A DNA stretch of 64,000 nt from Glycomyces arizonensis DSM 44726 (GTDB lineage Bacteria > Actinomycetota > Actinomycetes > Mycobacteriales > Micromonosporaceae), in assembly GCF_000482705.1 (NCBI RefSeq), contig NZ_AXWO01000008.1, positions 62,001 to 126,000 on the forward strand, in the 5' to 3' direction. The notes under the pieces are model-generated. The model was not told the DNA's origin, searched no databases, and saw nothing but the letters and a program-made list of their open reading frames with translations. The stretch's first letter is position 1. Each line of letters starts with the position of its first letter. This document shows positions 1 through 64,000 of this stretch, piece by piece. Position numbers and translations under genes: made by a program.

Positions 1-1
1 G

Positions 2-532
2 GTGGAGGCCAAGCAGAGCGTCATCGAGAACATGGCGCCGGTGCTGACCCGCGTGTTCACGCCGCTCTTCGCCGCCACGCTGCTGGCCGTCCTGGTCGCG
101 ATCGTCTGGACCAGCAACGGGATCGATGTCGAACGCGACGTGCTGATCCTGTTCAACCTGCTGCTGGTCGTCGTGCTCGGCCTGCTGCTGTACTCGATCT
201 CCGCCCGCGATCCCGCGGCCGGGCCCGGCGTCTTCGACTGGCTGCAGCTCGCCCTCGTCGTCAGCGCGCTCCTCATCGACGTCATGGTGCTGCTCGCCGT
301 CACCGGCCGCATCAGCGAGTGGGGCTTCAGCCCGAACAAGAGCGCCGCGCTCGGCGAGAACGTCGTCCTGTTCGTCAACCTGGCGTGGTCGGCGTGGCTG
401 TTCCTGGGGCTGTCGCGGGGGCGCATGCGGTTCGCCCGCATGGAGCGCTGGCAGACCGACTACGTCGTCGTGTACGCGGCTTGGGCGTGGGCGGTGGTCC
501 TCGTCTTCCCGCCGCTGTTCGGCTTCGCGTGA
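2..532 (+). CDS. Multi-pass membrane protein, C-terminal part (5' end outside window)
   Basis: The reading frame is open to the left edge, so the GTG at base 2 may be internal and the N-terminus is missing. The 176 visible residues contain four or five hydrophobic segments (about residues 20-37, 46-66, 80-100, 118-138 and 153-172). The segment around GFSPNK before the last helices resembles the C-terminal part of DUF4153-type membrane proteins, but that similarity is from memory and weak. No catalytic motif is visible. It ends in FGFA followed by TGA, with the next gene convergent. Function unknown. Confidence 0.6.
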   Translation: MEAKQSVIENMAPVLTRVFTPLFAATLLAVLVAIVWTSNGIDVERDVLILFNLLLVVVLGLLLYSISARDPAAGPGVFDWLQLALVVSALLIDVMVLLAVTGRISEWGFSPNKSAALGENVVLFVNLAWSAWLFLGLSRGRMRFARMERWQTDYVVVYAAWAWAVVLVFPPLFGFA

Positions 533-542
533 GCGGCGCGGC

Positions 543-755
543 TCAGTCCTCCTCGCCGTTTCGGGGGCGGGCCATGAGCACGATCGCCGCCACCGTGATG
601 ACGATGAGGGCAACGGCCACGTACACCGGCTCGATCGCGAGCAGCGTGCCCAGGCCCTGGGCGAGGAACGGCGCGGCCATGGCGACGACCACCGCCAGCG
701 CGATCCATCGCGAATACCGACGCATTCCCCGCATCGCGGCCTCCTTCTCGCTCAC
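543..755 (-). CDS. Small two-helix membrane protein
   Basis: The 70-residue product has two predicted transmembrane segments (about residues 17-34 and 41-61), a basic N-terminus and an acidic tail, RPRNGEED. The 3' end lies 10 bases from the stop of the convergent membrane gene to the left. I do not recognise a family. The regular hydrophobic pattern and typical GC-rich codon use support it as a real small gene, but it could be a chance frame. A strong hairpin lies upstream at 812-837. Confidence 0.5.
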   Translation of the reverse strand: MSEKEAAMRGMRRYSRWIALAVVVAMAAPFLAQGLGTLLAIEPVYVAVALIVITVAAIVLMARPRNGEED

Positions 756-811
756 CCCGAGCCTACCGAGTCCGCGTGCGAGGGCAAGCGGATCGGCGCC
801 GTGAAAGCCGA

Positions 812-837
812 GGGGCCGCGTCGGACGACGCGGCCCC
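812..837. terminator. Perfect 11-bp GC-rich hairpin
   Basis: GGGGCCGCGTC pairs perfectly with GACGCGGCCCC around a GGAC loop. There is no U-tract, as is common for actinobacterial terminators. It lies between the small membrane gene start (755) and the end of the Rv3235-like gene (936). It therefore most likely terminates the minus-strand Rv3235-like transcript before the small membrane gene. Confidence 0.6.
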
Positions 838-935
838 GCTTACGGCTCGCAAGAGCGCGGAAGGCAGGCCCTCCAGGTGCCGGTGTCGTACCCGGAGGGC
901 CGGGCAGCGCCCGTTCGGAGTCCTCGGACGGGCCC

Positions 936-1307
936 TCAGACCCCCATCGGTCGGCGGCGGCGGTCGGCTCCGATCAGCTCGCAGTCGTCGAGCCGCCAGC
1001 CTTCCCCGGTGGCGCGGAAGGTGAACGTCATCGCCTGGTGGAGCCGCCCGTCCTCCACGACGGCCACGATCTCGGCGATGTGGTCGCTCGGGCAGGCCAT
1101 GCGCCGCACCCGCACGTTTCGGAACCGGCTGGGGACCCTGCGGCGCACTCGCGCGAACGCCGCCCAACCATGTTGGGTGGCGAGCTTCTCGGCGCCCGTC
1201 AACGGCTTGCGTCCAGTGAGGATGTTGAGGAAGTAGCAGGAGTAGCTGACGGCCACCCGTGGCGAGGGTCGACCGGTTCCGCCCACGGTTCGGTTGGCAC
1301 AGTGCAT
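936..1307 (-). CDS. Rv3235 family protein
   Basis: This 123-residue soluble protein has an N-terminal helical part and a C-terminal beta-rich half. The C-terminal pattern, RVRRMACPSDHIAEIVAVV followed by a strand pair around FTFRATGEGWRLDDCEL, matches the small actinobacterial Rv3235 family (DUF6459) as I know it. The molecular role of that family is not established; in other genomes it often sits near secA, which is not seen here. The start is supported by a GGAGGAA ribosome-binding site six or so bases upstream of the ATG. The gene stands alone between a terminator-like hairpin (812-837) and an AT-richer promoter region (1308-1420). Confidence 0.6.
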   Translation of the reverse strand: MHCANRTVGGTGRPSPRVAVSYSCYFLNILTGRKPLTGAEKLATQHGWAAFARVRRRVPSRFRNVRVRRMACPSDHIAEIVAVVEDGRLHQAMTFTFRATGEGWRLDDCELIGADRRRRPMGV

Positions 1308-1552
1308 GATTCCTCCAGTAAAAAGGTGGGAATTACTGTTCGGGAAAGGAATCTAGACATCACTCTCAGCGAAGTCAAACACGCGCAACGTGATCGGGAC
1401 GGGTCGCACCGACCGCGACTGTCGACTTCGCACCTCGGCCCGCCGGACGACCCGTCTTCGTAAGCGACACACCGCTACGGGTAATCGGGAGTCGTTTGTC
1501 GGATCCTACAAAAATCGGGCGGGCCATCCTTGGGCGTGTCGTTCCCGCGATT

Positions 1553-3415
1553 TCAGTTGGTCTTGGTGTTGGGCAGGTGGTCGCCGAGGTAGCCGATCCA
1601 GATCCTGCCGGTCGCGCCGCCCGCGTCGTCGAGGAAGTGCATGCGGGGCGCGGGGTTGCCGATCCGCTGGAGCTTGATGTGCGAGGGCATGTAGAGCCGC
1701 CCCGAGGAGTCGATGTCCGCCGGGACGCGGAAGGTCCGGGCCTCGCGGAACTTGGGCCGCCCGGTGACGCTGTCGGACTCCTTCATGGACACCATGTTCG
1801 GCGAGATGGCCGGCTGGCCCGGCAGCGGGTGGCCGCACCAGTCGTAGAAGCCGCCGGTGAACCGCCCTTCGGCGCGGGCGGCGGCGTAGGCGTCCAGGGC
1901 GCGCAGCGCGTCCCAGGCCTTGCCGGTCCAGCGGCGGCACATCCGCGGATAGGTCACGTCGAGCTTGGCGACGTCGGGATCGAGCGTCTCGGGGAGGTCG
2001 ACGCGGGCGAGCGCCTCGCGGGCGCGCACGACGACCTCCATGAGGCTGCCGGCCTCCCACACCTCGCCGGGGGCGTCCACGCCGTAGACGGGATCGGCGT
2101 GCTCGGCCAGCTTCCCCTCCAGCCAGCGGACCCGCTCCTGGGCGTGCCGCTCGTCGTCCAGGAGCAGCCCGTAGTCGAACTCGAGTTGGTCGTAGTCCTT
2201 GCGGAGCCGTTCGAGCTCGCGCTTGCGGCGCTCGTCGCCCGAGGCGCGCTCGGCGCCGAGGTCGGCCTCTTCGACGGTCTTGGCGAGCGCGGCGACGTGG
2301 GCCGACATGGCGCGGATGAGCCGGGTGGTCTCGGAGTCGCCGCCGCGCGCCATGTCCACCAGCGCGTCGAGGATGCCGTCGGCGAGGTTGTCGGTGACGC
2401 GGTCGGCGATGGCGGCGACGGCGTCGCGCGGCATCGGCTCGGGCACCGGTTCGGCCGGGGCGGGCGGGGCGGCCGGTGCGGGTCGGGGCTCGGGTTCGGC
2501 GGTCCGCTGCGCGGGGACCTCGGCGCCGCGGGCGCGGGCGAGTTCGGCCGGGCTCGGCGAGGCGGCGTGGAGGTGCTCGGGTCCGGCGTCGCCGGAGAGA
2601 ATGCGGGAGACGCGGGGCTCGGCCTGGCGGACGTCGGCCGGGAGCGGGCGGCGCAGGGCCTGCTCGATGACGCCGTCGACGACGACTTCCAGGGCGCGGA
2701 CGCCCTGGTCGCGGATGGCGCCGCCGCCGCGGACGGGGTGGCGCGGCGGGTAGGCCTCGGTGCGGGGGTCGAGGCCGGGCAGGTAGGTGCGCAGGCCGCC
2801 GCCGAAGACGGTGAGCTCCTCGCCGAGCCGCTTGTTGAGCAGGTCTTGGGTCTGGACGTCGAAGAGGCGCACCACGACCGCGATGCCGGCGAGGGCTTCG
2901 GCGAGGTGGTCGGCGTGGGAGGCGATGACCTTGGGGTCGGCGCGGTCGACGGTGAGGACGATGACGGGGACGGCGCGGGCCGGGTCGGTGAGCCAGCCGG
3001 TGAGCTGGTCGATCTCCTCGCGGCCCATGACGTGCGGCGCCGCTTCGAGCCCGATCGCGCCGTCGGTGGCGCGGCCGGTGCGCAGGAAGTCGGTGACGAG
3101 TGAGGGGGCGCGCACCGGGTCGGCGTCGGCGGACAGCTCGCCCTCGACGGTGACCGTGACCCAGTTGTGTGCCGGGCGGCGGGACTCGGCCCAGGTGGCG
3201 GTGGTGCGCAGGCGGCCGGTGCCGGTGGGGAGGTCGAGCGTGTAGCGTCCGCACACGTCGGTGTCGGCCAGGGTGATGCGAGTGCGGCCGCGGGAGCGCT
3301 CGAGGCGCGGGGCGCCGTCGTCTTCCACTGAGGCCCAAGCGGCGAAGCAGCGGCGGAGCCGGGGACCGAGCTTGTCGCCGCCATCTCGGAGGACGGCCTG
3401 GTAGTACTGCGTCAC
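1553..3415 (-). CDS. Uncharacterised 620-aa multidomain coiled-coil protein
   Basis: I chose the GTG at 3415 because GGAGG lies five bases upstream; the frame stays open far beyond it, but that stretch is antisense to the next gene. The product shows an N-terminal beta-rich domain (about 1-125), an alpha/beta domain with VIVLTVDRAD and VFGGGLRTYLPGLDP (about 130-230), a Pro/Ala/Glu-rich linker (about 300-335), a charged coiled coil (about 400-460) and a C-terminal domain with FYDWCGHPLPG and MHFLDD ending LPNTKTN. No catalytic signature is evident. I recall the central and C-terminal modules in uncharacterised bacterial proteins, some in defence-like settings, but cannot prove that here. It is divergent from the YcaQ-like gene. 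Confidence 0.65.
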   Translation of the reverse strand: MTQYYQAVLRDGGDKLGPRLRRCFAAWASVEDDGAPRLERSRGRTRITLADTDVCGRYTLDLPTGTGRLRTTATWAESRRPAHNWVTVTVEGELSADADPVRAPSLVTDFLRTGRATDGAIGLEAAPHVMGREEIDQLTGWLTDPARAVPVIVLTVDRADPKVIASHADHLAEALAGIAVVVRLFDVQTQDLLNKRLGEELTVFGGGLRTYLPGLDPRTEAYPPRHPVRGGGAIRDQGVRALEVVVDGVIEQALRRPLPADVRQAEPRVSRILSGDAGPEHLHAASPSPAELARARGAEVPAQRTAEPEPRPAPAAPPAPAEPVPEPMPRDAVAAIADRVTDNLADGILDALVDMARGGDSETTRLIRAMSAHVAALAKTVEEADLGAERASGDERRKRELERLRKDYDQLEFDYGLLLDDERHAQERVRWLEGKLAEHADPVYGVDAPGEVWEAGSLMEVVVRAREALARVDLPETLDPDVAKLDVTYPRMCRRWTGKAWDALRALDAYAAARAEGRFTGGFYDWCGHPLPGQPAISPNMVSMKESDSVTGRPKFREARTFRVPADIDSSGRLYMPSHIKLQRIGNPAPRMHFLDDAGGATGRIWIGYLGDHLPNTKTN

Positions 3416-3560
3416 GGTGCCTCCACTCGTCCCGTCGGCGTTGAGGCCACATGCTACTGCAGACCTTCTCGCGTTTCGTCCATCAATTCCAATAGGGATT
3501 GACGGGCGGGGTGGCGCCGAGTCCGGGCAGGTCGTCGGTGCGGCGCGATACGGTACGGGC

Positions 3561-4664
3561 ATGATCGACAGTAGGGGCACGATCGACCACCGCCGGATAC
3601 TGCACTTCCGCATGAACGCCCAGCAGCTCACTCGGGACAAGGGCTCGGTGGAGGACACCGCCGTGCTCGACTTCGGGGTGCAGGACACCGGCACCGACGG
3701 CGCCCGCTGGGCGCTGGCGCTGCGCGGCGCGGACGTCGCGGACGAGGACGCGCTGGTACTGCTGTGGACCGTTCGGGGAGCGCCCCACCTGTACCGGCGC
3801 GGCGACACCGGGCGCGTGGCGGCGGCCGTCGAGCCGTACTCGGAGGCCGACGCCGCCAAGCGGGTCTTCGACGCGTCCAAGCCGCTCAAGGCAGCGGGCA
3901 TCGGCGTCGTGGAGGCGCTGGACGAGGTCGCCTCGCGGATGCGGTCCATTGTCACCGAGCCGATGGTCAAGGGCGAGCTGTCGGGTCGGCTTTCCGCGGA
4001 GCTGCCGGATCCGTACCTGCGGTTCTGCAGGCCGTGCGACGCGACCCACATATACGAGCTGCCGTTCCGGCTGGCCGCGCTGCGGGCGGGGCTGGAGCTG
4101 GAGCCTGGCACGTCGCCGCCGGTGCTGCGGCCCATCCCCGGTTTCGCCGCGGCGGCGGCCGAGGAACGGTTCGACCTGGTCCGCTCGTATCTGCGGCTGC
4201 TCGGCCCGGCCACGCCGAAGCACGTGGCCGAGTTCCTGGACTCGCCGGTCAAGGAGGTGAAGGCGCACTGGCCCGAGGACGCGGTCGAGGTGAGCGTCGA
4301 CGGCGAGGTCCGGTGGCTCCTGGCCGAGGACGAGGCGGCGCTGCGCTCGGCCGAGGCGGAGGGCACGCGGCTGCTCGGCCCGTACGATCTGTTCCTCCAG
4401 GCCAGGGACCGGGCCACGCTGGTGCCGGACAAGGCGCGGGCGAAGGAGCTGTGGCCCGTCCTCGGGCGCCCGGGAGCGGTCCTGGTCGACGGGGAGATCG
4501 CGGGTGTGTGGCGTCCGCGCAAGTCGGGCAAGCGGTTCAACGTGGCGGTCCGCCCGTGGGGCGCGATGTCGGCCGCCGTGCGCGAGGCCGTCGCGGCGCA
4601 GGCCGAGCGCCTCGCCGCTCATCGGGGCATTGCATTGACCGGGGTCGATTTTGAGTCGGATTGA
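3561..4664 (+). CDS. Winged-helix DNA-binding protein, YcaQ/AlkZ (HTH_42) family
   Basis: The 367-residue product carries hallmarks of the HTH_42 family: WTVRGAPHLYRR (about 75-86) and, near the C-terminus, LLGPYDLFLQARDR, PVLGRPGAVLVDGEIAGVW and RKSGKRF. Family members AlkZ/YcaQ are DNA glycosylases that unhook interstrand crosslinks or protect antibiotic producers from their own alkylators; many paralogues are uncharacterised. Activity in this protein is inferred only from family. The ATG at 3561 matches the start of the conserved HFRMNAQQL helix. It is divergently transcribed from the coiled-coil protein gene, with 145 bp between starts. Confidence 0.7.
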   Translation: MIDSRGTIDHRRILHFRMNAQQLTRDKGSVEDTAVLDFGVQDTGTDGARWALALRGADVADEDALVLLWTVRGAPHLYRRGDTGRVAAAVEPYSEADAAKRVFDASKPLKAAGIGVVEALDEVASRMRSIVTEPMVKGELSGRLSAELPDPYLRFCRPCDATHIYELPFRLAALRAGLELEPGTSPPVLRPIPGFAAAAAEERFDLVRSYLRLLGPATPKHVAEFLDSPVKEVKAHWPEDAVEVSVDGEVRWLLAEDEAALRSAEAEGTRLLGPYDLFLQARDRATLVPDKARAKELWPVLGRPGAVLVDGEIAGVWRPRKSGKRFNVAVRPWGAMSAAVREAVAAQAERLAAHRGIALTGVDFESD

Positions 4665-4795
4665 TCCCCAGGTCGACGCCGCTCCGTGAGCGTTTATGTA
4701 CGGAATTGCCCCTTTAATCTTTAAAGAAACCATGCTAATCTCTTCCGAATTCCAGCCCTCTGCAGTGTTTTGGGGGCTTTCCTTGGAGGTTCTCG

Positions 4796-6016
4796 ATGGT
4801 TTCACGAAGAACACTGATCACCGCCACCGCGGCCACCGGCGCCGCGGCCGCCAGCGTCCCCTGGTGGCTGCGGAGCGTCGGACCCGACGCCTCGGCCGCC
4901 CCGGCCACCTGCGAACTCGCCCTCGTCAATGACACTGACGCCGCCGTCAACGCCTACGTGACCGGCATCGAGTTCGGCACCGGCCGCTTCATGCTGCTGC
5001 GATCGAGCGGCGGCCCCTACTACCTCGAGGAGCCGCCCGGGCCGGTCACGCCGCTCCCCGTGGACGCCTCGATCCCGCTCGGCGCGCCCGGATCCGGGCC
5101 GCGGGTCCTGACGCTGCCCCGGATGTACGGCGCCCGCATCTACTTCGTCCGCGAGGACACCCTCGACTTCTACGTCAACCCCGGCCCGGCGCTCGTCCAA
5201 CCGGCGCTGCACAACACCGCCGACACGAACTACGGCAAGATCGTCTCGTTCTGCGAGTTCACCTTCAACGACGTGCAGCTGTTCGCCAACATCAGCTACG
5301 TCGACCTCGTGACGGCCCTGCCGATCGGGCTCCGCCTCGAAGGCGACGGCGACCGCACCGTCGCGCCCCTGCCCGCGGGCGCGGTCGACGCGATCGCCGC
5401 CGAGCTCACCGGGCAGGCCGAGACCGACGGGCAGCCGTGGGACCGCCTGGTCATGCGCGGCGACGACGGACGGATCCTGCGGGTGATGTCGCCGCAGAAC
5501 GTCATGGCGCCCTACTTCGGACAGCCGGACATGCCGTTCGCCGGCTACTGGGACCCCTACGTCGACGAGGTCTGGGAGCACTACCGCACCACCGACCTGC
5601 GCGTGGACCTCCAGGGCGGGCGCGGGGTGCTCACCGGCCGGATCGAGGGCGACGTGCTCGCCTTCGAGGACGGCTCGACGTTCGCCAGGCCCGGCGCCAG
5701 GGACGTCTTCACCTGCAACCACGGGCCGTTCGCCAACGTCCCCTCGGACTCCGAGGCGAAGAAGGGCCTGCTCGCGCGGCTGGCCGCCGCGTGCAACCGC
5801 AGCACCCTCCACAGCCACGCCGACCAGCCGAACGGCGCGGGCGTCGAGGAGTTCTACCTCCACCCGGTCACCAACCACTATGCTCGGGCCGTCCACGAGA
5901 ACGCGCCGATCGGCTACGCGTTCCCCTACGACGACGTCACCCCCGACGGCGCGCCGGACCAGTCCGGGGCGGCCGCCGACGGCAACCCGAGGCGCTTGAC
6001 GGTCACCGTCAGCTGA
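4796..6016 (+). CDS. GH64 beta-1,3-glucanase, Tat-exported
   Basis: The N-terminus MVSRRTLITATAATGAAAA is a twin-arginine signal peptide (SRRTLI) with probable cleavage near residue 35, so the enzyme is secreted folded. The remainder matches glycoside hydrolase family 64, laminaripentaose-producing beta-1,3-glucanases that endo-cleave curdlan and fungal wall glucan. Glu154 (in SFCEF) and Asp170 (in ISYVDL) are 16 residues apart, the same spacing as the catalytic pair of the Streptomyces matensis enzyme. The length of 406 residues fits a single catalytic domain without a carbohydrate-binding module. GGAGG sits upstream of the ATG. The role is probably scavenging of fungal or plant glucan. Confidence 0.85.
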   Translation: MVSRRTLITATAATGAAAASVPWWLRSVGPDASAAPATCELALVNDTDAAVNAYVTGIEFGTGRFMLLRSSGGPYYLEEPPGPVTPLPVDASIPLGAPGSGPRVLTLPRMYGARIYFVREDTLDFYVNPGPALVQPALHNTADTNYGKIVSFCEFTFNDVQLFANISYVDLVTALPIGLRLEGDGDRTVAPLPAGAVDAIAAELTGQAETDGQPWDRLVMRGDDGRILRVMSPQNVMAPYFGQPDMPFAGYWDPYVDEVWEHYRTTDLRVDLQGGRGVLTGRIEGDVLAFEDGSTFARPGARDVFTCNHGPFANVPSDSEAKKGLLARLAAACNRSTLHSHADQPNGAGVEEFYLHPVTNHYARAVHENAPIGYAFPYDDVTPDGAPDQSGAAADGNPRRLTVTVS

Positions 6017-6023
6017 CAGGAGC

Positions 6024-6053
6024 GCGGGGCCGCGGGCGATCCGGCGGCCCCGC
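6024..6053 (+). terminator. 10-bp hairpin after the GH64 gene
   Basis: GCGGGGCCGC pairs with GCGGCCCCGC across a 10-base loop, starting seven bases after the GH64 stop. No U-tract follows. It is the likely terminator of the glucanase transcript. Confidence 0.55.
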
Positions 6054-6155
6054 CGCCGGTTCGGGGTTGCGCTTCGGGGCGGCTCGCGGAATGATCAATG
6101 TGGCGCCACCCCTTCGGCGGCCGCCTCCCGTCACCACCGAACTCCGAAGGCCCCC

Positions 6156-7637
6156 ATGACCGATCGCACCCCTCAAGCGCTGCCGCGCGTCGCCCGCCTG
6201 CCGCTGGCCGTCGCCGTCGTCGTCCTGACCGCCGCCTACGCGGCGACCGCCTCCCAATACGACTACCACCGCGACGAGCTGTACTTCCGGATGCTCGACC
6301 CCGCGTGGGGCTACGTCGACCAGCCGCCGCTCACGCCGCTGCTGGCGCACGCGTCCATCGCGGTGTTCGGCGACACGCTGTGGGCCCTCAGGATCCCGGC
6401 GATGCTGTGCATGGTCGGGATCCTGTGGCTGGCCGTCCTCATCACGCGCGAGTTCGGCGGCGGCCGACGCGCGCAGGCCGTGTGCGCCGGGGGCCTGGCC
6501 TTCGCCGGGGTCCTGCTCTTCGCAGGGCACGTACTCGCCACGGTCAGCGTCGATGTCCTGGTGTGGACGGCGGTGCTGCTGTTCGTCGTCCGCGCGCTGC
6601 ACCGCGGCGAGCCGCGCTGGTGGCTCGCCGCCGGGGCCGTGACCGGCGTCGGCCTCTACAACAAGCACTTGGTGGTGCTGCTGCTCATCAGCCTCGCCGT
6701 CGCGATCCTCGCGGTCGGCCCGAGGAGCGTCCTGCGCTCGGGATGGCTGTGGGCGGGCGTCGGCCTGGCGCTGGTCATCGGCTCGCCGAACCTGATCTAC
6801 CAGGCGCTCAACGATTGGCCGCAGCTGGAGATGGCGTCGGCCATCGCCGAGACGGAGGCGTCCGCCAAGGTCGAGGTCCTGCTGTTCCAGCCGCTGCTCT
6901 TGACACTGATGACGCCGATCTGGATCGCGGGCATCGTCGCGCTGCTGCGCCGCCCGCAGTGGCGCGCGGCGCGCGCCCTCGCGGTGGCCTACCCGGTGCT
7001 GCTGGTCATCGTCCTCGTCGCGGGCGGCCAGATGTACTACCCGATGGGCCTGGTGGTCGCCCTGTTCGCGATCGGATGCGTCCCGACCGCCGAATGGATG
7101 CGGCGCGCCAGGTGGAGGAACTGGACCGTGATCGCCGCCGTGGCCGTGAACTCGGCCGTCTCGGCGGTCATCGCGCTGCCGCTGCTCCCGGTCGGCGAGC
7201 TCGGCGAGACGCCGCTGCCCGACATCAACTCCTCGCTGCCCGACCAGATCGGCTGGCAGACGTACGTGGAGCAGATCGGCGAGGTCTACCGCTCGCTCCC
7301 GGAGGCCGAGGCCGCCTCGGCGGTCGTGCTCACCTCCAACTACGGCGAGGCCGGGGCGGTCGACCGCTACGGCGACGAGTGGGGCCTGCCCGAGGTCTAC
7401 AGCGGGCAGAACCACCTGCGCCACTACGGGCCGCCGGAGGAGAGCGCGACGGTCGTGATCACCGTGGGGATACCGCTGCAGCGCATCGAGGGCCTCTTCG
7501 AGAGCTGCGAGGCCGCCGCGACGCTGGACAACGGGGTCGGCGTCGACAACGAGGAGCAGGGCCGGACCGTCGGCGTCTGCCGCGGCCCGCTGGAGTCCTG
7601 GAACGACCTCTGGCCGCACTTCCTGCATTACGACTGA
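6156..7637 (+). CDS. ArnT/PMT-like GT39-type membrane glycosyltransferase
   Basis: This 493-residue protein has about ten transmembrane helices and the GT-C hallmarks: an acidic pair in YHRDELYF (Asp40/Glu41) in the first extracytoplasmic loop, then DQPPLTPLL (55-63). Enzymes of this fold move a sugar from a polyprenyl-phosphate donor to lipid, protein or glycan on the outer face of the membrane. A C-terminal extracytoplasmic domain of about 130 residues follows the last helix, with the conserved block SNYGEAGAVDRYG. Donor and acceptor cannot be read from sequence. It follows the GH64 terminator and is probably its own transcript. Confidence 0.75.
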   Translation: MTDRTPQALPRVARLPLAVAVVVLTAAYAATASQYDYHRDELYFRMLDPAWGYVDQPPLTPLLAHASIAVFGDTLWALRIPAMLCMVGILWLAVLITREFGGGRRAQAVCAGGLAFAGVLLFAGHVLATVSVDVLVWTAVLLFVVRALHRGEPRWWLAAGAVTGVGLYNKHLVVLLLISLAVAILAVGPRSVLRSGWLWAGVGLALVIGSPNLIYQALNDWPQLEMASAIAETEASAKVEVLLFQPLLLTLMTPIWIAGIVALLRRPQWRAARALAVAYPVLLVIVLVAGGQMYYPMGLVVALFAIGCVPTAEWMRRARWRNWTVIAAVAVNSAVSAVIALPLLPVGELGETPLPDINSSLPDQIGWQTYVEQIGEVYRSLPEAEAASAVVLTSNYGEAGAVDRYGDEWGLPEVYSGQNHLRHYGPPEESATVVITVGIPLQRIEGLFESCEAAATLDNGVGVDNEEQGRTVGVCRGPLESWNDLWPHFLHYD

Positions 7638-7685
7638 ACCCATCACAGACGGCGCCGCCCGCGGCGGCGGGTAGCATCGCCTGCC

Positions 7686-8390
7686 ATGGACACGAGCACG
7701 GACATTGCGATGATCGCCGTCCCGCACGGGCGGGTGACCTTGTCGGACCGGCGCACCGAGCGCCGCTGGTCGGTCGAGGTCGAGGCGTGTCTGCTCGGCG
7801 AGCACCCGGTGACGCAGGCGCAGTACGCGTCCGTCACCGGCGAGCGGCCGAGCGCCGTGCGCGGCGACCGGTTGCCGGTCACGAACGTCTCGTGGTGGGA
7901 CGCGGTCCGGTACTGCAACGCCCTGTCCGAGCGCGAGGGGTTCGCGCCGGTCTACCGGTTGGGCGAGGCCGCTGGGCGGGACGACACCGCGGAGCAGAAC
8001 GGCACTGTGGAGCGGGACGCCGCCGCCGACGGGTACCGGCTGCCGGGCGAGGCCGAGTGGGAGCACGCCTGCCGGGCGGGCACGACCGGCCCGCGGTACG
8101 GGGAGCTCGACGAGATCGCCTGGTACCGGGGCAACTCCGGCGAGCGGATCCACGAGGCGGGCGGCAGGCGGCCGAACCGGTGGGGCCTGCACGACATGCT
8201 CGGGAACGTCTGGGAGTGGTGCTGGGAGCTGTACGACCCGGAGGTCTACGGCACGTACCGGGTGCTGCGCGGCGGCGGTTGGTTCGACGAGCACTGGAGC
8301 TGCAGGGCCTCGGTGCGGCGGCGCAGCATGTCGACGTTCCGGATCGACGACTTGGGGTTCCGCCTCGCGCGGTCGCCGCGGCGCGGGTGA
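7686..8390 (+). CDS. SUMF1/formylglycine-generating-enzyme-fold protein (probably not an oxidase)
   Basis: Motifs of the FGE-sulfatase fold are clear: EHPVTQAQYA, LPVTNVSWWDAVRYCNALS, YRLPGEAEWEHACRAG, GLHDMLGNVWEWCWE and RVLRGGGWF, ending GFRLARS. At 234 residues it is a bare domain without signal peptide. In true formylglycine-generating enzymes two cysteines flank the RGGSY region; here the first position is occupied by Asp (GGGWFDEHWSC) and only the second Cys remains. Copper-dependent cysteine oxidation is therefore doubtful, and the protein may bind ligands like other SUMF1-fold proteins. No sulfatase gene is nearby. Confidence 0.75.
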   Translation: MDTSTDIAMIAVPHGRVTLSDRRTERRWSVEVEACLLGEHPVTQAQYASVTGERPSAVRGDRLPVTNVSWWDAVRYCNALSEREGFAPVYRLGEAAGRDDTAEQNGTVERDAAADGYRLPGEAEWEHACRAGTTGPRYGELDEIAWYRGNSGERIHEAGGRRPNRWGLHDMLGNVWEWCWELYDPEVYGTYRVLRGGGWFDEHWSCRASVRRRSMSTFRIDDLGFRLARSPRRG

Positions 8391-8412
8391 GGCCCGGCGG
8401 TCCGCGGGGGGC

Positions 8413-8709
8413 TCACGACTTCCAGAACTTGGCTCCCTCGCGGGCCAGGAACATGCGCTCATGGAGCTTGAGGCGCTGCTCGTAGGCGTAGCCGAGGCGG
8501 AGGCAGGGGGGTTCGGAGTCCACTCTGAACACGTGGCCGAGCCATTCCCGCGGCTCGCCGTCCTCGAGCTCCCAGAGTTCGACGATCCGGTCGCCGGGGG
8601 ACACGGTCATCCTGATGCGGACACCACTGAGTTCGAGGTCCTGAGTGCGCACCCAGTCGGCTGGGTCTGGGTAGCCCGTGGGCGGTCCCTGTTCACTCGG
8701 TCGGCTCAT
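8413..8709 (-). CDS. Hypothetical protein
   Basis: This 98-residue soluble protein begins MSRPSEQG and has a predicted beta-rich core (LELSGVRIRMTVSPGDRIVELWELED) and a basic C-terminus (ERMFLAREGAKFWKS). Upstream in-frame ATGs exist, but the preceding residues look non-coding, so the start at 8709 is a choice, not a certainty; no strong ribosome-binding site is seen for any of them. It is convergent with the SUMF1-domain gene, 22 bases away. I recognise no family. Confidence 0.5.
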   Translation of the reverse strand: MSRPSEQGPPTGYPDPADWVRTQDLELSGVRIRMTVSPGDRIVELWELEDGEPREWLGHVFRVDSEPPCLRLGYAYEQRLKLHERMFLAREGAKFWKS

Positions 8710-8939
8710 GTCCGGACCAGCCAATCCCTGCATTGATGACATTCCGGTCTTCATCATCGCAGACCACTGTATGCACGCAAGTGGCGCACAGCGTGATACC
8801 GGGCCGTGCGAGTACAGGATAGACGCACGGTCGAATCGGCCCGAAGCGACCTGGCATGTGTTCGGACTCATAGGTGATCGGTAACTGTATGCGGTTGCCC
8901 CGGCGGCAGCGGCGCGCATCGGGCCGGATACTGGGGGGC

Positions 8940-9185
8940 ATGAAACTCAGCCGTCCGATCTCGTGGTTCCTGCTCCTGTTCGGCGTCTGGTCGTGGTTCG
9001 TGTGGATCACTTTTGCAAAGAATCTGTTCGAGGACGCGAGCGGCCTCGCGTTCGACGCCGGGGAGCCGACGGGCTACTTCTGGGTGCACCTGGTCCTGAC
9101 CGTGGTCTCGTTCGCATCGGGAACGGCGATCGGCGTCATCGGCCTGCGGGGGCTCCGCGCCCTCCGCAGGTCCGATCGGGACTGA
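8940..9185 (+). CDS. SCO4848 family small membrane protein
   Basis: The 81-residue product starts MKLSRPISWFLLLFGVWSW and contains VWITFAKNL, SGLAFD, PTGYFWVHL and a second helix ending IGLRGLRALR. This is the layout of the short two-helix SCO4848 family of actinobacteria. The biochemical role of that family is unknown. The start is fixed by the family N-terminus; GGGGGG immediately upstream may serve as ribosome-binding site. It converges on the GT-B glycosyltransferase gene. Confidence 0.75.
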   Translation: MKLSRPISWFLLLFGVWSWFVWITFAKNLFEDASGLAFDAGEPTGYFWVHLVLTVVSFASGTAIGVIGLRGLRALRRSDRD

Positions 9186-9209
9186 CGGCCGCTCGGGAGA
9201 CGGGCGCCG

Positions 9210-10430
9210 TCACCTGGCGTGGAGCTCCCTTCGGATGCGGTGGATCCGCACGGCCTGCTCGACGCGGTCGAGCATCGCCGCGGCCCCGTCGGCCGAGCGC
9301 AGCAGCGCGGCGAAGGCGGCGTGGGCGTCGGCGTCGGGCGTCGACACCGCCGCCGACAGCTTCGCGGTCACGGTCTCGACCGTGTCGTCGGGCTCGACCA
9401 CGGCGCCCAGGCCCAGGTCGGCGATGCGAGCGGCGTTGCCGCGCTGCTCCTCGGAGTGCGGCATGAACACCACGGGCGTGGCGCTCAGCAGCGCCTCCAT
9501 CATGGAGGCATGGCCGCCGTGCACGACCGCGGCCGTCGCCCGGGCCGTGAGGTCGGCCGCGTCGTGGCGGAAGGCCGCGATGTCGATCTCGGCGCCCGCC
9601 GCCGCGGCCTCGACTTCCAGGGCGAGGACGTCGGCGGCGGGGCCCTCGACGCCGAGGGTGACGGCCATCGGCACGCCCAGCCCGCGGGCGGCGGTCACGG
9701 CCCGCAGCAGGTCCTTGTCGCCCGCGCCGCTGCCGCCGAGGGTGATGTGCAGGAGCGGGTCCCGGTCGGCGGCGGGCGGGCCGGTGCGCAGCCGCTCGGC
9801 GGCGAGCGGCCCGATGTGGCGGATCTCGGCGACCAGACCGGAGACGAGGCCCGCCGTCTCGCCGGGCACGCCGGACAGCGGGTCCAGCAGCGGGAGGTCG
9901 GGCACGAGCATGACGTCGCCGAGGGCCTTGCGGGCGTGGAACCTGCCGACGCCGAGCTGTTCGAGGGTCGCGAGGATCTCGGGCAGGACGGCGTGCATCG
10001 GGTGGCGGAACAGGCGGAGGTTGTGGCAGGTGAAGCTCGGCAGGTCGCGCATGGAGGCGGCCACCGAGGCGGTGTTGCGCATGTCGCTGACCACGGCGTC
10101 GGGCCCGAAGTCGTCGATGGCGCGCAGTTCGTCCCGCAGCGAGTCCCTGATGTATTCGGGGCTGGCGAGCCGCTCACGGGCGAAGGCGCGCAGCTGGGCG
10201 ACGTCGTTCATGCCGCGCCAGGCGGGGGCGGGGCCGATCTCGTCGATCCCGATCCAGGGCAGTCCGGCCTTGAGGACGAGCTCGCGAGCCTCGGCGTGGA
10301 CGGCGACGGCGACCTCGTGGCCGGCCTCGGCGAACCGCTCGGCGGCGGTCCGCATCCGCGAGATGTGGCCGAGGCTCGAACGGCTGAAGGCGACGAACAG
10401 CACCCGCATCGGGCGATCGTGATCGTTCAT
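9210..10430 (-). CDS. GT-B (UGT/MGT-like) glycosyltransferase
   Basis: The 406-residue protein has two Rossmann-like halves. The N-terminal half opens MRVLFVAFSRSSLGHISRM, with GHI as in GT-B acceptor domains. The C-terminal half has LLHITLGGSG and the nucleotide-sugar signature VVHGGHASMMEALLSATPVV followed by an EEQRGNAARI block. Such enzymes (GT1/GT28-like) glycosylate small molecules or lipids. The acceptor is unknown; no natural-product genes flank it. I chose ATG 10430 because it fits the family N-terminus. A LacI-type palindrome lies about 145 bp upstream of the start. Confidence 0.75.
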   Translation of the reverse strand: MNDHDRPMRVLFVAFSRSSLGHISRMRTAAERFAEAGHEVAVAVHAEARELVLKAGLPWIGIDEIGPAPAWRGMNDVAQLRAFARERLASPEYIRDSLRDELRAIDDFGPDAVVSDMRNTASVAASMRDLPSFTCHNLRLFRHPMHAVLPEILATLEQLGVGRFHARKALGDVMLVPDLPLLDPLSGVPGETAGLVSGLVAEIRHIGPLAAERLRTGPPAADRDPLLHITLGGSGAGDKDLLRAVTAARGLGVPMAVTLGVEGPAADVLALEVEAAAAGAEIDIAAFRHDAADLTARATAAVVHGGHASMMEALLSATPVVFMPHSEEQRGNAARIADLGLGAVVEPDDTVETVTAKLSAAVSTPDADAHAAFAALLRSADGAAAMLDRVEQAVRIHRIRRELHAR

Positions 10431-10803
10431 GAGCTCACTTTCTTCAGGGGCGGTGGGGCCGGGGCACGAGCCGCCGCGATCAGTTCTCAGTGGACTGATG
10501 GCGTGCGCCGTGGCCGGTCCCTTCCAGACGCGCACGATGCCGCACTCAGATCGGCATCGTGGATCACCATAGTAGGGAAGCGCTCCCAACGGAATTCGCC
10601 TCCTGTGCACAATGGCATTCAGGGATTCAAATGTGACCCTGTGTTATGGTTCCGCCCAATGGCAGTGAGGCACTGTTCCAGCAGTTCATCAAGGAAGTGC
10701 GAGCACGAAACAGCACTACTGTGATAGTCACCACAGAGCCATGATCGTCAATTTCCTCGGTGCGCTGCGCGAGCACGGCGCCAGCGTTCAAACGAGGTGC
10801 GGT
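10431..10803. other. Intergenic region, 373 bp
   Basis: No convincing gene. It is less GC-rich than its surroundings and contains the promoter side of the glycosyltransferase gene, including a TACTAT -10-like element on the minus strand (10569-10574) next to a GGGAAGCGCTCCCA palindrome (10575-10588). The remainder up to the aminoglycoside-kinase gene shows nothing else I can support. Confidence 0.5.
10575..10588. promoter_or_regulatory. LacI-family (CebR-like) operator candidate
   Basis: GGGAAGCGCTCCCA is an imperfect palindrome centred on AGCGCT. It differs at two of 14 positions from the streptomycete CebR box TGGGAGCGCTCCCA. It abuts a minus-strand TACTAT -10-like hexamer, so a bound repressor could block the promoter of the downstream glycosyltransferase gene. 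Which regulator would bind is unknown; the LacI gene at 23064-24065 is one candidate. Confidence 0.4.
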
Positions 10804-11727
10804 TCAGTCCAGGATCGACTCGACCGCGCCGAGGACGGCGGCGAGTTCGCCCCTGTCCGCCGCGTCGCAGGCGAAGTCGATCCCCCGCAGGGCCGCCCAG
10901 GCCCTGACGCGCTCGACCTCGGCGCCCAGATCCTCGGCGACGGCACGGACCGACTCGGCCCCGCCGAGCGGGCCGTGCAGCGCCTGCTTGAACACGAGGA
11001 AGCCGCCGTCGAAGGCCCGCTCGGCCACGTACGGCTTGGGGTCGATCAGCAGCCACGGCTCGCGGCGGGCGGAGACGATGTTGCCCAGGTGGGTGTCGCG
11101 GTTGGCGATGCCCTCCTCCAGCGGGATGCGGAGCTCCGCGCACCACGCGGCCGCGCGCTTGGCCCACTCGCGGCCGAGCCTGTCCAGCAGCGCCGCCGCC
11201 GGGTCGGCGAACCGCGCCTCCCAGGCCGCGAGCATGTCGGCCGCCTTCGGGTAGGCCGGGTACTCCCCCGGCGGGGCCGGCGCGCGCCAGAGCCTGCGAT
11301 ACAGGCCGCAGGCGATCGCCACGCGCTCGCGCGCCGCGGCGCGCTCGCCGAGGCCGGGGAACTCGCGCTCCAGCAGCGGCGCGCCCGGTTCGGCGCGTTC
11401 GAGCAGCATCGCCCCGGTGGCCGCGTCGTACTCGCGGAGCTCGACGGCGCCGTCGCCGCCGTAGGCGCGCAGCGCGGTCGGCTCGGCCAGGTTCTCGGCG
11501 TCGCGGTAGATCACCTTCAGCACGGCGGGAGTGCCGTCGGCGCGTTCGACGGGCAGCACGTAGGAGTGCGATCCGCCTTCGAACGGCGGGCCCGTCCGGC
11601 GCAGCGCCCAGTCCCGCATCAGGCGGTCGACGGTCCCGGGGACGCTCGCGAGCCAGCGATCGCCGGCGTCGGCGTGCCAGCCGTGGACGGCGCGGCGGAC
11701 GCCTTCGGGAAAGGGGTCGAAGCGCAT
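10804..11727 (-). CDS. Aminoglycoside O-phosphotransferase-fold kinase (APH(6)-like)
   Basis: The 307-residue product matches the APH(6)/hydroxyurea phosphotransferase family: Lys71 in AVLKVIY, the catalytic-loop Asp211 and Asn216 in NRDTHLGN, and the family block LLIDPKPYVAERAFD (about 227-241). Known members phosphorylate streptomycin at O-6 or hydroxyurea, but most genomic homologues have unknown substrates. The first catalytic-loop His (usual HGD) is replaced by Asn209, so activity or substrate may differ. Intrinsic resistance is possible, not shown. It is a single gene on the minus strand between two same-strand neighbours. Confidence 0.7.
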   Translation of the reverse strand: MRFDPFPEGVRRAVHGWHADAGDRWLASVPGTVDRLMRDWALRRTGPPFEGGSHSYVLPVERADGTPAVLKVIYRDAENLAEPTALRAYGGDGAVELREYDAATGAMLLERAEPGAPLLEREFPGLGERAAARERVAIACGLYRRLWRAPAPPGEYPAYPKAADMLAAWEARFADPAAALLDRLGREWAKRAAAWCAELRIPLEEGIANRDTHLGNIVSARREPWLLIDPKPYVAERAFDGGFLVFKQALHGPLGGAESVRAVAEDLGAEVERVRAWAALRGIDFACDAADRGELAAVLGAVESILD

Positions 11728-11805
11728 CGGCCAAGTATCGGCGCGGCGGTACCGGGACGCAAGCGGCTTGAAAGATGAGTGAACCTGCTTACGCAGTGTT
11801 GCAGG

Positions 11806-12474
11806 TCACTCCTGTTCGGGCGCGGCCAGTGTCGCGACGGCCTCGTCGATCGGCGTGTCGCCGCCCACCAGTTCGAGGGTGCGGCAGCTCAGCACGGGCG
11901 TCTCAAGGAGCGCGGCGAGCACCGCGGCCACGTCGGTGCGGGTGACCTCGCCGCCGCCCACCGACTCGGCCAGCGTGACCGCCCCGGTCGGCGCGTCGTC
12001 GGTCAGGCGGCCGGGACGCACGATGACCCAGTCGAGGTCGCGCGAGCGGAGGTCGTCCTCGGCCTTGGTCTTGGCCTCGATGTAGGCGGCCCAGGCGTCG
12101 TCGCGCCCGGGGTCGGGCTCCCGCCCGGCGCCCATGCTGGAGATCTGGAGGAAGCGGCCGACCCCGGCCTGCTCGGCCGCGTCGGCCATGAGGACCGACG
12201 CCGCCCGGTCGACGGTGTCCTTTCTGGCCGTTCCGCTGCCCGGTCCGGCACCGGCTGCGAAGACGACGGCATCGACGCCTTCGAGCAGTCCGGAGACGTG
12301 CTCGACGTCGGCCCGCTCCAGGTCGAGGACGATCGGCCGCCCGCCGATCGCCGTGATGTCGTCGGCGTGGTCGGGGTTGCGGATCAGGCCCGTGACCGCG
12401 TCTCCCCTGGCGGCCAGGATCTCGGTCAGGCGCAGGGCGATCTTTCCGTGTCCTCCGGCGATGACGATGTGCAT
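11806..12474 (-). CDS. Atypical SDR, NAD(P)-binding protein
   Basis: The N-terminus MHIVIAGGHGKIALRLTEIL carries a glycine-rich nucleotide-binding motif (GGHGKIA), followed by DAVVFAAGAGPGSG and the YIEAKTKAEDDL segment that supplies Tyr/Lys. At 222 residues it fits the atypical-5 SDR group of short NAD(P)H-binding proteins (NmrA-like or NAD(P)-binding regulators). No partner gene suggests a substrate. The downstream and upstream genes are on the same strand, spaced 78 and 86 bp, so it is probably transcribed alone. Confidence 0.75.
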   Translation of the reverse strand: MHIVIAGGHGKIALRLTEILAARGDAVTGLIRNPDHADDITAIGGRPIVLDLERADVEHVSGLLEGVDAVVFAAGAGPGSGTARKDTVDRAASVLMADAAEQAGVGRFLQISSMGAGREPDPGRDDAWAAYIEAKTKAEDDLRSRDLDWVIVRPGRLTDDAPTGAVTLAESVGGGEVTRTDVAAVLAALLETPVLSCRTLELVGGDTPIDEAVATLAAPEQE

Positions 12475-12560
12475 ACCGGAAGCCTAACCGCCTCGGCGCC
12501 GCGTCGAAGCGATCGGCCGGAATCCGACATTCGGGCGGTCGGCGGCCGGGGCGCCGCGGT

Positions 12561-13391
12561 TCAGGCTCCCTCCCGCGGTGGCGCGTCGAGTTCGACGAGG
12601 ATCGATTCGATCGCCTGCGCCACACCGTCCTCGGCGCACGAGGCGGTGCGGTGGGTGGCCGCGGCGGCCGCCTCGGGGTGCGCGTCCGCGACGGCGTACG
12701 AGCGGCCCGCCCAGGCCAGCATCGACGCGTCGGTGGGCATGTCGCCGAAGGCGGCCACCGATTCGGGGCCGATGCCGCGCTCGGCGCACCACGCGGCGAG
12801 CGCGGTGCCTTTGGTGGCGGCGTGCGCGCTGTATTCGATCTCGGGATAGCTGCCCCAGTGCCACATCCGCACGCCGGGCGCCTCGATGCCCTGGGCCCGC
12901 TCCACCAGGGACGGGCCGTCGAGTCCGGGGGCGCGGACGGTGAGCACGGCGACCGCGTCGACGCCGTCGAACAGGTCGGCGGCCGGGTCGACGAAGGTCC
13001 ACGGGTCGTGCAGCACGACGTGCTCGCTGAACTGTCGCGATTGGGCTATCTGGCCTTCTCCGGTCTCGATCGCGAAGATCGCTCCGGGGATCGCCTCTCG
13101 CAGTCGACGCTGAATCTCGCGTGCCGTCGTGGGCGGGATCGGGTGGCGGAAATCGGTGGCCTGGGTCGCGAAGTCGTAGTGGATGGCGCCGTTGCAGCAG
13201 ATCGCGGCGTCGATCGACGCGGCGAGGCCGGGGTCGCGGTGGACGCCCCGCGGCGCTCGGGCGGTCACCGCGACGATGCGGGCGCCGCGCTCGCGCGCCG
13301 CGATCAGCGCCTTCCGGTTCCGTTCGGACAGTCGGCCCCTGTCGAGGAGGGTGCCGTCGAGGTCGGTGGCGATCACCTTGAGCTCTTGCAC
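12561..13391 (-). CDS. HAD-superfamily Cof-type phosphatase (paralogue A)
   Basis: The 276-residue enzyme starts at GTG 13391 and has the HAD nucleophile motif IATDLDGTLLD with Asp10 and Asp12, a C2-type cap, and motif IV as AAFGDMPTDASML. Cof-type HADs dephosphorylate sugar phosphates, nucleotides or cofactors such as FMN or PLP. It is a close paralogue of the product of 15562-16383: same length class, both keep the WHWG/CHWGD cap motif. The two genes bracket the ribosomal protection gene. A TTGCCC/GATACT promoter lies immediately upstream, suggesting a leaderless transcript. Confidence 0.8.
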   Translation of the reverse strand: MQELKVIATDLDGTLLDRGRLSERNRKALIAARERGARIVAVTARAPRGVHRDPGLAASIDAAICCNGAIHYDFATQATDFRHPIPPTTAREIQRRLREAIPGAIFAIETGEGQIAQSRQFSEHVVLHDPWTFVDPAADLFDGVDAVAVLTVRAPGLDGPSLVERAQGIEAPGVRMWHWGSYPEIEYSAHAATKGTALAAWCAERGIGPESVAAFGDMPTDASMLAWAGRSYAVADAHPEAAAAATHRTASCAEDGVAQAIESILVELDAPPREGA

Positions 13392-13397
13392 GCCTCG

Positions 13398-13427
13398 AGT
13401 ATCTGGGAGGCTCCCTCCCGCGGGCAA
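13398..13427 (-). promoter_or_regulatory. Leaderless promoter of HAD paralogue A
   Basis: On the minus strand TTGCCC (13422-13427) is followed after 18 bases by GATACT (13398-13403) and then six bases later by the GTG start. Transcription from this box would begin at or next to the start codon. The same arrangement occurs before the paralogue at 16383, with 17-base spacing. Confidence 0.5.
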
Positions 13428-13435
13428 TGTTGTTT

Positions 13436-15424
13436 TCAGCGCCCGGCGACGCGGCGGACGACGGCCAGGAGGTACTCCTCTCGGTCGAGCGGGTTGTGGT
13501 CGTACCTGGCGCGGCTCGGGACCGCGCCGCTCACCGGCTCGTAGCGCTCGAAGGCGCTCTCGGCGACGCCTTCGCCGCCGGTCAGCGAGGGCAGCCGCTG
13601 CCCGAGCGCGTGGACGGACGCGGCCGGGACGGTGCCCTCCAAGGTGCATTCGGCGCCGCGCGGCCGCGGTGCCTCGGGCACGGCCCTGAGCTTCGCGAGC
13701 GCGGCCAGGACCGGCCCGAGCGCATCGGAGGGCAGGTCGAGGCGGAACCGGTGGATCGGCTCGTGCACCGCCGTCCCCGCTTGGCGCAGGGCGTCCATCA
13801 GCACCAGCGGCACCAGGCCGCGGAAGTCGCCCGCGGTGGTGGACATGCTCTTGTCGAACCCGCCGTGCGCGGTGCTCTGCCTGGCCCAGTACCCCGAGTG
13901 CGTCATGGTGACGGCGCAGTCGCGGACCTGCCAACCGCGCAGGCCCTGCGCGAGGGTCTCGTGGACGGTCTCCTCCACGGCCTTGAAGAACGCGAACGGC
14001 ATCGAGCCGAGTTCGACGCCGAGGCGGAAGTCGACGCCCGAGCCGACCGGGGCCGGGTCGACGCGCAGCCCGACCGTGGCCAGGAACGGGTTGGCGTCCT
14101 TGGCGATGTACTCGACGGCCTCGCCCGAGCCGGTCGGCCGCTCGACGCAGATCACGGTGGACTCGCGGAAGTCCACGGCGAGCCCGAACTGGTCGGCGAG
14201 GGTCGCGGCGATGACCTCCTTCTGGACCTCGCCGTACAGCGAGAGCGAGAGTTCTGACCGGCGCTCGTCGTGGCGCAGGCCGATGAGCGGGTCGGCCTCG
14301 GCGAGCTGGGTGAGCGCCAGGTGCAGCGCGCCCTTGTCGGCCTCGCGGGAGGGGGCGACGACGGTCTCCAGTGTGGGCGGCGAGAAGTGCTCGGCCCGTG
14401 CCTTGGGAGCGAGGCCGATCGGGTCGCCGATCTGCGCGTCGAGTCCCCATAGCTTCGCGATCCGTCCGGCACCGACCGAGCCGCTGCGGTGGTCGGTGCC
14501 CTGGTCGAAGACGTTGACGGCGGTGACCTTGCCTTCCCTGCCGCTGCCGAAGGGCAGGCGGTCGCGGACGCGGATCGTGCCGGAGAAGAGGCGGGCGTAG
14601 GCGATCTTGTCCCCCGCCGGGCCGCGTTCGACCTTGAAGACGGTGCCCGAGACGGGGCCGGCCGGGTCGCCTTCGGCGGCGGGCAGGAGGTGGCGGATGC
14701 CCTCGGCGAGGCCGTCGACACCTTCGCCGGTGATGGCCGAGCCGAAGTGGACGGGGAAGACCCGTGCCCGGCCGGTCTGGGCGATGAGCTCGGTGCGGAG
14801 GCGCTCGGGCGTGGCCGCGCGCTCGTCGCGGACGCAGTCGGCGAGGAAGGCGTCGTCGTGTCCGGTGAGGAGGTCGGTCAGCTCGGCCTCGAACGCCTCG
14901 CCGGAGCGGGGAATCGAGCGGACGCGGGCGCGCGGGCCGGGGATGCGATCCACGGTGTCCATGGCGATCGTCGCGGGGTCGAGCTTCTCGGCGAGTTCGC
15001 GCAGGAGGTCGCTGTACCGCGCGCCGGTGCGGTCGATCTTGTTGACGAAGACGAGCGTCGGGATGCGCAGGCGCCGCAGCGCGCGCATGAGGACGCGGGT
15101 CTGGGCCTGGACGCCCTCGACGGCGGAGACGACGAGGACCGCGCCGTCGAGCACGCTGAGCGCCCGTTCGACCTCGGCGATGAAGTCGGGGTGGCCGGGC
15201 GTGTCGATGAGGTTGACGGCGGTGCCGTCCAGCTCGAAGGAGACCACGGCGGCCTTGATGGTGATGCCGCGGCGGCGTTCGAGGTCGAGCGAGTCGGTCC
15301 GCGTGCTGCCGTCGTCGACGCTGCCGACCGCGTCGAGGACTCCCGCTTCGTAGAGGAGCCGCTCGGTCAGGCTGGTCTTACCGGCGTCGACATGGGCGAG
15401 GATGCCGAGGTTGAGTGTGCGCAC
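13436..15424 (-). CDS. Otr(A)/Tet(M)-type ribosomal protection GTPase
   Basis: The 662-residue protein is EF-G-like with all G motifs: AHVDAGKT (10-17), RGITI, DTPGH (74-78), NKID (128-131). It starts exactly where Tet(M) and Otr(A) start and has the Otr(A)-like domain IV segment THSGYW...STAGDF with PLVLMDAL. Ribosomal protection proteins bind the 70S A site and release tetracyclines, with GTP hydrolysis afterwards. Length is typical (about 640-665). No tetracycline biosynthesis genes are in view, so this is probably an intrinsic or housekeeping member. A 36-codon upstream frame overlaps the GTG start and may control translation. Substrate specificity is inferred from family. Confidence 0.85.
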   Translation of the reverse strand: MRTLNLGILAHVDAGKTSLTERLLYEAGVLDAVGSVDDGSTRTDSLDLERRRGITIKAAVVSFELDGTAVNLIDTPGHPDFIAEVERALSVLDGAVLVVSAVEGVQAQTRVLMRALRRLRIPTLVFVNKIDRTGARYSDLLRELAEKLDPATIAMDTVDRIPGPRARVRSIPRSGEAFEAELTDLLTGHDDAFLADCVRDERAATPERLRTELIAQTGRARVFPVHFGSAITGEGVDGLAEGIRHLLPAAEGDPAGPVSGTVFKVERGPAGDKIAYARLFSGTIRVRDRLPFGSGREGKVTAVNVFDQGTDHRSGSVGAGRIAKLWGLDAQIGDPIGLAPKARAEHFSPPTLETVVAPSREADKGALHLALTQLAEADPLIGLRHDERRSELSLSLYGEVQKEVIAATLADQFGLAVDFRESTVICVERPTGSGEAVEYIAKDANPFLATVGLRVDPAPVGSGVDFRLGVELGSMPFAFFKAVEETVHETLAQGLRGWQVRDCAVTMTHSGYWARQSTAHGGFDKSMSTTAGDFRGLVPLVLMDALRQAGTAVHEPIHRFRLDLPSDALGPVLAALAKLRAVPEAPRPRGAECTLEGTVPAASVHALGQRLPSLTGGEGVAESAFERYEPVSGAVPSRARYDHNPLDREEYLLAVVRRVAGR

Positions 15425-15488
15425 GTACGGTCATGTCCTTTGATTCGACGATGGGTCCCTTCTGGTTGGACATGAACGTTGCGCGCAT
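15378..15488 (-). CDS. Putative 36-aa leader peptide overlapping the ribosomal protection gene
   Basis: An ATG at 15488 preceded by GGGAG (six bases away) opens a 36-codon frame, MRATFMSNQKGPIVESK and onward, ending HPRPCRRR. It overlaps the first 47 bases of the GTPase gene in another frame. The GTPase's own AAAGGA site lies inside it. Translation of the leader would pass over the downstream start, so ribosome stalling could alter initiation, as in known antibiotic-inducible leaders. Small size means it may be chance. Confidence 0.35.
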   Translation of the reverse strand: MRATFMSNQKGPIVESKDMTVRAHTQPRHPRPCRRR

Positions 15489-15561
15489 TTCGGACTCCCT
15501 TGTTCGTGCGTTCGGGAGTAGTGCAGCAGACCGGCGGCGGGGCCGCAATCGATTTTCCGCC

Positions 15562-16383
15562 TCAGGCGGCGGCCCGGGAGCGGTCGATGATCGCCTCGAT
15601 GACGCGGGCGACGCCGTCATCGGCGTTGGAGGCGGCCGTGTCGGTGGCGGCGGCGGCCGCCTCGGGGTGGGCGCCCTCGACGGCGTAGGAGCGGGCGGCC
15701 CAGGAGAGCATGGGGACGTCGTTGGGCATGTCCCCGAAGGCGACCACGTCCTCGGCGCCGAAGCCGCGCTCGGCGCACCAGGCCTCCAGGCCGGTGGCCT
15801 TGTTGGCGCCGGGGGCGTTGAAGTCGAGCATCCCGAAGTCGCCCCAGTGGCACATGTCGAGGTCGGCGAGGTCGGCTCCGGCGACGGCGCGGACCATCTC
15901 CTCGGAGTGGAGGTCCGGGTCGTAGACCTTGATCTTGACGATGGTCTCGACGCTGTCGAGCATCTCCTCGACCGAGTCGACGAACGCCCAGTGGGACATG
16001 TCGGCGACGATGTGCTCGTAGTGCCGCCGGTTGCCGACGATGCCGATCCCGGTCTCGACGGCGAGGGACGCGCCGGGCAGCGCCTCGGCGAGGACCGCGC
16101 AGACGGCGCGGGCCGCCGCGGGGTCGATGGCGCGCGAGATGCGCATGCGTCCTTCGGCGGGCTCGTAGAAGACCGCGCCGTTGGCGCAGATGGCGGTGTC
16201 GAGAAGGGGGACGAGTTCGGGGAGCCGGTCGACGCCGTAGGGGGTGCGGGCGGTGACCGCGACGACGGCGAGGCCGTGCTCGCGCGCGGCCGCCAGGGCC
16301 TTCCGCGTCCGGTCGGACAGTCCGCCTTGGGGGTCGAGGAGCGTGCCGTCCAGATCGGAGGCGATCACCTGTGGGGTCTGCAC
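15562..16383 (-). CDS. HAD-superfamily Cof-type phosphatase (paralogue B)
   Basis: The 273-residue enzyme has VIASDLDGTLLD (nucleophile Asp10, acid/base Asp12), an alpha/beta cap with MCHWGDFGML, and a canonical motif IV VAFGDMPNDVPML. It starts at GTG 16383. Sequence and length indicate recent common origin with paralogue A. It lies upstream of the ribosomal protection gene on the same strand; 74 bp separate its stop from the leader frame. The substrate is unknown; sugar-phosphate or cofactor phosphatase is most likely. A short CCGCC-TGA-GGCGG hairpin overlaps its stop codon. Confidence 0.8.
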   Translation of the reverse strand: MQTPQVIASDLDGTLLDPQGGLSDRTRKALAAAREHGLAVVAVTARTPYGVDRLPELVPLLDTAICANGAVFYEPAEGRMRISRAIDPAAARAVCAVLAEALPGASLAVETGIGIVGNRRHYEHIVADMSHWAFVDSVEEMLDSVETIVKIKVYDPDLHSEEMVRAVAGADLADLDMCHWGDFGMLDFNAPGANKATGLEAWCAERGFGAEDVVAFGDMPNDVPMLSWAARSYAVEGAHPEAAAAATDTAASNADDGVARVIEAIIDRSRAAA

Positions 16384-16389
16384 GCCTCA

Positions 16390-16418
16390 AGTATCGCCTC
16401 CGCATCCCGTGCGGGCAA
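16390..16418 (-). promoter_or_regulatory. Leaderless promoter of HAD paralogue B
   Basis: On the minus strand TTGCCC (16413-16418), a 17-base spacer, GATACT (16390-16395), then TGAGGC and the GTG start. The match to the paralogue's upstream region in hexamers, position and distance to the start supports function. Confidence 0.5.
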
Positions 16419-16428
16419 GCGCGGAAGG

Positions 16429-16710
16429 CTACGCCTTGCCGAAGGCGCGCCCGGCGGCGTGGAAGAGGCCCATCAGGAGCACGCCGAGCGCGATGGCGGC
16501 GCCTCCCGCGACCGGTGCGCCGCCGAGGTCGGCGGCGGCCAGGAGCAGCACGCCGACGCCGATCGAGCTCCATCCGGCGAGGAGGTTGGCGACCGGCCCC
16601 GAGCCGAAGACCATCGGATAGCGCTCGTTGACGATGCCCCGGAAGAAGTGCGGGATGCCGTTGGCGAGGAACAGGCCCGCGAGGAATCCGAGGGCGATTG
16701 CCTGAATCAT
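16429..16710 (-). CDS. Small membrane protein, operon with TetR regulator
   Basis: The 93-residue product has three hydrophobic helices (about 3-20, 38-60 and 63-85) and the motif ANGIPHFFRGIVNERYPMVFG between helices one and two. I have seen that motif in small actinobacterial membrane proteins of unknown function. It follows the TetR gene by 25 bp on the same strand, so it is probably the gene this regulator controls together with itself. No transport or enzyme signature is visible. Confidence 0.65.
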   Translation of the reverse strand: MIQAIALGFLAGLFLANGIPHFFRGIVNERYPMVFGSGPVANLLAGWSSIGVGVLLLAAADLGGAPVAGGAAIALGVLLMGLFHAAGRAFGKA

Positions 16711-16735
16711 GTCGTCTCCGTTGTGTAGTGGGGGT

Positions 16736-17314
16736 TCAGCGGCCCGCAGAGAGGCCGCGGACGGCGAGGTCGACCAGTTGGCGCAGCCGCTCGCGCATCT
16801 GGTCGTGCGTGGCGCGGGACCGGGCGATGCCGATCATGGCGTCGATGAGGAGCGCGGCCGCGTCGGCGGTCGGCATGGATTCGTCGAAGGGGCCGAGGTC
16901 GTCGGCCGAGGCGAGCACGGCTTCGACGACGGCGGCGTAGCGGGCCTCGGTCTCGGCGATGACGTCGGCGGCGATCGAACCGGCCTCCAGGGCCAGCTCG
17001 TTGCGGTAGTCGGCCTCGACGGTGCCCGCGACGAAGTCGAGCTTGACACCGAGCGCGCTGCGGAGCCGCTCGGCGGTGGTCGCGCCGTGCGCCGCCGCGG
17101 CCTCGGCCGCCCGCACCGTTTCGTCGCCGACGCGGGCGGCGACGGCGCGGTAGACCGCGGCCTTGCCGTCGAAGTACTGGTAGACCGCGGGCCGCGAGAC
17201 ACCCGCCGCTTGGGCGATGAGGTCCATGGTGGTCTTGCGGTAGCCGTAGCGGCCGAACACCGGCGCGGCGGCGGCCGCGATGGCGTCCTTGGTGACGGCG
17301 GATCGACTCGACAT
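16736..17314 (-). CDS. TetR family transcriptional regulator
   Basis: The N-terminal helix-turn-helix spans about residues 8-55 (AIAAAAAPVFGRYGYRKTTM, then LIAQAAGVSRPAVYQYF and DGKAAVYRAV). The C-terminal domain is a helical TetR ligand-binding domain. At 192 residues it is of normal length. Directly before its ATG lies an AT-rich consensus promoter overlapped by a 26-bp inverted repeat, so autorepression is very likely. Targets probably include the downstream small membrane protein and possibly the divergent GyrI-like gene. The ligand is unknown. Confidence 0.85.
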   Translation of the reverse strand: MSSRSAVTKDAIAAAAAPVFGRYGYRKTTMDLIAQAAGVSRPAVYQYFDGKAAVYRAVAARVGDETVRAAEAAAAHGATTAERLRSALGVKLDFVAGTVEADYRNELALEAGSIAADVIAETEARYAAVVEAVLASADDLGPFDESMPTADAAALLIDAMIGIARSRATHDQMRERLRQLVDLAVRGLSAGR

Positions 17315-17315
17315 A

Positions 17316-17349
17316 CTGACATTATTAATTTATTTTGTCAGTTTGTCAA
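17316..17349. promoter_or_regulatory. Consensus promoter with overlapping TetR operator
   Basis: On the minus strand TTGACA (17344-17349), 17 bases, AATAAT (17321-17326), then GTCAGT and the TetR ATG, so the transcript is probably leaderless. CTGACA and TGTCAG (17316-17321 and 17336-17341) form an inverted repeat with a 14-base AT-rich spacer lying across the spacer and -10 region. This is a textbook autorepressor layout and the most AT-rich spot nearby. Confidence 0.75.
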
Positions 17350-17424
17350 GTCCCGCTGCTGCGCCTCGGTTGTCGGAGCCCGCGCGTACGGTGGCGCGGT
17401 CCGATCTCGACGATGAGGAGCCGC

Positions 17425-18039
17425 ATGGCCGCCTACGACCTCAAACGCGAACTCAAGGCGCTGTACGCGCCGAGGAACACCGGCTGGGAACTGGTGGACG
17501 TGCCCGAGCAGCGGTTCATCGCGGTGGACGGACGAGGCGATCCCAACACCTCCGAGGCGTACGCCCGCGCCGTCGAGGCGCTCTACGCCGTCGCGTACAC
17601 GCTCAAGTTCGCCGCCAAGCGCGACGGCGCGGACTTCGTGGTGGCGCCGCTCGAAGGGCTCTGGTGGTCGGACTCGCCCGAGGACTTCGTCACCCGCGAC
17701 AAGGGGTCGTGGCAGTGGACGATGATGATCTGCCAGCCCGCTCACGTGAGCGCCGAGGCGATCGAGGACGCGAAAACGGCCGCACTGGCGAAGAGGGGAC
17801 TGCCCGCCGTCGAGCGGGTGCGGCATCGGGCCCTCCACGAGGGCCGGTGCGCGCAGGTGCTGCACGTCGGCTCCTACGACGACGAGGGGCCGATCCTCGC
17901 CGAGCTCCACGAGCGCTACATGCCGGACAACGGCTTCCGGTTCAACGGCCACCACCACGAGATCTACCTCAGCGACCCGCGCAAGACCGAGGCCGCGAGA
18001 CTGAGGACGGTCCTGCGGCAGCCGGTCGCGGACGCGTAG
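17425..18039 (+). CDS. GyrI-like small-molecule-binding domain protein
   Basis: The 204-residue protein matches the GyrI-like family: VPEQRFIAVDGRGDPNT near residues 26-44, YAVAYTLKFAAKRDG, VAPLEGLWW, then WQWTMMICQPAHV and a C-terminal HHEIYLSDPRKT. GyrI-like domains bind or hydrolyse hydrophobic small molecules; this stand-alone type has no DNA-binding part. The start ATG 17425 has GAGGAG five bases upstream. It is divergent from the TetR gene across the operator, so it may respond to the same signal. Confidence 0.8.
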   Translation: MAAYDLKRELKALYAPRNTGWELVDVPEQRFIAVDGRGDPNTSEAYARAVEALYAVAYTLKFAAKRDGADFVVAPLEGLWWSDSPEDFVTRDKGSWQWTMMICQPAHVSAEAIEDAKTAALAKRGLPAVERVRHRALHEGRCAQVLHVGSYDDEGPILAELHERYMPDNGFRFNGHHHEIYLSDPRKTEAARLRTVLRQPVADA

Positions 18040-18187
18040 CGCCGCCGGCGCGCAGGCGGATCTACAATCCGAGTGTGATGTTCGGGCGGTGCCCGGCGAG
18101 CGCCTCGATCCGCGACGGAAGGACGAACAGGATCGTGCGGGAGCCGACCGTCCGACGCACCCCGAGCAGTGAGAGGGGGTGAGCCGC

Positions 18188-18385
18188 ATGACCGGAACCC
18201 TCCTGCGTCCCGGCGACGAAGTCGCCGCAGTCGTCACCGCTGTGAAGCCGTTCGGAGTCCTCGTCGAGTCCCGCGGCGTGCCCGGTCTCGTCCGCGGTGT
18301 GAGCACCGCGGTCGGTGAGACCGTGCGCGTGCGCGTGGTCGAGTACGACCGAGCCGAATCGCGATTCCACGGCACCGCCGTCTGA
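18188..18385 (+). CDS. Small S1-like RNA-binding domain protein
   Basis: The product of 65 residues (68 if the GTG at 18179 is used) reads as one S1-type beta barrel: GDEVAAVVTAVKPFGVLVE, then GLVRGV and ETVRVRVVEYDRAESRF. S1 domains bind RNA in ribosomal protein S1 and ribonucleases; free-standing copies of this size are of unknown function. ATG 18188 is favoured by the GAGGGGG run upstream. The gene ends at a perfect 17-bp terminator hairpin. Confidence 0.6.
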   Translation: MTGTLLRPGDEVAAVVTAVKPFGVLVESRGVPGLVRGVSTAVGETVRVRVVEYDRAESRFHGTAV

Positions 18386-18390
18386 CAAGG

Positions 18391-18428
18391 GGGTCGGCCC
18401 CCGATCCGCGCGGATCGGGGGCCGACCC
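18391..18428. terminator. Bidirectional 17-bp hairpin terminator
   Basis: GGGTCGGCCCCCGATCC pairs perfectly with GGATCGGGGGCCGACCC around GCGC. It lies between the convergent S1-like and Nudix genes and so can stop both transcripts. Confidence 0.75.
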
Positions 18429-18455
18429 GTGCGAAGGACCGGCCCGCCCCGCCGC

Positions 18456-19613
18456 TCAGCGGCCGCGCAGGCGGCGGTGCGCGGCGAAGGCGTCCGGCAC
18501 GCGGCGGTCGTGCCCCTTGAAGAAGTCGATGTCCGCGATCTCGTCCCAGGTGACCCAGCGGTACTCGGACGCCTCGAGTTCGGCGAGCCGGATCGGCTGC
18601 TCCGGGTCGGTCATCCGGGCCGAGAAGGACATGATCAGCGGGAAGCGGGCGTCCCCGCCGGAGCCGACGTCGCGCTTGTCGAAGGGCCGCTCCAAGCCGG
18701 TGAGCGTGACGTCCAGACCGGTCTCCTCGAACGCCTCGCGCACGGCCGCCAGGCCGACGGTCTCGCCGACCTCGGAGCCGCCGCCGGGCACGGCCCACTG
18801 TCCGGTGTCGGTGCGGCGGATCAGCAGCAGGCGGTCCCGGTCGTCGAAGATCGCCGCGTCCGCGCCGGTCGAGGCAGGCTCGGCGGCCAGATCGCCGCAA
18901 TCGATGCGGTCGTATGCGAGACCGGTCTCGACGGTGTTCGCGCACATGGCAACGACGCGCTCGTGGCGCTCGAGGTTGTAAATGCTCTCCGCGGCGGCGA
19001 CGCCCTCCTTGCCGATGCGGGCGACCTCGCCCAAGACCGCGCTCACCGCTGACGAGACCGGCAGCGGGGGCTCGGCCTTGACGACCGCGCTCGCCGCCGG
19101 AGGCAGCGCTTCGATGGGACCGTTCAGGTCCGGGTCGCTCGGCGCGAGGCGGCGGGCCGCCTCGGAGGCGGTGAGCGGCGTCGCGGCCTCGTAGACGAGC
19201 AGGAAGGTGTGCGGGCACGGCAGCCCGGCCAGGTCGGTGTCGGCGATGCCGAGCACGTCGGTGGGCGCCTCGGTCTCCAGGGCCTCGGCGAGGTCGTTCA
19301 GGCGGCGTCCGAGCGACTCGCCGCTGCGGGACAGGCGGCGGCGCTGGACCAGTTGTCCGCCGTCCGCGCAGCGGATCCGGAACTCCGTGGCGGGCAGCGG
19401 GCTCCGCAAGACCTTGTCGGCCTCGAAGATCGCCTCGATCTCGGCGAGCGGCCGGTGGTCGACCTCCGCCATGAGGGCCGCCGCGTGGCGGCGCAGCAGG
19501 CGCAGCCGCGCCAGCTCGGCGTCGCCGCCGCCCCAGAACAGGCCGTTCGTCGCCTCGGCCCGCAGTTTCCCGGCCAGCCTGGCCAGGCCCACTGCCGCGT
19601 TCTCGTCCGCCAT
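18456..19613 (-). CDS. Nudix hydrolase with large N-terminal extension
   Basis: The C-terminal third (about 250-370) is a Nudix domain with the box GGGSEVGETVGLAAVREAFEETG in pattern form (Gly279 region to Gly299, REAFEE catalytic helix). Residues 208-250 look like the helical Nudix N-terminal domain seen in NADH/MutT-like enzymes. Residues 1-145 form an additional helical domain (LARLAGKLRAEA...ADKVLRSPLP) that I do not recognise, joined by a Pro/Ala-rich linker at about 160-190. Total 385 residues, more than twice a simple Nudix protein. The substrate is presumably a nucleoside diphosphate derivative. Confidence 0.75.
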   Translation of the reverse strand: MADENAAVGLARLAGKLRAEATNGLFWGGGDAELARLRLLRRHAAALMAEVDHRPLAEIEAIFEADKVLRSPLPATEFRIRCADGGQLVQRRRLSRSGESLGRRLNDLAEALETEAPTDVLGIADTDLAGLPCPHTFLLVYEAATPLTASEAARRLAPSDPDLNGPIEALPPAASAVVKAEPPLPVSSAVSAVLGEVARIGKEGVAAAESIYNLERHERVVAMCANTVETGLAYDRIDCGDLAAEPASTGADAAIFDDRDRLLLIRRTDTGQWAVPGGGSEVGETVGLAAVREAFEETGLDVTLTGLERPFDKRDVGSGGDARFPLIMSFSARMTDPEQPIRLAELEASEYRWVTWDEIADIDFFKGHDRRVPDAFAAHRRLRGR

Positions 19614-19693
19614 CGCGCTCCCTCGGTCGTCGCATCAGGGCTCCCGAGAGTACCGGCGGCCCCCGAGTGGGGACAAAGGCCGCCGGTACGTTC

Positions 19694-20233
19694 TCAGACG
19701 GTCCGCTGCCCCACCGCCGCGCGGGCGAGGTTCAGTGCCTCCTGTGTGGAGGCGATCAGGGCCTGGTCGCCGATCTTCGTGCGCACCTTCAGGACCTCCT
19801 GGAGCACCTCGGCCGCGAGCTTGGGCTTGCGGGCGTCGATGAGGTGCTTGCCGTAGTGCTGCATGGCGAAGTGGAGGACTTCGGGGCACGACGACTTGGC
19901 GGTCTCGATGGCGCGCGTGTAGTGGGGTTCGGCGCCGGCCAGGTCGCCGCCGTAGCGGTGGGCGTCGCCGAGGTTGATCAGCGTGGCCACCGTCTGACGG
20001 GGCGTGGTGGCGCGGGACAGGGCTCGTCCCAGGACCTTCCTGGCGCCTCGGTGGTCGCCGAGGGCGACCAGGCCGACGCCGGTCTGGCGCAGTTCGGGCT
20101 GGGCCAGCCCGGCCTCGCGTGCCAGCTCGTACTCGACGAGACGGCGCAGTTTCTCGGGCTCGGTCGCGTACATGCGGCCGTCGTTGCCGGTCGCGATCAA
20201 CTCGGCTATTTGATGTTGCACTGCCGACATCAC
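19694..20233 (-). CDS. Tetratricopeptide-repeat protein
   Basis: The 179-residue product is almost wholly alpha-helical with at least three TPR-like units, the clearest being TLINLGDAHRYGGDLAGAEPHYTRAIETA and the preceding GLVALGDHRGARKVLGRAL. TPR arrays mediate protein contacts; nothing identifies the partner. It begins MMSAVQHQIAEL and may start at either Met. It lies upstream of the Nudix gene on the same strand, with an 80-bp gap. Confidence 0.65.
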   Translation of the reverse strand: MMSAVQHQIAELIATGNDGRMYATEPEKLRRLVEYELAREAGLAQPELRQTGVGLVALGDHRGARKVLGRALSRATTPRQTVATLINLGDAHRYGGDLAGAEPHYTRAIETAKSSCPEVLHFAMQHYGKHLIDARKPKLAAEVLQEVLKVRTKIGDQALIASTQEALNLARAAVGQRTV

Positions 20234-20352
20234 TCTTCCTCGATTTCAGGCGAGCGGGTCTCAGGGCGGCGACGGGGGCGCTGCCGCCCAGTTGATCGGA
20301 AGTGTAACGCTGCGGGCGGCGGTGCCTCCTCCTCCGTTCCGGCGGGACCGGT

Positions 20353-20979
20353 TCAGTTCCGGCGCAGGACGAGGCCGTGGTATTCGAGTTCGGTGTAGTC
20401 GGGTTCGCGGGCGACGACGTCGAGCACCTCGAAGCGCTCGGCGGCGACCGCGCTGATCGTCTCGACGGTCATCAGGGAGAAGAAGCGCTTCGGCTCGTAC
20501 CGGTCGTCGGGCCAGACCCCTTCGGAGTCCTTGCCGCCGTACTGTCCCCAGTAGAACAGGCCGCCCGGGGCGAGGACCCGCCGCACCTCGTCCAGGATGC
20601 CGGGGAGTTCGGCGCGCGGGACGTGCAGGAGGGTGTTCATGCCGAACACGGCGTCGAAGGAGGCGTCGCCGAAGGCGAGCTCGTTGAAGTCCATCACCTC
20701 GGCGGTGAGGCCCTTGGCGCGGCAGTAGCCGATCATCTCCGGCGAGAGGTCGATGCAGGTGACCGCGTAGCCCTCGTCGGCGAAGTGGCGGCCGCTCACG
20801 CCGTGGCCGGCGCCGATCTCCAGGAGGGTCGAGGAGCCGGCCTCGCGCAGGTGCTCGGCGAAGCGGGCGCGCTCGTGCTGCTTCCACAGGTGGTCTTCCA
20901 TGTGCTCGCGCGCTTCGGCCTTGGCGTCGTAGGTCTTCCGGAGGTCCTCTTTGAGCGCTTCGTAGTCCATGGGAGCCAT
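20353..20979 (-). CDS. Class I SAM-dependent methyltransferase
   Basis: The 208-residue enzyme has motif I LLEIGAGHGVSGRHFA, the acidic residue of motif II in VTCIDLSPEM, and motif IV-VI segments ASFDAVFGMNTLLHV and EVRRVLAPGGLFYWGQYGG. It is a methyltransferase-11/25-type enzyme; the N-terminal helices with LWKQHERARF may form the acceptor lid. The acceptor is not deducible. The start at 20979 has GGA at suitable spacing; the in-frame ATG nine bases further is an alternative. It is divergent from the sulfotransferase gene. Confidence 0.8.
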   Translation of the reverse strand: MAPMDYEALKEDLRKTYDAKAEAREHMEDHLWKQHERARFAEHLREAGSSTLLEIGAGHGVSGRHFADEGYAVTCIDLSPEMIGYCRAKGLTAEVMDFNELAFGDASFDAVFGMNTLLHVPRAELPGILDEVRRVLAPGGLFYWGQYGGKDSEGVWPDDRYEPKRFFSLMTVETISAVAAERFEVLDVVAREPDYTELEYHGLVLRRN

Positions 20980-21015
20980 CGTTCCACGCTGGTGCGACAG
21001 GCCGGGTGCGGCAGG

Positions 21016-21103
21016 GCGGGGCCGCGGGGTCGGCGCATGGGCCCGCACCGGGCCCGCGAAGATCCCGAAGCGGCGGCCCGGGCCGCGGGGTCAGCATGGC
21101 CCG
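21016..21103 (+). repeat. Pair of about 28-bp direct repeats in a divergent promoter region
   Basis: Two related GC-rich blocks at 21016-21045 and 21076-21103 share CCGCGGGGTC followed by a GC and ATGG-GCCCG tail, separated by about 30 bases. They lie between the divergent methyltransferase and sulfotransferase genes. No gene product is seen in this 271-bp gap. A regulatory role is possible; low-complexity GC drift is the alternative. Confidence 0.35.
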
Positions 21104-21250
21104 TGATCCTGTGCCGGTCGCGGCAAGGGCCCGGCACGTGGCCCTCGCCATGGGCCGCCGGACGCCGCTCGCAAAGGCCCGGGTCGCGGGGCGGGCACCG
21201 TATGCGAGACTGAATCGCGTTTACTCCAATGCCCCGGGAGAGGACACGCC

Positions 21251-22453
21251 ATGCGCCGCATCGCCAGCTGGGTCCGGCCGGTCAACGCCATGATGTCGCC
21301 CGCGCTCGCGCGGGCCGCGAACGACCCCGATCGGGCCTTCGAACGGCTGCTCCGCCGGGCCGAGCGGGCCGCGGGCGCCGACGCGAGCGGCGACGAGGCG
21401 TTCACCGAGGACTTCCGCGGTCTGCTGCGGCGCTTCGCCGACGTCGGCACCATCTCCTACCTGGGATGGACGGCCACGACCGCCGAATTGCAGATGCGCC
21501 TCGAGAACCGGCTGCGGATCCGCCGCCGCATCGCCGAGGCCCCCGCGATCGCCGACGAGCCGATCGACCGGCCGATCGTGGTGGTGGGCCTGCCGCGGAC
21601 GGCGACCACACTGGCGCACAAGGTGATCGCCGCGCCGGAAGGCAACCGCGCGCCCTTGATGTGGGAGTTCCGCGCCACCGACCGGGCCGACGTCGACCCC
21701 GGGCTGCGGCGCAAGCGCCTCAAGCAGGCGCAGCGGGTCTCCTCGGCGGTCAAGTACGTCGCGCCGGTGTGGCAGACGATCCACCCCAATAGCGCCGAGA
21801 CGCCCGAGGAGTGCGTGCTGGCGCTCCCCCACGGCCTCCACTGGCTGACCCGCTTCCGCCTGCCGGGCTACCGCGAGTGGCTCGCCGAGCGCGACTTCAC
21901 GCCGGACTACGCCTACCTCAAGGAGTTCCTCCAGGTGCTCCAGCACGGCGACCGGCCCAGGCGCTGGGTCCTGAAGTCGCCGTTCCACATGTACAACCTG
22001 GGCGCGCTGATGCGCGTCTTCCCGGACGCGACGATCATGTGGACGCACCGCGACCCGCAGACCGTCATGGGCTCGTGGTGCTCGCTGGTGGAGACCGGGA
22101 TGGCGATGTGCAACCGCTCCTACGACCCGCGTCAGATCGGCTCGGACTGGCTCCAGACCCTCTCGTGGATGGTCGACCAGGGGCGGGACCAGCGGCTCCA
22201 GGTCCCGCCGGAGCGGATGGTCGACGTCTCGTACCACCAGCTGACGGCCGACCCGTACGGGCAGCTGCCGAAGATCTTCGAGCGGCTCGGCCTGGAGTGG
22301 ACGCCCCGCGAGGAGGGCAACCTCGAGTCGGTCCTGGCCAGGCCGGGCATGCGGCGGAACCACGAGTACTCGCTCGCCAGGTACGGGCTGGACCCGGACA
22401 TGGTGGAGGAGGCCTTCGGCGACTACGGCCGCATGGTCACCACCATGCGTTAG
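21251..22453 (+). CDS. Sulfotransferase family protein
   Basis: The 400-residue protein has the PAPS-binding P-loop IVVVGLPRTATTLAHKVI (about 109-126) and a second phosphate-binding block RRWVLKSPFHMYNL with MWTHRDPQTVMGS, which belong to the sulfotransferase-3 type. Such enzymes transfer sulfate from PAPS to glycolipids or small molecules, as mycobacterial Stf proteins do. The acceptor is unknown and no PAPS synthesis genes are nearby. Length is typical for bacterial members. The gene is monocistronic by spacing. Confidence 0.8.
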   Translation: MRRIASWVRPVNAMMSPALARAANDPDRAFERLLRRAERAAGADASGDEAFTEDFRGLLRRFADVGTISYLGWTATTAELQMRLENRLRIRRRIAEAPAIADEPIDRPIVVVGLPRTATTLAHKVIAAPEGNRAPLMWEFRATDRADVDPGLRRKRLKQAQRVSSAVKYVAPVWQTIHPNSAETPEECVLALPHGLHWLTRFRLPGYREWLAERDFTPDYAYLKEFLQVLQHGDRPRRWVLKSPFHMYNLGALMRVFPDATIMWTHRDPQTVMGSWCSLVETGMAMCNRSYDPRQIGSDWLQTLSWMVDQGRDQRLQVPPERMVDVSYHQLTADPYGQLPKIFERLGLEWTPREEGNLESVLARPGMRRNHEYSLARYGLDPDMVEEAFGDYGRMVTTMR

Positions 22454-22588
22454 TGCCTGGTCGGGAGCTCCGGGCGACGCGGGGGACGCGGAAAGGTGTC
22501 TTTTCTGTCGCGCTCCAGTCATTCGGGTTGACTTCGCCCCCGCTCGGTGCTGCTCTTGAAGAGTCGAACGAGTACCTGGAGGTGCAGG

Positions 22589-23053
22589 ATGCAACGCAGT
22601 CACTCGACACCGGTCTCACGTGCCGGCGCTCTGGCCGCCCTCGGCGGTTCCATGCTGGTCGTGGCCTCGATGTTCATGCCGTGGGTCGACCGCGGGTCCT
22701 CCAGATCGCTCGACTACTGGCATATCAGCGGCGTCGACGGCTTCGCCGGGGACCAGGGCACGTGGCGGATGTCGGTGGTGCTGATACCGCTGCTGGTGCT
22801 GTGGTGCGCCCTGTACTTCGTGTGGCGGTCCAACGAGAGCCGCCTGGCGTGGGCGTTCGGCGGCTTCTCCGGCGCGATGATGCTGTACGGCGGTGATCTG
22901 CGGATCAGCAGCGACCTCCCGTCCGGTTCGGGCGGCGCGGGCGAGCTGGTGGCGGCCGTCGGCCTCCTCCTGCTGCTGCTCGGGTGCGCTTTTGCCGTGG
23001 CGGGCAACGTCGCCGAGCCGAACCGCACGGCGACGCCGGCCAAGGGCCGCTGA
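22589..23053 (+). CDS. Four-helix membrane protein, unknown function
   Basis: The 154-residue product has predicted helices at about 12-30, 62-80, 88-105 and 120-142 and a short extracytoplasmic loop with MPWVDRGSS. The family-like element is the tryptophan-containing turn after helix one, typical of small actinobacterial membrane proteins, but I do not name a family. ATG 22589 has GGAGG seven bases upstream. It converges with the LacI gene, 10 bases away. Confidence 0.6.
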   Translation: MQRSHSTPVSRAGALAALGGSMLVVASMFMPWVDRGSSRSLDYWHISGVDGFAGDQGTWRMSVVLIPLLVLWCALYFVWRSNESRLAWAFGGFSGAMMLYGGDLRISSDLPSGSGGAGELVAAVGLLLLLLGCAFAVAGNVAEPNRTATPAKGR

Positions 23054-23063
23054 GCGCCGCCGC

Positions 23064-24065
23064 TCAGGCCGACTCGCGGACCACGAGCTCGGTCGCCAGG
23101 ACCACCGGCTCCACGGGCTCGTCGTCGAGCAGGGCGGTGAGCAGCCGCACCGTCTCCTCGGCGACGGTCGCCAGCGGCTGGCGCACCGTCGTCAGCGCCG
23201 GGCGGACGGCGGTGGCGATGGCCGAGTCGTCGAAGCCGCCCACGGCCACGTCGTCGGGCACGCGGCGCCCGGCCCGGTGCAGCGCCTGGAGCGCTCCGGC
23301 GGCCATGAGGTCCGAGGCGACGAACACCGCGTCGAGGTCCGGGACGGTCTCCAGGAGCCGCCGCATGGCCTCCTCGCCGCCGGACTGCGTGTAGTCGCCG
23401 TGGACGATCAGCTGCTTGGTGGCCCGGCGGCCCAGGACGCCGGTGAAGCCCTCCAGGCGGAGCGAGCCGCCGGGGGTGTCGAGCGGGCCGGTGATCATGC
23501 CGATCCGGCGCCGCCCCCGACTCGCGAGGTACTCGGTCATGGCCCGGGCGCCGTCGCGGTCGTCGGCCGCCGCGTAGGGGATGACGCTCTCGCGACCCAG
23601 CACCGCGCCGCAGGCGACGGCGGGGACGTCCGAGCGCTCGATGGCCTCCAGCAGCGGGTCGCCCGCGTGGGTGGAGACCAGCAGCGCCCCGTCGGCGTGG
23701 CCGCCTCGCAGGTAGCGGGCCACGCGGTCGCGGTCGCCGTCGTCGCCCGCGACCATGAGCACGAGCGACATGTCGCGGTCGGCGAGCTTGCCGGTGGCCA
23801 CGCGCATGAGCACGCTGAAGTTCGGGTCCTCGAACAGCCGCTCCTGCGGCTCGGACAGCACCATGACGATCGAGCCGGTGCGGCTGGTCTTCAGGCTGCG
23901 GGCGGCGCGGTTGACGACGTACCCGGTCTCGGCCACCGCCCTGCGCACCGCCGTCTCGGCGGCCAGTGAGACGTTGCCCTGCCCGTTGAGGACGCGGGAC
24001 ACCGTGCCTCTCGAGACGCCCGAGGCCGCCGCGACGTCGTGGATCGTCGGTCGTTTCCGTGCCAC
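23064..24065 (-). CDS. LacI family transcriptional regulator
   Basis: The N-terminus PTIHDVAAASGVSRGTVSRVLNG is a LacI helix-turn-helix with hinge helix YVVNRAARSLKT (about 48-60). A periplasmic-binding-protein-like ligand domain follows (SIVMVLSEPQ, GHADGALLVS, RRIGMITGP, VFVASDLMAAGALQAL, VAVGGFDDS). Length (333) is normal. LacI proteins of this kind repress sugar-use operons. The gene faces a remnant of a GH53 galactanase only 23 bp away, so it may have lost the operon it once controlled. The start is GTG 24065. Confidence 0.85.
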   Translation of the reverse strand: MARKRPTIHDVAAASGVSRGTVSRVLNGQGNVSLAAETAVRRAVAETGYVVNRAARSLKTSRTGSIVMVLSEPQERLFEDPNFSVLMRVATGKLADRDMSLVLMVAGDDGDRDRVARYLRGGHADGALLVSTHAGDPLLEAIERSDVPAVACGAVLGRESVIPYAAADDRDGARAMTEYLASRGRRRIGMITGPLDTPGGSLRLEGFTGVLGRRATKQLIVHGDYTQSGGEEAMRRLLETVPDLDAVFVASDLMAAGALQALHRAGRRVPDDVAVGGFDDSAIATAVRPALTTVRQPLATVAEETVRLLTALLDDEPVEPVVLATELVVRESA

Positions 24066-24088
24066 TTCCTCAACACTCCCTTGTCCTT

Positions 24089-24259
24089 ATGAGCCATTAT
24101 CCCCGCCCGCCGGGCCGCGGGGAGGCCACCTGGACCGCCGTCGAGGGCAACGGCCGGGACCCGGCCGACCCGTCGAGCGGCAACGCCTGGGAGGACCGGG
24201 CGCTGTTCGACTTCGACAGTCGGGCGCTGCCGGGACTGAAGACCCTCGGCGAGTCCTAG
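24089..24259 (+). pseudogene. Remnant of GH53 arabinogalactan endo-beta-1,4-galactanase (C-terminus only)
   Basis: The frame from ATG 24089 gives 56 residues. From residue 13 the text ATWTAVEGNGRDPADPSSG, then NAWEDRALFDFDSRALPGL, matches the end of GH53 galactanases as I know it. The catalytic (beta/alpha)8 barrel of about 300 residues and both catalytic glutamates are missing. The 12 codons before it do not look like enzyme. The neighbouring divergent LacI gene is intact and starts 23 bp away, so a deletion probably removed the rest of a galactan-use operon. Confidence 0.6.
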
Positions 24260-24263
24260 ATTC

Positions 24264-24274
24264 TATAGACTATA
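24264..24274. promoter_or_regulatory. Orphan AT-rich palindrome
   Basis: TATAGACTATA is a perfect odd palindrome inside a very AT-rich 27-bp island that also contains ATTCTATAG and CTATAGGAT as an imperfect inverted repeat. It resembles operator sites of GntR-type regulators in length and composition. Both adjacent genes end here, so no promoter is expected; it may be left over from a deleted gene. Confidence 0.35.
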
Positions 24275-24340
24275 AGCTATAGGATTCCATCATTCGTCGA
24301 TGGAGGGCCGCGGAGCGCTCTCGCTTCGCGTCCCGCGGGT

Positions 24341-25000
24341 TCAGCCGGTGGCGAGTTTGGCGGCGAAGGCGATCATGACCGCGCCCACCAGGCCGTTCCC
24401 GGCGGCCGCGAGGCGACGGCGTTCGCGGAAGAGGCGCGCGAAGCGGTCCCCGGCGACGATGAGCGTCGACAGGTACGCCACCGAGCACGTCTGGAGGATC
24501 ACGTACAGGACCAGGTAGCTCAGCACCGGCCACTGGTAGTCGGGATCGGTGAACTGGACGAAGAACGCCACGAAGAAGAGGATGGCCTTGGGGTTGAGCA
24601 GGCTCGCCACGAGCGCGCGCACGTACGGGCGCTCGCCGCGCACCGGCGCGGGGGCGGCGTGCGCGGCGCCGGTCTCGGCCGGGGCGCCCCGCCTGGCCGC
24701 CCTCCAGGTCTTCCAGCCCGCCACGAGCAGCCCGGAGGCGAGATAGGCGAGGTAGGCCACCCCCGCCCAGCGGACCGCGTTGTAGAGGATCGGGGAGGCC
24801 GCGAACACCGAGGCGAGGCCCGCGGCCGAGGCGACCATGAGGACCGAGTCACCGCAGAACACGCCCGCGGCCGCCGCGAACCCGGCCCGGCGCCCGCGTC
24901 TGGAGGCCACCGACAGCACGTACAGCGAGTTGGGGCCGGGCAGCAGGATGATCAGGACGGTGGCGGCGATGTAGGTCCACAGGTCGACGGTGCCGAACAT
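24341..25000 (-). CDS. leuE: LysE/RhtB superfamily exporter, LeuE-like
   Basis: The 219-residue protein has six predicted helices with the LysE signature ILLPGPNSLYVL near the N-terminus, GVFCGDSVLM, and the conserved LLNPKAILFFVAFFVQF in helix four. The order and spacing follow E. coli LeuE, which exports leucine and analogues, closely enough that I assign LeuE-like; amino-acid specificity is inferred. A basic/Ala-rich cytoplasmic loop (about 105-125) separates the halves. ATG 25000 is the start that fits the family. No Lrp-type regulator is adjacent. Confidence 0.75.
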   Translation of the reverse strand: MFGTVDLWTYIAATVLIILLPGPNSLYVLSVASRRGRRAGFAAAAGVFCGDSVLMVASAAGLASVFAASPILYNAVRWAGVAYLAYLASGLLVAGWKTWRAARRGAPAETGAAHAAPAPVRGERPYVRALVASLLNPKAILFFVAFFVQFTDPDYQWPVLSYLVLYVILQTCSVAYLSTLIVAGDRFARLFRERRRLAAAGNGLVGAVMIAFAAKLATG

Positions 25001-25127
25001 GGGCGGGTCCGATTCTCTGGCGGGCGGCTCGGGAAGGGGGTGGCGCGACGGCGCGTTCGCGCCGCCGCTGAGCCAGCTTACGGCCGCCCGGCGGCGCCCG
25101 CCAACCGCGATACGTGCCGCGGTGATG

Positions 25128-25574
25128 TCACGGCCAGCGCGGCACCTCCTGGCACGGGTGCAGGTCCGCATCATCCTCGGCGTGCGAGTTGACCTGGGCC
25201 ACTTCGGTGCCGAAGACCATGTAGTCGTGGACCTCGGTGAGGACCGCGGGGTCCTCGGACAGGCCCTGGTCCTTCGCGGCGGCGTCGAACAGGTCGATAA
25301 AGCGCTGCCGCTGTTCGTCGGTGATGGCGAGGCCCCGGTGCGCGGCGAGGAGGGTGGCGAAGCCGCCCAGCTCGTCGGTGTAGCGCGAGGCGCCGCCGAA
25401 GACCTCGGACAGGAAGGCGGTCAGGTGGTCGACGTGGTGAGCGGCGCCCTCACCGAACAGCGGTTGGAGGAGCGGGTCGATCAGGACCGAGGCGTAGAAG
25501 GCCTCGACGGTGCGGCGGATGCCCGCCTCGCCGCCGAGCCGCTCGTACATGGTGGTGGTTTCCGTATCGGTCAT
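25128..25574 (-). CDS. Truncated haemoglobin
   Basis: The 148-residue protein has the 2/2 globin pattern: MYERLGGEAGIRRTVEAFY with Phe/Tyr at the B9/B10 region, PLFGEG with the CD1 Phe40, and HRGLAI with the probable proximal His79. The C-terminal GTEVAQVNSH and ...VPRW tail are as in group II-like truncated globins. Such proteins bind O2, NO or peroxide in redox defence. A GGAAGGAAA ribosome-binding site precedes ATG 25574. The downstream LeuE-like gene and upstream hypothetical gene are on the same strand but spaced. Confidence 0.8.
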   Translation of the reverse strand: MTDTETTTMYERLGGEAGIRRTVEAFYASVLIDPLLQPLFGEGAAHHVDHLTAFLSEVFGGASRYTDELGGFATLLAAHRGLAITDEQRQRFIDLFDAAAKDQGLSEDPAVLTEVHDYMVFGTEVAQVNSHAEDDADLHPCQEVPRWP

Positions 25575-25639
25575 CGGGGTTTCCTTCCACGATGGGACCC
25601 GTTGGCGGCCAATCGGTCCGCCGATCCGACTGTATCCGA

Positions 25640-26101
25640 TCAGATCGCCTGGTACGCGTCGTAGAGGCTCGCCAGGCGCCCGTGCAGCTCGTCGAGTTCG
25701 GCTTCGGAGACGCTGCGGCTGTCCTCGAACGAGAAGATCTCGGGCAGGTGCCACAGGATGGTGTCGTGGTCGATCTTCCCGCCGATGAAGGGCCTGGCGG
25801 CGCGGATGAGCGGCGGCAGGGGCGGGTCGGCGGGCCTGCGGCGGACGGAGTCGTAGACGCACAGCGTCCGCGTCCCGTCCTCGCCGGTCTCGACCGCGCA
25901 CGGGTAGATGGCGTTCTCGTCGGTGGGCGGGGACATCAGGACGTAGACGGTGCCGGTGTCCGCGTCGCGTATGGGGCGGTTGTGCGGCAGGCACCTGAGC
26001 AGCGCCCACAGCCGGGCTACGGCATCGCGGCGGTTCTTGGAGTAAGCGCCGAAACGCCAGAGGATGAACGCTCTGCGGGCCTTGGTCAGCAACATCGTCA
26101 T
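25640..26101 (-). CDS. Hypothetical protein
   Basis: This soluble 153-residue protein has a basic N-terminal half (MTMLLTKARRAFILWRFGAY) and a predicted alpha/beta core with IRDADTGTVYVLMSPP, TRTLCVYDSVRRR and an acidic helical end SEAELDELHGRLASLYDAYQ. I know no family for it. ATG 26101 or 26095 are both possible; neither has a strong ribosome-binding site. It is 65 bp upstream of the globin gene on the same strand and might be co-transcribed. Confidence 0.55.
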   Translation of the reverse strand: MTMLLTKARRAFILWRFGAYSKNRRDAVARLWALLRCLPHNRPIRDADTGTVYVLMSPPTDENAIYPCAVETGEDGTRTLCVYDSVRRRPADPPLPPLIRAARPFIGGKIDHDTILWHLPEIFSFEDSRSVSEAELDELHGRLASLYDAYQAI

Positions 26102-26321
26102 CACGGTACGGGCCGCCGCGGCGGGTCGTGTAGTCCAGTGCGGCGGGGGCGCTGCGCGGTTCCCTCGAACGGGGGAGGCGGCCCCCACCGCGGCGCGAGG
26201 CGGCGGGCGGCCGGAGCGCGGACAGCGGCGGGCGACGCCGCCGGAGCGAGGCGGCCCGAGCGGAGGAGTCCGCTATGGAGCCGCGGCGCCGAGCGGTCGA
26301 CGGGCCCGGCGCCCGGCCCGG

Positions 26322-27371
26322 TCAGCTCTCGTCGAGCTTCGGGAAGACGAGCTCGCGGATGATGAGGCGGATAGCGGCGTAGAACGGGATCGCGAGGATG
26401 ACGCCCACGACGCCGAACAGGGCCGCTCCGATGAGGACGCTGACGATCGAGGCGAGGTCGGAGACCTTGACCGCGCTGCGCATGACCGTCGGGTAGATGA
26501 GCCAGTTCTCCAGCTGCTGGTAGGCCAGGAAGAAGATCACCGAGATCAGCGCGGTCGTCGGCGAGACGGTCAGGGCCACCAGCGTGACGATGATCGCGCC
26601 GATGGTGGCGCCGATCTGCGGGACGAGGTCGCTGACGGCGACCACGACGGCCAGGATCGCGGCGTAGGGGATGCCGACGATGGCCATGAAGATCCATGAG
26701 GAGGCCCCGGCGACGAGTGCGATCGCCAGCGCGCCGATGAGGTAGGCGCCGACCTGCTGGAGGATCTGGTCGAGCAGGTCGGCGGCCCGGTCGCGTTTGG
26801 AGGCGGCGACGAGGCGCAGGGCGCCGCCGCGGATGCGGTCGTAACCGCCGAGGATGAACAGCGCCAGGATGACGCAGGTGGTGAACCAGCCGATCGCGCC
26901 CGCGGCCGTGGCGACGCCGCCGAGGAAGCCGCCGAGCGCGTTGGAGATGTTCTCGCCGGTCAGGAACGACTGGGCCTGTTCGAGGATCTTCGTCTCGCCG
27001 CCGAAGCGCTCCAGCAGTGAGCTGGACATGAGGTCTTCCCAGTAGCCGGGGGCGGCCTCGATGAACTCGCCGCCCTCGCGCACGACGATCGGGATGATGA
27101 GGCCGATGCCGCCGCAGACCAGCAGGACCAGGCCGAGGATCAGGATCGTCACGGCCAGCCAGCGGGACAGGCCCCGCCTGGTCATCAGCGTGACCGGCCG
27201 GTTCATGCCGATCGCGAGGAACCCGGCCACGACCAGGACGATGAGCAGGGTGCGCAGCTCGGTGACCGCCCACACGAGGGCGGCGGCGAGCGCGAACCCC
27301 ACGCCGAGCAGGATGCCCGCCGACAAGGGCGGGGTCTGGGAGAGACTCCTGCGGGTGGGCAGCCCTGCCAT
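26322..27371 (-). CDS. AI-2E family transporter (TqsA/PerM-like)
   Basis: The 349-residue protein has eight or so transmembrane helices and the family blocks VVAGFLAIGMNRPVTLMTRR, GALAIALVAGASSW, VSDLVPQIGATIGAIIVTL and YQQLENWLIYPTVM. Family members were proposed to export autoinducer-2 or act as Na+/H+ antiporters; function in actinomycetes is not settled. A large soluble loop at about 85-150 with SSLLERFGG is characteristic. It follows the sugar-epimerase operon but a hairpin at 27422-27444 separates them. Confidence 0.8.
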   Translation of the reverse strand: MAGLPTRRSLSQTPPLSAGILLGVGFALAAALVWAVTELRTLLIVLVVAGFLAIGMNRPVTLMTRRGLSRWLAVTILILGLVLLVCGGIGLIIPIVVREGGEFIEAAPGYWEDLMSSSLLERFGGETKILEQAQSFLTGENISNALGGFLGGVATAAGAIGWFTTCVILALFILGGYDRIRGGALRLVAASKRDRAADLLDQILQQVGAYLIGALAIALVAGASSWIFMAIVGIPYAAILAVVVAVSDLVPQIGATIGAIIVTLVALTVSPTTALISVIFFLAYQQLENWLIYPTVMRSAVKVSDLASIVSVLIGAALFGVVGVILAIPFYAAIRLIIRELVFPKLDES

Positions 27372-27421
27372 GTCCGAACCTCCGGCTCGATGGGTTCCGG
27401 TGATGTGAGCAGGTTACCGGG

Positions 27422-27444
27422 CGCGCCCCACCGGGTGGGGCGCG
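27422..27444 (-). terminator. 10-bp hairpin ending the RR/HK/GT/epimerase operon
   Basis: CGCGCCCCAC pairs perfectly with GTGGGGCGCG around a three-base loop, seven bases beyond the epimerase stop on the minus strand. It is the likely terminator before the AI-2E transporter gene. Confidence 0.6.
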
Positions 27445-27450
27445 GCGCCG

Positions 27451-28482
27451 CTAGCGGAGCGGATCGGTGGCGAAGGCGGTCATGCCCTCGGCGAAGCCGG
27501 TCTCGGCGCGGAAGCCGATCGCCTCGGCCGCGAGCTCGGGCGAGGCGACGACGTGGCGGACGTCGCCGAGCCGGTACTCGCCGGTGACGACGGGCCTCGG
27601 CGCGTCGGTGAAGCCGTCGGCGAGCGCCTCGGCCATGTCGCCGACGCTGTGCGGTTCGCCGCTGGCGACGTTGCAGGCGCCCGTCCAATCGGAGTCGAGG
27701 GCGAGGACGTTGGCGCGGGCGACGTCGCGGACGTGGACGAAGTCGCGGGTCTGCGCCCCGTCCTCGAACACGCGCGGCGCCTTGCCGGCCTCCAGGGCGC
27801 TGCGGAAGATGCTGGCGACCCCGGCGTACGGGGTGTCGCGGGGCATGTGGGGGCCGTAGACGTTGTGGTAGCGCAGGGCGCACACGTTCGCGCCGGACTC
27901 GCGGCCGTACAGGAACGAGAGGTGTTCGGTGTGGACCTTGGTGGCGGCGTAGACGTTGCGCGGGTCGAGCGGCGCGCCCTCGGTCACCGGGGCCCAGGCG
28001 AGGTCGGCGCCGCAGTCGGGGCAGCGGGGCTCGAACCGGGCCGCGTCGAGGTCGGCCTCGCGCCGCGCCTCGGCGCGGACGTCGCCGTGGCGCGGGCACC
28101 GGTAGCGGCCCTCGCCGTAGACGACCATGGAGGAGGCCACGACGAGGCGGCCGGTGAAGGAGCGGCGCCACAGGGCGCGCAGGAGGTTCGCGGTGCCGCC
28201 GTCGTTGTCGGCGACGTAGTCGGCGACGTCGTCGAAGTCGACGCCGAGGCCGACGCGGGCGGCCTGGTGGCACACCGCGTCGACGCCGTCGACGGCGCGG
28301 CGCACGGCCGCGTCGTCGGCGAGGTCGCCGACGATGAGCTCGGCCGAGTCCGGGAGGCGCTCGGGCGGCTCCTTGTGGGCGGCGAGGGAGTCGAGGACGA
28401 CGAGGTCGTCGCCGCGGGCGGCGAGCTGCTCGCAGACGGCACCGCCGATGAATCCGGCGCCGCCGGTCACCAGTACGCGCAT
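27451..28482 (-). CDS. NAD-dependent sugar-nucleotide epimerase with zinc-ribbon insertion
   Basis: This is an extended SDR with GGAGFIGG (7-14) for NAD and the catalytic Tyr178-x3-Lys182 in NVYAATK. Between the core strands it carries an insertion with Cys129-x2-His132 and Cys154-x2-Cys157, a likely structural zinc site. I know this insertion from dTDP-L-rhamnose 4-epimerase-type proteins, so a nucleotide-6-deoxysugar epimerase is the best guess; UDP-glucose 4-epimerase-like activity is the alternative. Last gene of the four-gene operon, 21 bp after the membrane transferase gene, so it probably supplies a sugar nucleotide for envelope glycosylation. Confidence 0.75.
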   Translation of the reverse strand: MRVLVTGGAGFIGGAVCEQLAARGDDLVVLDSLAAHKEPPERLPDSAELIVGDLADDAAVRRAVDGVDAVCHQAARVGLGVDFDDVADYVADNDGGTANLLRALWRRSFTGRLVVASSMVVYGEGRYRCPRHGDVRAEARREADLDAARFEPRCPDCGADLAWAPVTEGAPLDPRNVYAATKVHTEHLSFLYGRESGANVCALRYHNVYGPHMPRDTPYAGVASIFRSALEAGKAPRVFEDGAQTRDFVHVRDVARANVLALDSDWTGACNVASGEPHSVGDMAEALADGFTDAPRPVVTGEYRLGDVRHVVASPELAAEAIGFRAETGFAEGMTAFATDPLR

Positions 28483-28503
28483 GGTTTCAGCCTTCCTGTG
28501 CGG

Positions 28504-29790
28504 TCACCACTGCACGCGCAGTGCGGCGGTGAGGACGAGTGCGACGGCCAGTTGGAGGACCAGCCAGGGGCGCGGGCGGGGCAGGGCGCATCCGGCGAGG
28601 AGCACCAGCGGCATGAACGGCTGCCAGATCCGCTCGGTCTCGGACGAGGACATGCCCGAGACGTCGGCGACGGCGACGGCGGCGAGGCACGAGCCGACGA
28701 CGATCCACATGCGCCGCTCCCGCAGGCGGGCGAGGGCGACGGCGGTCGCCGGGCCGAGCGCGAGCGCGAACACCGCGGGGTTGGCGATGAGGAAGTACCA
28801 GTAGCCGCGTGCTGTGGCCACGCCCGCGTAGTAGCGCTCGCGGGTGGTCGTCAGTCCGTCGAGCCACCAGTAGCCCCACAGCAGCGGGGCGAGGACCACC
28901 AGGCCTGCCAGTGCGCCGCCCGCGACGAGGACGCCCCAGCGGCGGCGCCAGAGCGCGACGGCGATGACGGGGATGACGAGCAGGCCGCTGGAGAACGACA
29001 GCATGAGCCCGGCCCCGGCGAGCAGCCCCCCGGCGGCGGTCAGCACGGCGGCCTTCGCGCCGGTGCGGTTCGTGGCGAGGATGAGGCAGGCGACGGCGGT
29101 GAGGGTGACGCCGCCGAAGACGATGTCGGCGTTGCTGTGCCAGAACGCGGCGGGCGCGACGACGAGGAAGGGCGCGGCGCGGCGGGCGAGGCGCTCCCCC
29201 GCGACGTCGCGGGCGATCGCCAGGGCGGCGAGCACCGCGGCGGCGACGGCGAGCGAGATGACGGTGTTCTCGAACAGCAGGCCCTTCAGGCCGACCTGCG
29301 CGGCGGCCCAGAGGAACAGGACCAGGCCGGGCGGGTGCGACTGGAGGTGGACGGGGAAGTCGTTCGTCGACTGGATGCCGGTGTACGTCTCCAGGAACGG
29401 GCCGACGCCACCGGCGTCGTCGACGTAGTGAATCGGCTCGCCGTAGTTGCGGTGCAGGTCCTCCCACGTGCCGGGGTGGGAGTGGGCGTAGGCCAGGGCG
29501 AGACCGAAGGCGATCGCGGCGAGCGCGGTGGCGAGCGCCGCCCAGCGCCAGCGCCACCGGGCGGCGACGGCGGGCAGGAAGGCGATGATGAGCGCGCCCA
29601 CTGCCGCCGGGACGAGCAGGTGGGCCCCGAAGTGCCACTCCCAGCGGCCGTACAGGGGGATCGCGCCGAGCGCGAGGTGCTCCTCGGTGACCGCGTCCTT
29701 GTACTGGCCGAGCCTCCACACGACGGCGAGGAGCAGGGCCCAGCCCGCGAGGACGGAGGCGGTCAGGACCGCCGTGCGCCGATCGGTCAC
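28504..29790 (-). CDS. GT-C-type membrane glycosyltransferase
   Basis: This 428-residue polytopic protein has about ten to twelve helices. The first large outer loop has LHRNYGEPIHYVDD and NDFPVHLQSHPPGLVLFLW; the HPPG block is typical of mannosyl/arabinosyl GT-C enzymes that use polyprenyl-phosphate sugars. It probably glycosylates a lipid or wall glycan outside the membrane; donor unknown. The GTG start at 29790 overlaps the sensor kinase stop (GTGA), so the two are translationally coupled. The downstream epimerase belongs to the same transcript. Confidence 0.7.
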   Translation of the reverse strand: MTDRRTAVLTASVLAGWALLLAVVWRLGQYKDAVTEEHLALGAIPLYGRWEWHFGAHLLVPAAVGALIIAFLPAVAARWRWRWAALATALAAIAFGLALAYAHSHPGTWEDLHRNYGEPIHYVDDAGGVGPFLETYTGIQSTNDFPVHLQSHPPGLVLFLWAAAQVGLKGLLFENTVISLAVAAAVLAALAIARDVAGERLARRAAPFLVVAPAAFWHSNADIVFGGVTLTAVACLILATNRTGAKAAVLTAAGGLLAGAGLMLSFSSGLLVIPVIAVALWRRRWGVLVAGGALAGLVVLAPLLWGYWWLDGLTTTRERYYAGVATARGYWYFLIANPAVFALALGPATAVALARLRERRMWIVVGSCLAAVAVADVSGMSSSETERIWQPFMPLVLLAGCALPRPRPWLVLQLAVALVLTAALRVQW

Positions 29791-31010
29791 CGGACGCCCC
29801 CGGCGGGGAGGCGGACGGTGAAGCGGCAGCCGCGCCCGGCGTTGGCGACCGCGACGGTGCCGCCGTGGGCCTCGATGAGGCCGCGGGTGATGGCCAGGCC
29901 GAGGCCGCCGCCGCGCTCGTCCCTCTGGCGGGCCTCGTCGCCGCGGAAGGCGATGTCGAACACGCGCGGCAGGTCGGGCTCGGGGATGCCGCCGCATTCA
30001 TCGGTGATGTGCACGAGCGCCGCGCCGTCTGCGCCGTCCGCCTCGATGAGGACGGTCCCGCCGGGAGGGGTGTGCCTGACGGCGTTGTCGAACAGGTTGT
30101 CCAGGGCGCGGCAGAACTCGCGGGCCGAGACCTCGACGGGCGGCGTCGGTGCGAGGCGCTCGACCACGGTGACGCGCTTGACGTCGGCGGCGGCGCTGGC
30201 TCCGGCGAGCGAGTCGGCGACGGCGTCGCACAGGTCGACCTTCTCGGCGCCGAGCCGGAGCGAGCCGCTGTTGATGCGGGAGAGTTCGAACAGGTCGTCG
30301 ACGAGCGCGGTGAGGCGTTCGGCGTCGGTGCGGATCTGGGCGTGGTAGCGCTTGACGGTGGCGTCGTCGTCCACGACGTCGTCGTCGAGCGCCTCGGCCA
30401 TGGCTCTGATCGTGGCGAGTGGGGCGCGCAGGTCGTGGGAGACCCAGGCGATGAGCTCGCGCCTGGACGATTCGAGGGCGCGTTCGCGCCTCTGGGATTC
30501 CTCCAGGCGGCGGGAGACGTCGGCGAGCTCGCCCGCGAGGGCGGCCAGTTCGCCGGGACCGGTGACGGCGGGCGCGCGCTCGGCGCTGATGCGGCCGTCG
30601 CGGCCGACCATGGTGCGGGCGTAGGCGCCGACCTGCTGGGCGCCGGCGCCGATGTCGTCGCCGAGCTGCCAGGCCGCGCCGAAGGCGACGCCGGAGGCGA
30701 CGATGAACACGACAAACAGGAGCACGAGATCGTGCAGGGAGATGAACATGGCCAGCGCGGCGGTGACGACGCCGGTGGCGGCCACCAGGACCGAGGAGAG
30801 CGCGACGGTCATGGTCTGGACGCGGGCGGGGCGGCGGCGCAGGCGGCGCAGCACGAGTCCTCCGGCGATGCCCGCGGCGGAGGAGGCGACGGCGGCGATG
30901 CCGATGAGGACGGCGATGTCCTGCGGCGGGAAGTCGAAGGCGACCGCGAGGGCGGCGGCCGCGGCGAGCGCCACGGCGAGGATGAGCAGCGAACCGGCCC
31001 GGCGGCGCAT
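29787..31010 (-). CDS. Two-component sensor histidine kinase
   Basis: Domain order in 407 residues: an N-terminal membrane part with four helices (about 7-26, 33-52, 70-90 and 95-117), a HAMP-like linker, the phosphoacceptor helix with ELIAWVSHDLRAPLATIRAMAEAL, and a HATPase with N box DNLFDNAVRHT, G1 ECGGI and G2 RGGGLGLAI. Almost no extracytoplasmic loop is present, so the signal may be within the membrane. The ATG overlaps the response regulator stop (TGATG). It forms a pair with the regulator; targets are probably the co-transcribed glycosylation genes. Confidence 0.85.
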   Translation of the reverse strand: MRRRAGSLLILAVALAAAAALAVAFDFPPQDIAVLIGIAAVASSAAGIAGGLVLRRLRRRPARVQTMTVALSSVLVAATGVVTAALAMFISLHDLVLLFVVFIVASGVAFGAAWQLGDDIGAGAQQVGAYARTMVGRDGRISAERAPAVTGPGELAALAGELADVSRRLEESQRRERALESSRRELIAWVSHDLRAPLATIRAMAEALDDDVVDDDATVKRYHAQIRTDAERLTALVDDLFELSRINSGSLRLGAEKVDLCDAVADSLAGASAAADVKRVTVVERLAPTPPVEVSAREFCRALDNLFDNAVRHTPPGGTVLIEADGADGAALVHITDECGGIPEPDLPRVFDIAFRGDEARQRDERGGGLGLAITRGLIEAHGGTVAVANAGRGCRFTVRLPAGGVR

Positions 31011-31696
31011 CAGGCCTCCCACCGGTAGCCGACGCCGCGGACGGTCGTGAGGTGGAGCGGCGCGGAGGCGTCGTCCTCGATCTTCTCGCGCAGTCGGCGG
31101 ACGTGGACGGTGACGGTGGAGGTGTCGCCGATGCGCCAGCCCCACACGGTCTCCAGGAGCTCCTCGCGGCGGAAGGCCCGGCCCGGGTTGGTCAGGAAGC
31201 ACACGAGCAGGTCGTACTCCTTGGTGGTGAGCGTGACGGTCTCGCCCTTGCGGCGGACCTCGTGGGCGGTCGTGTCGATCTCGATGCCGCCGCCGGTGAG
31301 GAGCTCGGCGACGGCGCCGCCGCGGGAGCGGCGCAAGACGGCGCGGACGCGGGCGGCGAGCTCGCCGGGCGAGAACGGCTTGGTGACGTAGTCGTCGGCG
31401 CCGAGGTCGAGCCCGGTGATGCGGTCGTTCTCCTCGCCGAGCGCGGTCAGCATGACCACGGGGACGGCCGTGGCCCGGCGCAGGCGGCGGCAGACCTCGA
31501 AGCCGTCCATGCCGGGCATCATGAGGTCGAGGACGACGAGGTCGGGGAGGGTGGCGAGGGCGCGGCGCAGGCCGGTCTCGCCGTCGGGGGCGTAGTCGAC
31601 CTCGAAGCCTTCGCGGCGGAGATAGCGGGCGACGACGTCGGCCAGCGCGGGGTCGTCGTCGACGACCAGTACGCGCGGGTCGGCTTCGGAGTTCAT
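31010..31696 (-). CDS. OmpR/PhoB family response regulator
   Basis: The 228-residue regulator has a receiver domain with acidic pocket VVDDDP (12-17), phospho-acceptor Asp57 in LVVLDLMMPGMDG and switch Lys in YVTKPF, then a winged-helix DNA-binding domain ending TVHVRRLREKIEDD and TVRGVGYRWEA. First gene of the minus-strand operon RR-HK-GT-epimerase. Divergent from the DUF2064-GT2 gene across 113 bp, which it may also control. Confidence 0.9.
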   Translation of the reverse strand: MNSEADPRVLVVDDDPALADVVARYLRREGFEVDYAPDGETGLRRALATLPDLVVLDLMMPGMDGFEVCRRLRRATAVPVVMLTALGEENDRITGLDLGADDYVTKPFSPGELAARVRAVLRRSRGGAVAELLTGGGIEIDTTAHEVRRKGETVTLTTKEYDLLVCFLTNPGRAFRREELLETVWGWRIGDTSTVTVHVRRLREKIEDDASAPLHLTTVRGVGYRWEA

Positions 31697-31809
31697 GGGA
31701 ATACCTTGACCGATCTGGGAGCGCCCCGTCTTCCTTTGGGCCGAGACTTTCGAAGACCGTAAGGTTTTCCCGGCCTCGCCCGGGCCGCCCGAAACGTACC
31801 ATCGCTTCC

Positions 31810-33120
31810 ATGCAGCGGACGCATCTCCTCGTCATGGCGAAGGCGCCAGTGCCCGGCCGGGTCAAGACCCGGCTCACCCCCGAGCTGACCCCGGCCGAGG
31901 CCGCGGAGGTGGCGGAGGCGGCGCTGGCCGACACGCTGGAGGCGGTCGCGGGGTGCGGGGCCGAGCGGCGCATCGTCGCGCTCGACGGCGAGCCGGGTCC
32001 CTGGCTGCCCGAGGGTTTCGAGGTGGTCGAGCAGGTCGGGGGCACGTTCAACGAGCGGCTGGCCGCCGCCTGGGCGGCCGCGGGCGGCCCGGGGCTCCAG
32101 ATCGGCATGGACACGCCGCAGGTGACGCCGAAGCTGCTCGACGCCTGCCTCGCGGTGGTCGCGGGCGGCGGGTACGAGGCGGCGCTGGGGCTGGCCGAGG
32201 ACGGCGGCTGGTGGGCCCTGGGCATGGCCGAGCCGCACCCGGACGCGTTCCGGGACGTGCCGATGAGCGAGTCCGACACCGGGCTGCTCCAGCAGAAGCA
32301 ATTGCACGCCTTGGGATTGACCGTGGCGGACCTGCCGCTGCTGCGGGACCTCGACGACGCCGAGGACGCCTTGGCGATCGCGGCGCTGGCGCCCGGCACC
32401 CGCACCGCGCGGCGGGTCGGCGCGCTGCTGGGCGGCTCCGATGGCGCCGAGACGGCTGCGGTGGACGTGGTGCTGCCGGTGCTGAACGAGCGCGAGGCGC
32501 TGCCGTGGGTGCTGGAGCGGATGCCGGAGGGGTACCGGCCGATCGTGGTCGACAACGGCTCCGACGACGGCTCGGCCGCCCTGGCCGCCGAGCTCGGCGC
32601 CGAGGTGGTGCGCGAGTCGCGGCGCGGCTTCGGCTCGGCCTGCTACGCGGGGCTCGCCGCGTCGAGCGCGGCGGTGGTGGCGTTCATGGACTGCGACGCC
32701 TCGCTGGACCCCGGTGACCTGCCGAAGGTGTGCGCGCCGGTCCTGGGCGGCGAGGCCGATCTCGTGCTCGGCGCTCGGCCGCCGGAGGCGCTGGCGCCGC
32801 ACAGCCGGATCGCGAACCGGTATCTGGCAGGGCGGGTGCGCCGCCACTGCGGCGTGCGCGCCACCGACATCGGGCCGATGCGGGCCGCGCGGCGCGAGGC
32901 GCTGCTGGGCCTGGGGATCACCGACCGGCGCTCGGGCTGGCCGCTGGAGATGGTGCTGCGGGCCGGGGACGCCGGGTGGCGGATCGCCGAGCTGCCGGTC
33001 CCCTACCGGCCGAGAGTGGGCAGGAGCAAGGTCACCGGCACGGTCGGCGGGACCCTCCGCGCCGTCAAGGACATGCGCGCGCAGCTGGCACGGGCCCGCC
33101 GGGCCGCACGCGAACGATGA
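31810..33120 (+). CDS. DUF2064 (CofC-like) and GT2 fusion glycosyltransferase
   Basis: Residues 1-205 match the DUF2064/TIGR04282 family (MAKAPVPGRVKTRLTP, IGMDTPQVTP, EDGGWWALG), a nucleotidyltransferase-like fold related to CofC. Residues 215-436 are a family 2 glycosyltransferase (VVLPVLNEREALPWVL, IVVDNGSDDGS, FMDCDASLDP with a D-x-D-like acidic motif). Fusion of these two is known in actinobacteria. The GT2 half probably makes polyprenyl-phosphate sugar or a related glycan; the N-terminal half may make or bind a nucleotide sugar. Together with the membrane transferase across the promoter it suggests one glycosylation pathway. Confidence 0.75.
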   Translation: MQRTHLLVMAKAPVPGRVKTRLTPELTPAEAAEVAEAALADTLEAVAGCGAERRIVALDGEPGPWLPEGFEVVEQVGGTFNERLAAAWAAAGGPGLQIGMDTPQVTPKLLDACLAVVAGGGYEAALGLAEDGGWWALGMAEPHPDAFRDVPMSESDTGLLQQKQLHALGLTVADLPLLRDLDDAEDALAIAALAPGTRTARRVGALLGGSDGAETAAVDVVLPVLNEREALPWVLERMPEGYRPIVVDNGSDDGSAALAAELGAEVVRESRRGFGSACYAGLAASSAAVVAFMDCDASLDPGDLPKVCAPVLGGEADLVLGARPPEALAPHSRIANRYLAGRVRRHCGVRATDIGPMRAARREALLGLGITDRRSGWPLEMVLRAGDAGWRIAELPVPYRPRVGRSKVTGTVGGTLRAVKDMRAQLARARRAARER

Positions 33121-33144
33121 GGAACGAGAAGGGAACACGCGATC

Positions 33145-33963
33145 GTGAGCGATGCGATAGTGAGCGACGAGGTGCTGAGCGAGGGGTACCAGCCGCGGGC
33201 CGACGTCGGCGTCTTCGGCGGGACCGGGTTCTACAGCCTGACCGATGAGGCGGAGACCTTCGAGGTCGAGACGCGCTGGGGCGAGCCGAGCGCGCCGGTG
33301 ACCATCGCGACGGTCGAGGACGCCGAGGGCGAGGAGCCGGTGCGGGTGGCGTTCCTCCCCCGTCACGGCGTCGACCACCGCTTCCCGCCGCACCGGGTGA
33401 ACTACCGGGCCAATGTTGAGGCCATGCGGCTGCTCGGGGTGCGGGCGCTGCTCTCGCCGTTCGCCGCCGGGTCGCTGCGCCCGGAGATCAGGCCGGGCGA
33501 CTTCGTGGTGTGCGACCAGATCGTCGACCGCACGTGGGGGCGTCCGTCCACCTTCTACGACGAGTTCGAGGACGGGCCGGTCCACGCGCCGTTCGCCGAG
33601 CCCTACGACCGGGTGCTGCGCGGGGTGCTGCTGGAGGCGGCCGCCGAGGTCGGCGTGACCGCCCACGACGGCGGCACGGTGGTGGTCGTGGGCGGGCCGC
33701 GCTTCTCCAGCCGCGCCGAGTCCGAGTGGCACCGGGCGGCGGGCTGGCACGTGGTGAACATGACGCAGTCCCCCGAGGCGGCGCTGGCGATGGAGGCCGG
33801 GATCCCGTTCGCGGGGATCGCGCTGGTCACCGACTACGACGCGGGGCTCGAAGGGCACCCGGACGTCGAGCCGGTGACGCAGGAGGCGGTGTTCGCGGTG
33901 TTCGAGGCGAATCTGGGCAAGGTGCGGGAGCTGCTGGACGCGGCGATCCCGCGCCTGGCGTGA
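33145..33963 (+). CDS. mtnP: S-methyl-5'-thioadenosine (or purine nucleoside) phosphorylase
   Basis: The 272-residue enzyme has the MTAP/PNP class motifs: GVFGGTGFYSL for phosphate, LPRHGVDHRFPPHRVNYRAN, and NMTQSPEAALAMEAGIPF with VTDYDAGLEG in the base pocket. It cleaves 5'-methylthioadenosine with phosphate to adenine and methylthioribose-1-phosphate in methionine salvage. The VTDYDAG base-pocket segment decides adenine versus hypoxanthine and I cannot settle it. The GTG start lies 24 bp after the GT2 fusion gene, so they share a transcript; the link between MTA salvage and sugar transfer is unexplained. Confidence 0.8.
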   Translation: MSDAIVSDEVLSEGYQPRADVGVFGGTGFYSLTDEAETFEVETRWGEPSAPVTIATVEDAEGEEPVRVAFLPRHGVDHRFPPHRVNYRANVEAMRLLGVRALLSPFAAGSLRPEIRPGDFVVCDQIVDRTWGRPSTFYDEFEDGPVHAPFAEPYDRVLRGVLLEAAAEVGVTAHDGGTVVVVGGPRFSSRAESEWHRAAGWHVVNMTQSPEAALAMEAGIPFAGIALVTDYDAGLEGHPDVEPVTQEAVFAVFEANLGKVRELLDAAIPRLA

Positions 33964-33977
33964 AGGCGCACCGCGCG

Positions 33978-34003
33978 GCACCGTTATCGAATCGTCACGG
34001 TGC
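33978..34003 (+). terminator. 7-bp hairpin after mtnP
   Basis: GCACCGT and ACGGTGC pair perfectly around a 12-base loop, 14 bases after the phosphorylase stop. With no U-run it is a weak terminator candidate; a regulatory palindrome upstream of the arabinofuranosidase promoter is the alternative. Confidence 0.4.
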
Positions 34004-34009
34004 GGGGGC

Positions 34010-34058
34010 TTGACGCGGCACGGAACTGTATCGGTAAAGTTTCTCTCGCCATACCGAT
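34010..34058 (+). promoter_or_regulatory. Promoter and operator candidate for the arabinofuranosidase gene
   Basis: TTGACG (34010-34015) and TAAAGT (34035-34040) make a -35/-10 pair with 19-base spacing. ATCGGTA (34030-34036) and TACCGAT (34052-34058) form a perfect 7-bp inverted repeat overlapping the -10, as expected for a sugar-responsive repressor. Two GTTCTCGGT direct repeats follow at 34071 and 34085. The leader is about 190 bases long. Confidence 0.45.
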
Positions 34059-34240
34059 GCCGTTCGACATGTTCTCGGTAACCCGTTCTCGGTGGCCCGA
34101 GTCGTGCGCAGCGCAGCGCGGGTCCGAGCGGCCGCGGTCCTCCCCCGGACAACCGCATCGCCCGGACCGGCGGCGGACGATGTCGACAGCGCTCTGAAAG
34201 ACCACGCACTGAGAGACAACGCACTGAGAAGGGTGTACCC

Positions 34241-35770
<1,530 letters not shown>

Positions 35771-35775
35771 ACGAA

Positions 35776-35803
35776 GGCGAGGGGCGGACGCCCGCCCCTC
35801 GCC
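35776..35803. terminator. Bidirectional 12-bp hairpin terminator
   Basis: GGCGAGGGGCGG pairs perfectly with CCGCCCCTCGCC around ACGC, between the convergent arabinofuranosidase gene and the last gene of the sugar ABC operon. Confidence 0.75.
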
Positions 35804-35811
35804 GAATGGTC

Positions 35812-36813
35812 CTAATCGGAGCTGAACGCCGAGTCGAAGGACGACTCGGGCCGGTCGAAGGCGAGGTCGCGGACGAAGCCGACCGCTTCGGCCGCGCCGC
35901 GAAGCCGGTCCATCCCGGCGTCCTCCCATTCGATCGAGATCGGTCCGGCGTAGCCGATCGCGTTCAGCACCCGGAAGCAGTCCTCCCACGGCACGTCGCC
36001 GTGCCCGGTGGAGACGAAGTCCCAGCCGCGCCGCGGATCGCCCCACGGCAGGTGCGAGGACAGGCGGCCGTTGCGCCCGTCGAGGCGGCGCCGCGTGTCC
36101 TTGCAGTCGACGTGGTAGATGCGGTCGCGGAAGTCCCACAGGAACGCCGCGGGGTCGATGTCCTGCCACACCATGTGGCTGGGGTCCCAGTTCAGGCCGA
36201 ACGCGGTGCGGTGGCCGACCGCTTCGAGCGCCCGGTGGGTCGACCAGTAGTCGTAGGCGATCTCGGAGGGGTGGACCTCGTGGGCGAAGCGCACGCCGAC
36301 CTCGTCGAAGACGTCCAGGATCGGGTTCCAGCGCTCGGCGAAGTCGTCGTAGCCGGCCTCGATGGTCTCCTCGTCGACCGGCGGGAACATGGCGACGTAC
36401 TTCCAGACCGCCGAGCCGGTGAAGCCGATGACGGTGTCGACGCCGAGCTTCGCGGCGGCCCGGGCGGTCGTCTTGATCTCCTCGGCGGCGCGCCGGCGGA
36501 CGCCTTCGGGATCGCCGTCGCCCCACACGTGGGCGGGCAGGATCGCCCGGTGGCGCTGGTCGATCGGGTCGTCGCAGACGGCCTGGCCGACGAGGTGGTT
36601 GGAGATGGCCCACAGGCCGAGGCCGTGCGATTCGAGGACGGCCTTGCGCTCGGCGACGTACTCGTCGTCGGTGGCGGCGCGGCGGACGTCGAGGTGGTCG
36701 CCCCAGCAGGCGATCTCGAGGCCGTCGTAGCCCCAGCCGGAGGCCAGGCGGCACAGCTCATCGAACGGCAGGTCCGCCCACTGGCCGGTGAACAACGTGA
36801 TGGGTCTAGGCAT
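35812..36813 (-). CDS. Sugar phosphate isomerase/epimerase-family TIM barrel (first of pair)
   Basis: The 333-residue protein is a xylose-isomerase-like TIM barrel with the metal-ligand pattern [10 protein letters not shown] (Glu), LNWDPSHM (Asp/His), HVDCKDT (His/Asp) and PISIEWED (Glu). Substrate is unknown. Barrels of this type next to Gfo/Idh oxidoreductases act on keto sugars or inositol derivatives, including 3-keto-glycoside pathways. The start at 36813 overlaps the preceding gene's stop by eight bases, so it is the last member of the seven-gene operon. Confidence 0.75.
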
Positions 36814-37651
36814 CGGTGAGGCTCCTCAGATGTCTCAGTCCGTCGGTGGCGATGGCGTCCTGCGTGGGCGCCAGCGGCCGCCAAACGGACGCGGCGGTGG
36901 CGATGGTCGCATTGTGCGCGGTGAACGACTCGATGACAAGCGGTCCGGCGTATCCGGCCGCATCGAGTGCGCTCAGGATCGCGGACCAGTCGATGTGGTC
37001 GTTCCCGGGCGCGCCGCGGTCGTTCGCGCTCACCTGGACGTGGCCGATGCGCCCCGCGGCGCGCCCGATCGCGGCCGCGAGGTCGGTCTCCTCGATGTTC
37101 ATGTGGTAGACATCCAGGGCCAGCGCGCACCCGGCCAGGCCGTCCAGGGCTTCGAGGGCCTGGTCGACGGTGTTGATCAGGCTCGTCTCGTAGCGGTTGA
37201 GCGGTTCGACGGCGACGGTGACGCCGCGTTCGGCCGCGTAGTCGGCCACGGGCGCGAGGTGCTCGCGCAGTTCGCGGTAGGCCGCCGCCCGGTCGTCGAC
37301 GCGCCAGGTGCGGCCGACCGAGGCGTAGGCCGGTCCGGCGATGACCGGCGAGCCGACGGCCGCCGCGGCGTCGACGACGCCGCGCAGGTAGTCCTGCGTG
37401 GCCGCGACGACGTCATCGGCGGCGGCGACGAGTTCGCGTCCGGGGCCCATGACGAGGACGACGGTGGCCTCCAGGCCGAGCTCGCCGAGCAGCTCGGCGG
37501 CCCGGCCCGGATCCCAATCGCCGAGGTCCTCCACGGGCAGTTCGATCGTGTCGAAGCCCCATCCGCGGATCCTCGGAGCGAGCCGGGCCAGGGCCTCGTC
37601 GTCGAGCGGCGAGGCCCAGACCCACGTGTTGACGCCGATGGCGCGGCTCAA
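36806..37651 (-). CDS. Sugar epimerase-family TIM barrel, tagatose/psicose 3-epimerase-like
   Basis: The 281-residue barrel has [18 protein letters not shown] (metal Glu), [13 protein letters not shown] (Asp/His), [13 protein letters not shown] (His) and PLVIESF (Glu), the order seen in D-tagatose/D-psicose 3-epimerases. Position-specific substrate residues cannot be judged. The best start is TTG 37651, whose TTGA overlaps the stop of the binding-protein gene; no ATG or GTG fits the family N-terminus. Second TIM barrel in the operon: the two may act in sequence or on related intermediates. Confidence 0.75.
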
Positions 37652-38847
37652 CGGTCCCGCCAGGCGTCGGGGAAGCCCGGCAGGTCCTCGCCGCCGAACT
37701 TGGCGTAGTGCAGCGAGGGCATGTCGGCGTTGCGTTCGAGGTAGTCGTCGAGTTCGGCCTCGGTGATCGGCTCCTGCGGCAGGACCCACTCGGCGGGGAC
37801 CTGCTCGCCGTTCAGGATCATCGTGGCGGCCAGGACGGGCGTGCGCCACTGGAAGTTGGAGTAGACCGGGGCGAGCGCGGTCATGCCGGTCTCCTTCCAC
37901 TTGCGCATGAACGACAGCTCGTCCTCGCCGGTCATGACCGGGTAGGGCTTGCCGGCGTCCTCGAAGGCCTCGATGGCGGCCACGGCGCCGTCGCCCGCGT
38001 CCATCCAGATGCCGTCGACGTCGCCGCGCTGGAGGTACTGGGTGACGATGTTCTTGATCTCGGCGGCGTCGCCGCCGGTGAACTCGTCGCCGAGGATCTC
38101 CAGTTCGGAGTCGCCGAAGATCTCCTGGGCGGCGGCCCAGCGGTGTTCGAGGACGTCGACGCCGGGCAGGATGCGCAGCGCGAGCACCTTCGAGCCCGGT
38201 TCGAGGTTGTCGACGAGGAACTCGGCGGCGTCGGCGCCGAAGGCGTAGCCGCCGATCGGGTGGATGAAGGTGACGGCGCAGTCGGTGTTGACGCCGCGGT
38301 CGAAGACGACCACCGGGATGCCCGAGGCGCACGCGGCCTCGACGGCGGGGGTCAGGGTCGCGGTCGTCGACGGGGAGATGATGAGCGCGTCGCACTCGCC
38401 GGAGTCGATGAACGCCTGGATGTCGGAGATCTGCTGCTCGTCGTCGTCGGCGGCGTCGGAGTGGCGGAACTCGCCGATCTCGCCGGCGTCCTGGAGGACC
38501 TTGACCTGCTGCTGCATGGTGATCCAGCCGGTGACGCGCCACGGGTTGGAGACCGAGGCGTTCGAGAAGCAGACGGTGGCGTCGCCGCCTTCGCGCGCGA
38601 ACTCGGCCGTGTCGATCCATTCGGGCTCGATGGCCTGGAGCCAGGGCGTGGCAGGGTCGCCCTCGGGTTCGATGTCGCGCTGGGCGAGCTGCTCCTCGTA
38701 GTCGGCCTGGACGAACCAGTCGCCCTCGGCGGCGTCGGTGGCCTCGTCGGTGGTCTCGGGTTCTTGGATCTCGTCGGTGGTGCAGCCGACGGTCAGCAGC
38801 AGCCCTGCGGCTGCGGCCGACGCGAGGGCCAGGCGGGTGGTCTGCAT
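37648..38847 (-). CDS. Sugar ABC transporter substrate-binding lipoprotein (RbsB/Peripla_BP_4 type)
   Basis: Residues 1-22 are a lipoprotein signal with lipobox LTVGC (Cys22), followed by an acidic Thr/Glu linker (about 25-45). The remainder is a type I periplasmic-binding fold: ATVCFSNASVSNPWRV, ECDALIISPSTTATLTPAV, GIPVVVFDRGV, VDGIWMDAGDGAV and PVMTGEDEL. ATG 38847 has AAGAAGG nine bases upstream; ATG 38868, overlapping the permease stop, is the alternative. The ligand is presumably a monosaccharide or small glycoside. Ends in AKFGGEDLPGFPDAW, common in actinobacterial inositol/sugar binders. Confidence 0.8.
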   Translation of the reverse strand: MQTTRLALASAAAAGLLLTVGCTTDEIQEPETTDEATDAAEGDWFVQADYEEQLAQRDIEPEGDPATPWLQAIEPEWIDTAEFAREGGDATVCFSNASVSNPWRVTGWITMQQQVKVLQDAGEIGEFRHSDAADDDEQQISDIQAFIDSGECDALIISPSTTATLTPAVEAACASGIPVVVFDRGVNTDCAVTFIHPIGGYAFGADAAEFLVDNLEPGSKVLALRILPGVDVLEHRWAAAQEIFGDSELEILGDEFTGGDAAEIKNIVTQYLQRGDVDGIWMDAGDGAVAAIEAFEDAGKPYPVMTGEDELSFMRKWKETGMTALAPVYSNFQWRTPVLAATMILNGEQVPAEWVLPQEPITEAELDDYLERNADMPSLHYAKFGGEDLPGFPDAWRDR

Positions 38848-38864
38848 GGTGCGGAACCTTCTTC

Positions 38865-39872
38865 TCATGAGGGATCGGCGTTCACGGTTGCGGTTGCTGC
38901 GACGGGCCGGCGGGTCCTGCGCCAGGCGGCGTAGGCGACGGCGGCGATGATGATGGCGCCCTGCACAGAGGGCCGGATCGATGCGGGTAGGAACATCTGG
39001 TTGAACAGGGTGAACAGGGCTTCGAGGGTGAGGGCTCCGGCCATCGCCGCGACGACCGAGCCGCGGCCGCCGCCGAGGACGACGCCGCCGAGGACGACCG
39101 CGGTGATGACGGTGAACTCCATGCCCTCGCCCACTTGGGCGCTGACTCCGGCGTAGCCGCCGATGAGGAGGCCCGCGACGGTCGCCGACAGTCCCGAGAA
39201 GACGAACGCGACCGTGCGGACGGTGCCGGTGCGGGCGCCGGAGAGCTCGGCGGCGAGGTCGTTGTCGCCGGTGGCGACGAGGATGCGGCCGAAGCGGGTG
39301 CGCATGAGCCAGATCGCGGCGGCCCCGGCACCGAGCATGATGAGCACCGCCCAGGGGATCTCGCCGATCAGCGGCACCCCTTCGATGCCGCGGCGTCCCG
39401 GGCCGCGGAAGGCCTCGGACAGGCTGCCGGTGGGCGCGCCGCCGGTCCACAGCCGGATGGCGCCGTAGAGCACGAGCATCATGCCGAGGGTGGTGATGAA
39501 CGACTGGACCTTCAGGGCGGTGGTGATGAGTCCGTTGACCAGGCCGACGCCGAGCCCGAACAGGAGCATGACGCCGAGGACGGGGAGGGTCCGGGACTCC
39601 TCGCCGTCGATGAGCTTGGCGGCGATGACGACCTGGGCGCCGACGAGGGCGCCGACCGAGAGGTCGAAGTTGCCCGAGACGATGACGAAGTACTGCCCGG
39701 CGGCGAGGATCACCAGCGGCGCGGCCTGCTTGAGGAAGGCCATCAGCGAGGGCCACTCGAAGAAGCCGGGGTTGATGAAGGCGACGGCGATGAAGATGGC
39801 CGCCAGCAGGGCGAAGACGGTGCCGGTGCCGCCGCCGATCAGGGCGGCCGAGGCGGTGCGGAGGTGTCGCAT
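38865..39872 (-). CDS. Sugar ABC transporter permease (RbsC type) 2
   Basis: The 335-residue protein has eight to ten helices and the family segments YFVIVSGNFDLSVGALVGAQVV, LVNGLITTALKVQSFITTLGMM, VFSGLSATVAGLLIGGYAG and ITAVVLGGVVLGGGRGSVV. It forms the membrane channel with the second permease. Its ATG overlaps the upstream permease stop (TGATG) for translational coupling. Basic C-terminal tail is cytoplasmic. Confidence 0.85.
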   Translation of the reverse strand: MRHLRTASAALIGGGTGTVFALLAAIFIAVAFINPGFFEWPSLMAFLKQAAPLVILAAGQYFVIVSGNFDLSVGALVGAQVVIAAKLIDGEESRTLPVLGVMLLFGLGVGLVNGLITTALKVQSFITTLGMMLVLYGAIRLWTGGAPTGSLSEAFRGPGRRGIEGVPLIGEIPWAVLIMLGAGAAAIWLMRTRFGRILVATGDNDLAAELSGARTGTVRTVAFVFSGLSATVAGLLIGGYAGVSAQVGEGMEFTVITAVVLGGVVLGGGRGSVVAAMAGALTLEALFTLFNQMFLPASIRPSVQGAIIIAAVAYAAWRRTRRPVAATATVNADPS

Positions 39873-40876
39873 CACGGCCTCCCCGTGCCCGCGCCGGTGG
39901 TAGCAGCGTCGAAGCGCGGTCTTCGGGCGGTGCGGCCGAGCTGGCGGCGGGCGTAGATGGCGACGGCGGCGATGATGATCGCGCCGCGCAGGACGTCCTT
40001 GGCGAACGGGTTGATCTGCATGACGTTGAAGACGGTGTCGAGGACGGCCAGGATCAGGACTCCGGCGACGGTCCCGGCGATGCCGCCCCTGCCGCCGAGG
40101 AGCAGGGTGCCGCCGAGGACGACCGCGGCGATGGCGTCCAGTTCGTACAGGTTGGTGTAGGACTCGGCCGAGCCGGTGCCGAAGCGGGCGGCCAGGAGGA
40201 GCCCGGCGGTCCCGGCGGCCATGCCGCACAGGACGTGGGCGGCCATGAGCACCCGCTTGGTGCGCACGCCGGACATGCGGGCGATGTCGATGTCCCCGCC
40301 GACGGCGTACATGTGGTGGCCGGTGCGCGTCGAGCGCAGGAACCAGATCCCGGCGGCGGCGAGGGCGAGCATCACGATCGTCGAGATCGGGAGGAACGCG
40401 ACGCGGGTGTAGCCGAACTGCTGGAACAGGGCGGGCACGTCGCCGGCCGGTCCCTTGTACCGGGTGTCGAGGTAGCCCTTGATGATCAGGCCGACCCCGA
40501 GGGTGGCGATGAAGGGGTTCACGCCGAGGAAGGCGACGACCGCGCCGCCCGCGGCGCCGATGAGGCCGGAGACGAGCAGGGCGGCGGCGACGCCGAGGAC
40601 GATGCGGCCCGGGTCGCCGTCCATGGTGGTGGCCGCGACGAGGCTGGACAGGGCGGCGGTGTAGCCGACCGACAGGTCCAGGGAGCGGCACAGGATGACC
40701 AGGGTCATGCCGATGGCGAGGAACCCGGTCAGGCTCGTGCGGGTGAACATGTCCACGAGGTTGGCCGTGGAGAACAGGTTGCCGCCGTCCATGGCTACCG
40801 CGGCGCCACCGACGGCGACGACTCCGGCGAGGGCGAGGTAGATGAGGGCGGTGGTGTCGAGTCGGCGCGGGCTCAT
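39872..40876 (-). CDS. Sugar ABC transporter permease (RbsC type) 1
   Basis: The 334-residue protein shows TLVILCRSLDLSVGYTAALS, FLGVNPFIATLGVGLIIKG, VLCGMAAGTAGLLLAARFG and IAAVVLGGTLLLGGRGGIAG, the BPD_transp_2 pattern. Its ATG 40876 overlaps the ATPase stop (ATGA). Presence of two different permeases, rather than one forming a homodimer as in E. coli ribose uptake, implies a heterodimeric channel. Confidence 0.85.
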   Translation of the reverse strand: MSPRRLDTTALIYLALAGVVAVGGAAVAMDGGNLFSTANLVDMFTRTSLTGFLAIGMTLVILCRSLDLSVGYTAALSSLVAATTMDGDPGRIVLGVAAALLVSGLIGAAGGAVVAFLGVNPFIATLGVGLIIKGYLDTRYKGPAGDVPALFQQFGYTRVAFLPISTIVMLALAAAGIWFLRSTRTGHHMYAVGGDIDIARMSGVRTKRVLMAAHVLCGMAAGTAGLLLAARFGTGSAESYTNLYELDAIAAVVLGGTLLLGGRGGIAGTVAGVLILAVLDTVFNVMQINPFAKDVLRGAIIIAAVAIYARRQLGRTARRPRFDAATTGAGTGRP

Positions 40877-42360
40877 GCCGGGCTCCGTCCGGTGGCGTAG
40901 GCCATCACCTGCTGCTCGGTGGCCCCGGCGGGGAGCTCGCCGGCGATGCGGCCGTCGTGGAGGACGACGATGCGGTCGGCCAGGCCGATGACCTCGATGA
41001 GCTCGGAGGTGATGAGCAGGACGGCCAGGCCCTCGGCGGCGAGGGAGCGGATGGCCGAGTACAGCTTGTGCTTGGCGCCGACGTCGATGCCGCGGGTGGG
41101 CTCGTCGAGGACGATGACGCCCGGCTCGGCGGCGAGCCATTTGGCGACGACGACCTTCTGCTGGTTGCCGCCGGAGAGGTACTGGACCTCCTGGTCTCCG
41201 CCTTGGGACACGAGGTCGAGGCCGGAGAGGACGCCGTCGATGCGGGCGAGCCGCTCGCGGGAGTGGACGCGGGCGTTGGCATCGAGGACCATGCGCGCGT
41301 TGGCCTTCACGGACTGGTTCAGGGCCAGGCCCTGGGCCTTGCGGTCCTCGGTGACCAGGGCGAGCCCGGCGGCGATGGCCTTGCGGGGCCCGGTGATCCG
41401 CTTCGGAGCGCCGTCGACGGCGACGGTGCCGCGGGTGAACGGTGTGATGCCGAAGACCGCCTCGGCGACCTCGGTGCGGCCCGAGCCCTGGAGCCCGGCG
41501 AGGCCGACGATCTCCCCTGCGCGGACTTCGAGGTCGATGCCGTCGACATGGGCGTTGCCGCCGCCTTCGACGCGCAGGCGGACCTCGCCGGTCTCGGTGC
41601 CGGGCAGCGGTTCGGGGAAGACCGCCTCGATGCGGCGGCCGACCATCGCGGTGACCAGTTCGTCGGGGGTGATGTCGGGGGTGTCGACGGTGGCGACGCG
41701 CTCGCCGTCCTTGAGGACGGTGATGCGGTCGCACAGGTCGAAGATCTCGCGGAGCCGGTGGGAGACGTACAGGACCGACACGCCCTTGTCCCGCAGGCGC
41801 TCGACGAGCCGGTAGAGCAGTTCGACCTCGGCGTCGGCGAGGGCGGCGGTGGGCTCGTCCATGCAGATGAGGTCCGCGCCCTGGGACATGGCTCTCGCGA
41901 TCTCGACGATCTGCCGGCGCGGGACCGAGAGGGTCCCCGCCTTCGCGGCGGGGGCGAGGTCGTCGACGCCGAGGTCGGCCAGGAGCTCGGCGGTGCGCTC
42001 GGCCATGGCGCGCCGGTCGATCAGGCCGCGGCGCCTCGGCTCGCGTCCGAGGTGGAGGTTCTCGGCGACGCTGAGCTCGGGCAGGAGGTTGAACTCCTGG
42101 AAGACGGTGGCGATCCCGGCGTGCTGGGCCTGGAGGGGATGGGTGAAGGAGACGGCGCGGCCGTGCAGCTCGATGGTGCCGGCGTCGGCGGTGTGGACGC
42201 CGGCGAGGATCTTCATGAGCGTGGACTTGCCGGCGCCGTTCTCCCCCACCAGGGCGTGGACCTCTCCCGGCTCTATGTCGAGGTCCACTGAGCGGAGTAC
42301 GGGGACGCCGAGGAAGGCTTTGTCGATGCCGCGCATGGCGAGCACCGGGGACGGGCTCAT
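40873..42360 (-). CDS. Sugar ABC transporter ATP-binding protein, double NBD (RbsA/MglA type)
   Basis: At 495 residues it has two fused nucleotide-binding domains. NBD1: Walker A GENGAGKST, Walker B LICMDEPTAAL, with a signature degenerated to LSVPRRQIVEI. NBD2: Walker A degenerated to GLQGSGRTEV, signature LSGGNQQKVVVAKWL, Walker B VIVLDEPTRGID. One degenerate Walker A in NBD2 is normal for RbsA-type proteins; the Pro-Arg-Arg in the NBD1 signature is less usual. Energises import by the two permeases. ATG 42360 overlaps the oxidoreductase stop. Confidence 0.85.
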   Translation of the reverse strand: MSPSPVLAMRGIDKAFLGVPVLRSVDLDIEPGEVHALVGENGAGKSTLMKILAGVHTADAGTIELHGRAVSFTHPLQAQHAGIATVFQEFNLLPELSVAENLHLGREPRRRGLIDRRAMAERTAELLADLGVDDLAPAAKAGTLSVPRRQIVEIARAMSQGADLICMDEPTAALADAEVELLYRLVERLRDKGVSVLYVSHRLREIFDLCDRITVLKDGERVATVDTPDITPDELVTAMVGRRIEAVFPEPLPGTETGEVRLRVEGGGNAHVDGIDLEVRAGEIVGLAGLQGSGRTEVAEAVFGITPFTRGTVAVDGAPKRITGPRKAIAAGLALVTEDRKAQGLALNQSVKANARMVLDANARVHSRERLARIDGVLSGLDLVSQGGDQEVQYLSGGNQQKVVVAKWLAAEPGVIVLDEPTRGIDVGAKHKLYSAIRSLAAEGLAVLLITSELIEVIGLADRIVVLHDGRIAGELPAGATEQQVMAYATGRSPA

Positions 42361-43469
42361 GCGGGCACCTCCACCCAGTCTCGGCGGTGCGCGGAGGCGG
42401 CGACGGCCTCGGCGATGCGGGCGGCCCGCAGGCCGTCGGCGAAGACGGGGAGCCCGTCGGGGGCCGGGTCGCCGGTGACAGTGCCCGCGATGGCGGCGCG
42501 GGTGTCGGCGATGAAGTCGTTGAAGCAGTCCTGGTAGCCCTGGGCGTGGCCGGCGGGGACGCGGGCGAGGCGGGCGGCGTCGGGGCTGAGCGTCTCGGGG
42601 TCGCGGACGAGGACGGCGCTGGCGTCGCGGCCGCCGAACCAGAGCGTCTCGGGCTGCTCCTGGTCGAAGGCGACGGTGGCGTCCGAGCCGGAGACTTCGA
42701 GGTAGAGCCGGTTCTTGCGGCCCGCCGAGACCTGGCTGACCACGGTGGAGCCGATCATGCCGCCGCTGGTGGCGAACTGGAGGGTGACGATGTCCTCGGT
42801 GGCGACCTCGCGGCCGCCGCGGGTCTCGTTGGCCTTGGCGAGCTGGGCCGAGACGGCGCGGATGCGGTCGCCGGTGACGAATTCGAGCAGGTCGCACCAG
42901 TGGGAGCCGATGTCGCCGAAGGCCCGCAGGGCCCCGCCCTTGTCGGCGTCGACGCGCCAGTTGTCGTCCTCGGGCCGCAGGAGCCAGTCCTGGAGGTAGG
43001 AGCCGTGGGCGAGGGTGAGGCGGCCGACCTCGCCCGCGGCGACGCGGGCGCGGGCCTCGCGGACCATCGGGTGGAAGCGGTAGACGAACGGCACCGCGGC
43101 GACCACGCCGGCCTCGCGGGCGGCGTCGGTCATGGCCTGGGCGGTGGCGGCGTCGGTGGCCAGCGGCTTCTCGCACACCACGTGCCTGCCCGCCTCGATG
43201 GCGGCCAGGGCGAGGGGGGCGTGCAGGTGGTTGGGGGTGCAGATGTGGACGACGTCGGCGGCGGCGATGAGCTCGTCGACGTCGTCGAAGACCTCGGCGG
43301 CCCGGAGCGAGTCGGCGGCCTCGCGGGCCCGCTCGGGACTCGACCCGGCGATGCCCGCCACCTGGCCGCCCGCGACGGCGATGGCGTGGGAGTGGACCCG
43401 TCCCATGAAGCCGGTGCCGATGATCGCGGCCCGGTAGGTCGTCGGCCTGCTGATTGTGACTGGAGCCAT
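42357..43469 (-). CDS. Gfo/Idh/MocA family oxidoreductase
   Basis: The 370-residue enzyme has the NAD(P) motif AAIIGTGFMGRVHSHA, the catalytic Lys in VCEKPLATDAATA, and DIGSHWCDLLEFVTG at the substrate side. Gfo/Idh enzymes oxidise or reduce sugars and inositols at a ring carbon. It is the first gene of the operon with the transporter and two TIM barrels, which suggests: import, oxidation to a keto sugar, then isomerisation or cleavage. The promoter region is shared with the divergent ROK gene. Confidence 0.85.
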   Translation of the reverse strand: MAPVTISRPTTYRAAIIGTGFMGRVHSHAIAVAGGQVAGIAGSSPERAREAADSLRAAEVFDDVDELIAAADVVHICTPNHLHAPLALAAIEAGRHVVCEKPLATDAATAQAMTDAAREAGVVAAVPFVYRFHPMVREARARVAAGEVGRLTLAHGSYLQDWLLRPEDDNWRVDADKGGALRAFGDIGSHWCDLLEFVTGDRIRAVSAQLAKANETRGGREVATEDIVTLQFATSGGMIGSTVVSQVSAGRKNRLYLEVSGSDATVAFDQEQPETLWFGGRDASAVLVRDPETLSPDAARLARVPAGHAQGYQDCFNDFIADTRAAIAGTVTGDPAPDGLPVFADGLRAARIAEAVAASAHRRDWVEVPA

Positions 43470-43520
43470 AGGGTGAGCCTAGGACCGACTTATGACATCG
43501 GTCAAGCAAAAGTTGTGCGT

Positions 43521-43538
43521 CGTTACATAATAGTGACG
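43521..43538. promoter_or_regulatory. ROK operator candidate between divergent genes
   Basis: CGTTAC-ATAATA-GTGACG is an 18-bp palindrome with one mismatched pair, lying in the AT-richest part of the 107-bp gap between the oxidoreductase operon and the ROK gene. TTCACT repeats follow at about 43551 and 43564. The position suits a repressor acting on both promoters. Confidence 0.5.
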
Positions 43539-43576
43539 TTCTTTCTCAGGTTCACTCGGTGTGATTCACTAGTGCT

Positions 43577-44773
43577 GTGACAGATGATTCGCCCGCACCG
43601 CGCCGACCGGCCGCTTCGACCCCGACCGGAGCGGGCACGCTGCTCCGGTTGCTGCGCGACGGCACGCCCCGGACCCGCTCCGAGCTGTCCTCGCTCACCG
43701 GCCTCGCGCGGTCCACCGTCACCGGGCGGATCGACGCCCTGCTGTCCGCGGGCCTCATCGCCCCTTCGGGGGAGACCGCCTCCACCGGCGGCAGGCCCCC
43801 GGCCACCTTCGCGTTCAACCCCGGCGCCCGCCTCACCCTCGGCGCCGACCTCGGCGCCACCCACGCCAGGCTCGCCGTCACCGACCTCGCCGGAGCGGTC
43901 CTGGCCCAGGCCAACGCCGACCTCGACATCGCACTCGGGCCCGAGGCCGTGCTGGACTGGGTGATCGACCGCGGGCACAAGCTCCTGGAGGAGGTCGGGC
44001 GGCCCGCCGAAGACCTGCTCGGCATCGGCATCGGCCTGCCGGGCCCGGTCGAGCACTCCACCGGGCGCGCGGTCAACCCGCCGATCATGCCCGGCTGGGA
44101 CGGCTTCGACGTCCCCGACTACGTCATGCGCCGTATCGCCGTCCCGGTGCTGGTGGACAACGACGTCAACATCATGGCGCTCGGCGAGCACTTCGCCGCC
44201 TGGCCCGACTCGGAGCACCTGCTGTTCATCAAGGCCGCCACCGGCATCGGCTGCGGCATCATCGCCGGGGGCCGGGTCTACCGGGGCGCGCAGGGCGCGG
44301 CCGGGGACATGGGGCACATCAAGGTCTCCGGCGCGGACGAAGCGCACTGCCGCTGCGGGAACACCGGCTGCCTCGAGGCCGTGGCCTCGGGCGCGGCCAT
44401 CGCCGCGAAGCTCACCGAGCAGGGCGTCAAGGCGAGCGGCTCGCTCGACGTCGTCGAGCTCGCCCGCTCCGGCTCGGTCCCGGCGCTGCGGCTCATCAGG
44501 CAGGCCGGGCGCGACATCGGCGAGGTCCTGGCCGGGGCCGTCAACTTCTTCAACCCGTCCATCATCGTCATCGGCGGCTCCCTCGCTCTGGCGGGCGACC
44601 ACCTCATCGCCGGGGTGCGGGAGGTCATCTACCAGCGGTCGCTCCCGCTGGCCACCAGGCACCTGCGGATCGCCGCCGCGCGCACCGGCGAGACCAGCGG
44701 CGCGATCGGGGCGGGCGTCATGGTCATCGAGCACGCCCTGGACCCCGACCGCGTCGACGCGCTGCTGCGCTGA
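43577..44773 (+). CDS. ROK family transcriptional repressor
   Basis: The 398-residue protein has an N-terminal winged helix (LLRLLRDGTPRTRSELSSLT, GLARSTVTGRIDALL, about 20-60) and a ROK sugar-kinase-like domain: LGADLGATHARLAV, GIGIGLPGPVE, LVDNDVNIMALGEH and the zinc motif GHIKVSGADEAHCRCGNTGC with Cys triplet. The DNA-binding half marks it as a NagC/XylR-like repressor, not a kinase. Start GTG 43577. Divergence from the sugar operon strongly suggests it is the local regulator and binds the imported sugar or a derivative. Confidence 0.85.
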   Translation: MTDDSPAPRRPAASTPTGAGTLLRLLRDGTPRTRSELSSLTGLARSTVTGRIDALLSAGLIAPSGETASTGGRPPATFAFNPGARLTLGADLGATHARLAVTDLAGAVLAQANADLDIALGPEAVLDWVIDRGHKLLEEVGRPAEDLLGIGIGLPGPVEHSTGRAVNPPIMPGWDGFDVPDYVMRRIAVPVLVDNDVNIMALGEHFAAWPDSEHLLFIKAATGIGCGIIAGGRVYRGAQGAAGDMGHIKVSGADEAHCRCGNTGCLEAVASGAAIAAKLTEQGVKASGSLDVVELARSGSVPALRLIRQAGRDIGEVLAGAVNFFNPSIIVIGGSLALAGDHLIAGVREVIYQRSLPLATRHLRIAAARTGETSGAIGAGVMVIEHALDPDRVDALLR

Positions 44774-44786
44774 GCCCCGGCTCGGT

Positions 44787-47006
44787 TCAGCGCCGCAGCA
44801 GGGCGGACGGGCGCTGCCAGGCGTGCTCGCCCAGCAGCGACATCGCCGCCGGGAGCAGGACGCCGCGCACGACCGTGGCGTCGATGAGGATCGCCAGCGC
44901 CATGCCCAGGCCGAGCATCTTGTACTCCACGGCCGAGAGGGTCACGAACACCGAGAACACGCCGGTCATGATGAGCGCGGCGCTGCTGACCACCCCGGCG
45001 CTCGCGCCGACGCCGCCGACGATCGCCCGGCGCGGCGGCTCCCCCGCGAGGTGCCGCTCGCGGATGCGGCTGAGGACGAAGATGTGGTAGTCCATGCTCA
45101 GTCCGAACAGGATCACGAACATGAACAGCGGAATCCAGCTGACCACGCCCCCGTACGAGGTGAAGCCCAGCAGCGACTCCAGGTGGCCGTCCTGGAACAC
45201 CCACACCAGGACGCCGCAGGCCGCGCCGATCGACAGCAGGTTGAGCACGATCGACACCAGCGGGATCGTCCACGAGCGGAACGCCACGGCGAGCAGGAGG
45301 AACGCCAGGACCAGGATGAAGGCGATCACGAGCGGCGCGCGGGCGCCGACCTGCTCGGCGAAGTCGTGCGGCAGCGCGGTCTTGCCGGTGACGGCGACCT
45401 CGGCGCCGTCCACCGCCCCGACGGTGGCCGGGATCGCCTCCGAGCGGAGGTAGTCGAGCGCGGCCTCGGCCTCGGGGTCGGTGATCGCACCGTCCAGCGG
45501 CACGCGGACCACCACGGCGCCGCCGTCCTCGACGGCCGTGATCGGCTCCAGCAGCGGGCCGTCGCCGTCCGCGAGATCGTGGAGGCCCTCGATCGCGGCC
45601 TCCACCGCGGCCCGGTCGAGCGCGGCGTCGCCCGATGGCGCGACGACGACCCGCGCGGCGGTGGCCGAGCCGGGGAACGCCTCCTGCATCGCCGAGGCGG
45701 CGTCCACCGCCGCGGAGGCGCCGGGCGGCAGGCTCGCGGTGACGGCGGCGTCCTGGAGGCGGATGCCGATCACCGGCGTGGCGGCGACGAGGAGCACCAG
45801 CGCGGTGAGACCGCCGGTGAGCAGCGGATTGTCCGCGACGGCACCCGCCAGGCGGGACCAGACGCGGGAGGGCCGGGCCGCGATGCGGCGCTTCCCGAGC
45901 CAGGGGATCCGGGCGGTGTCGACGCGGCGCCCGAGGGCGGACAGGAGCGCCGGGAGCACGGTCACCGAGCCGAGCACGGCCAGGCCGACCACGAGCATAG
46001 TGCCGATCGTAAGTCCTTTGAGGACGTCGATGCCGATGAAGAGGAGGCCGACCATGCAGACGATGACCGTCAGGCCCGAGGCGACGATGGCGTGCCCGGA
46101 GGTGCGGGCGGCCGTGCGGAGCGCCTCCTCGGCCTCGCGCCCGGCGGCGCGCTCCTCGCGGACGCGGCGCAGGTAGAACAGCGAGTAGTCGATGCCGACG
46201 GCCATGCCGATGATGAGCACGATCGCCGAGGCGGCGCTGTTGAACGGCACCCAGTGGCCGAGCAGGGCGATCAGGCCGAAGGCGCCCGCGACACTGGTGG
46301 CGGCGAGCAGCAGCGGCAGCCCGGCGGCGACGAGCGAGCCGAAGACCGCCAGCAGGATGAGGATCGTGACCGGCAGCGACGTGGTCTCGGCGCGCCGCAT
46401 GTCGTCTTGGATGCCCTCGTCGACCGCGCCGGAGAGGCTGCTGTCGCCCGCCTGGAGGAGCTCGACGCCCGGGTGGCGGTCCTGGACGGCGGCGACGGCG
46501 TCGAGCACCGTCTCGTAGTGAGCGCCGTATGCCTCGTCTGGGCCCAGGATCTCGAAGGTGACCAGGCCGGAGGCGCCGTCGGCAGCGATCCAGCGGTCGC
46601 CGTCCTCGCTCAGCGGGGAGCCGATCCCGGACACCGCCTCGGGCGCGGCCTCGAGCGCGGCGACGAGGTCCGCGGCGGCGCCGGTCAGCTCGGGGTCCTC
46701 GGTGAACGGCCCGGCGCCGTCGGCGCGAACGAGGACGTTCTCGCGGACGGCGTAACCGTCGCCCGCGGCGTCGAGCATCCGCTCGGCGACCCCCGCCTCA
46801 CCGGGATCGACGGCACGGGCCCCGTCGCCGAGCGGCAGCGCGCCCGACAGGACGGCGAGCGCCACCAGGGCGAGCCAGCCGGTGACGGCCAGCGCCCGGT
46901 GCCTGGCCGACCAGTCGGCGACGGCGGCGACCACGCCCGGTCTGGCTCGCGGCGGGCCTTCCCGATCGACGGGAGGGCGGGGGTCCAGTTCGCTTTCGTG
47001 CAGCAC
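44787..47006 (-). CDS. MMPL/RND family membrane transporter
   Basis: The 739-residue protein has the 12-helix MMPL plan: helix one at about 37-57, a large extracytoplasmic domain, five helices with FNSAASAIVLIIGMAVGIDYSLFYLRRVREE, a second outer domain, and a mirrored block FVILFGLSMDYHIFVLSRIRER. The paired Asp-Tyr motifs (GIDYSLF, SMDYHIF) are the proton-relay residues of MMPL proteins. Substrates are lipids or toxins. GTG 47006 has AGGAAAG nine bases upstream. It lies 138 bp after the small membrane/regulator pair on the same strand and may be under its control. Confidence 0.85.
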   Translation of the reverse strand: MLHESELDPRPPVDREGPPRARPGVVAAVADWSARHRALAVTGWLALVALAVLSGALPLGDGARAVDPGEAGVAERMLDAAGDGYAVRENVLVRADGAGPFTEDPELTGAAADLVAALEAAPEAVSGIGSPLSEDGDRWIAADGASGLVTFEILGPDEAYGAHYETVLDAVAAVQDRHPGVELLQAGDSSLSGAVDEGIQDDMRRAETTSLPVTILILLAVFGSLVAAGLPLLLAATSVAGAFGLIALLGHWVPFNSAASAIVLIIGMAVGIDYSLFYLRRVREERAAGREAEEALRTAARTSGHAIVASGLTVIVCMVGLLFIGIDVLKGLTIGTMLVVGLAVLGSVTVLPALLSALGRRVDTARIPWLGKRRIAARPSRVWSRLAGAVADNPLLTGGLTALVLLVAATPVIGIRLQDAAVTASLPPGASAAVDAASAMQEAFPGSATAARVVVAPSGDAALDRAAVEAAIEGLHDLADGDGPLLEPITAVEDGGAVVVRVPLDGAITDPEAEAALDYLRSEAIPATVGAVDGAEVAVTGKTALPHDFAEQVGARAPLVIAFILVLAFLLLAVAFRSWTIPLVSIVLNLLSIGAACGVLVWVFQDGHLESLLGFTSYGGVVSWIPLFMFVILFGLSMDYHIFVLSRIRERHLAGEPPRRAIVGGVGASAGVVSSAALIMTGVFSVFVTLSAVEYKMLGLGMALAILIDATVVRGVLLPAAMSLLGEHAWQRPSALLRR

Positions 47007-47144
47007 GATCTGCTTTCCTGTTCTCGTGGGGGCCGTTCCTGCGGAACTCGCCTGCGGCGAGGTGGTCCGTCTCCCTTGCCCGGGCCGTCGAGTTGCCGCT
47101 CGGCGGTCCGGGATCGTCTCCAGGGGTGTGTCGGTCGCTCGGCG

Positions 47145-47417
47145 CTATTCCACGACCCTGAGCATGTCCTCGATCGTTTCGCCCTTGGTCTTGATCTGGG
47201 CGAGTTCGCCCTTGATCTCCTCCAGCTGCCGCTCGAGGTGCTCGCGGCCGGCGACGGCGGACTCGGCGAGTCTCTTGTACTCGTCCTCGCGCGCGAGCTT
47301 CGCCTTCGCGCGCACGGTGATCGCGAACTGCCAAATGATCGAGAGCACCACCGAGATGACCAGGACGAACAGTCCTATGGCGCCTATGATCTCCGCCCAT
47401 GCGTGCTCACTCATCAA
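47145..47417 (-). CDS. Small membrane protein with cytoplasmic coiled coil
   Basis: The 90-residue product has one transmembrane helix (about 9-31) followed by a highly charged helix to the end (LAREDEYKRLAESAV, GREHLERQLEEIKGELAQIK). It starts 11 bases after the winged-helix regulator's stop, so the two form an operon. I recall this pairing of a small anchored coiled-coil protein with an ArsR-like regulator in other actinomycetes. A role as a membrane sensor or scaffold is a guess. Confidence 0.6.
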   Translation of the reverse strand: MMSEHAWAEIIGAIGLFVLVISVVLSIIWQFAITVRAKAKLAREDEYKRLAESAVAGREHLERQLEEIKGELAQIKTKGETIEDMLRVVE

Positions 47418-47428
47418 AATGGTCCCTT

Positions 47429-47740
47429 CTAGACGGTCAAAGTGGCGGAGGCGCGTTCGACGCGCTCCGGGGTCAGGTGCACCGAGAACGGCACCACTTC
47501 GTAGAAGTTCATGGCCTTGCCGTCGTCGGACACCTCGAGTTGCGAGGTGACCAGGCCGGCCGCTTCGAGCTTCTTGAGGTGGACCTGGAGCAGTGCTCGG
47601 CTGATGCCCAGGTCGCGCGCCAGTTGGCTCACGTAGTTGCGGCCGCCCGCCAGCGCGGCGACGACCCTCATGCGGTGGGGGCTGGCGAGGGTCGCCAGCA
47701 TCGCGACCAGGTCGTCGCCGGTCGGCGCGTCATCGTCCAT
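47429..47740 (-). CDS. ArsR-like winged-helix transcriptional regulator
   Basis: The 103-residue protein is a minimal winged helix: ATLASPHRMRVVAALAGGRN, then recognition helix YVSQLARDLGISRALLQVHLKKLEAAGLV and the wing with a conserved FYEVVPF strand. Cysteine metal sites of classical ArsR are absent, so the signal is not a thiophilic metal. It probably controls itself, the small membrane protein and perhaps the MMPL gene. Confidence 0.75.
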   Translation of the reverse strand: MDDDAPTGDDLVAMLATLASPHRMRVVAALAGGRNYVSQLARDLGISRALLQVHLKKLEAAGLVTSQLEVSDDGKAMNFYEVVPFSVHLTPERVERASATLTV

Positions 47741-47825
47741 TCCAACCTCCTGCCAAATAATGTTAGCAGGTGCCTCTGGCGATTTGCACGGGAGGCGGGA
47801 TCGGGGGTGCCGTTAGGATGCACCG

Positions 47826-48368
47826 GTGGACGCAGAATGCACCGAGACCATGACCATGATCGCCATGGCGACCGCGCGGCTCATCGCCGACGTCGCGGGG
47901 ATGTCCGACGGAGAGCTGCGGGCGCCCTCGCAGCTCGAGGGGTGGACGAGGGACCGCGTCGCCACCCACGTCGCGCGCTCGGGCGACGCGATGTGCGCGA
48001 TGCTCGCATGGGCGCGGACCGGCGAGGGCGTGCCGGGCTATGCGAGCGCCGAGGAGCGCGAGGCCGGGATCGAGGCCGGGGCCGGGCGCTCGGCAGCGGA
48101 ACTGGCCGCCGACCTCGCCGGCTCCGCCGCCAGGTTCACCGCCGAGGTCGAGGAGATGACCGATGACGCCTGGGACGCGGTGATCGAGACTTCCACGGGC
48201 GCGACGATCCCCGCGCGCGAGATCCCGGCCCGCCGCCTGGTCGAGGTCGAGCTGCACCACACCGACCTCGGCATGGGGTACCGCCCCGCGGACTGGACGC
48301 CGGGCTTCGCCGAGATGGAGCTCGGCGAGCCGATGCGCACGTGGAGGGCCGACCGCGCGGACCGGTGA
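47826..48368 (+). CDS. DinB/MDMPI-type mycothiol-dependent enzyme-like protein
   Basis: The 180-residue protein carries the N-terminal metal-binding domain of mycothiol-dependent maleylpyruvate isomerase: LEGWTRDRVATHVARSGDAM with His48, and RRLVEVELHHTDL with Glu140 and His144, the three expected zinc ligands. The C-terminal domain of true maleylpyruvate isomerases is missing (about 60 residues shorter). It likely uses mycothiol as a cofactor in detoxification, but the substrate is unknown. GTG 47826 gives the family N-terminus. Terminator hairpin follows. Confidence 0.75.
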   Translation: MDAECTETMTMIAMATARLIADVAGMSDGELRAPSQLEGWTRDRVATHVARSGDAMCAMLAWARTGEGVPGYASAEEREAGIEAGAGRSAAELAADLAGSAARFTAEVEEMTDDAWDAVIETSTGATIPAREIPARRLVEVELHHTDLGMGYRPADWTPGFAEMELGEPMRTWRADRADR

Positions 48369-48375
48369 ACGGCCG

Positions 48376-48403
48376 CGGCCCGCCCTCCGAAGAGGACGGG
48401 CCG
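48376..48403. terminator. 12-bp hairpin with CGAA loop
   Basis: CGGCCCGCCCTC pairs with GAGGACGGGCCG with one mismatch around CGAA, seven bases after the isomerase-like gene. The DoxX gene ends about 100 bp further on the other strand. Confidence 0.55.
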
Positions 48404-48499
48404 GTGTCGTCGCGGGTGTTCCGATCGTTGCGGGGGTCGCCGCAGAGGATTACACCGTTCTCGACATATCCTGGCTTATCGCCTGAGGGATCGCCCCGC

Positions 48500-48916
48500 T
48501 CAGCGGCCCCGGGTGAGGAGGCGGCGGGTCTCTGCGCGGCGGCCCCAGGCGATGAAGACGAAGAACACGAGCAGGATCAGGGGCGTGGCGACGGGGAAGT
48601 AGCCGTCCACGATGAACGCGTTGGTGTAGGCGGCGCCGATCATCAGCAGGGCGAGGCCGATCGCGGCCAGGCCCGAGAGGCGCGGGATCACCAGGCCGAC
48701 GCCGCCGGCGAGTTCGAGGAGGCCGACGAAGATCCGGAACCAGTCGCCGGCGCCGATGAGGTCGAAGCCCTCGACGGCGTCGGACTGGCCGAGCAGCTTC
48801 GGCGCCGCCGAGGCGAAGACGAAGAAGGCGCCGAGGAATCCTTGCAGCACCCACAGGACGATGTTCAGGGCGCGTCCGGGCTTCGCGACGGCAGTGGCGG
48901 TGCTTTCAGTGGTCAT
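48500..48916 (-). CDS. DoxX family membrane protein
   Basis: The 138-residue protein has four helices with the DoxX features FVFASAAPKLLG after helix one and LLELAGGVGLVIPRLSGLAAIGLALLM. DoxX-like proteins are linked to redox and thiol stress, e.g. the DoxX-SseA-SodA membrane complex in mycobacteria; the exact role here is open. ATG 48916 has GGAAGGAA upstream at long spacing; upstream in-frame codons look non-coding. Confidence 0.75.
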   Translation of the reverse strand: MTTESTATAVAKPGRALNIVLWVLQGFLGAFFVFASAAPKLLGQSDAVEGFDLIGAGDWFRIFVGLLELAGGVGLVIPRLSGLAAIGLALLMIGAAYTNAFIVDGYFPVATPLILLVFFVFIAWGRRAETRRLLTRGR

Positions 48917-49018
48917 GACGGGTCGTTCCTTCCAGGAGCGGGGTATGGAATGTCGGTACCCGTAATGACGAGGCCGCGCCCCGGAATTCATCGCTCCCGC
49001 GGAACGATCGGCGAAATC

Positions 49019-49498
49019 CTAGTGGGAGTCGCCCGGCCCCACGCCGGAGCTCCTGCCCACGGCCAGGTCCGACAGGCGCCGCAGCGACTCGCGGTTCCGC
49101 GGGGCCAGCAGGCGCGCCTGGAACTCGGCGGGGGCCAGGCCGATCGGCCCGCGCACCGCCCGCTCGATCATCCCGATCCTGGTCTCCTCCTCGCCGAGGG
49201 CCTCCAGTTCGAGGCGGACGCGTGCCGCCCCGATGGGCCAGAGCCTGGCGTCGAGCACGAGCAGGCGGGGCCGCTCCTCCACGACCACCTCGGTGACGTC
49301 GTCGAGGTGCAGCGGCCAGGGCCCGACGCTGTGGTGGATCATCGTGCCCGGCGCGGGCCAGTCGCGGTCGACGGCGCGCACGTGCGAGGCGCCGACCACC
49401 CAGTTCGGATAGTTCCAGCCGTCGGCGAGGATCGCGAAGACGTCCTCCCGCGACGCCGGGATGTCCACGGTGACGTCGGGTTCGCTTCGGTCGCTCAT
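49019..49498 (-). CDS. SRPBCC (START-like) family protein
   Basis: The 159-residue protein matches polyketide-cyclase/SRPBCC domains: VTVDIPASREDVFAILADGWNY, PAPGTMIHHSV and a C-terminal helix FQARLLAPRNRESLRRLSDL. The fold binds hydrophobic ligands. Its ATG overlaps the stop of the upstream FAD oxidoreductase (ATGA), so they are translated together and may act on the same lipid or isoprenoid substrate. Confidence 0.75.
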   Translation of the reverse strand: MSDRSEPDVTVDIPASREDVFAILADGWNYPNWVVGASHVRAVDRDWPAPGTMIHHSVGPWPLHLDDVTEVVVEERPRLLVLDARLWPIGAARVRLELEALGEEETRIGMIERAVRGPIGLAPAEFQARLLAPRNRESLRRLSDLAVGRSSGVGPGDSH

Positions 49499-51126
49499 CT
49501 CGCGCCCTCCTTGCCGTACAGCATCCGGTTGCACGCGCCGACGGCGGCGCGGTAGGGGCCGCCCGCGCGGCCGTTCCGGGCGAGCGCGGCCCGGGCGGCG
49601 TTCGCGCCCGGCCCGCCGTGGACGGCGCCGCCCGGATGCGCCGACGCTCCGGCCAGGTACAGCCGGTCGAGCACCGTGTCGGCCCTGCCGGTGCCGGGTA
49701 CGGGGCGGAACACGAGCTGCTGGTGGACCGCCGCCGAGCCGCCGTTGATCGCGCCGCCGACCAGGTTCGGGTCCATCCGCTCGAGGTCGCGGGGGCCCAC
49801 GACGGCCCGCTCGCGCACGAGGCCGGTGAAGCCGGGCGCGTGCCGCTCGATCATCTGCTCCATGCGGTCGGCCAGGCGGCGGCTGTCGTCGCCGGTCCAG
49901 TCCGTCCCCTGCGGCAGGCGGGTGTAGGCCCACGCGGCCTCGGTGCCCTCGGGCGAGCGGGTCGGGTCGGCGGTGCTCATCTGGCCCATGAGCAGGAGCG
50001 GGTCCTCCGGTGTCCGGCCGCTGGCCATCGCGGTGACGTCCTCGGACAGGCCGTCGACGTCGGCGCCGATGTGGACGGTTCCGGCCCGGGCCGCCTCGGG
50101 GACCTGCCACGGGATCGGGGCGTCGAGCGCCCAGTCGACCTTGACCGTCGACTGGTCCCATTCGAAGGCGTCCAGGTCGTCGACGAGCCGCCGCGGCAGG
50201 TGGGCGGCGCCGATGAGGTCGAGGTACAGCGCGGGCGCGGACACGTCGGCGAGCACGGCCCGGCGGGCGCGGACCGGCTCGCCGTCGGCGTCGCGGACGC
50301 CCACGGCCCGGCCGCGCGCGTGCAGGACCTTCGCGACCGGCCTGCGGCACTCGATCCTGCCGCCGCGGGACTCCAACCGGGACACCAGCGCGTCGGTGAG
50401 GCTGCCCGCCCCGCCCTCGGGGACGGGGAAGCCGAGGTCCTGGCCGATCATGCACAGCAGCCAGCCGAAGCATCCGCTGCCGGCCTGGTCGGGGCCGAGG
50501 CCGCTGTGCATCGCGTTGCTCGCCAGCAGCGCCCGGGCCCCTTCGCCCGCGAACCGCTCCGCGCCCAGGCGGCGGGAGGGCAGCGTCAGCATCCTCACCA
50601 GGCGCAGCGCCTCGCCGGCGCCGAGCGTGCGCAGCAGCCGCGAGGCGGCCCTGACAGGCGGGAAGGGGCGCAGCAGCAGGTCCATGAAGGGCTTGCTGAT
50701 GCGCCGCCAGCGCTCGTACTCGTCCCGCCAGGCCTCGGCGTCGCCCGGCGCGAAGGCGGCGAGCGAGGCCGCGGTGGTCTCGAGGTCGGACGAGAGCAGG
50801 GCGGCCCGGCCGTCGGGCAGGACGTGCGCGAGCACCTCGGGCGCGCGCCGCCACCGCAGCCCCCACTGCTCCAGTTCGAGCTCGGCGATCACCGGCGACG
50901 CGGCCGCCAGCGGGTAGAACGCGCTGCACAGGTCGTTGCGGAAACCCGGTGCGGTGGTCTCCTCGGTGCGCACCGCGCCGCCGGGGCGGCCGGCGGCCTC
51001 CAGGACGGCCACCTCCCAACCCGCGTCGGCCAGGATGTTGGCGGCGACGAGCCCGTTCGGCCCGGCGCCGATCACCACCGCGTCCACCGTCTCGACGCCC
51101 GCCCCCGCACCGGGATCGGCGGGCAC
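49495..51126 (-). CDS. Phytoene desaturase-like FAD oxidoreductase
   Basis: About 543 residues. The FAD dinucleotide motif DAVVIGAGPNGLVAANILA is at the N-terminus, with PGGAVRTEE for the second contact, and the C-terminal FAD block RLYLAGASAHPGGAVHGG. This is the NAD(P)/FAD-dependent oxidoreductase group related to carotenoid desaturases and isomerases, but no carotenoid genes (crtB, crtE) are near, so substrate is open. GTG 51126 follows GGGGGAG at four bases; GTG 51147 is the alternative. Confidence 0.8.
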   Translation of the reverse strand: MPADPGAGAGVETVDAVVIGAGPNGLVAANILADAGWEVAVLEAAGRPGGAVRTEETTAPGFRNDLCSAFYPLAAASPVIAELELEQWGLRWRRAPEVLAHVLPDGRAALLSSDLETTAASLAAFAPGDAEAWRDEYERWRRISKPFMDLLLRPFPPVRAASRLLRTLGAGEALRLVRMLTLPSRRLGAERFAGEGARALLASNAMHSGLGPDQAGSGCFGWLLCMIGQDLGFPVPEGGAGSLTDALVSRLESRGGRIECRRPVAKVLHARGRAVGVRDADGEPVRARRAVLADVSAPALYLDLIGAAHLPRRLVDDLDAFEWDQSTVKVDWALDAPIPWQVPEAARAGTVHIGADVDGLSEDVTAMASGRTPEDPLLLMGQMSTADPTRSPEGTEAAWAYTRLPQGTDWTGDDSRRLADRMEQMIERHAPGFTGLVRERAVVGPRDLERMDPNLVGGAINGGSAAVHQQLVFRPVPGTGRADTVLDRLYLAGASAHPGGAVHGGPGANAARAALARNGRAGGPYRAAVGACNRMLYGKEGAR

Positions 51127-51234
51127 GGCACTCCCCCGCTGTGTCACGGCGTTCGATTTCCCTGCCGGGCCGCTCGCAAACCCCGTCGGCGCCGCCCGGG
51201 GTACCGGCGCGCGTCGCTGGGTATCCGTTTTCGC

Positions 51235-52386
51235 ATGTATGCGCGAGCCGTCATGTATGCACGAATCGGCTGGTACGCCGTCCTCGACGACGTCGAGCGA
51301 GCGAGGCGGTTCCTGCACGGTCTGGGCCGAAGCGGCAGCGGCGCCCGCGAGACCGCGAAGCAGGCGCTGAAGGCGGGGCTGGCCGCGGCCGTGGCGTGGG
51401 TGCTCGCCGTGTACGTGCTGCATCTGCCGCTGCCGTACGTGGCGCCGTGGACGGCCATGATCATGGTGCGGACCACCGTGTACTGGTCGGTGCTGTCGGC
51501 GGGCCGGCAGGTAGCGGCCGTGGTTCTCGGCGTCGTCATGGCGTACCTGGCGGGGGCCGCCCTGCCGACCACGGAGCTCGCGCTGGCCGTCCTGGTGCCG
51601 GTCGCATTCCTGATGAGCCGCTGGGACCGGCTCGGCGACCAGGGCATATACGTGCCGTTCACGGCACTGTTCATGGTCACGATCGGGAACCTGGGCGGTG
51701 CCTACGTCCTGTCGCGCCTCGGGGAGGCGGCGCTCGGAGTGGCCGTCGGCACCGCGGTCAACCTGCTGATCTTCCCCCCGGTGCGGGTCAGGACCGTCGG
51801 CGACGCGGACATGAGTGCCGGCGGCGACATCGGGCAGCTGCTGCGCGACATGGCCGCGGGGATCCGCGACGAGTGGGACGCCGACGACACGAGCGACTGG
51901 GTCGACCGCGCCGACCGGCTCGACGACCGCATCTGGGACGTCAGGCAGAAGCTGCGCCGCGGGCGGGAGAGCCTGCGCCTCAACCCCCGGCGGCCGCTGG
52001 GGCGGTACAAGAGGGCCGTGGACCGCTACCGGGCCGCGACCGACCTGATGGGCCGCAGCACCGACGCCATCCAGTCCATCGCGGACTCGCTGGACCAGGT
52101 CAGCCACGACGACACCCCCTATCGGAAGCTCGATCCCGAGTTCAGCGAGCAGTACGCGAAGGTGCTCGACGCGGCGGCGGACGCGCTCGACGAGCGGCTC
52201 GACCGGCTGGTCTCCGACGACCCCGACGCACCGGACGACGATCCGGCCACGGCCGTCCCTTCGAAGGCCCTGGACGTCCTGGAGGGAAACATCAACCCGC
52301 GGCTCGCCGAGTCGTCGGCCGCCATCGAGCTCAAGGGCGCGCTGCTCGTCGCCGCCCGCCGGCTCCTGCGGGAGCTGTCGGTGTGA
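51235..52386 (+). CDS. FUSC/aromatic-acid-exporter-like membrane protein
   Basis: The 383-residue protein has six hydrophobic segments (about 45-190) with APWTAMIMVRTTVYWSVLSA and FTALFMVTIGNLGG, as in the FUSC/ArAE family, and a cytoplasmic helical half (about 205-383) rich in charged coiled-coil segments. FUSC proteins are inner-membrane exporters of aromatic acids; efflux by this protein is inferred. The ATG at 51235 has no ribosome-binding site but a TATCCG -10-like box eight bases upstream, so the transcript may be leaderless. A second ATG 18 bases on sits in a repeat of the same sequence. Confidence 0.75.
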   Translation: MYARAVMYARIGWYAVLDDVERARRFLHGLGRSGSGARETAKQALKAGLAAAVAWVLAVYVLHLPLPYVAPWTAMIMVRTTVYWSVLSAGRQVAAVVLGVVMAYLAGAALPTTELALAVLVPVAFLMSRWDRLGDQGIYVPFTALFMVTIGNLGGAYVLSRLGEAALGVAVGTAVNLLIFPPVRVRTVGDADMSAGGDIGQLLRDMAAGIRDEWDADDTSDWVDRADRLDDRIWDVRQKLRRGRESLRLNPRRPLGRYKRAVDRYRAATDLMGRSTDAIQSIADSLDQVSHDDTPYRKLDPEFSEQYAKVLDAAADALDERLDRLVSDDPDAPDDDPATAVPSKALDVLEGNINPRLAESSAAIELKGALLVAARRLLRELSV

Positions 52387-52457
52387 CGGCGCGGTTAGGC
52401 CGCGGTCCAGCGGGTACGGCTCCAGGACAGCGCCACTTCGATTCGAGGGGGTAGGTC

Positions 52458-52835
52458 ATGGCGCCGGAATCGGACAAGAACACGGAGCAGTCGCGATCGG
52501 TCGAGTACGCGCAGAAGATCACGTCGCCCGACGACAAGCCCGAGCACGCGGGGCGTTCGCTGGTGACCACGAACCACGAGGTCATCCACAGATGGGCCGA
52601 CGACAGGGGGGCCGTGCCCGCCACCGTCCCGGGCACCGAGCACGACGGCAGGCCGGGCGTGCTGCGGTTCGACTTCCCCGGCTACGGCGGCGAGGACCTG
52701 CGGCAGGTCTCCTGGGACGACTGGTTCGCGACCTTCGACCAGCGGGGGCTCAACTTCCTCCACCAGCGGGAGACGAAGGACGGCGACCAGAGCAACTTCT
52801 TCCGGCTGGAGAACCCGTCGCGCGAGGACGCCTGA
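52458..52835 (+). CDS. Conserved small soluble protein (often mis-annotated as branching-enzyme-like)
   Basis: The 125-residue protein contains SLVTTNHEVIHRWADDRGA, PATVPGTEHDGRPGVLRFDF and ISWD-type WDDWFATFDQRGLNFLHQ with QSNFFRLE. This is a recurring stand-alone small protein of actinobacteria and other soil bacteria, sometimes labelled 1,4-alpha-glucan branching enzyme although it has no GH13 domain. Role unknown; usually seen with stress genes. AGGGGGTAGGTC precedes the ATG. Probably co-transcribed with the next small gene. Confidence 0.7.
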   Translation: MAPESDKNTEQSRSVEYAQKITSPDDKPEHAGRSLVTTNHEVIHRWADDRGAVPATVPGTEHDGRPGVLRFDFPGYGGEDLRQVSWDDWFATFDQRGLNFLHQRETKDGDQSNFFRLENPSREDA

Positions 52836-52900
52836 GCGGCGGCGCAGCGGGGCAGTGCCGGAGACACCAGAACATCAGAGCCGAGAACGAGGAGAATCCG

Positions 52901-53125
52901 TTGACACAACCGGAGACAGGCACCTACGACGTGTCGTACAACCTGGTCAGCGTCCTGTACCACACGCTTCAAGAGGCGTCGACCATCCAGCAGTACATCG
53001 ACGACGCGCGGTACGGCGGCGACGATGACGCGGCCCGGTTCCTGGAGAAGATCCAAGAAGAGGACCAGAACCGCGCCGATCAGGCGAAGGAGCTGCTCGG
53101 CCGCCAGCTGAGCGCCAAGGCATAG
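52901..53125 (+). CDS. Small acidic helical protein
   Basis: The best start is TTG 52901, seven bases after GAGGAG; no ATG or GTG lies in the frame before the helical core. The 74 residues read LTQPETGTYDVSYNLVSVLYH followed by QEASTIQQYIDDARYGG and an acidic helix EKIQEEDQNRADQAKELLG. The helix content and acid residues recall small ferritin-like or stress proteins, but there is no complete metal site. It lies 65 bases after the preceding small gene and before a long hairpin. Confidence 0.6.
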   Translation: MTQPETGTYDVSYNLVSVLYHTLQEASTIQQYIDDARYGGDDDAARFLEKIQEEDQNRADQAKELLGRQLSAKA

Positions 53126-53214
53126 CACCGGGGCACTCGCCCCACTCGGGGTCTTCAGGCAGGCCCAGAGCCTTTGAACAGGCACAGACGTCCGGTGAGC
53201 CCGACCGGACCGCA

Positions 53215-53265
53215 CCGGCCCGTTCGCCCGCGCGGTTCCTTCCGCCGCGCGGGCGAACGGGCCGG
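53215..53265. terminator. Perfect 21-bp hairpin
   Basis: CCGGCCCGTTCGCCCGCGCGG style arm (53215-53235) pairs perfectly with 53245-53265 around a nine-base loop TTCCTTCCG. It is the longest perfect hairpin I found here and sits between the small stress genes and the kinase operon. It is probably a strong terminator without U-tract. Confidence 0.75.
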
Positions 53266-53690
53266 ACCCGTGCCCGCGGCGTGTCTCCCCGAAAAGGTCG
53301 CCTTCCCCTGCGGCGAATGCAGGACGCGCCCCAGAGTTCGAGGTCGACGCGGTCGCTACCGCGCTTCGCTCCCCCGCGGCGAATGAGGGGCCGAGCGTCG
53401 CGCCGGTCGCGGGTCGAAACCGATCCGCTCCCCGCAGGGAACGACCGGATCGGCGAGTGCGACCCCTCGCACCGATATCCACTGGGGACGAAGATTGCGG
53501 ACCCTGCCGGTCCGGCCCCCGCGGACCCCTCTGCGGGGGTTGCCTTTCTTGCCGTGGCGTGCAAGGCGGGTGCGATGTCGGTAGGGTGGACAGTCACGGC
53601 GATCCCCATCCCGTACCTCCGGAGTCGGCCCATGCCCCACGAGACATCTCCTCCCGCCCCACGCCGCACGCGCCCGAACGGAGCGACGCC
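53266..53690. other. Upstream region of the PknG operon, 425 bp
   Basis: Non-coding as far as I can support. It holds GCGGCGAATG twice (about 53312 and 53376), GGTAGGGTGG near 53582 that could be part of a promoter, and a short CCGGTCCGGCC-type palindrome near 53510. No convincing small gene. The length of this leader suggests regulated transcription of the operon that follows. Confidence 0.4.
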
Positions 53691-55871
53691 ATGACCGGCG
53701 TCGTCTACTGCACGCTGCCCGGCTGTCCCGGCGAGGGCAGGGGCGTCGTGGACGAGGACGGCCTCTGCGACGAATGCGGACGCGACCCCCTCGAACCGGG
53801 CGAGGAGCCCGTGCCGCCACCGCCGGTGCCGGGCCCGCGAGTCCCGACCGGACGGACGACGCCCACCGACGTCCACACGCCCGGCCGCCTCGGCACCGGG
53901 CTCGCCGACGTCCCCAGCGCGCCGGTCAGCGACCCGACCTCGAACCTCCTCAGCGACCCCGTGGTCCCCGAGAGCCGCAGGCGGTGCCCCAACAGCCACG
54001 AGGTCGGGCGGGCCAGGGACGGCCGCCCCGCCCCGCTCAAGGGCCAGTGCCCCGAGTGCGAGGCCGACTACGACTTCACGCGCACGCTCGCCCGCGGCGA
54101 GGTCGTCGCCGACCAGTACGAGGTCGAGGGCCTCATCGCGCACGGCGGGCTCGGCGGCGTCTACCTCGCCACCGACCACCACCTGGAGAACCGGGTCGTC
54201 CTCAAGGGACTCCTCGACCCCGCCGACGCCGCGGCGCTGCGCGCCGCCCGCGACGAGCGCCACTACCTCGTCGCCGTGAACCACCCCAACATCGTCGACA
54301 TCCACAACTACGTCAAGCACCGCGACGAGAGCGACGGCGCCGAGCACGACTACCTGGTCATGGAGTACGTCGGCGGCGTCGCCCTGGACGACCCGCGCCA
54401 CCCCGGCTGGACCGCTGGCGGCACGATGCCCGCCCACTGGGCGATCCCCTTCGCGCTGGAGATCCTGTCCGCCTTCGACTACCTGCACTCGAACGGCATG
54501 GTCTACTGCGACCTCAAGCCGTCCAACATCATCCAGTCGGGCAACCGGCTCAAGCTCATCGACCTCGGCGCCATGCGGCACATCGGCCGGACCGGCGGCG
54601 ACATCTGGAGGACGCCCGGCTACAGCGCGCCGGAGATCGCCCGGAACCACCCGCCCGACGTCGCCTCGGACCTGTACACCGTCGGGCGGACCCTGGCCGT
54701 GCTCACCCTCGGCTTCCGGCCCGCCGACGCGAGCGGCGGGACGATCCGCGAGGTCCCGATACCACCGCGCCCGGCGGGCTTCAACGAATCGCTGCACCTC
54801 CTGCTCCAGCGGGCCTGCGATCCCGACCCCGAGGCGCGGTTCGCCTCCGCCGCCGCGATGGCCGACCAGCTGACCGGGGTGCTCCGGGAGATCCGCGCCG
54901 AGGTCGACGGCCAGCCCTACCCGGCCATGTCCACCCACTTCGGACTCGAGCGCGGCGCGATCGGCAGCAAGCCGGCCGACTCGACGATGACCGTCTTCAA
55001 CGGTGCCAAGGCCGAGGAGGCCCGCCAGGAGCTGCCCGTGCCGCAGGTGGCCGACCAGGCCGACCTCGCCGGGCCCGCGCTCACCGCGCTGGCGCTGCAA
55101 CCGGCCGCGCGGACGCGGGAGCGCATCGAGGCGCTCCCGGCCACCCCGGAGGCACGGCTGGCCCGGATCCGTCTCGCCGCCGAGCTGGGCAGCCGCGACG
55201 CCCCGGCGCAGATCGCACAGGCCAGCGCGGACTTCGGCGACGACTGGCGGCTCGACTGGTACCGCGGCGTGGCCGCACTCGGCGAGGCGTCGGCGGCCGA
55301 CCACTTCGAGGCGGTGCGGCGCCGCCTGCCCGGCGAGATGGCGCCGATGCTGGCGCTGGCCGTCTGCCACGAGTCGCACCGGGCCGTGCAGCGGGCCGCC
55401 GAACTGTACCGCACCGTCTGGCGCACCGACCGCAACCACACCAGCGCCGCGTTCGGCCTGGCCCGCACGTCGGACTCGGCCGAGGAGCGCCTGGCCGCCC
55501 TGGCGGACGTGCCGCACTCGTCGAGCCACTACCTCGACGCACAGCAGGCCATCATCGCCGAGCACCTGCGCGAGCGACGGAGCCTGGAGGCGGTCCTCGC
55601 GGCGGGCGCCCACCTGGACAACCTGGCGGGGCTCGACGCCGCCCGGGCCGCCCTCGTCGAGGCCGAGGTGTGGGGCGCGGCGCTCGAGGCGGTCGAGGCC
55701 GGATCCGAGGAGCCGCGGCGGAGCATCAGGGGCGTGGCGCTGACCCGCAACGAGATCGGACAGGCCTACGAGACGGTGCTGCGCCGCGTCTCGGCCGGTT
55801 GCGCCTCGCCGCTGACGCGCTGGGCGATCATCGGCGCGGCGAACCGGGCCCGACCGAGAACGTGGTTGTGA
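53691..55871 (+). CDS. pknG: PknG-like serine/threonine protein kinase with zinc ribbons and TPRs
   Basis: 726 residues. An N-terminal C7/C12/C26/C29 cluster and a second ribbon C99-x3-H103...C120-x2-C123 replace the rubredoxin of mycobacterial PknG. Kinase domain about 140-400: Gly loop HGGLGGVY, Lys172 in VVLKGLL, catalytic Asp274 in YCDLKPSN, and DLG (291-293) instead of DFG, all as in PknG, whose loop is likewise non-RD. The C-terminal half is TPR-like. No transmembrane segment. PknG adjusts 2-oxoglutarate/glutamate metabolism by phosphorylating the FHA protein GarA. The neighbouring GlnX/GlnH-like genes support this assignment. The next gene starts 19 bp later. Confidence 0.85.
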   Translation: MTGVVYCTLPGCPGEGRGVVDEDGLCDECGRDPLEPGEEPVPPPPVPGPRVPTGRTTPTDVHTPGRLGTGLADVPSAPVSDPTSNLLSDPVVPESRRRCPNSHEVGRARDGRPAPLKGQCPECEADYDFTRTLARGEVVADQYEVEGLIAHGGLGGVYLATDHHLENRVVLKGLLDPADAAALRAARDERHYLVAVNHPNIVDIHNYVKHRDESDGAEHDYLVMEYVGGVALDDPRHPGWTAGGTMPAHWAIPFALEILSAFDYLHSNGMVYCDLKPSNIIQSGNRLKLIDLGAMRHIGRTGGDIWRTPGYSAPEIARNHPPDVASDLYTVGRTLAVLTLGFRPADASGGTIREVPIPPRPAGFNESLHLLLQRACDPDPEARFASAAAMADQLTGVLREIRAEVDGQPYPAMSTHFGLERGAIGSKPADSTMTVFNGAKAEEARQELPVPQVADQADLAGPALTALALQPAARTRERIEALPATPEARLARIRLAAELGSRDAPAQIAQASADFGDDWRLDWYRGVAALGEASAADHFEAVRRRLPGEMAPMLALAVCHESHRAVQRAAELYRTVWRTDRNHTSAAFGLARTSDSAEERLAALADVPHSSSHYLDAQQAIIAEHLRERRSLEAVLAAGAHLDNLAGLDAARAALVEAEVWGAALEAVEAGSEEPRRSIRGVALTRNEIGQAYETVLRRVSAGCASPLTRWAIIGAANRARPRTWL

Positions 55872-55890
55872 CCCCATGGAGGAGGACTCT

Positions 55891-57183
55891 TTGACCGATC
55901 AGACCGGATTCGCGATCAGCGTGGCGCAGAACCCCTATCTGCCGCCGGACGAGACGACGATGTACGCGGTCGCCACCGTCGAGTTCGCGCCCGCGGAGGA
56001 GACCCGGGCCGACGTCGCCGAGATCATCGTCATCGACCGGTCGGGCTCGATGGCCGGCCCGAAGTTCGAGGAGGCGAAGCGGGCGGCGAAGGCCGCGCTC
56101 GGCGCGGTCCGAGCAGACGCGTCCTTCGCGCTCATCGCGGGGGGCACCCGCGCCACCGAGCTCTACCCGGGGGGCGGGCGGCTCGCGGGCGGGAGCGAGG
56201 AGCACAAGGAGGCCGCCGCTCGCGCGATCGACGCGATGAAGCTCGGCAGCGCGACCTCCATCGGCGCGTGGCTGCGGCGCGCGGCCGACATCGCCGCGAC
56301 GCGGCCCGCGGCCATCGGGCACGTGCTGCTGCTGACCGACGGGCAGGTCAACCAGCTCCCGTCCGTCTACGACACGGACCTGGACTACTGCAAGGGCAAG
56401 TTCGCCTGCGACGCCATCGGCATCGGCACCGGGTGGAACGCCGAGGAGCTGGGGCGGATCGCCCGGCTGTTCCACGGCACCCGCGAATACTGCCGGGACC
56501 TGCCCGACCTGGCGGACTTCTTCACCGCGGCCTCGGAGCGGGCCATGGGCAAGGCTGTCGACGGAATCGAGTTGGTCGTTAAGGGCCCCAAGGGGTTCGA
56601 GCTGAAAGGGCTGTGGCAGGCGTACCCGGTCGAGCGCGACCTGCTCCCCGGCGGCCGGGAGTCCGCGGGGCGCAGGACCGCCTTCGACCTGGGCGCGTGG
56701 GGGGCCGAGCGGCGGCAGTACCTCATGGAGCTGGCCTTCCCGGCCACCGGTACGGGATACCGCCGCGACGTCAGGCTGGAGCTGGTCCGCCGCGGCGAGG
56801 CCGTCGCGGGGGGCCTGGTGTCGGCGCAGTGGACCGACAACCCGGCCGAGAGCGAGGCGTTCCATCCGGACGTGGTCCACCACCGGACCCAGCTGGCGGG
56901 CATCGAGCACATCCGGCGGGGACTGCGGTACTGGCACGAGCGGAACCCGGCCGCCGCCACGCATCAGCTGCTGACGGCCCTGGAGCACGCCGAGCAGGTG
57001 GGGAACCGGGACCAGGCCGAGAGCATCAGGGAGTTCCTCGACTTCGACGGCCGCGGCAACGCCACCATACGGACCGACGCCTCCGGAGGGCGGGCGCTGT
57101 GGCTCGCGACGCGGGGCGACTACACCGTCCACACGCCGTCCTCGCGCGAAGCAGGCGACGACGAAGAAGGAGGCGGGTCATGA
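55891..57183 (+). CDS. von Willebrand factor A domain protein
   Basis: I prefer the TTG at 55891, five to six bases after GGAGGAGG, over the ATG at 55876 that forms part of that ribosome-binding site. The 430-residue cytoplasmic protein has a vWA domain with a complete MIDAS start DRSGSM (Asp49, Ser51, Ser53), LLTDGQ and a Thr in SATSIG; the C-terminal half is a beta-rich domain followed by helices (GLRYWHERNPAAATHQLL). vWA proteins bind partners through a metal. It lies between the kinase and FHA genes; the stop overlaps the FHA start (ATGA). No mycobacterial counterpart is known to me in the PknG operon. Confidence 0.8.
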   Translation: MTDQTGFAISVAQNPYLPPDETTMYAVATVEFAPAEETRADVAEIIVIDRSGSMAGPKFEEAKRAAKAALGAVRADASFALIAGGTRATELYPGGGRLAGGSEEHKEAAARAIDAMKLGSATSIGAWLRRAADIAATRPAAIGHVLLLTDGQVNQLPSVYDTDLDYCKGKFACDAIGIGTGWNAEELGRIARLFHGTREYCRDLPDLADFFTAASERAMGKAVDGIELVVKGPKGFELKGLWQAYPVERDLLPGGRESAGRRTAFDLGAWGAERRQYLMELAFPATGTGYRRDVRLELVRRGEAVAGGLVSAQWTDNPAESEAFHPDVVHHRTQLAGIEHIRRGLRYWHERNPAAATHQLLTALEHAEQVGNRDQAESIREFLDFDGRGNATIRTDASGGRALWLATRGDYTVHTPSSREAGDDEEGGGS

Positions 57184-57719
57184 GCTACCCGTGCCCGAAG
57201 GGACACGACTCGCCCAATCCGGTCCAGTGCCCCCGCTGCGGGACGATGCTGGTCCCGCTGCCGGACTTCGGGACCCGCCGCGGTACCGATCCGATGCCGT
57301 TCGAGGCGGTGATCGACGCCGACCGGGACTTCTACGACCGGCTCGGGAACGCCGTCGGCGGCGACGACCCGATTCCCTTCCCGCCGCACGCGCCGCGGCG
57401 GGTGGTGCCGCTGGAGCGCCAGGTGGTCTACATCGGGCGCAGCGATCCGGGCGAGGCGGGCCCGCGCCCGCCCATCGACCTCGGCGAGGTCCCGGCCGCC
57501 GACCTGGGCGTGTCGCGGCGCGTCCACGCGATCCTCAAGCGCTACGGCGACGACTGGACGGTGCACGACACCGGCTCGGCCAACGGCACCCGCGTCGACG
57601 GCCAGAAGCTCGAGCGCAACATCGAGACGCCGCTGCGCCCCGACTCGGTGATCCACATCGGGCTCTGGACCGCGATCCGGGTGCGGGAGCGGTCGACGGG
57701 CGGGGAGGCCGGGCTATGA
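57180..57719 (+). CDS. Zinc-ribbon/FHA domain protein
   Basis: The 179-residue protein starts with the zinc ribbon CPKGH...CPRCG (Cys5-x3-His9, Cys17-x2-Cys20), a linker, and an FHA domain with YIGRSD, VSRRVHAIL and NGTRVDG for phosphothreonine binding. The N-terminal ribbon has the same C-x3-H/C-x2-C form as the second ribbon of the kinase. By analogy with GarA, it is probably the kinase substrate or reader; the phosphorylatable N-terminal Thr motif ETTVTS of GarA is not seen. Stop-start overlaps on both sides place it in the operon. Confidence 0.85.
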   Translation: MSYPCPKGHDSPNPVQCPRCGTMLVPLPDFGTRRGTDPMPFEAVIDADRDFYDRLGNAVGGDDPIPFPPHAPRRVVPLERQVVYIGRSDPGEAGPRPPIDLGEVPAADLGVSRRVHAILKRYGDDWTVHDTGSANGTRVDGQKLERNIETPLRPDSVIHIGLWTAIRVRERSTGGEAGL

Positions 57720-59107
57720 CGCTGCTGCGCAACCGGATCGACGCACGGCTGCCGGAGGGCGACCTCGTCGTCCTGGGGCGGCTCGGCGTCTTCCGCGCGG
57801 GCGGCGGGCCGCAGGCGCTGATCGCGCAGGCCACGGCGGTGGTCGCGGCCCTGGCGGTCATGTTCGGGACGCTCTACTACGCCGTCAGCGCCTCGGAGGA
57901 CTCCCTGGAGGTCATCGGCCACAGCTCGGGGCCGCAGGTCGTGGCCACCACCGACCTGTACTACGCGCTCAGCGACGCCGACTCGCAGGTCGCCACGGTT
58001 CTGCTGCTCGGCGGTTCGGGCACGGAGCTCGCCGACGCGGCGCTGAGCCGCTACGAGCAGCGGCGGGGCGACGTCGCCGCGGCGCTGCTGGAGGCGCACC
58101 GACTGGCGGGCTCGGACGGGGCGCAGCGCCGCACGATCGAGTCCATCATGTCCAGATGGGGCGAGTACCAGCAGCTCGCGGCCGTCGCGCTGCTGCTCGC
58201 CGAGCGCACCGAGTACACGGCCGGGGACCCGCCGCCTGACGTGCTGGGCGCCTACCAGGAGGCCACCGCGCTCATGAGCGGGCGGGTCCTGCCCCAGGCG
58301 TACAACCTCACGCTGGAGAACGCGACGATCGTCCGCGAGTCCTACGACACCGCGTCCGGTCGCATCGAGTTCGGCCTGGCCGCGGTGGCCGTGACCGGGC
58401 TCGCCGCGCTGGCCTTCCTGGTCCTCCTCCAGGTCTACCTCGCCCGCGTCTTCCGGCGCGTCTTCAACCCCTCGCTGGTGGTGGCCACGGCGGTGGCCGT
58501 GCTGTACCTGTTCACCGGGCTCGCGGTGCTCGACACCGAGCGCGACGCGCTCACCGATGCCAAAGTGGACGGATTCGACACGGCGCTGTCGCTGGAACGC
58601 GGTAAGGCCATCTCCGACAGCCTCCACGCCGACCGTGTGCGGTTCCTGCTCGATGAGGGCGACGCCGACGTGTACGAGCAGACCTACTTCGACAAGGCGC
58701 AGCAGCTCGTCTACGTCGAGGCGGTGAGCCTGCCGCGGTACCAGGAGGCGCTGGCCGAGACCGACATCGGCGACGCGCCGTCGGGCCTGATCGGTGACGC
58801 GCTCGACGGCAGCGCCGAGGCCGAGCGGGTCTTCACGGCCTACACGGACCTCATCCTCGCCGACGCCGAGATGCGCGAGGGCCAGGGCGACCCGTCGGCG
58901 CGGCTCGCGCCGGTCGACGTCGCCCGCGCCGAATACGAGGAGGCGCTCGACGCCCTCTCGGACCGGCACCTCGACCGCTTCCGGTCGGCGATCGCCGCGG
59001 GCGAGGACGCCGTCGCCGGATTCGCCTTCCTCCTGATCGCCGCGATGGTCTCGCTCGGCGTGTTCACCTTCAGCGGCATCGCGCCGCGACTGCGGGAGTA
59101 CCGATGA
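57716..59107 (+). CDS. glnX: GlnX-like four-helix membrane sensor
   Basis: The 463-residue protein has helices at about 36-56, 219-241, 253-273 and 436-455, and two helical extracytoplasmic domains (57-215 and 275-430). The second contains RVFNPSLVVA before helix three and a C-terminal short cytoplasmic tail. This is the layout of mycobacterial GlnX, which passes the amino-acid signal of lipoprotein GlnH to PknG inside the cell. Sequence identity cannot be assessed here, but gene order with kinase, FHA and GlnH-like genes makes the call likely. ATGA overlaps at both ends. Confidence 0.75.
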   Translation: MTLLRNRIDARLPEGDLVVLGRLGVFRAGGGPQALIAQATAVVAALAVMFGTLYYAVSASEDSLEVIGHSSGPQVVATTDLYYALSDADSQVATVLLLGGSGTELADAALSRYEQRRGDVAAALLEAHRLAGSDGAQRRTIESIMSRWGEYQQLAAVALLLAERTEYTAGDPPPDVLGAYQEATALMSGRVLPQAYNLTLENATIVRESYDTASGRIEFGLAAVAVTGLAALAFLVLLQVYLARVFRRVFNPSLVVATAVAVLYLFTGLAVLDTERDALTDAKVDGFDTALSLERGKAISDSLHADRVRFLLDEGDADVYEQTYFDKAQQLVYVEAVSLPRYQEALAETDIGDAPSGLIGDALDGSAEAERVFTAYTDLILADAEMREGQGDPSARLAPVDVARAEYEEALDALSDRHLDRFRSAIAAGEDAVAGFAFLLIAAMVSLGVFTFSGIAPRLREYR

Positions 59108-59943
59108 GCAGACACATGATCCGACGCGCGCTGACCGTGCTGTGCGCGCTGTCGCTGCTGCCGCTCGCGGCCTGCGGCGGCGACGAGGAGGAATCCATCC
59201 TCGACAAGGACTCCCTGCGCATCGGCGTGCGGTACGGCCTGAACCTCATCAGCGAGGAGGTCGACGGCGAGTTCGTCGGCTACGAGATCGACGTCGCGAA
59301 CTTCATCGCGGACCAGCTCGGCAAGGACGTGGAGTTCGAACCGATCGACCTCGACGAGCGCGCGCCGGAGCTGCTGTCGGGCGATATCGACCTGGCGATC
59401 GCGACCTACTCGATCACGCAGGAGCGCAAGCAGCGCGTGGCCTTCGCCGGGCCGTACGTGATCGACCACTTCGACATCCTGGTGCGGGAGGACAACGACG
59501 AGATCGCCTCGCTCGCCGACCTCGAAGGGAAGACGGTCTGCGAGGTGGAGGGCTCGAACGCGGTCGACCGCATCACCGACGAGCACGGCATCGACGCGAA
59601 CATCCGCGGCGTCGAGAACTATGACGAGTGCATGCGCCTGCTGGGCACCGGCGGGATCGACGCGATCGCCACCGACGAGCTCGGGCTCGCCGGGCTGGCG
59701 ATCGATGCCGACTTCGAGGCCAAGCTCGTCGGGGCGGACTTCTCCCAGGAGCGCATCGGCGTCGGCATGCGGCCCGGCGACACCGCCGGGTGCGAGGCGA
59801 TCAACCGGGCCATCACCGCGATGTACCAGGGCGGCGGCGACGGCGCCCCCAGCACCGCCGAGCTGTACCTCGAGAAGTGGTTCGGGAACACCGTGCTGGA
59901 CCTCTCGCAGTTCCCCATACCCCAATTCGAAGGATGCGCATGA
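59104..59943 (+). CDS. glnH: GlnH-like amino-acid-binding lipoprotein
   Basis: The 279-residue protein has a lipoprotein signal with LPLAACGG (Cys24) and a type II solute-binding fold: SLRIGVRYGLNLISEE, GYEIDVANFIADQLG, DLAIATYSITQERKQRVAFAGPY, LADLEGKTVCEVEGSNAVDR. The R in ITQERKQRV is the usual carboxylate-binding Arg of amino-acid binders. No ABC permease or ATPase follows, so it is a sensor rather than a transport component; this matches GlnH in the PknG pathway. The ligand is probably glutamate or aspartate. Confidence 0.8.
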   Translation: MSRHMIRRALTVLCALSLLPLAACGGDEEESILDKDSLRIGVRYGLNLISEEVDGEFVGYEIDVANFIADQLGKDVEFEPIDLDERAPELLSGDIDLAIATYSITQERKQRVAFAGPYVIDHFDILVREDNDEIASLADLEGKTVCEVEGSNAVDRITDEHGIDANIRGVENYDECMRLLGTGGIDAIATDELGLAGLAIDADFEAKLVGADFSQERIGVGMRPGDTAGCEAINRAITAMYQGGGDGAPSTAELYLEKWFGNTVLDLSQFPIPQFEGCA

Positions 59944-61211
59944 CCGCCACCCCCGCCCCGGTCAGGCCCAGGACGCAGCGCGAGATCATCGGCGCCTGCG
60001 CGGTCGGCACCGCCCTGGAGTGGTACGACTTCTTCCTCTACGGCACCGCCGCCGTCCTGGTGTTCCGGCCGCTGTTCTTCCCCGACTCCGACCCCGCCAC
60101 CGGCACGCTGCTGGCCTTCGCCACCTACGGGGTCGGCTTCATCGCCCGCCCCATCGGCAGCGTCGTCTTCGGGTACCTCGGCGACCGGGTGGGGCGCCGC
60201 AACGTCCTGGCCGTCACGCTCCTGGTCATGGGCATGTCGACGTTCCTCATCGGCATCCTGCCCACGCACGCCTCCATCGGCACCGCCGCACCGGTGCTGC
60301 TGGTGGTCCTGCGGTTCGTGCAGGGGCTGAGCCTCGGCGGCGAGTGGGGCGGCGCGGTGCTGCTGTCCATGGAGCACTCCTCGCGGCGGCGGTGGGGCCT
60401 GGCGGCGTCGTGGGTCCAGTTCGGCGTCCCGGCCGGGAACATCGCCGCCGTCGGCATGCTCGCGTTCGCCGGTCTCGTCCTCTCGGACACCGCGTTCGCG
60501 ACCTGGGGGTGGCGGCTGCCGTTCCTGGTCTCGGCCGCGCTCGCCCTGGTGGGGCTGTGGGTGCGCCGCAACATCGCCGAGTCGCCGATGTTCACGCGCC
60601 AGACCGACATCCCGGCCAACCCGCTCTCGGCGGTCTTCCGGAGCCACCGGCGGGCGCTGACCGCCTCGTTCTGCGTCCGCATCGGCGTCGACGTGGCCTT
60701 CTACATCTTCACGCTCTACCTGCTGACCCACCTGACCGAGGAGGTCGGGGTGGCCGAGAGCGTCGGCCTGGTGGCGGTGGTGGTCGGCTCGGCGGTGCAG
60801 CTGGTGCTCATCCCCTGGTTCGGGCGGCTGTCGGACGTGTACGGGCGCAAGGGCATCGCCGTGGCGGGAGCCGTCGCCGCGGCGGTGTGGGCGTGGGTGT
60901 TCTTCCCGCTGCTGGACACCGGGAGCACGGCGGCGATCATCGCCGCGGTCACGGTGGCGCTCGTCGCGCACGCGGCCATGTACGGCCCGCAGGCGGCGTT
61001 CATCGCCGAGCTGTTCCCGACCAAGGTCCGCTACTCGGGCACCTCGCTGGGCTACCAGCTCGCGGGCGTGCCCGGCGGCGCGCTCGCCCCGATCGCCGCG
61101 ATCGTCCTGTTCGACCTGTTCGACTCGGCGGCGGCGGTCTCGCTGTACACGACGGCGGCGCTTGCCGTCACCGTGATCGGCCTGGCGATCGCGCCGAAGC
61201 CCGCCCGCTGA
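59940..61211 (+). CDS. MFS transporter, metabolite:H+ symporter (MHS) family
   Basis: The 423-residue 12-helix protein has the MHS blocks GTALEWYDFFLYGTAAVLVF, YLGDRVGRRNVLAV (motif A) and FVQGLSLGGEWGGAVLLSMEH. MHS members such as ProP, ShiA and KgtP take up organic acids, betaine or 2-oxoglutarate with protons. The ATG overlaps the GlnH-like stop, so it belongs to the kinase operon. A dicarboxylate or compatible-solute substrate under control of the sensor is a reasonable guess. An unlinked read-through tail is unlikely because the next gene is on the other strand. Confidence 0.85.
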   Translation: MTATPAPVRPRTQREIIGACAVGTALEWYDFFLYGTAAVLVFRPLFFPDSDPATGTLLAFATYGVGFIARPIGSVVFGYLGDRVGRRNVLAVTLLVMGMSTFLIGILPTHASIGTAAPVLLVVLRFVQGLSLGGEWGGAVLLSMEHSSRRRWGLAASWVQFGVPAGNIAAVGMLAFAGLVLSDTAFATWGWRLPFLVSAALALVGLWVRRNIAESPMFTRQTDIPANPLSAVFRSHRRALTASFCVRIGVDVAFYIFTLYLLTHLTEEVGVAESVGLVAVVVGSAVQLVLIPWFGRLSDVYGRKGIAVAGAVAAAVWAWVFFPLLDTGSTAAIIAAVTVALVAHAAMYGPQAAFIAELFPTKVRYSGTSLGYQLAGVPGGALAPIAAIVLFDLFDSAAAVSLYTTAALAVTVIGLAIAPKPAR

Positions 61212-61217
61212 GGGGCG

Positions 61218-62267
61218 TCAGCCGCGGTTCCTGCGGACGGTGACGAACCTGGGCAGGGAGGCGAACCGGCCGTCGCGGATCTCGGCGACGGGGACGCCCT
61301 CGACGGCCGCGGCCATCACCGAGTGGGCGCCGCGTGCGCCGGCCATGATCTTGTCGAGGGCGATCTCCTGGCGGCCGACCTCGGGCATCCACGGCAGGGG
61401 CGCCAGGTCGAGGACGTGCGGGCCGTCGCCGGGCTCGGTCATCCACTCCTGGAGCCGCCTGCGCTGGCCGCGGTAGCGGTCGAGCGAGGCGAGGTGGCCG
61501 CGGCCGAGGCCGGGCCGGAGGCGGTCCATGTAGGAGGCGGAGAGCCGCCTGCCCGCCGACGGGCGGCTCGGCGGCGGCCGGAGCGGCTTGGTGCTCAGCG
61601 AGAGCACGTGGGTGCAGCCGTCGCGCAGCGCCAGGACGTAGGGGTGGGCGGTGAGGACGCCGCCGTCGACGGCCCGCTCGCCGCGGAAGGTCCCGGTGCC
61701 GGGGACCGCGACGGGCAGCCAGCAGCTGGCCCGCAGGCCCTCCTTGAGGTCCTCCTTGGACGTGAAGTCCCCGGCGCTGACCGTCTCCAGCTCGTCGACG
61801 AGCGTGATCGCGACCTGGAACGAGGCCGGGGCCTTGAGCACGCGCTCGTAGTCGAGGGGCTTGACGGTCTCCAGGACCTCCTCGAAGACGTAGTCGAGGT
61901 CGAGCACGGGCCTGCGGGCGAAGAAGCGGCGCGTGTCGACGAAGCGCTTGGTGGCGAGGTCGTCGAAGTAGATGGTCAGCGGGTACCAGGTCTCGCCCGC
62001 GGTGAAGTAGGCGGCGTTGACCGCTCCCGACGAGCAGCTGTAGATCGCGTCGAACGCCGGCCGGAGGCCGAGGTCGTCGAGCGCGGTGAGCATCGCGGCC
62101 GAGACCACGCCGCGCATGCCGCCGCCTTCGACGGCGAGGCCCAGGCGCTGGCCGTCGCCGTGCTCGCCGGGGCCGGTTCCGGCGTCCCGGCGGGCGCGGA
62201 GGAGTTCGAGGACCGGGTGGTCGTCGGCCCAGTACCGGTCGGCCGCGGGATCGTAGGCGTCGGGCAT
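61218..62267 (-). CDS. Patatin-like phospholipase
   Basis: The 349-residue protein has the oxyanion loop LAVEGGGMRGVV (about 44-55), a nucleophile elbow YSCSSGAVNAAYF with Ser79, and dyad Asp201 in AVDGGVLTAHPY. The first Gly of the usual GxSxG is Ser, which still permits the elbow. Patatins hydrolyse acyl esters of membrane lipids. No signal peptide. ATG 62267 has GAGGAGG six bases upstream. Convergent with the MHS gene. Confidence 0.8.
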   Translation of the reverse strand: MPDAYDPAADRYWADDHPVLELLRARRDAGTGPGEHGDGQRLGLAVEGGGMRGVVSAAMLTALDDLGLRPAFDAIYSCSSGAVNAAYFTAGETWYPLTIYFDDLATKRFVDTRRFFARRPVLDLDYVFEEVLETVKPLDYERVLKAPASFQVAITLVDELETVSAGDFTSKEDLKEGLRASCWLPVAVPGTGTFRGERAVDGGVLTAHPYVLALRDGCTHVLSLSTKPLRPPPSRPSAGRRLSASYMDRLRPGLGRGHLASLDRYRGQRRRLQEWMTEPGDGPHVLDLAPLPWMPEVGRQEIALDKIMAGARGAHSVMAAAVEGVPVAEIRDGRFASLPRFVTVRRNRG

Positions 62268-62440
62268 GAGGCCTCCTCTCATGAGAGGTGAAGCGGCGGA
62301 CACGGGTCGGGGAAATGCTACCCGCGGTGCGGCGCCGTGCACGGCCCGCGGCGCGACGGGCGGGCCGGTGCGCGGGCGAATGCCCGGGCCGCCGAGCGCG
62401 GGAGGGCGGAATGTCAGTTACCCGACAGTAGGATACTGGG

Positions 62441-62470
62441 CTCGGTATTCGGCTGCTCGGTATTCGGCTG
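62441..62470. repeat. Tandem 15-bp repeat after arcA
   Basis: CTCGGTATTCGGCTG occurs twice in tandem (62441-62455, 62456-62470); a third, diverged copy (62471 onward) overlaps the last codons of the arginine deiminase gene. It probably arose by replication slippage at the gene end. No hairpin is formed by the repeat itself. Confidence 0.6.
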
Positions 62471-62471
62471 T

Positions 62472-63731
62472 TCAGTACTCGACGGGATCGCGGGCGATCG
62501 GGCAGGTCATGCAGTGCCCGCCGCCGCGCCCGCGGCCCAGTTCGGCGCCGACGATGGTGACGACCTCGATTCCGGCCTGCCGCAGCAGCGCGTTCGTCTG
62601 GGTGTTGCGGTCGTAGGTCACCACGACGCCCGGTTCGATCGCGACGGCGTTGTTGCCCGAGTCCCACTGCTGGCGCTCCGAGGCGTAGCAGTCGCCGCCG
62701 GTCTCGATGATCCGCAGGCGGCGCAGCCCGAGCGCGGCCGCCACGACGTCGGTGAAGCGCTCGCCGCCGTGGTCGGTGAGGTGGAGGCCGGTGGGGGTGT
62801 CGGCCGGGCGCAGCGTGAACGCGTGGACGTCCGCCATGATCTTGGGGTAGAGCGTCACCGTGTCGCGGTCGGCGAAGGTGAAGACCGTGTCGAGGTGCAT
62901 CGCCGCGCGGAGCCTGGGCATCCCGGCGACGATCACGCGATCGGCGGCACCCTGCTCGAACAGCGCCCGCGCCACCTGGGTGATCGCCTGCCGGGAGGTG
63001 CGCTCGCTCATGCCCATGAGCACGACGCCGCCGCCGACCGGCATGATGTCGCCGCCCTCGAAGGTGGCCTGGCCCCAGTCCCGCTCGGGATCGCCCCACC
63101 ACACGGTGTCGCCCGCGAAGTCCGGGTGGAACCGGTAGACCGCCTTCATCAGCAGCGTCTCGTCGTGCCGTGCGGGCCAGTACAGGGGGTTGAGCGTGAC
63201 GCCGCCGTAGAGCCAGCAGGTGGTGTCTCGCGTGTAGAGCGTGTTCGGCAGCGGCGGCATGAGGTACTCGCGGGTGCCGGTCGACTCGCGCACCAGCGCG
63301 ATGTAGCCCGGGCGCAGGTCTTCGGGCAGGTCGGCGGCGGCGAGGCCGCCGATGAGGTACTCGGCGAGGCGGCGCGGCGGCAGCGACTCCAGATAGGCGC
63401 GGGTGGCGTCGACCAGGCCGAGGCCGACCTGGTTCGGGACGATCTTGCGGTCGAGCAGCCAGTCGCGGGCCTCGGGGATCGCCACCGTCCGCTCCAGCAC
63501 GTCGTGGAGCTCGATGACCTCGACGCCGCGCCCCCTGAGCTGCTCGACGAAGTCGGCGTGGTCCCTCTGGGCGTTCTCGACCCACATGACGTCGTCGAAC
63601 AGCAGGCTGTCGGCGTTGGTCGGGGTGAGGCGCCGGTGGGCCAGGCCGGGGGCGCACACCAGGACCTTGCGGAGCCTGCCGACCTCGGAATGGACCCCGT
63701 GGGCCACGGGCGGCTTCGTGTCGGTGGTCAT
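62472..63731 (-). CDS. arcA: Arginine deiminase
   Basis: The 419-residue enzyme shows the ADI family signatures: [64 protein letters not shown] and the catalytic-Cys segment [10 protein letters not shown] (Cys407). It converts arginine to citrulline and ammonia, the first step of the arginine deiminase pathway for ATP and acid tolerance. ATG 63731 follows GAGGAG at seven bases. It lies 29 bp after the antiporter gene on the same strand; arcB and arcC are not in view. Confidence 0.9.
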
Positions 63732-63760
63732 CGGTGCGCTCCTCATTTCGGTGGGACGGT

Positions 63761-64000
63761 TCAGATGCTGATCCAGCCGGCCGCCAGGGCGACCACGCCG
63801 ACGGCGGCCCCCGCGATCGAGACGGCCAGCAGGACGGCCTCGGCCGGGCTGAACAGGCGGCGGCCCTGCTCGCGGCGGGCCATGACGAACAGGACGGTGG
63901 CCGGGGCGTAGACGATCAGCGACACCAGGAGGTATCGCAATCCCGCCGCGTACAGCAGGAACGCGGTGTAGACGGTGGCGAGGACGCTGATCGCGATCTC
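63761..64000 (-). CDS. arcD: ArcD-type arginine/ornithine antiporter, C-terminal part (5' end outside window)
   Basis: The minus-strand frame, open to the window's right edge, encodes the last 79 residues: a helix with [20 protein letters not shown], then [17 protein letters not shown] and a final helix ending GWISI. This matches the end of APC-family arginine/ornithine antiporters as I know it. With arcA directly downstream, the assignment is strongly supported by context. It exchanges external arginine for ornithine. Most of the gene is outside the window. Confidence 0.7.

Follow-up and report, generated by a model that had tools for sequence, protein, structure and literature searches.

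In mycobacteria and corynebacteria, a kinase with rubredoxin-like and TPR domains, PknG, is encoded with GlnX and GlnH in a three-gene operon that is widely conserved (PMC6069109), and the output factor GarA/OdhI acts in trans, as described in the available text of the reports (PMC6069109, PMC9769921). GarA control reaches beyond mycobacteria, since the GarA protein of Saccharopolyspora erythraea is phosphorylated at its ETTS motif according to the accessible part of PMC12321487. A second point of comparison is the archaeal ArnA/ArnB switch with its kinase ArnC and PP2A: in the portions of the sources at hand, ArnA combines a zinc ribbon with an FHA domain, ArnC a TPR-like stretch with a kinase domain, and ArnB is phosphorylated in its C-terminal bundle in a nutrient-dependent manner (PMC12852372, PMC6509490, PMC7472852). 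Here we analyse an operon of the soil bacterium Glycomyces arizonensis, located in a window of 64,000 nucleotides (the whole stretch of DNA under study), which resembles the described operons in its linked kinase, GlnX-type and GlnH-like genes, but holds vWA, ribbon-FHA and MHS genes in addition and has a different gene order:

53691-55871, + strand: PknG-type Ser/Thr kinase gene (Pfam domains, motifs)
55876-57183, + strand: vWA protein gene (Pfam VWA_3, intact MIDAS; predicted fold)
57180-57719, + strand: zinc-ribbon and FHA protein gene (Pfam FHA, ribbon motif CPKGH...CPRC)
57716-59107, + strand: GlnX-type membrane transducer gene (NCBIfam NF058618 match below cut-off)
59104-59943, + strand: GlnH-like family-3 solute-binding lipoprotein gene, putative sensor (Pfam SBP_bac_3)
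59940-61211, + strand: MHS-type MFS symporter gene, putative importer (Pfam MFS_1, NCBIfam TIGR00883)

The six genes are all intact, co-directional and presumably co-transcribed; from vWA to MHS, a 4-nt overlap joins each gene to the next, at four junctions in all. This layout agrees with the initial annotation, whose proposal of a PknG-GlnX-GlnH type unit with this gene content is borne out, and the lipoprotein gene indeed lies apart from ABC components, being flanked by the GlnX and MHS genes. The same gene order recurs in other Glycomyces and the arrangement is therefore not due to chance; the GC content of the genes spans 0.675-0.746 against 0.722 for the window, so that a foreign composition is not clear. 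Genes were called with a composition script, which on the window recovered all six, the MHS gene from an upstream ATG (its alternative start is an in-frame ATG at 59934), and start positions outside the window are approximate. For the vWA gene, a TTG at 55891 is a likelier start than 55876, because the first residue of the G. tenuis vWA protein aligns with it and GGAGGAGG lies directly 5' of it.

The PknG domain set of the kinase is complete (rubredoxin-like, kinase and TPR), with Pfam matches over cut-off to PF16919 (59.2 bits), Pkinase (109.7 bits) and PF16918 (168.2 bits), and the non-RD motifs YCDLKPSN and DLG are present as originally read, alongside the TPR domain and an N-terminal zinc ribbon. 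The rubredoxin-like domain is altered, with a C3H pattern, C-x3-H ... C-x2-C (CPNSH...CPEC), in place of four cysteines, which sets it apart from the mycobacterial and corynebacterial kinases as portrayed in the available text and recurs in three further loci (L040, L041 and L098). Loss of the four-Cys site is compatible with PknG-operon membership, as Corynebacteriaceae PknG lacks that domain according to the accessible part of PMC6069109. The GlnX-type protein, with four hydrophobic segments, matches NF058618 over nearly its full length at 208.4 bits, below the curated cut-off of 250, and a Pfam search found no family for it. The GlnH-like lipoprotein matches SBP_bac_3 over cut-off (89.5 bits), and mapping on M. 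tuberculosis GlnH shows that R147, T162, S164, R169 and D250 of the pocket are kept, with W232 changed to Y and K161 to A. The resulting pocket string, RATSRYD, compares with RKTTRWD in 10 of 12 rows of family f2, which is apparently Mycobacteriaceae by its PknG and GarA scores; in this alignment, as in those of the vWA and FHA proteins, at most identical rows were dropped and close relatives are counted repeatedly. The pocket varies within Glycomyces, where five of eight sequences carry S or A in place of T162. The putative ligand is a small, probably acidic, amino acid or a related compound.

We surveyed a sample of 178 genomes of the class, in which 66 places were listed and three below the Pfam cut-off left out; one of the 63 PknG loci fetched (L284) had no called PknG, which leaves 62. 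Genes for vWA, FHA and PP2C proteins occur in 36, 32 and 35 of the 62 PknG runs, the vWA count being a lower bound because a run was taken to stop where the contig ended, the strand changed or a gap reached 250 nt, and runs that hold vWA mostly also hold the PP2C phosphatase. The vWA gene is present in none of 14 runs in f2 versus 36 of 48 elsewhere: outside f2, PknG operons commonly include vWA and ribbon-FHA proteins, and the initial view of the vWA protein as an addition to the pathway does not stand, nor does a reading of it as lineage-specific. Reciprocally, PknG lies in the run of 72 of 80 vWA loci (the best 80 of 519 named loci) and of 44 of the 52 family loci read, the latter comprising 48 of 54 strong places outside this genome and four weak ones, three of the 52 without a vWA label. 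The vWA/FHA pair is not obligatory, as a second PknG module of this genome has FHA without vWA and in three loci (L143, L164 and L211) no FHA gene was called alongside vWA. Our search of open-access literature found no description of such an extended PknG operon.

Kinase, phosphatase and FHA protein also meet in one pathway in the threonine phosphorylation pathway of the T6SS, PpkA/PppA/Fha; as far as the available accounts of that pathway go, the window operon differs in having no secretion genes and a separate vWA protein. Linkages of kinase, PP2C and vWA genes are named TerY-P triads. It is conceivable, if improbable, that the vWA, FHA, kinase and phosphatase proteins belong to a TerY-P-like or conflict-related complex assembly in which nutrient sensing is secondary: the accessible text of PMC7159879 describes actinobacterial gene clusters that link an active kinase, in many cases one with a zinc ribbon, to PP2C and a standalone vWA protein, these three genes stand together in operons related to ours, and in L083 and L090 the vWA gene is followed by NACHT genes. 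The window operon itself, however, is without a PP2C gene and holds FHA, GlnX and GlnH, and the presence of GlnX and GlnH in the run of 42 of 62 loci each, with a family-1 solute-binding protein replacing the family-3 protein in other modules, points to solute sensing.

The vWA protein (Pfam VWA_3, 49.4 bits, over cut-off) has an intact MIDAS (DRSGS/T/D), and its structure model (pLDDT 92.4) gives 4fx5 (TMq 0.91) and ArnAB 8s05 (TMq 0.65, TMt 0.73) as top PDB matches, with E 2.4e-12 for the profile comparison of its vWA domain with 8s05. The protein is thus modelled with the three-part ArnB/Sec23-24-core fold. Its putative partner matches Pfam FHA over cut-off (42.8 bits), with the motifs GR/S...H/NG, and the residues of the phosphothreonine site are almost invariant (R87 in 156, S112 in 158 and N135 in 157 of 158 rows). 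A ribbon-FHA partner, a three-part vWA protein, a TPR-bearing Hanks kinase and a nutrient context are likewise the elements of the archaeal switch in the available descriptions; the window module differs in its linked surface solute-binding sensor and in a C3H ribbon where that of ArnA is C4. In G. artemisiae (L098) the vWA and FHA proteins are fused into a single 638-aa protein, a natural fusion that offers indirect support for a physical complex of the two. A candidate phosphosite for FHA binding is Thr417 of the vWA protein (numbered from 55876), which lies near the C-terminus, is T in 153 of 162 rows and falls within residues 411-420, the final block modelled with confidence (pLDDT 91), outside the disordered end; given that modelled segment and ten further columns with more than 80% Thr, it may instead be structural.

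The transporter, a putative importer, is the unusual part of the operon. It matches MFS_1 over cut-off (93.5 bits), and TIGR00883 (MHS) is the best model over nearly full length (394.5 bits against a curated cut-off of 443.45) in an NCBIfam comparison that included the MHS symporter models ProP, shikimate and TcuC. The initial annotation had singled it out as an extra and looked to homologous loci for both it and the vWA gene; the vWA gene holds up there, whereas MHS is absent from 61 of 62 PknG runs. Of the 8 Glycomyces with the operon, 7 nevertheless carry it, and it occurs once in a distant genome (G321, of which 4.5 kb were read), downstream of a vWA gene and a GlnX-like gene. That MHS simply landed at the operon end and is co-expressed, unlinked to ligand or switch, would account for its absence from nearly all PknG runs and from the operon of a MAG of the genus (L092), and transporters of this type are widespread, with matches at E 1e-100 or better in 97 of 394 genomes. 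We hold this to be less likely in view of its retention in Glycomyces, the second linkage in G321 and the distribution of the orthologue (at least 72%), which occurs in 7 of 22 Glycomyces, always adjoining this GlnX and in none of the 22 found apart from the operon. 5-Oxoproline was considered as substrate: MHS relatives 58-59% identical adjoin pxpABC in G523 and divergent pxpBC in G006; further relatives, at 60-62%, occur in family f19. This candidate is weak, as a check of 14 genomes found PxpA next to the MHS relative in just 1 (few of the other neighbourhoods having been read), and the PxpA gene is present in all 22 Glycomyces. In the accessible text of PMC13274462 C. glutamicum PxpT is of NRAMP/APC type, not MHS.

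Linkage of the genes, their 4-nt overlaps, the retention of MHS in the Glycomyces operons and its recurrence in G321 would also suit a GarA-like pathway gathered in one unit, in which the kinase phosphorylates the FHA protein to control MHS uptake directly. The FHA protein is, however, not the GarA analogue that had been proposed: the OdhI/GarA model scores 22.8 bits against a cut-off of 200, the ETTS motif is missing and a separate GarA-type protein is encoded on contig C32 (199.2 bits), itself with DVTATMNL where 12 f2 rows have ETTSVFR. With MHS also missing from nearly all PknG runs, we assign this pathway a low probability.

The second PknG module of the genome, on contig C1, includes PP2C, and its PknG groups with the genome's own family, whereas sequences of Streptosporangiaceae type surround the window kinase and sensor; the window operon is an extra module and was therefore probably acquired horizontally. 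In GlnX and PknG trees the window module sits beside G230 and Planobispora (SH-aLRT 95-96). A 58-row quick PknG tree disagrees with the GlnX tree in setting Glycomyces beside f2 and Pseudonocardia (92), and a 36-row PknG tree agrees with it, the joint clade with f2/Pseudonocardia not being rejected (p 0.795). The nesting is not evident from the FHA and vWA trees by themselves.

We therefore favour, at slightly below even confidence, a horizontally acquired second PknG module with a phospho-switch analogous to ArnA/ArnB. In this model, the lipoprotein would sense a small, probably acidic, extracellular amino acid or related compound, and GlnX would relay the signal through the membrane to the kinase, at its TPR part. 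The vWA protein would then be phosphorylated by the kinase in its C-terminal region, the ribbon-FHA protein could dock on the phosphothreonine as ArnA does on ArnB, and the output would be a changed vWA/FHA complex. The co-transcribed MHS symporter may import that same compound or a related one, and the switch could be reset by a phosphatase acting in trans, for instance the PP2C encoded in the C1 module. More tentatively still, the mycobacterial PknG pathway may be a stripped-down form, with an operon-encoded ArnA/ArnB-like output, PP2C reset and an exchangeable front end elsewhere, and the Glycomyces unit may be a transferred one that has gained its own importer; the ETTS phosphorylation of GarA in S. 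erythraea weakens this reading. The front end would pair GlnX-like transducers with solute-binding lipoproteins of family 3 or family 1, and such a swappable sensor part suggests that kinases of a single design may respond to solutes of several kinds. The much-studied PknG would gain likely native partners in many actinomycetes that carry it and be tied to a mechanism structurally worked out in archaea, and its targets outside mycobacteria would become testable in harmless antibiotic producers.

The model of X400, though good (pLDDT 90.8), has no PDB match at E 0.001. A phosphorylated VWA protein, SRIM_014225, appears in the available text on Streptomyces rimosus (PMC9600765) and is not traced to a PknG operon. 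Among plasmid records, the vWA protein has one match, in an 11.85 Mb Nonomuraea record.

The six same-strand genes encoding PknG, a vWA protein, a ribbon-FHA protein, GlnX- and GlnH-type proteins and an MHS transporter (53691-61211, + strand) form a real, intact and co-directional operon, and re-reading the gene coordinates from the window bore out the gene count, strand, positions and 4-nt overlaps of the initial annotation. The operon is a variant of the known PknG-GlnX-GlnH system and resides in a 5.05 Mb genome of 49 contigs, the window being positions 62001-126000 of contig C7; the closest named relatives of the genome are Glycomyces, with which it shares one genus. The operon's non-RD kinase carries a ribbon at its N-terminus, a rubredoxin-like stretch and a TPR domain; the rubredoxin-like site in this clade reads C-x3-H ... 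C-x2-C in place of four cysteines. On the opposite strand, a patatin-like phospholipase gene lies just downstream (61218-62342, - strand), followed by an arginine deiminase gene (62472-63746, - strand).

A PknG_TPR search of 178 genomes of the class returned matches in 50, with 49 over the cut-off; 63 of 66 PknG places were read and 62 scored. Same-strand runs with the kinase include GlnX in 42 of these, GlnH in 42, vWA in 36, PP2C in 35, FHA in 32 and a protein of unassigned family, here X400, in 28. The vWA gene, expected like the transporter to recur in homologous loci, thus does so (36 of 62 runs), whereas MHS is confined to one of these 62 runs, that of the window, yet is carried by seven of the eight operon-bearing Glycomyces. 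In family f2, apparently the mycobacteria judging from PknG and GarA scores, none of 14 PknG loci carries vWA, PP2C or FHA, while 36 of the 48 loci outside it have vWA; in two samples collected by vWA, PknG falls within the run of 44 of 52 loci from the window's family and 72 of 80 named loci (best 80 of 519). Two full orders are commonest: glnX-glnH-X400-pknG-PP2C-vWA-FHA (24 of 52 family loci, 20 of the best 80 named loci) and X400-pknG-PP2C-vWA-FHA-glnX-glnH (30 of the best 80), the latter in Streptosporangiaceae and Actinomadura. The window operon has this second order minus X400 and PP2C, plus MHS; X400 is kept in the G. terrestris and G. sambucus modules (L094, L095). X400 has no Pfam or NCBIfam match, and its confident model has no PDB match at E 0.001.

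Loci outside the window (L, fetched locus; C, contig of the window genome; G, genome)
L044:4555-5742 and L099:5150-6397, among others: X400, about 400 residues, all-helical
L098:9989-11905: vWA-FHA fusion, one 638-residue protein, G. artemisiae
L315, C32:45841-46215: own-genome GarA-type protein, OdhI model 199.2 against a cut-off of 200
L277:7694-14159: PknG module with family-1 solute-binding lipoprotein (76.4 bits, cut-off 26), vWA, and a GlnX-matching membrane protein beside the lipoprotein
L062:1-7132: PknG module, the same three parts (lipoprotein 33.7 bits)
L281:5281-11162: PknG module, family-1 lipoprotein (29.0 bits) and vWA; adjacent membrane protein without a GlnX match
L280:8165-12962: PknG module, family-1 lipoprotein match of 19.8, under the Pfam cut-off of 26
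L329:215-4499: vWA, ribbon-GlnX-like fusion and MHS (60% identity) of genome G321, gaps 5 and 14 nt
L003:6435-13489: second PknG module of the window genome (contig C1), order glnX-glnH-pknG-PP2C-FHA

As modelled with AlphaFold2 (pLDDT 92.4, pTM 0.88), the vWA protein first matches, along its length, 4fx5 of Catenulispora (TMq 0.91). The archaeal ArnAB complex comes next, together with an ArnB paralogue; inter-alpha-inhibitor heavy chain and other structures follow, with Sec23/24 lower down. A profile of 25 orthologues retrieves 4fx5 (E 1.2e-165), mussel thread protein (1.6e-16) and the ArnAB chain (2.4e-12), the last within the vWA domain. The likeness of ArnB to 4fx5 is already published (PMC6509490, PMC12852372); in the open-access literature searched we found no link between this vWA family and PknG operons. 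In the Arn system, as described in PMC12852372, PMC6509490 and PMC7472852, ArnA combines a zinc ribbon with an FHA domain. The C-terminal bundle of ArnB is a substrate of ArnC, which pairs a TPR-like stretch with a Hanks kinase, and once phosphorylated it is bound by the FHA domain; PP2A reverses the reaction, and the ArnA/ArnB state is nutrient-dependent. In the window, adjacent genes encode a kinase with a TPR domain, an ArnB-like protein and a protein that joins ribbon and FHA. Among 158 rows, the FHA binding residues are conserved in 156-158; for the ribbon ligands C, H, C and C the counts are 144, 144, 151 and 151. Thr417 of the vWA protein, counted from start 55876, is a candidate phosphosite (153 of 162 rows have T and 5 have S; it ranks third in conservation among 31 columns past residue 390), but its position within the last confident model block (pLDDT 91) and ten further columns above 80% Thr count against that role. 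The vWA and FHA proteins are fused in G. artemisiae, and the pair is not obligatory: the C1 module lacks vWA, and three loci (L143, L164, L211) lack a called FHA protein.

The initial annotation saw in the operon's FHA protein a GarA-like phospho-reader, an analogy that fails, as a separate GarA-type protein is encoded on contig C32. With the OdhI model at E 1e-20 or better, such proteins turn up in 169 of the 178 genomes, versus 50 for PknG_TPR; 17 of the 169 pass the curated cut-off. At the phosphorylation site, readable in 28 of 30 excised loci, the window genome's protein has DVTATMNL, and all 12 f2 rows have ETTSVFR. Saccharopolyspora erythraea GarA is reported to be phosphorylated at ETTS (PMC12321487), and GarA control therefore reaches beyond mycobacteria.

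At the seven Asp contacts described for M. tuberculosis GlnH (R147, K161 through water, T162, S164, R169, W232 and D250; PMC6069109), the alignment puts R, A, T, S, R, Y and D in the window lipoprotein. This pattern is the one seen most often in the second gene-order group (33 of 56 rows); among f2 rows, 10 of 12 read R, K, T, T, R, W and D. The T162 and W232 positions differ among Glycomyces relatives. Binding of an acidic amino acid or similar ligand is plausible from these residues. The front end of PknG modules seems exchangeable, because some carry family-1 solute-binding lipoproteins.

Window-type GlnX occurs in 8 of 22 Glycomyces genomes. An MHS orthologue sharing at least 72% identity is present in 7 of the 22, adjoining window-type GlnX in all seven; in the remaining 15 the best match among those listed is 49%. 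In the eighth operon-bearing genome, metagenome-derived (L092), no MHS turns up at E 1e-40, and 3' of GlnH lie genes that match the window's patatin and arginine deiminase genes in size. The initial view of the transporter as an addition holds in part, the transporter being the unusual member of the operon. Outside Glycomyces a single case came up, G321, with no kinase or lipoprotein seen within the 4.5 kb read; in other 60-62% relatives with known PknG-type GlnX, MHS and GlnX lie on different contigs. Two MHS relatives adjoin 5-oxoprolinase genes, a lead to the substrate rather than evidence; in C. glutamicum, 5-oxoproline is reportedly imported by a transporter of another family at the same gene position (PMC13274462). 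In G. harbinensis another Ser/Thr kinase gene (L041:15133-16644) begins 81 nt past MHS.

In the best-supported reading, which takes every functional step from homology and gene linkage, an extracellular ligand would bind the lipoprotein, the lipoprotein would act on GlnX and GlnX on PknG, which would in turn drive an ArnA/ArnB-like phospho-switch of the vWA and ribbon-FHA proteins, with the MHS importer added to this sensing-switch module.

The genome holds another PknG module on contig C1, whose set has no vWA, and the window's vWA protein matches only itself in its own genome; the operon in the window is thus an extra module. The C1 FHA protein carries a long Q/D/P/Y/G-rich repeat separating ribbon and FHA. 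In a GlnX tree (47 rows), the eight Glycomyces modules adjoin G230 (family f19) and Planobispora (95 and 96) and with these neighbours lie inside the Streptosporangiaceae/Actinomadura set (97), and the C1 copy groups with the genome's own family (96). A PknG tree (36 rows) gives matching neighbours (95, 96) and does not reject a single clade with that set (p 0.795), with which the window GlnH also groups (100); the trees of vWA and FHA, which are unrooted and not as clear, are compatible with this placement, and a quick PknG tree (58 rows) is at odds with it. Transfer from a Streptosporangiaceae-like donor is the simplest reading of these trees, duplication followed by loss being a possible alternative.

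Four Glycomyces operons have co-directional BTAD-TPR (AfsR/SARP-like) regulator genes upstream (L041:5079-7508, L098:5498-7858, L094:3431-5884, L095:3312-6014), immediately 5' of pknG with a 4-nt overlap in the first two and 5' of X400 in the others; the window lacks one. These regulators are possibly the transcriptional output of the four operons. NACHT-domain genes lie immediately 3' of vWA in two PknG-vWA loci (L083:7407-9245, L090:6954-8660).
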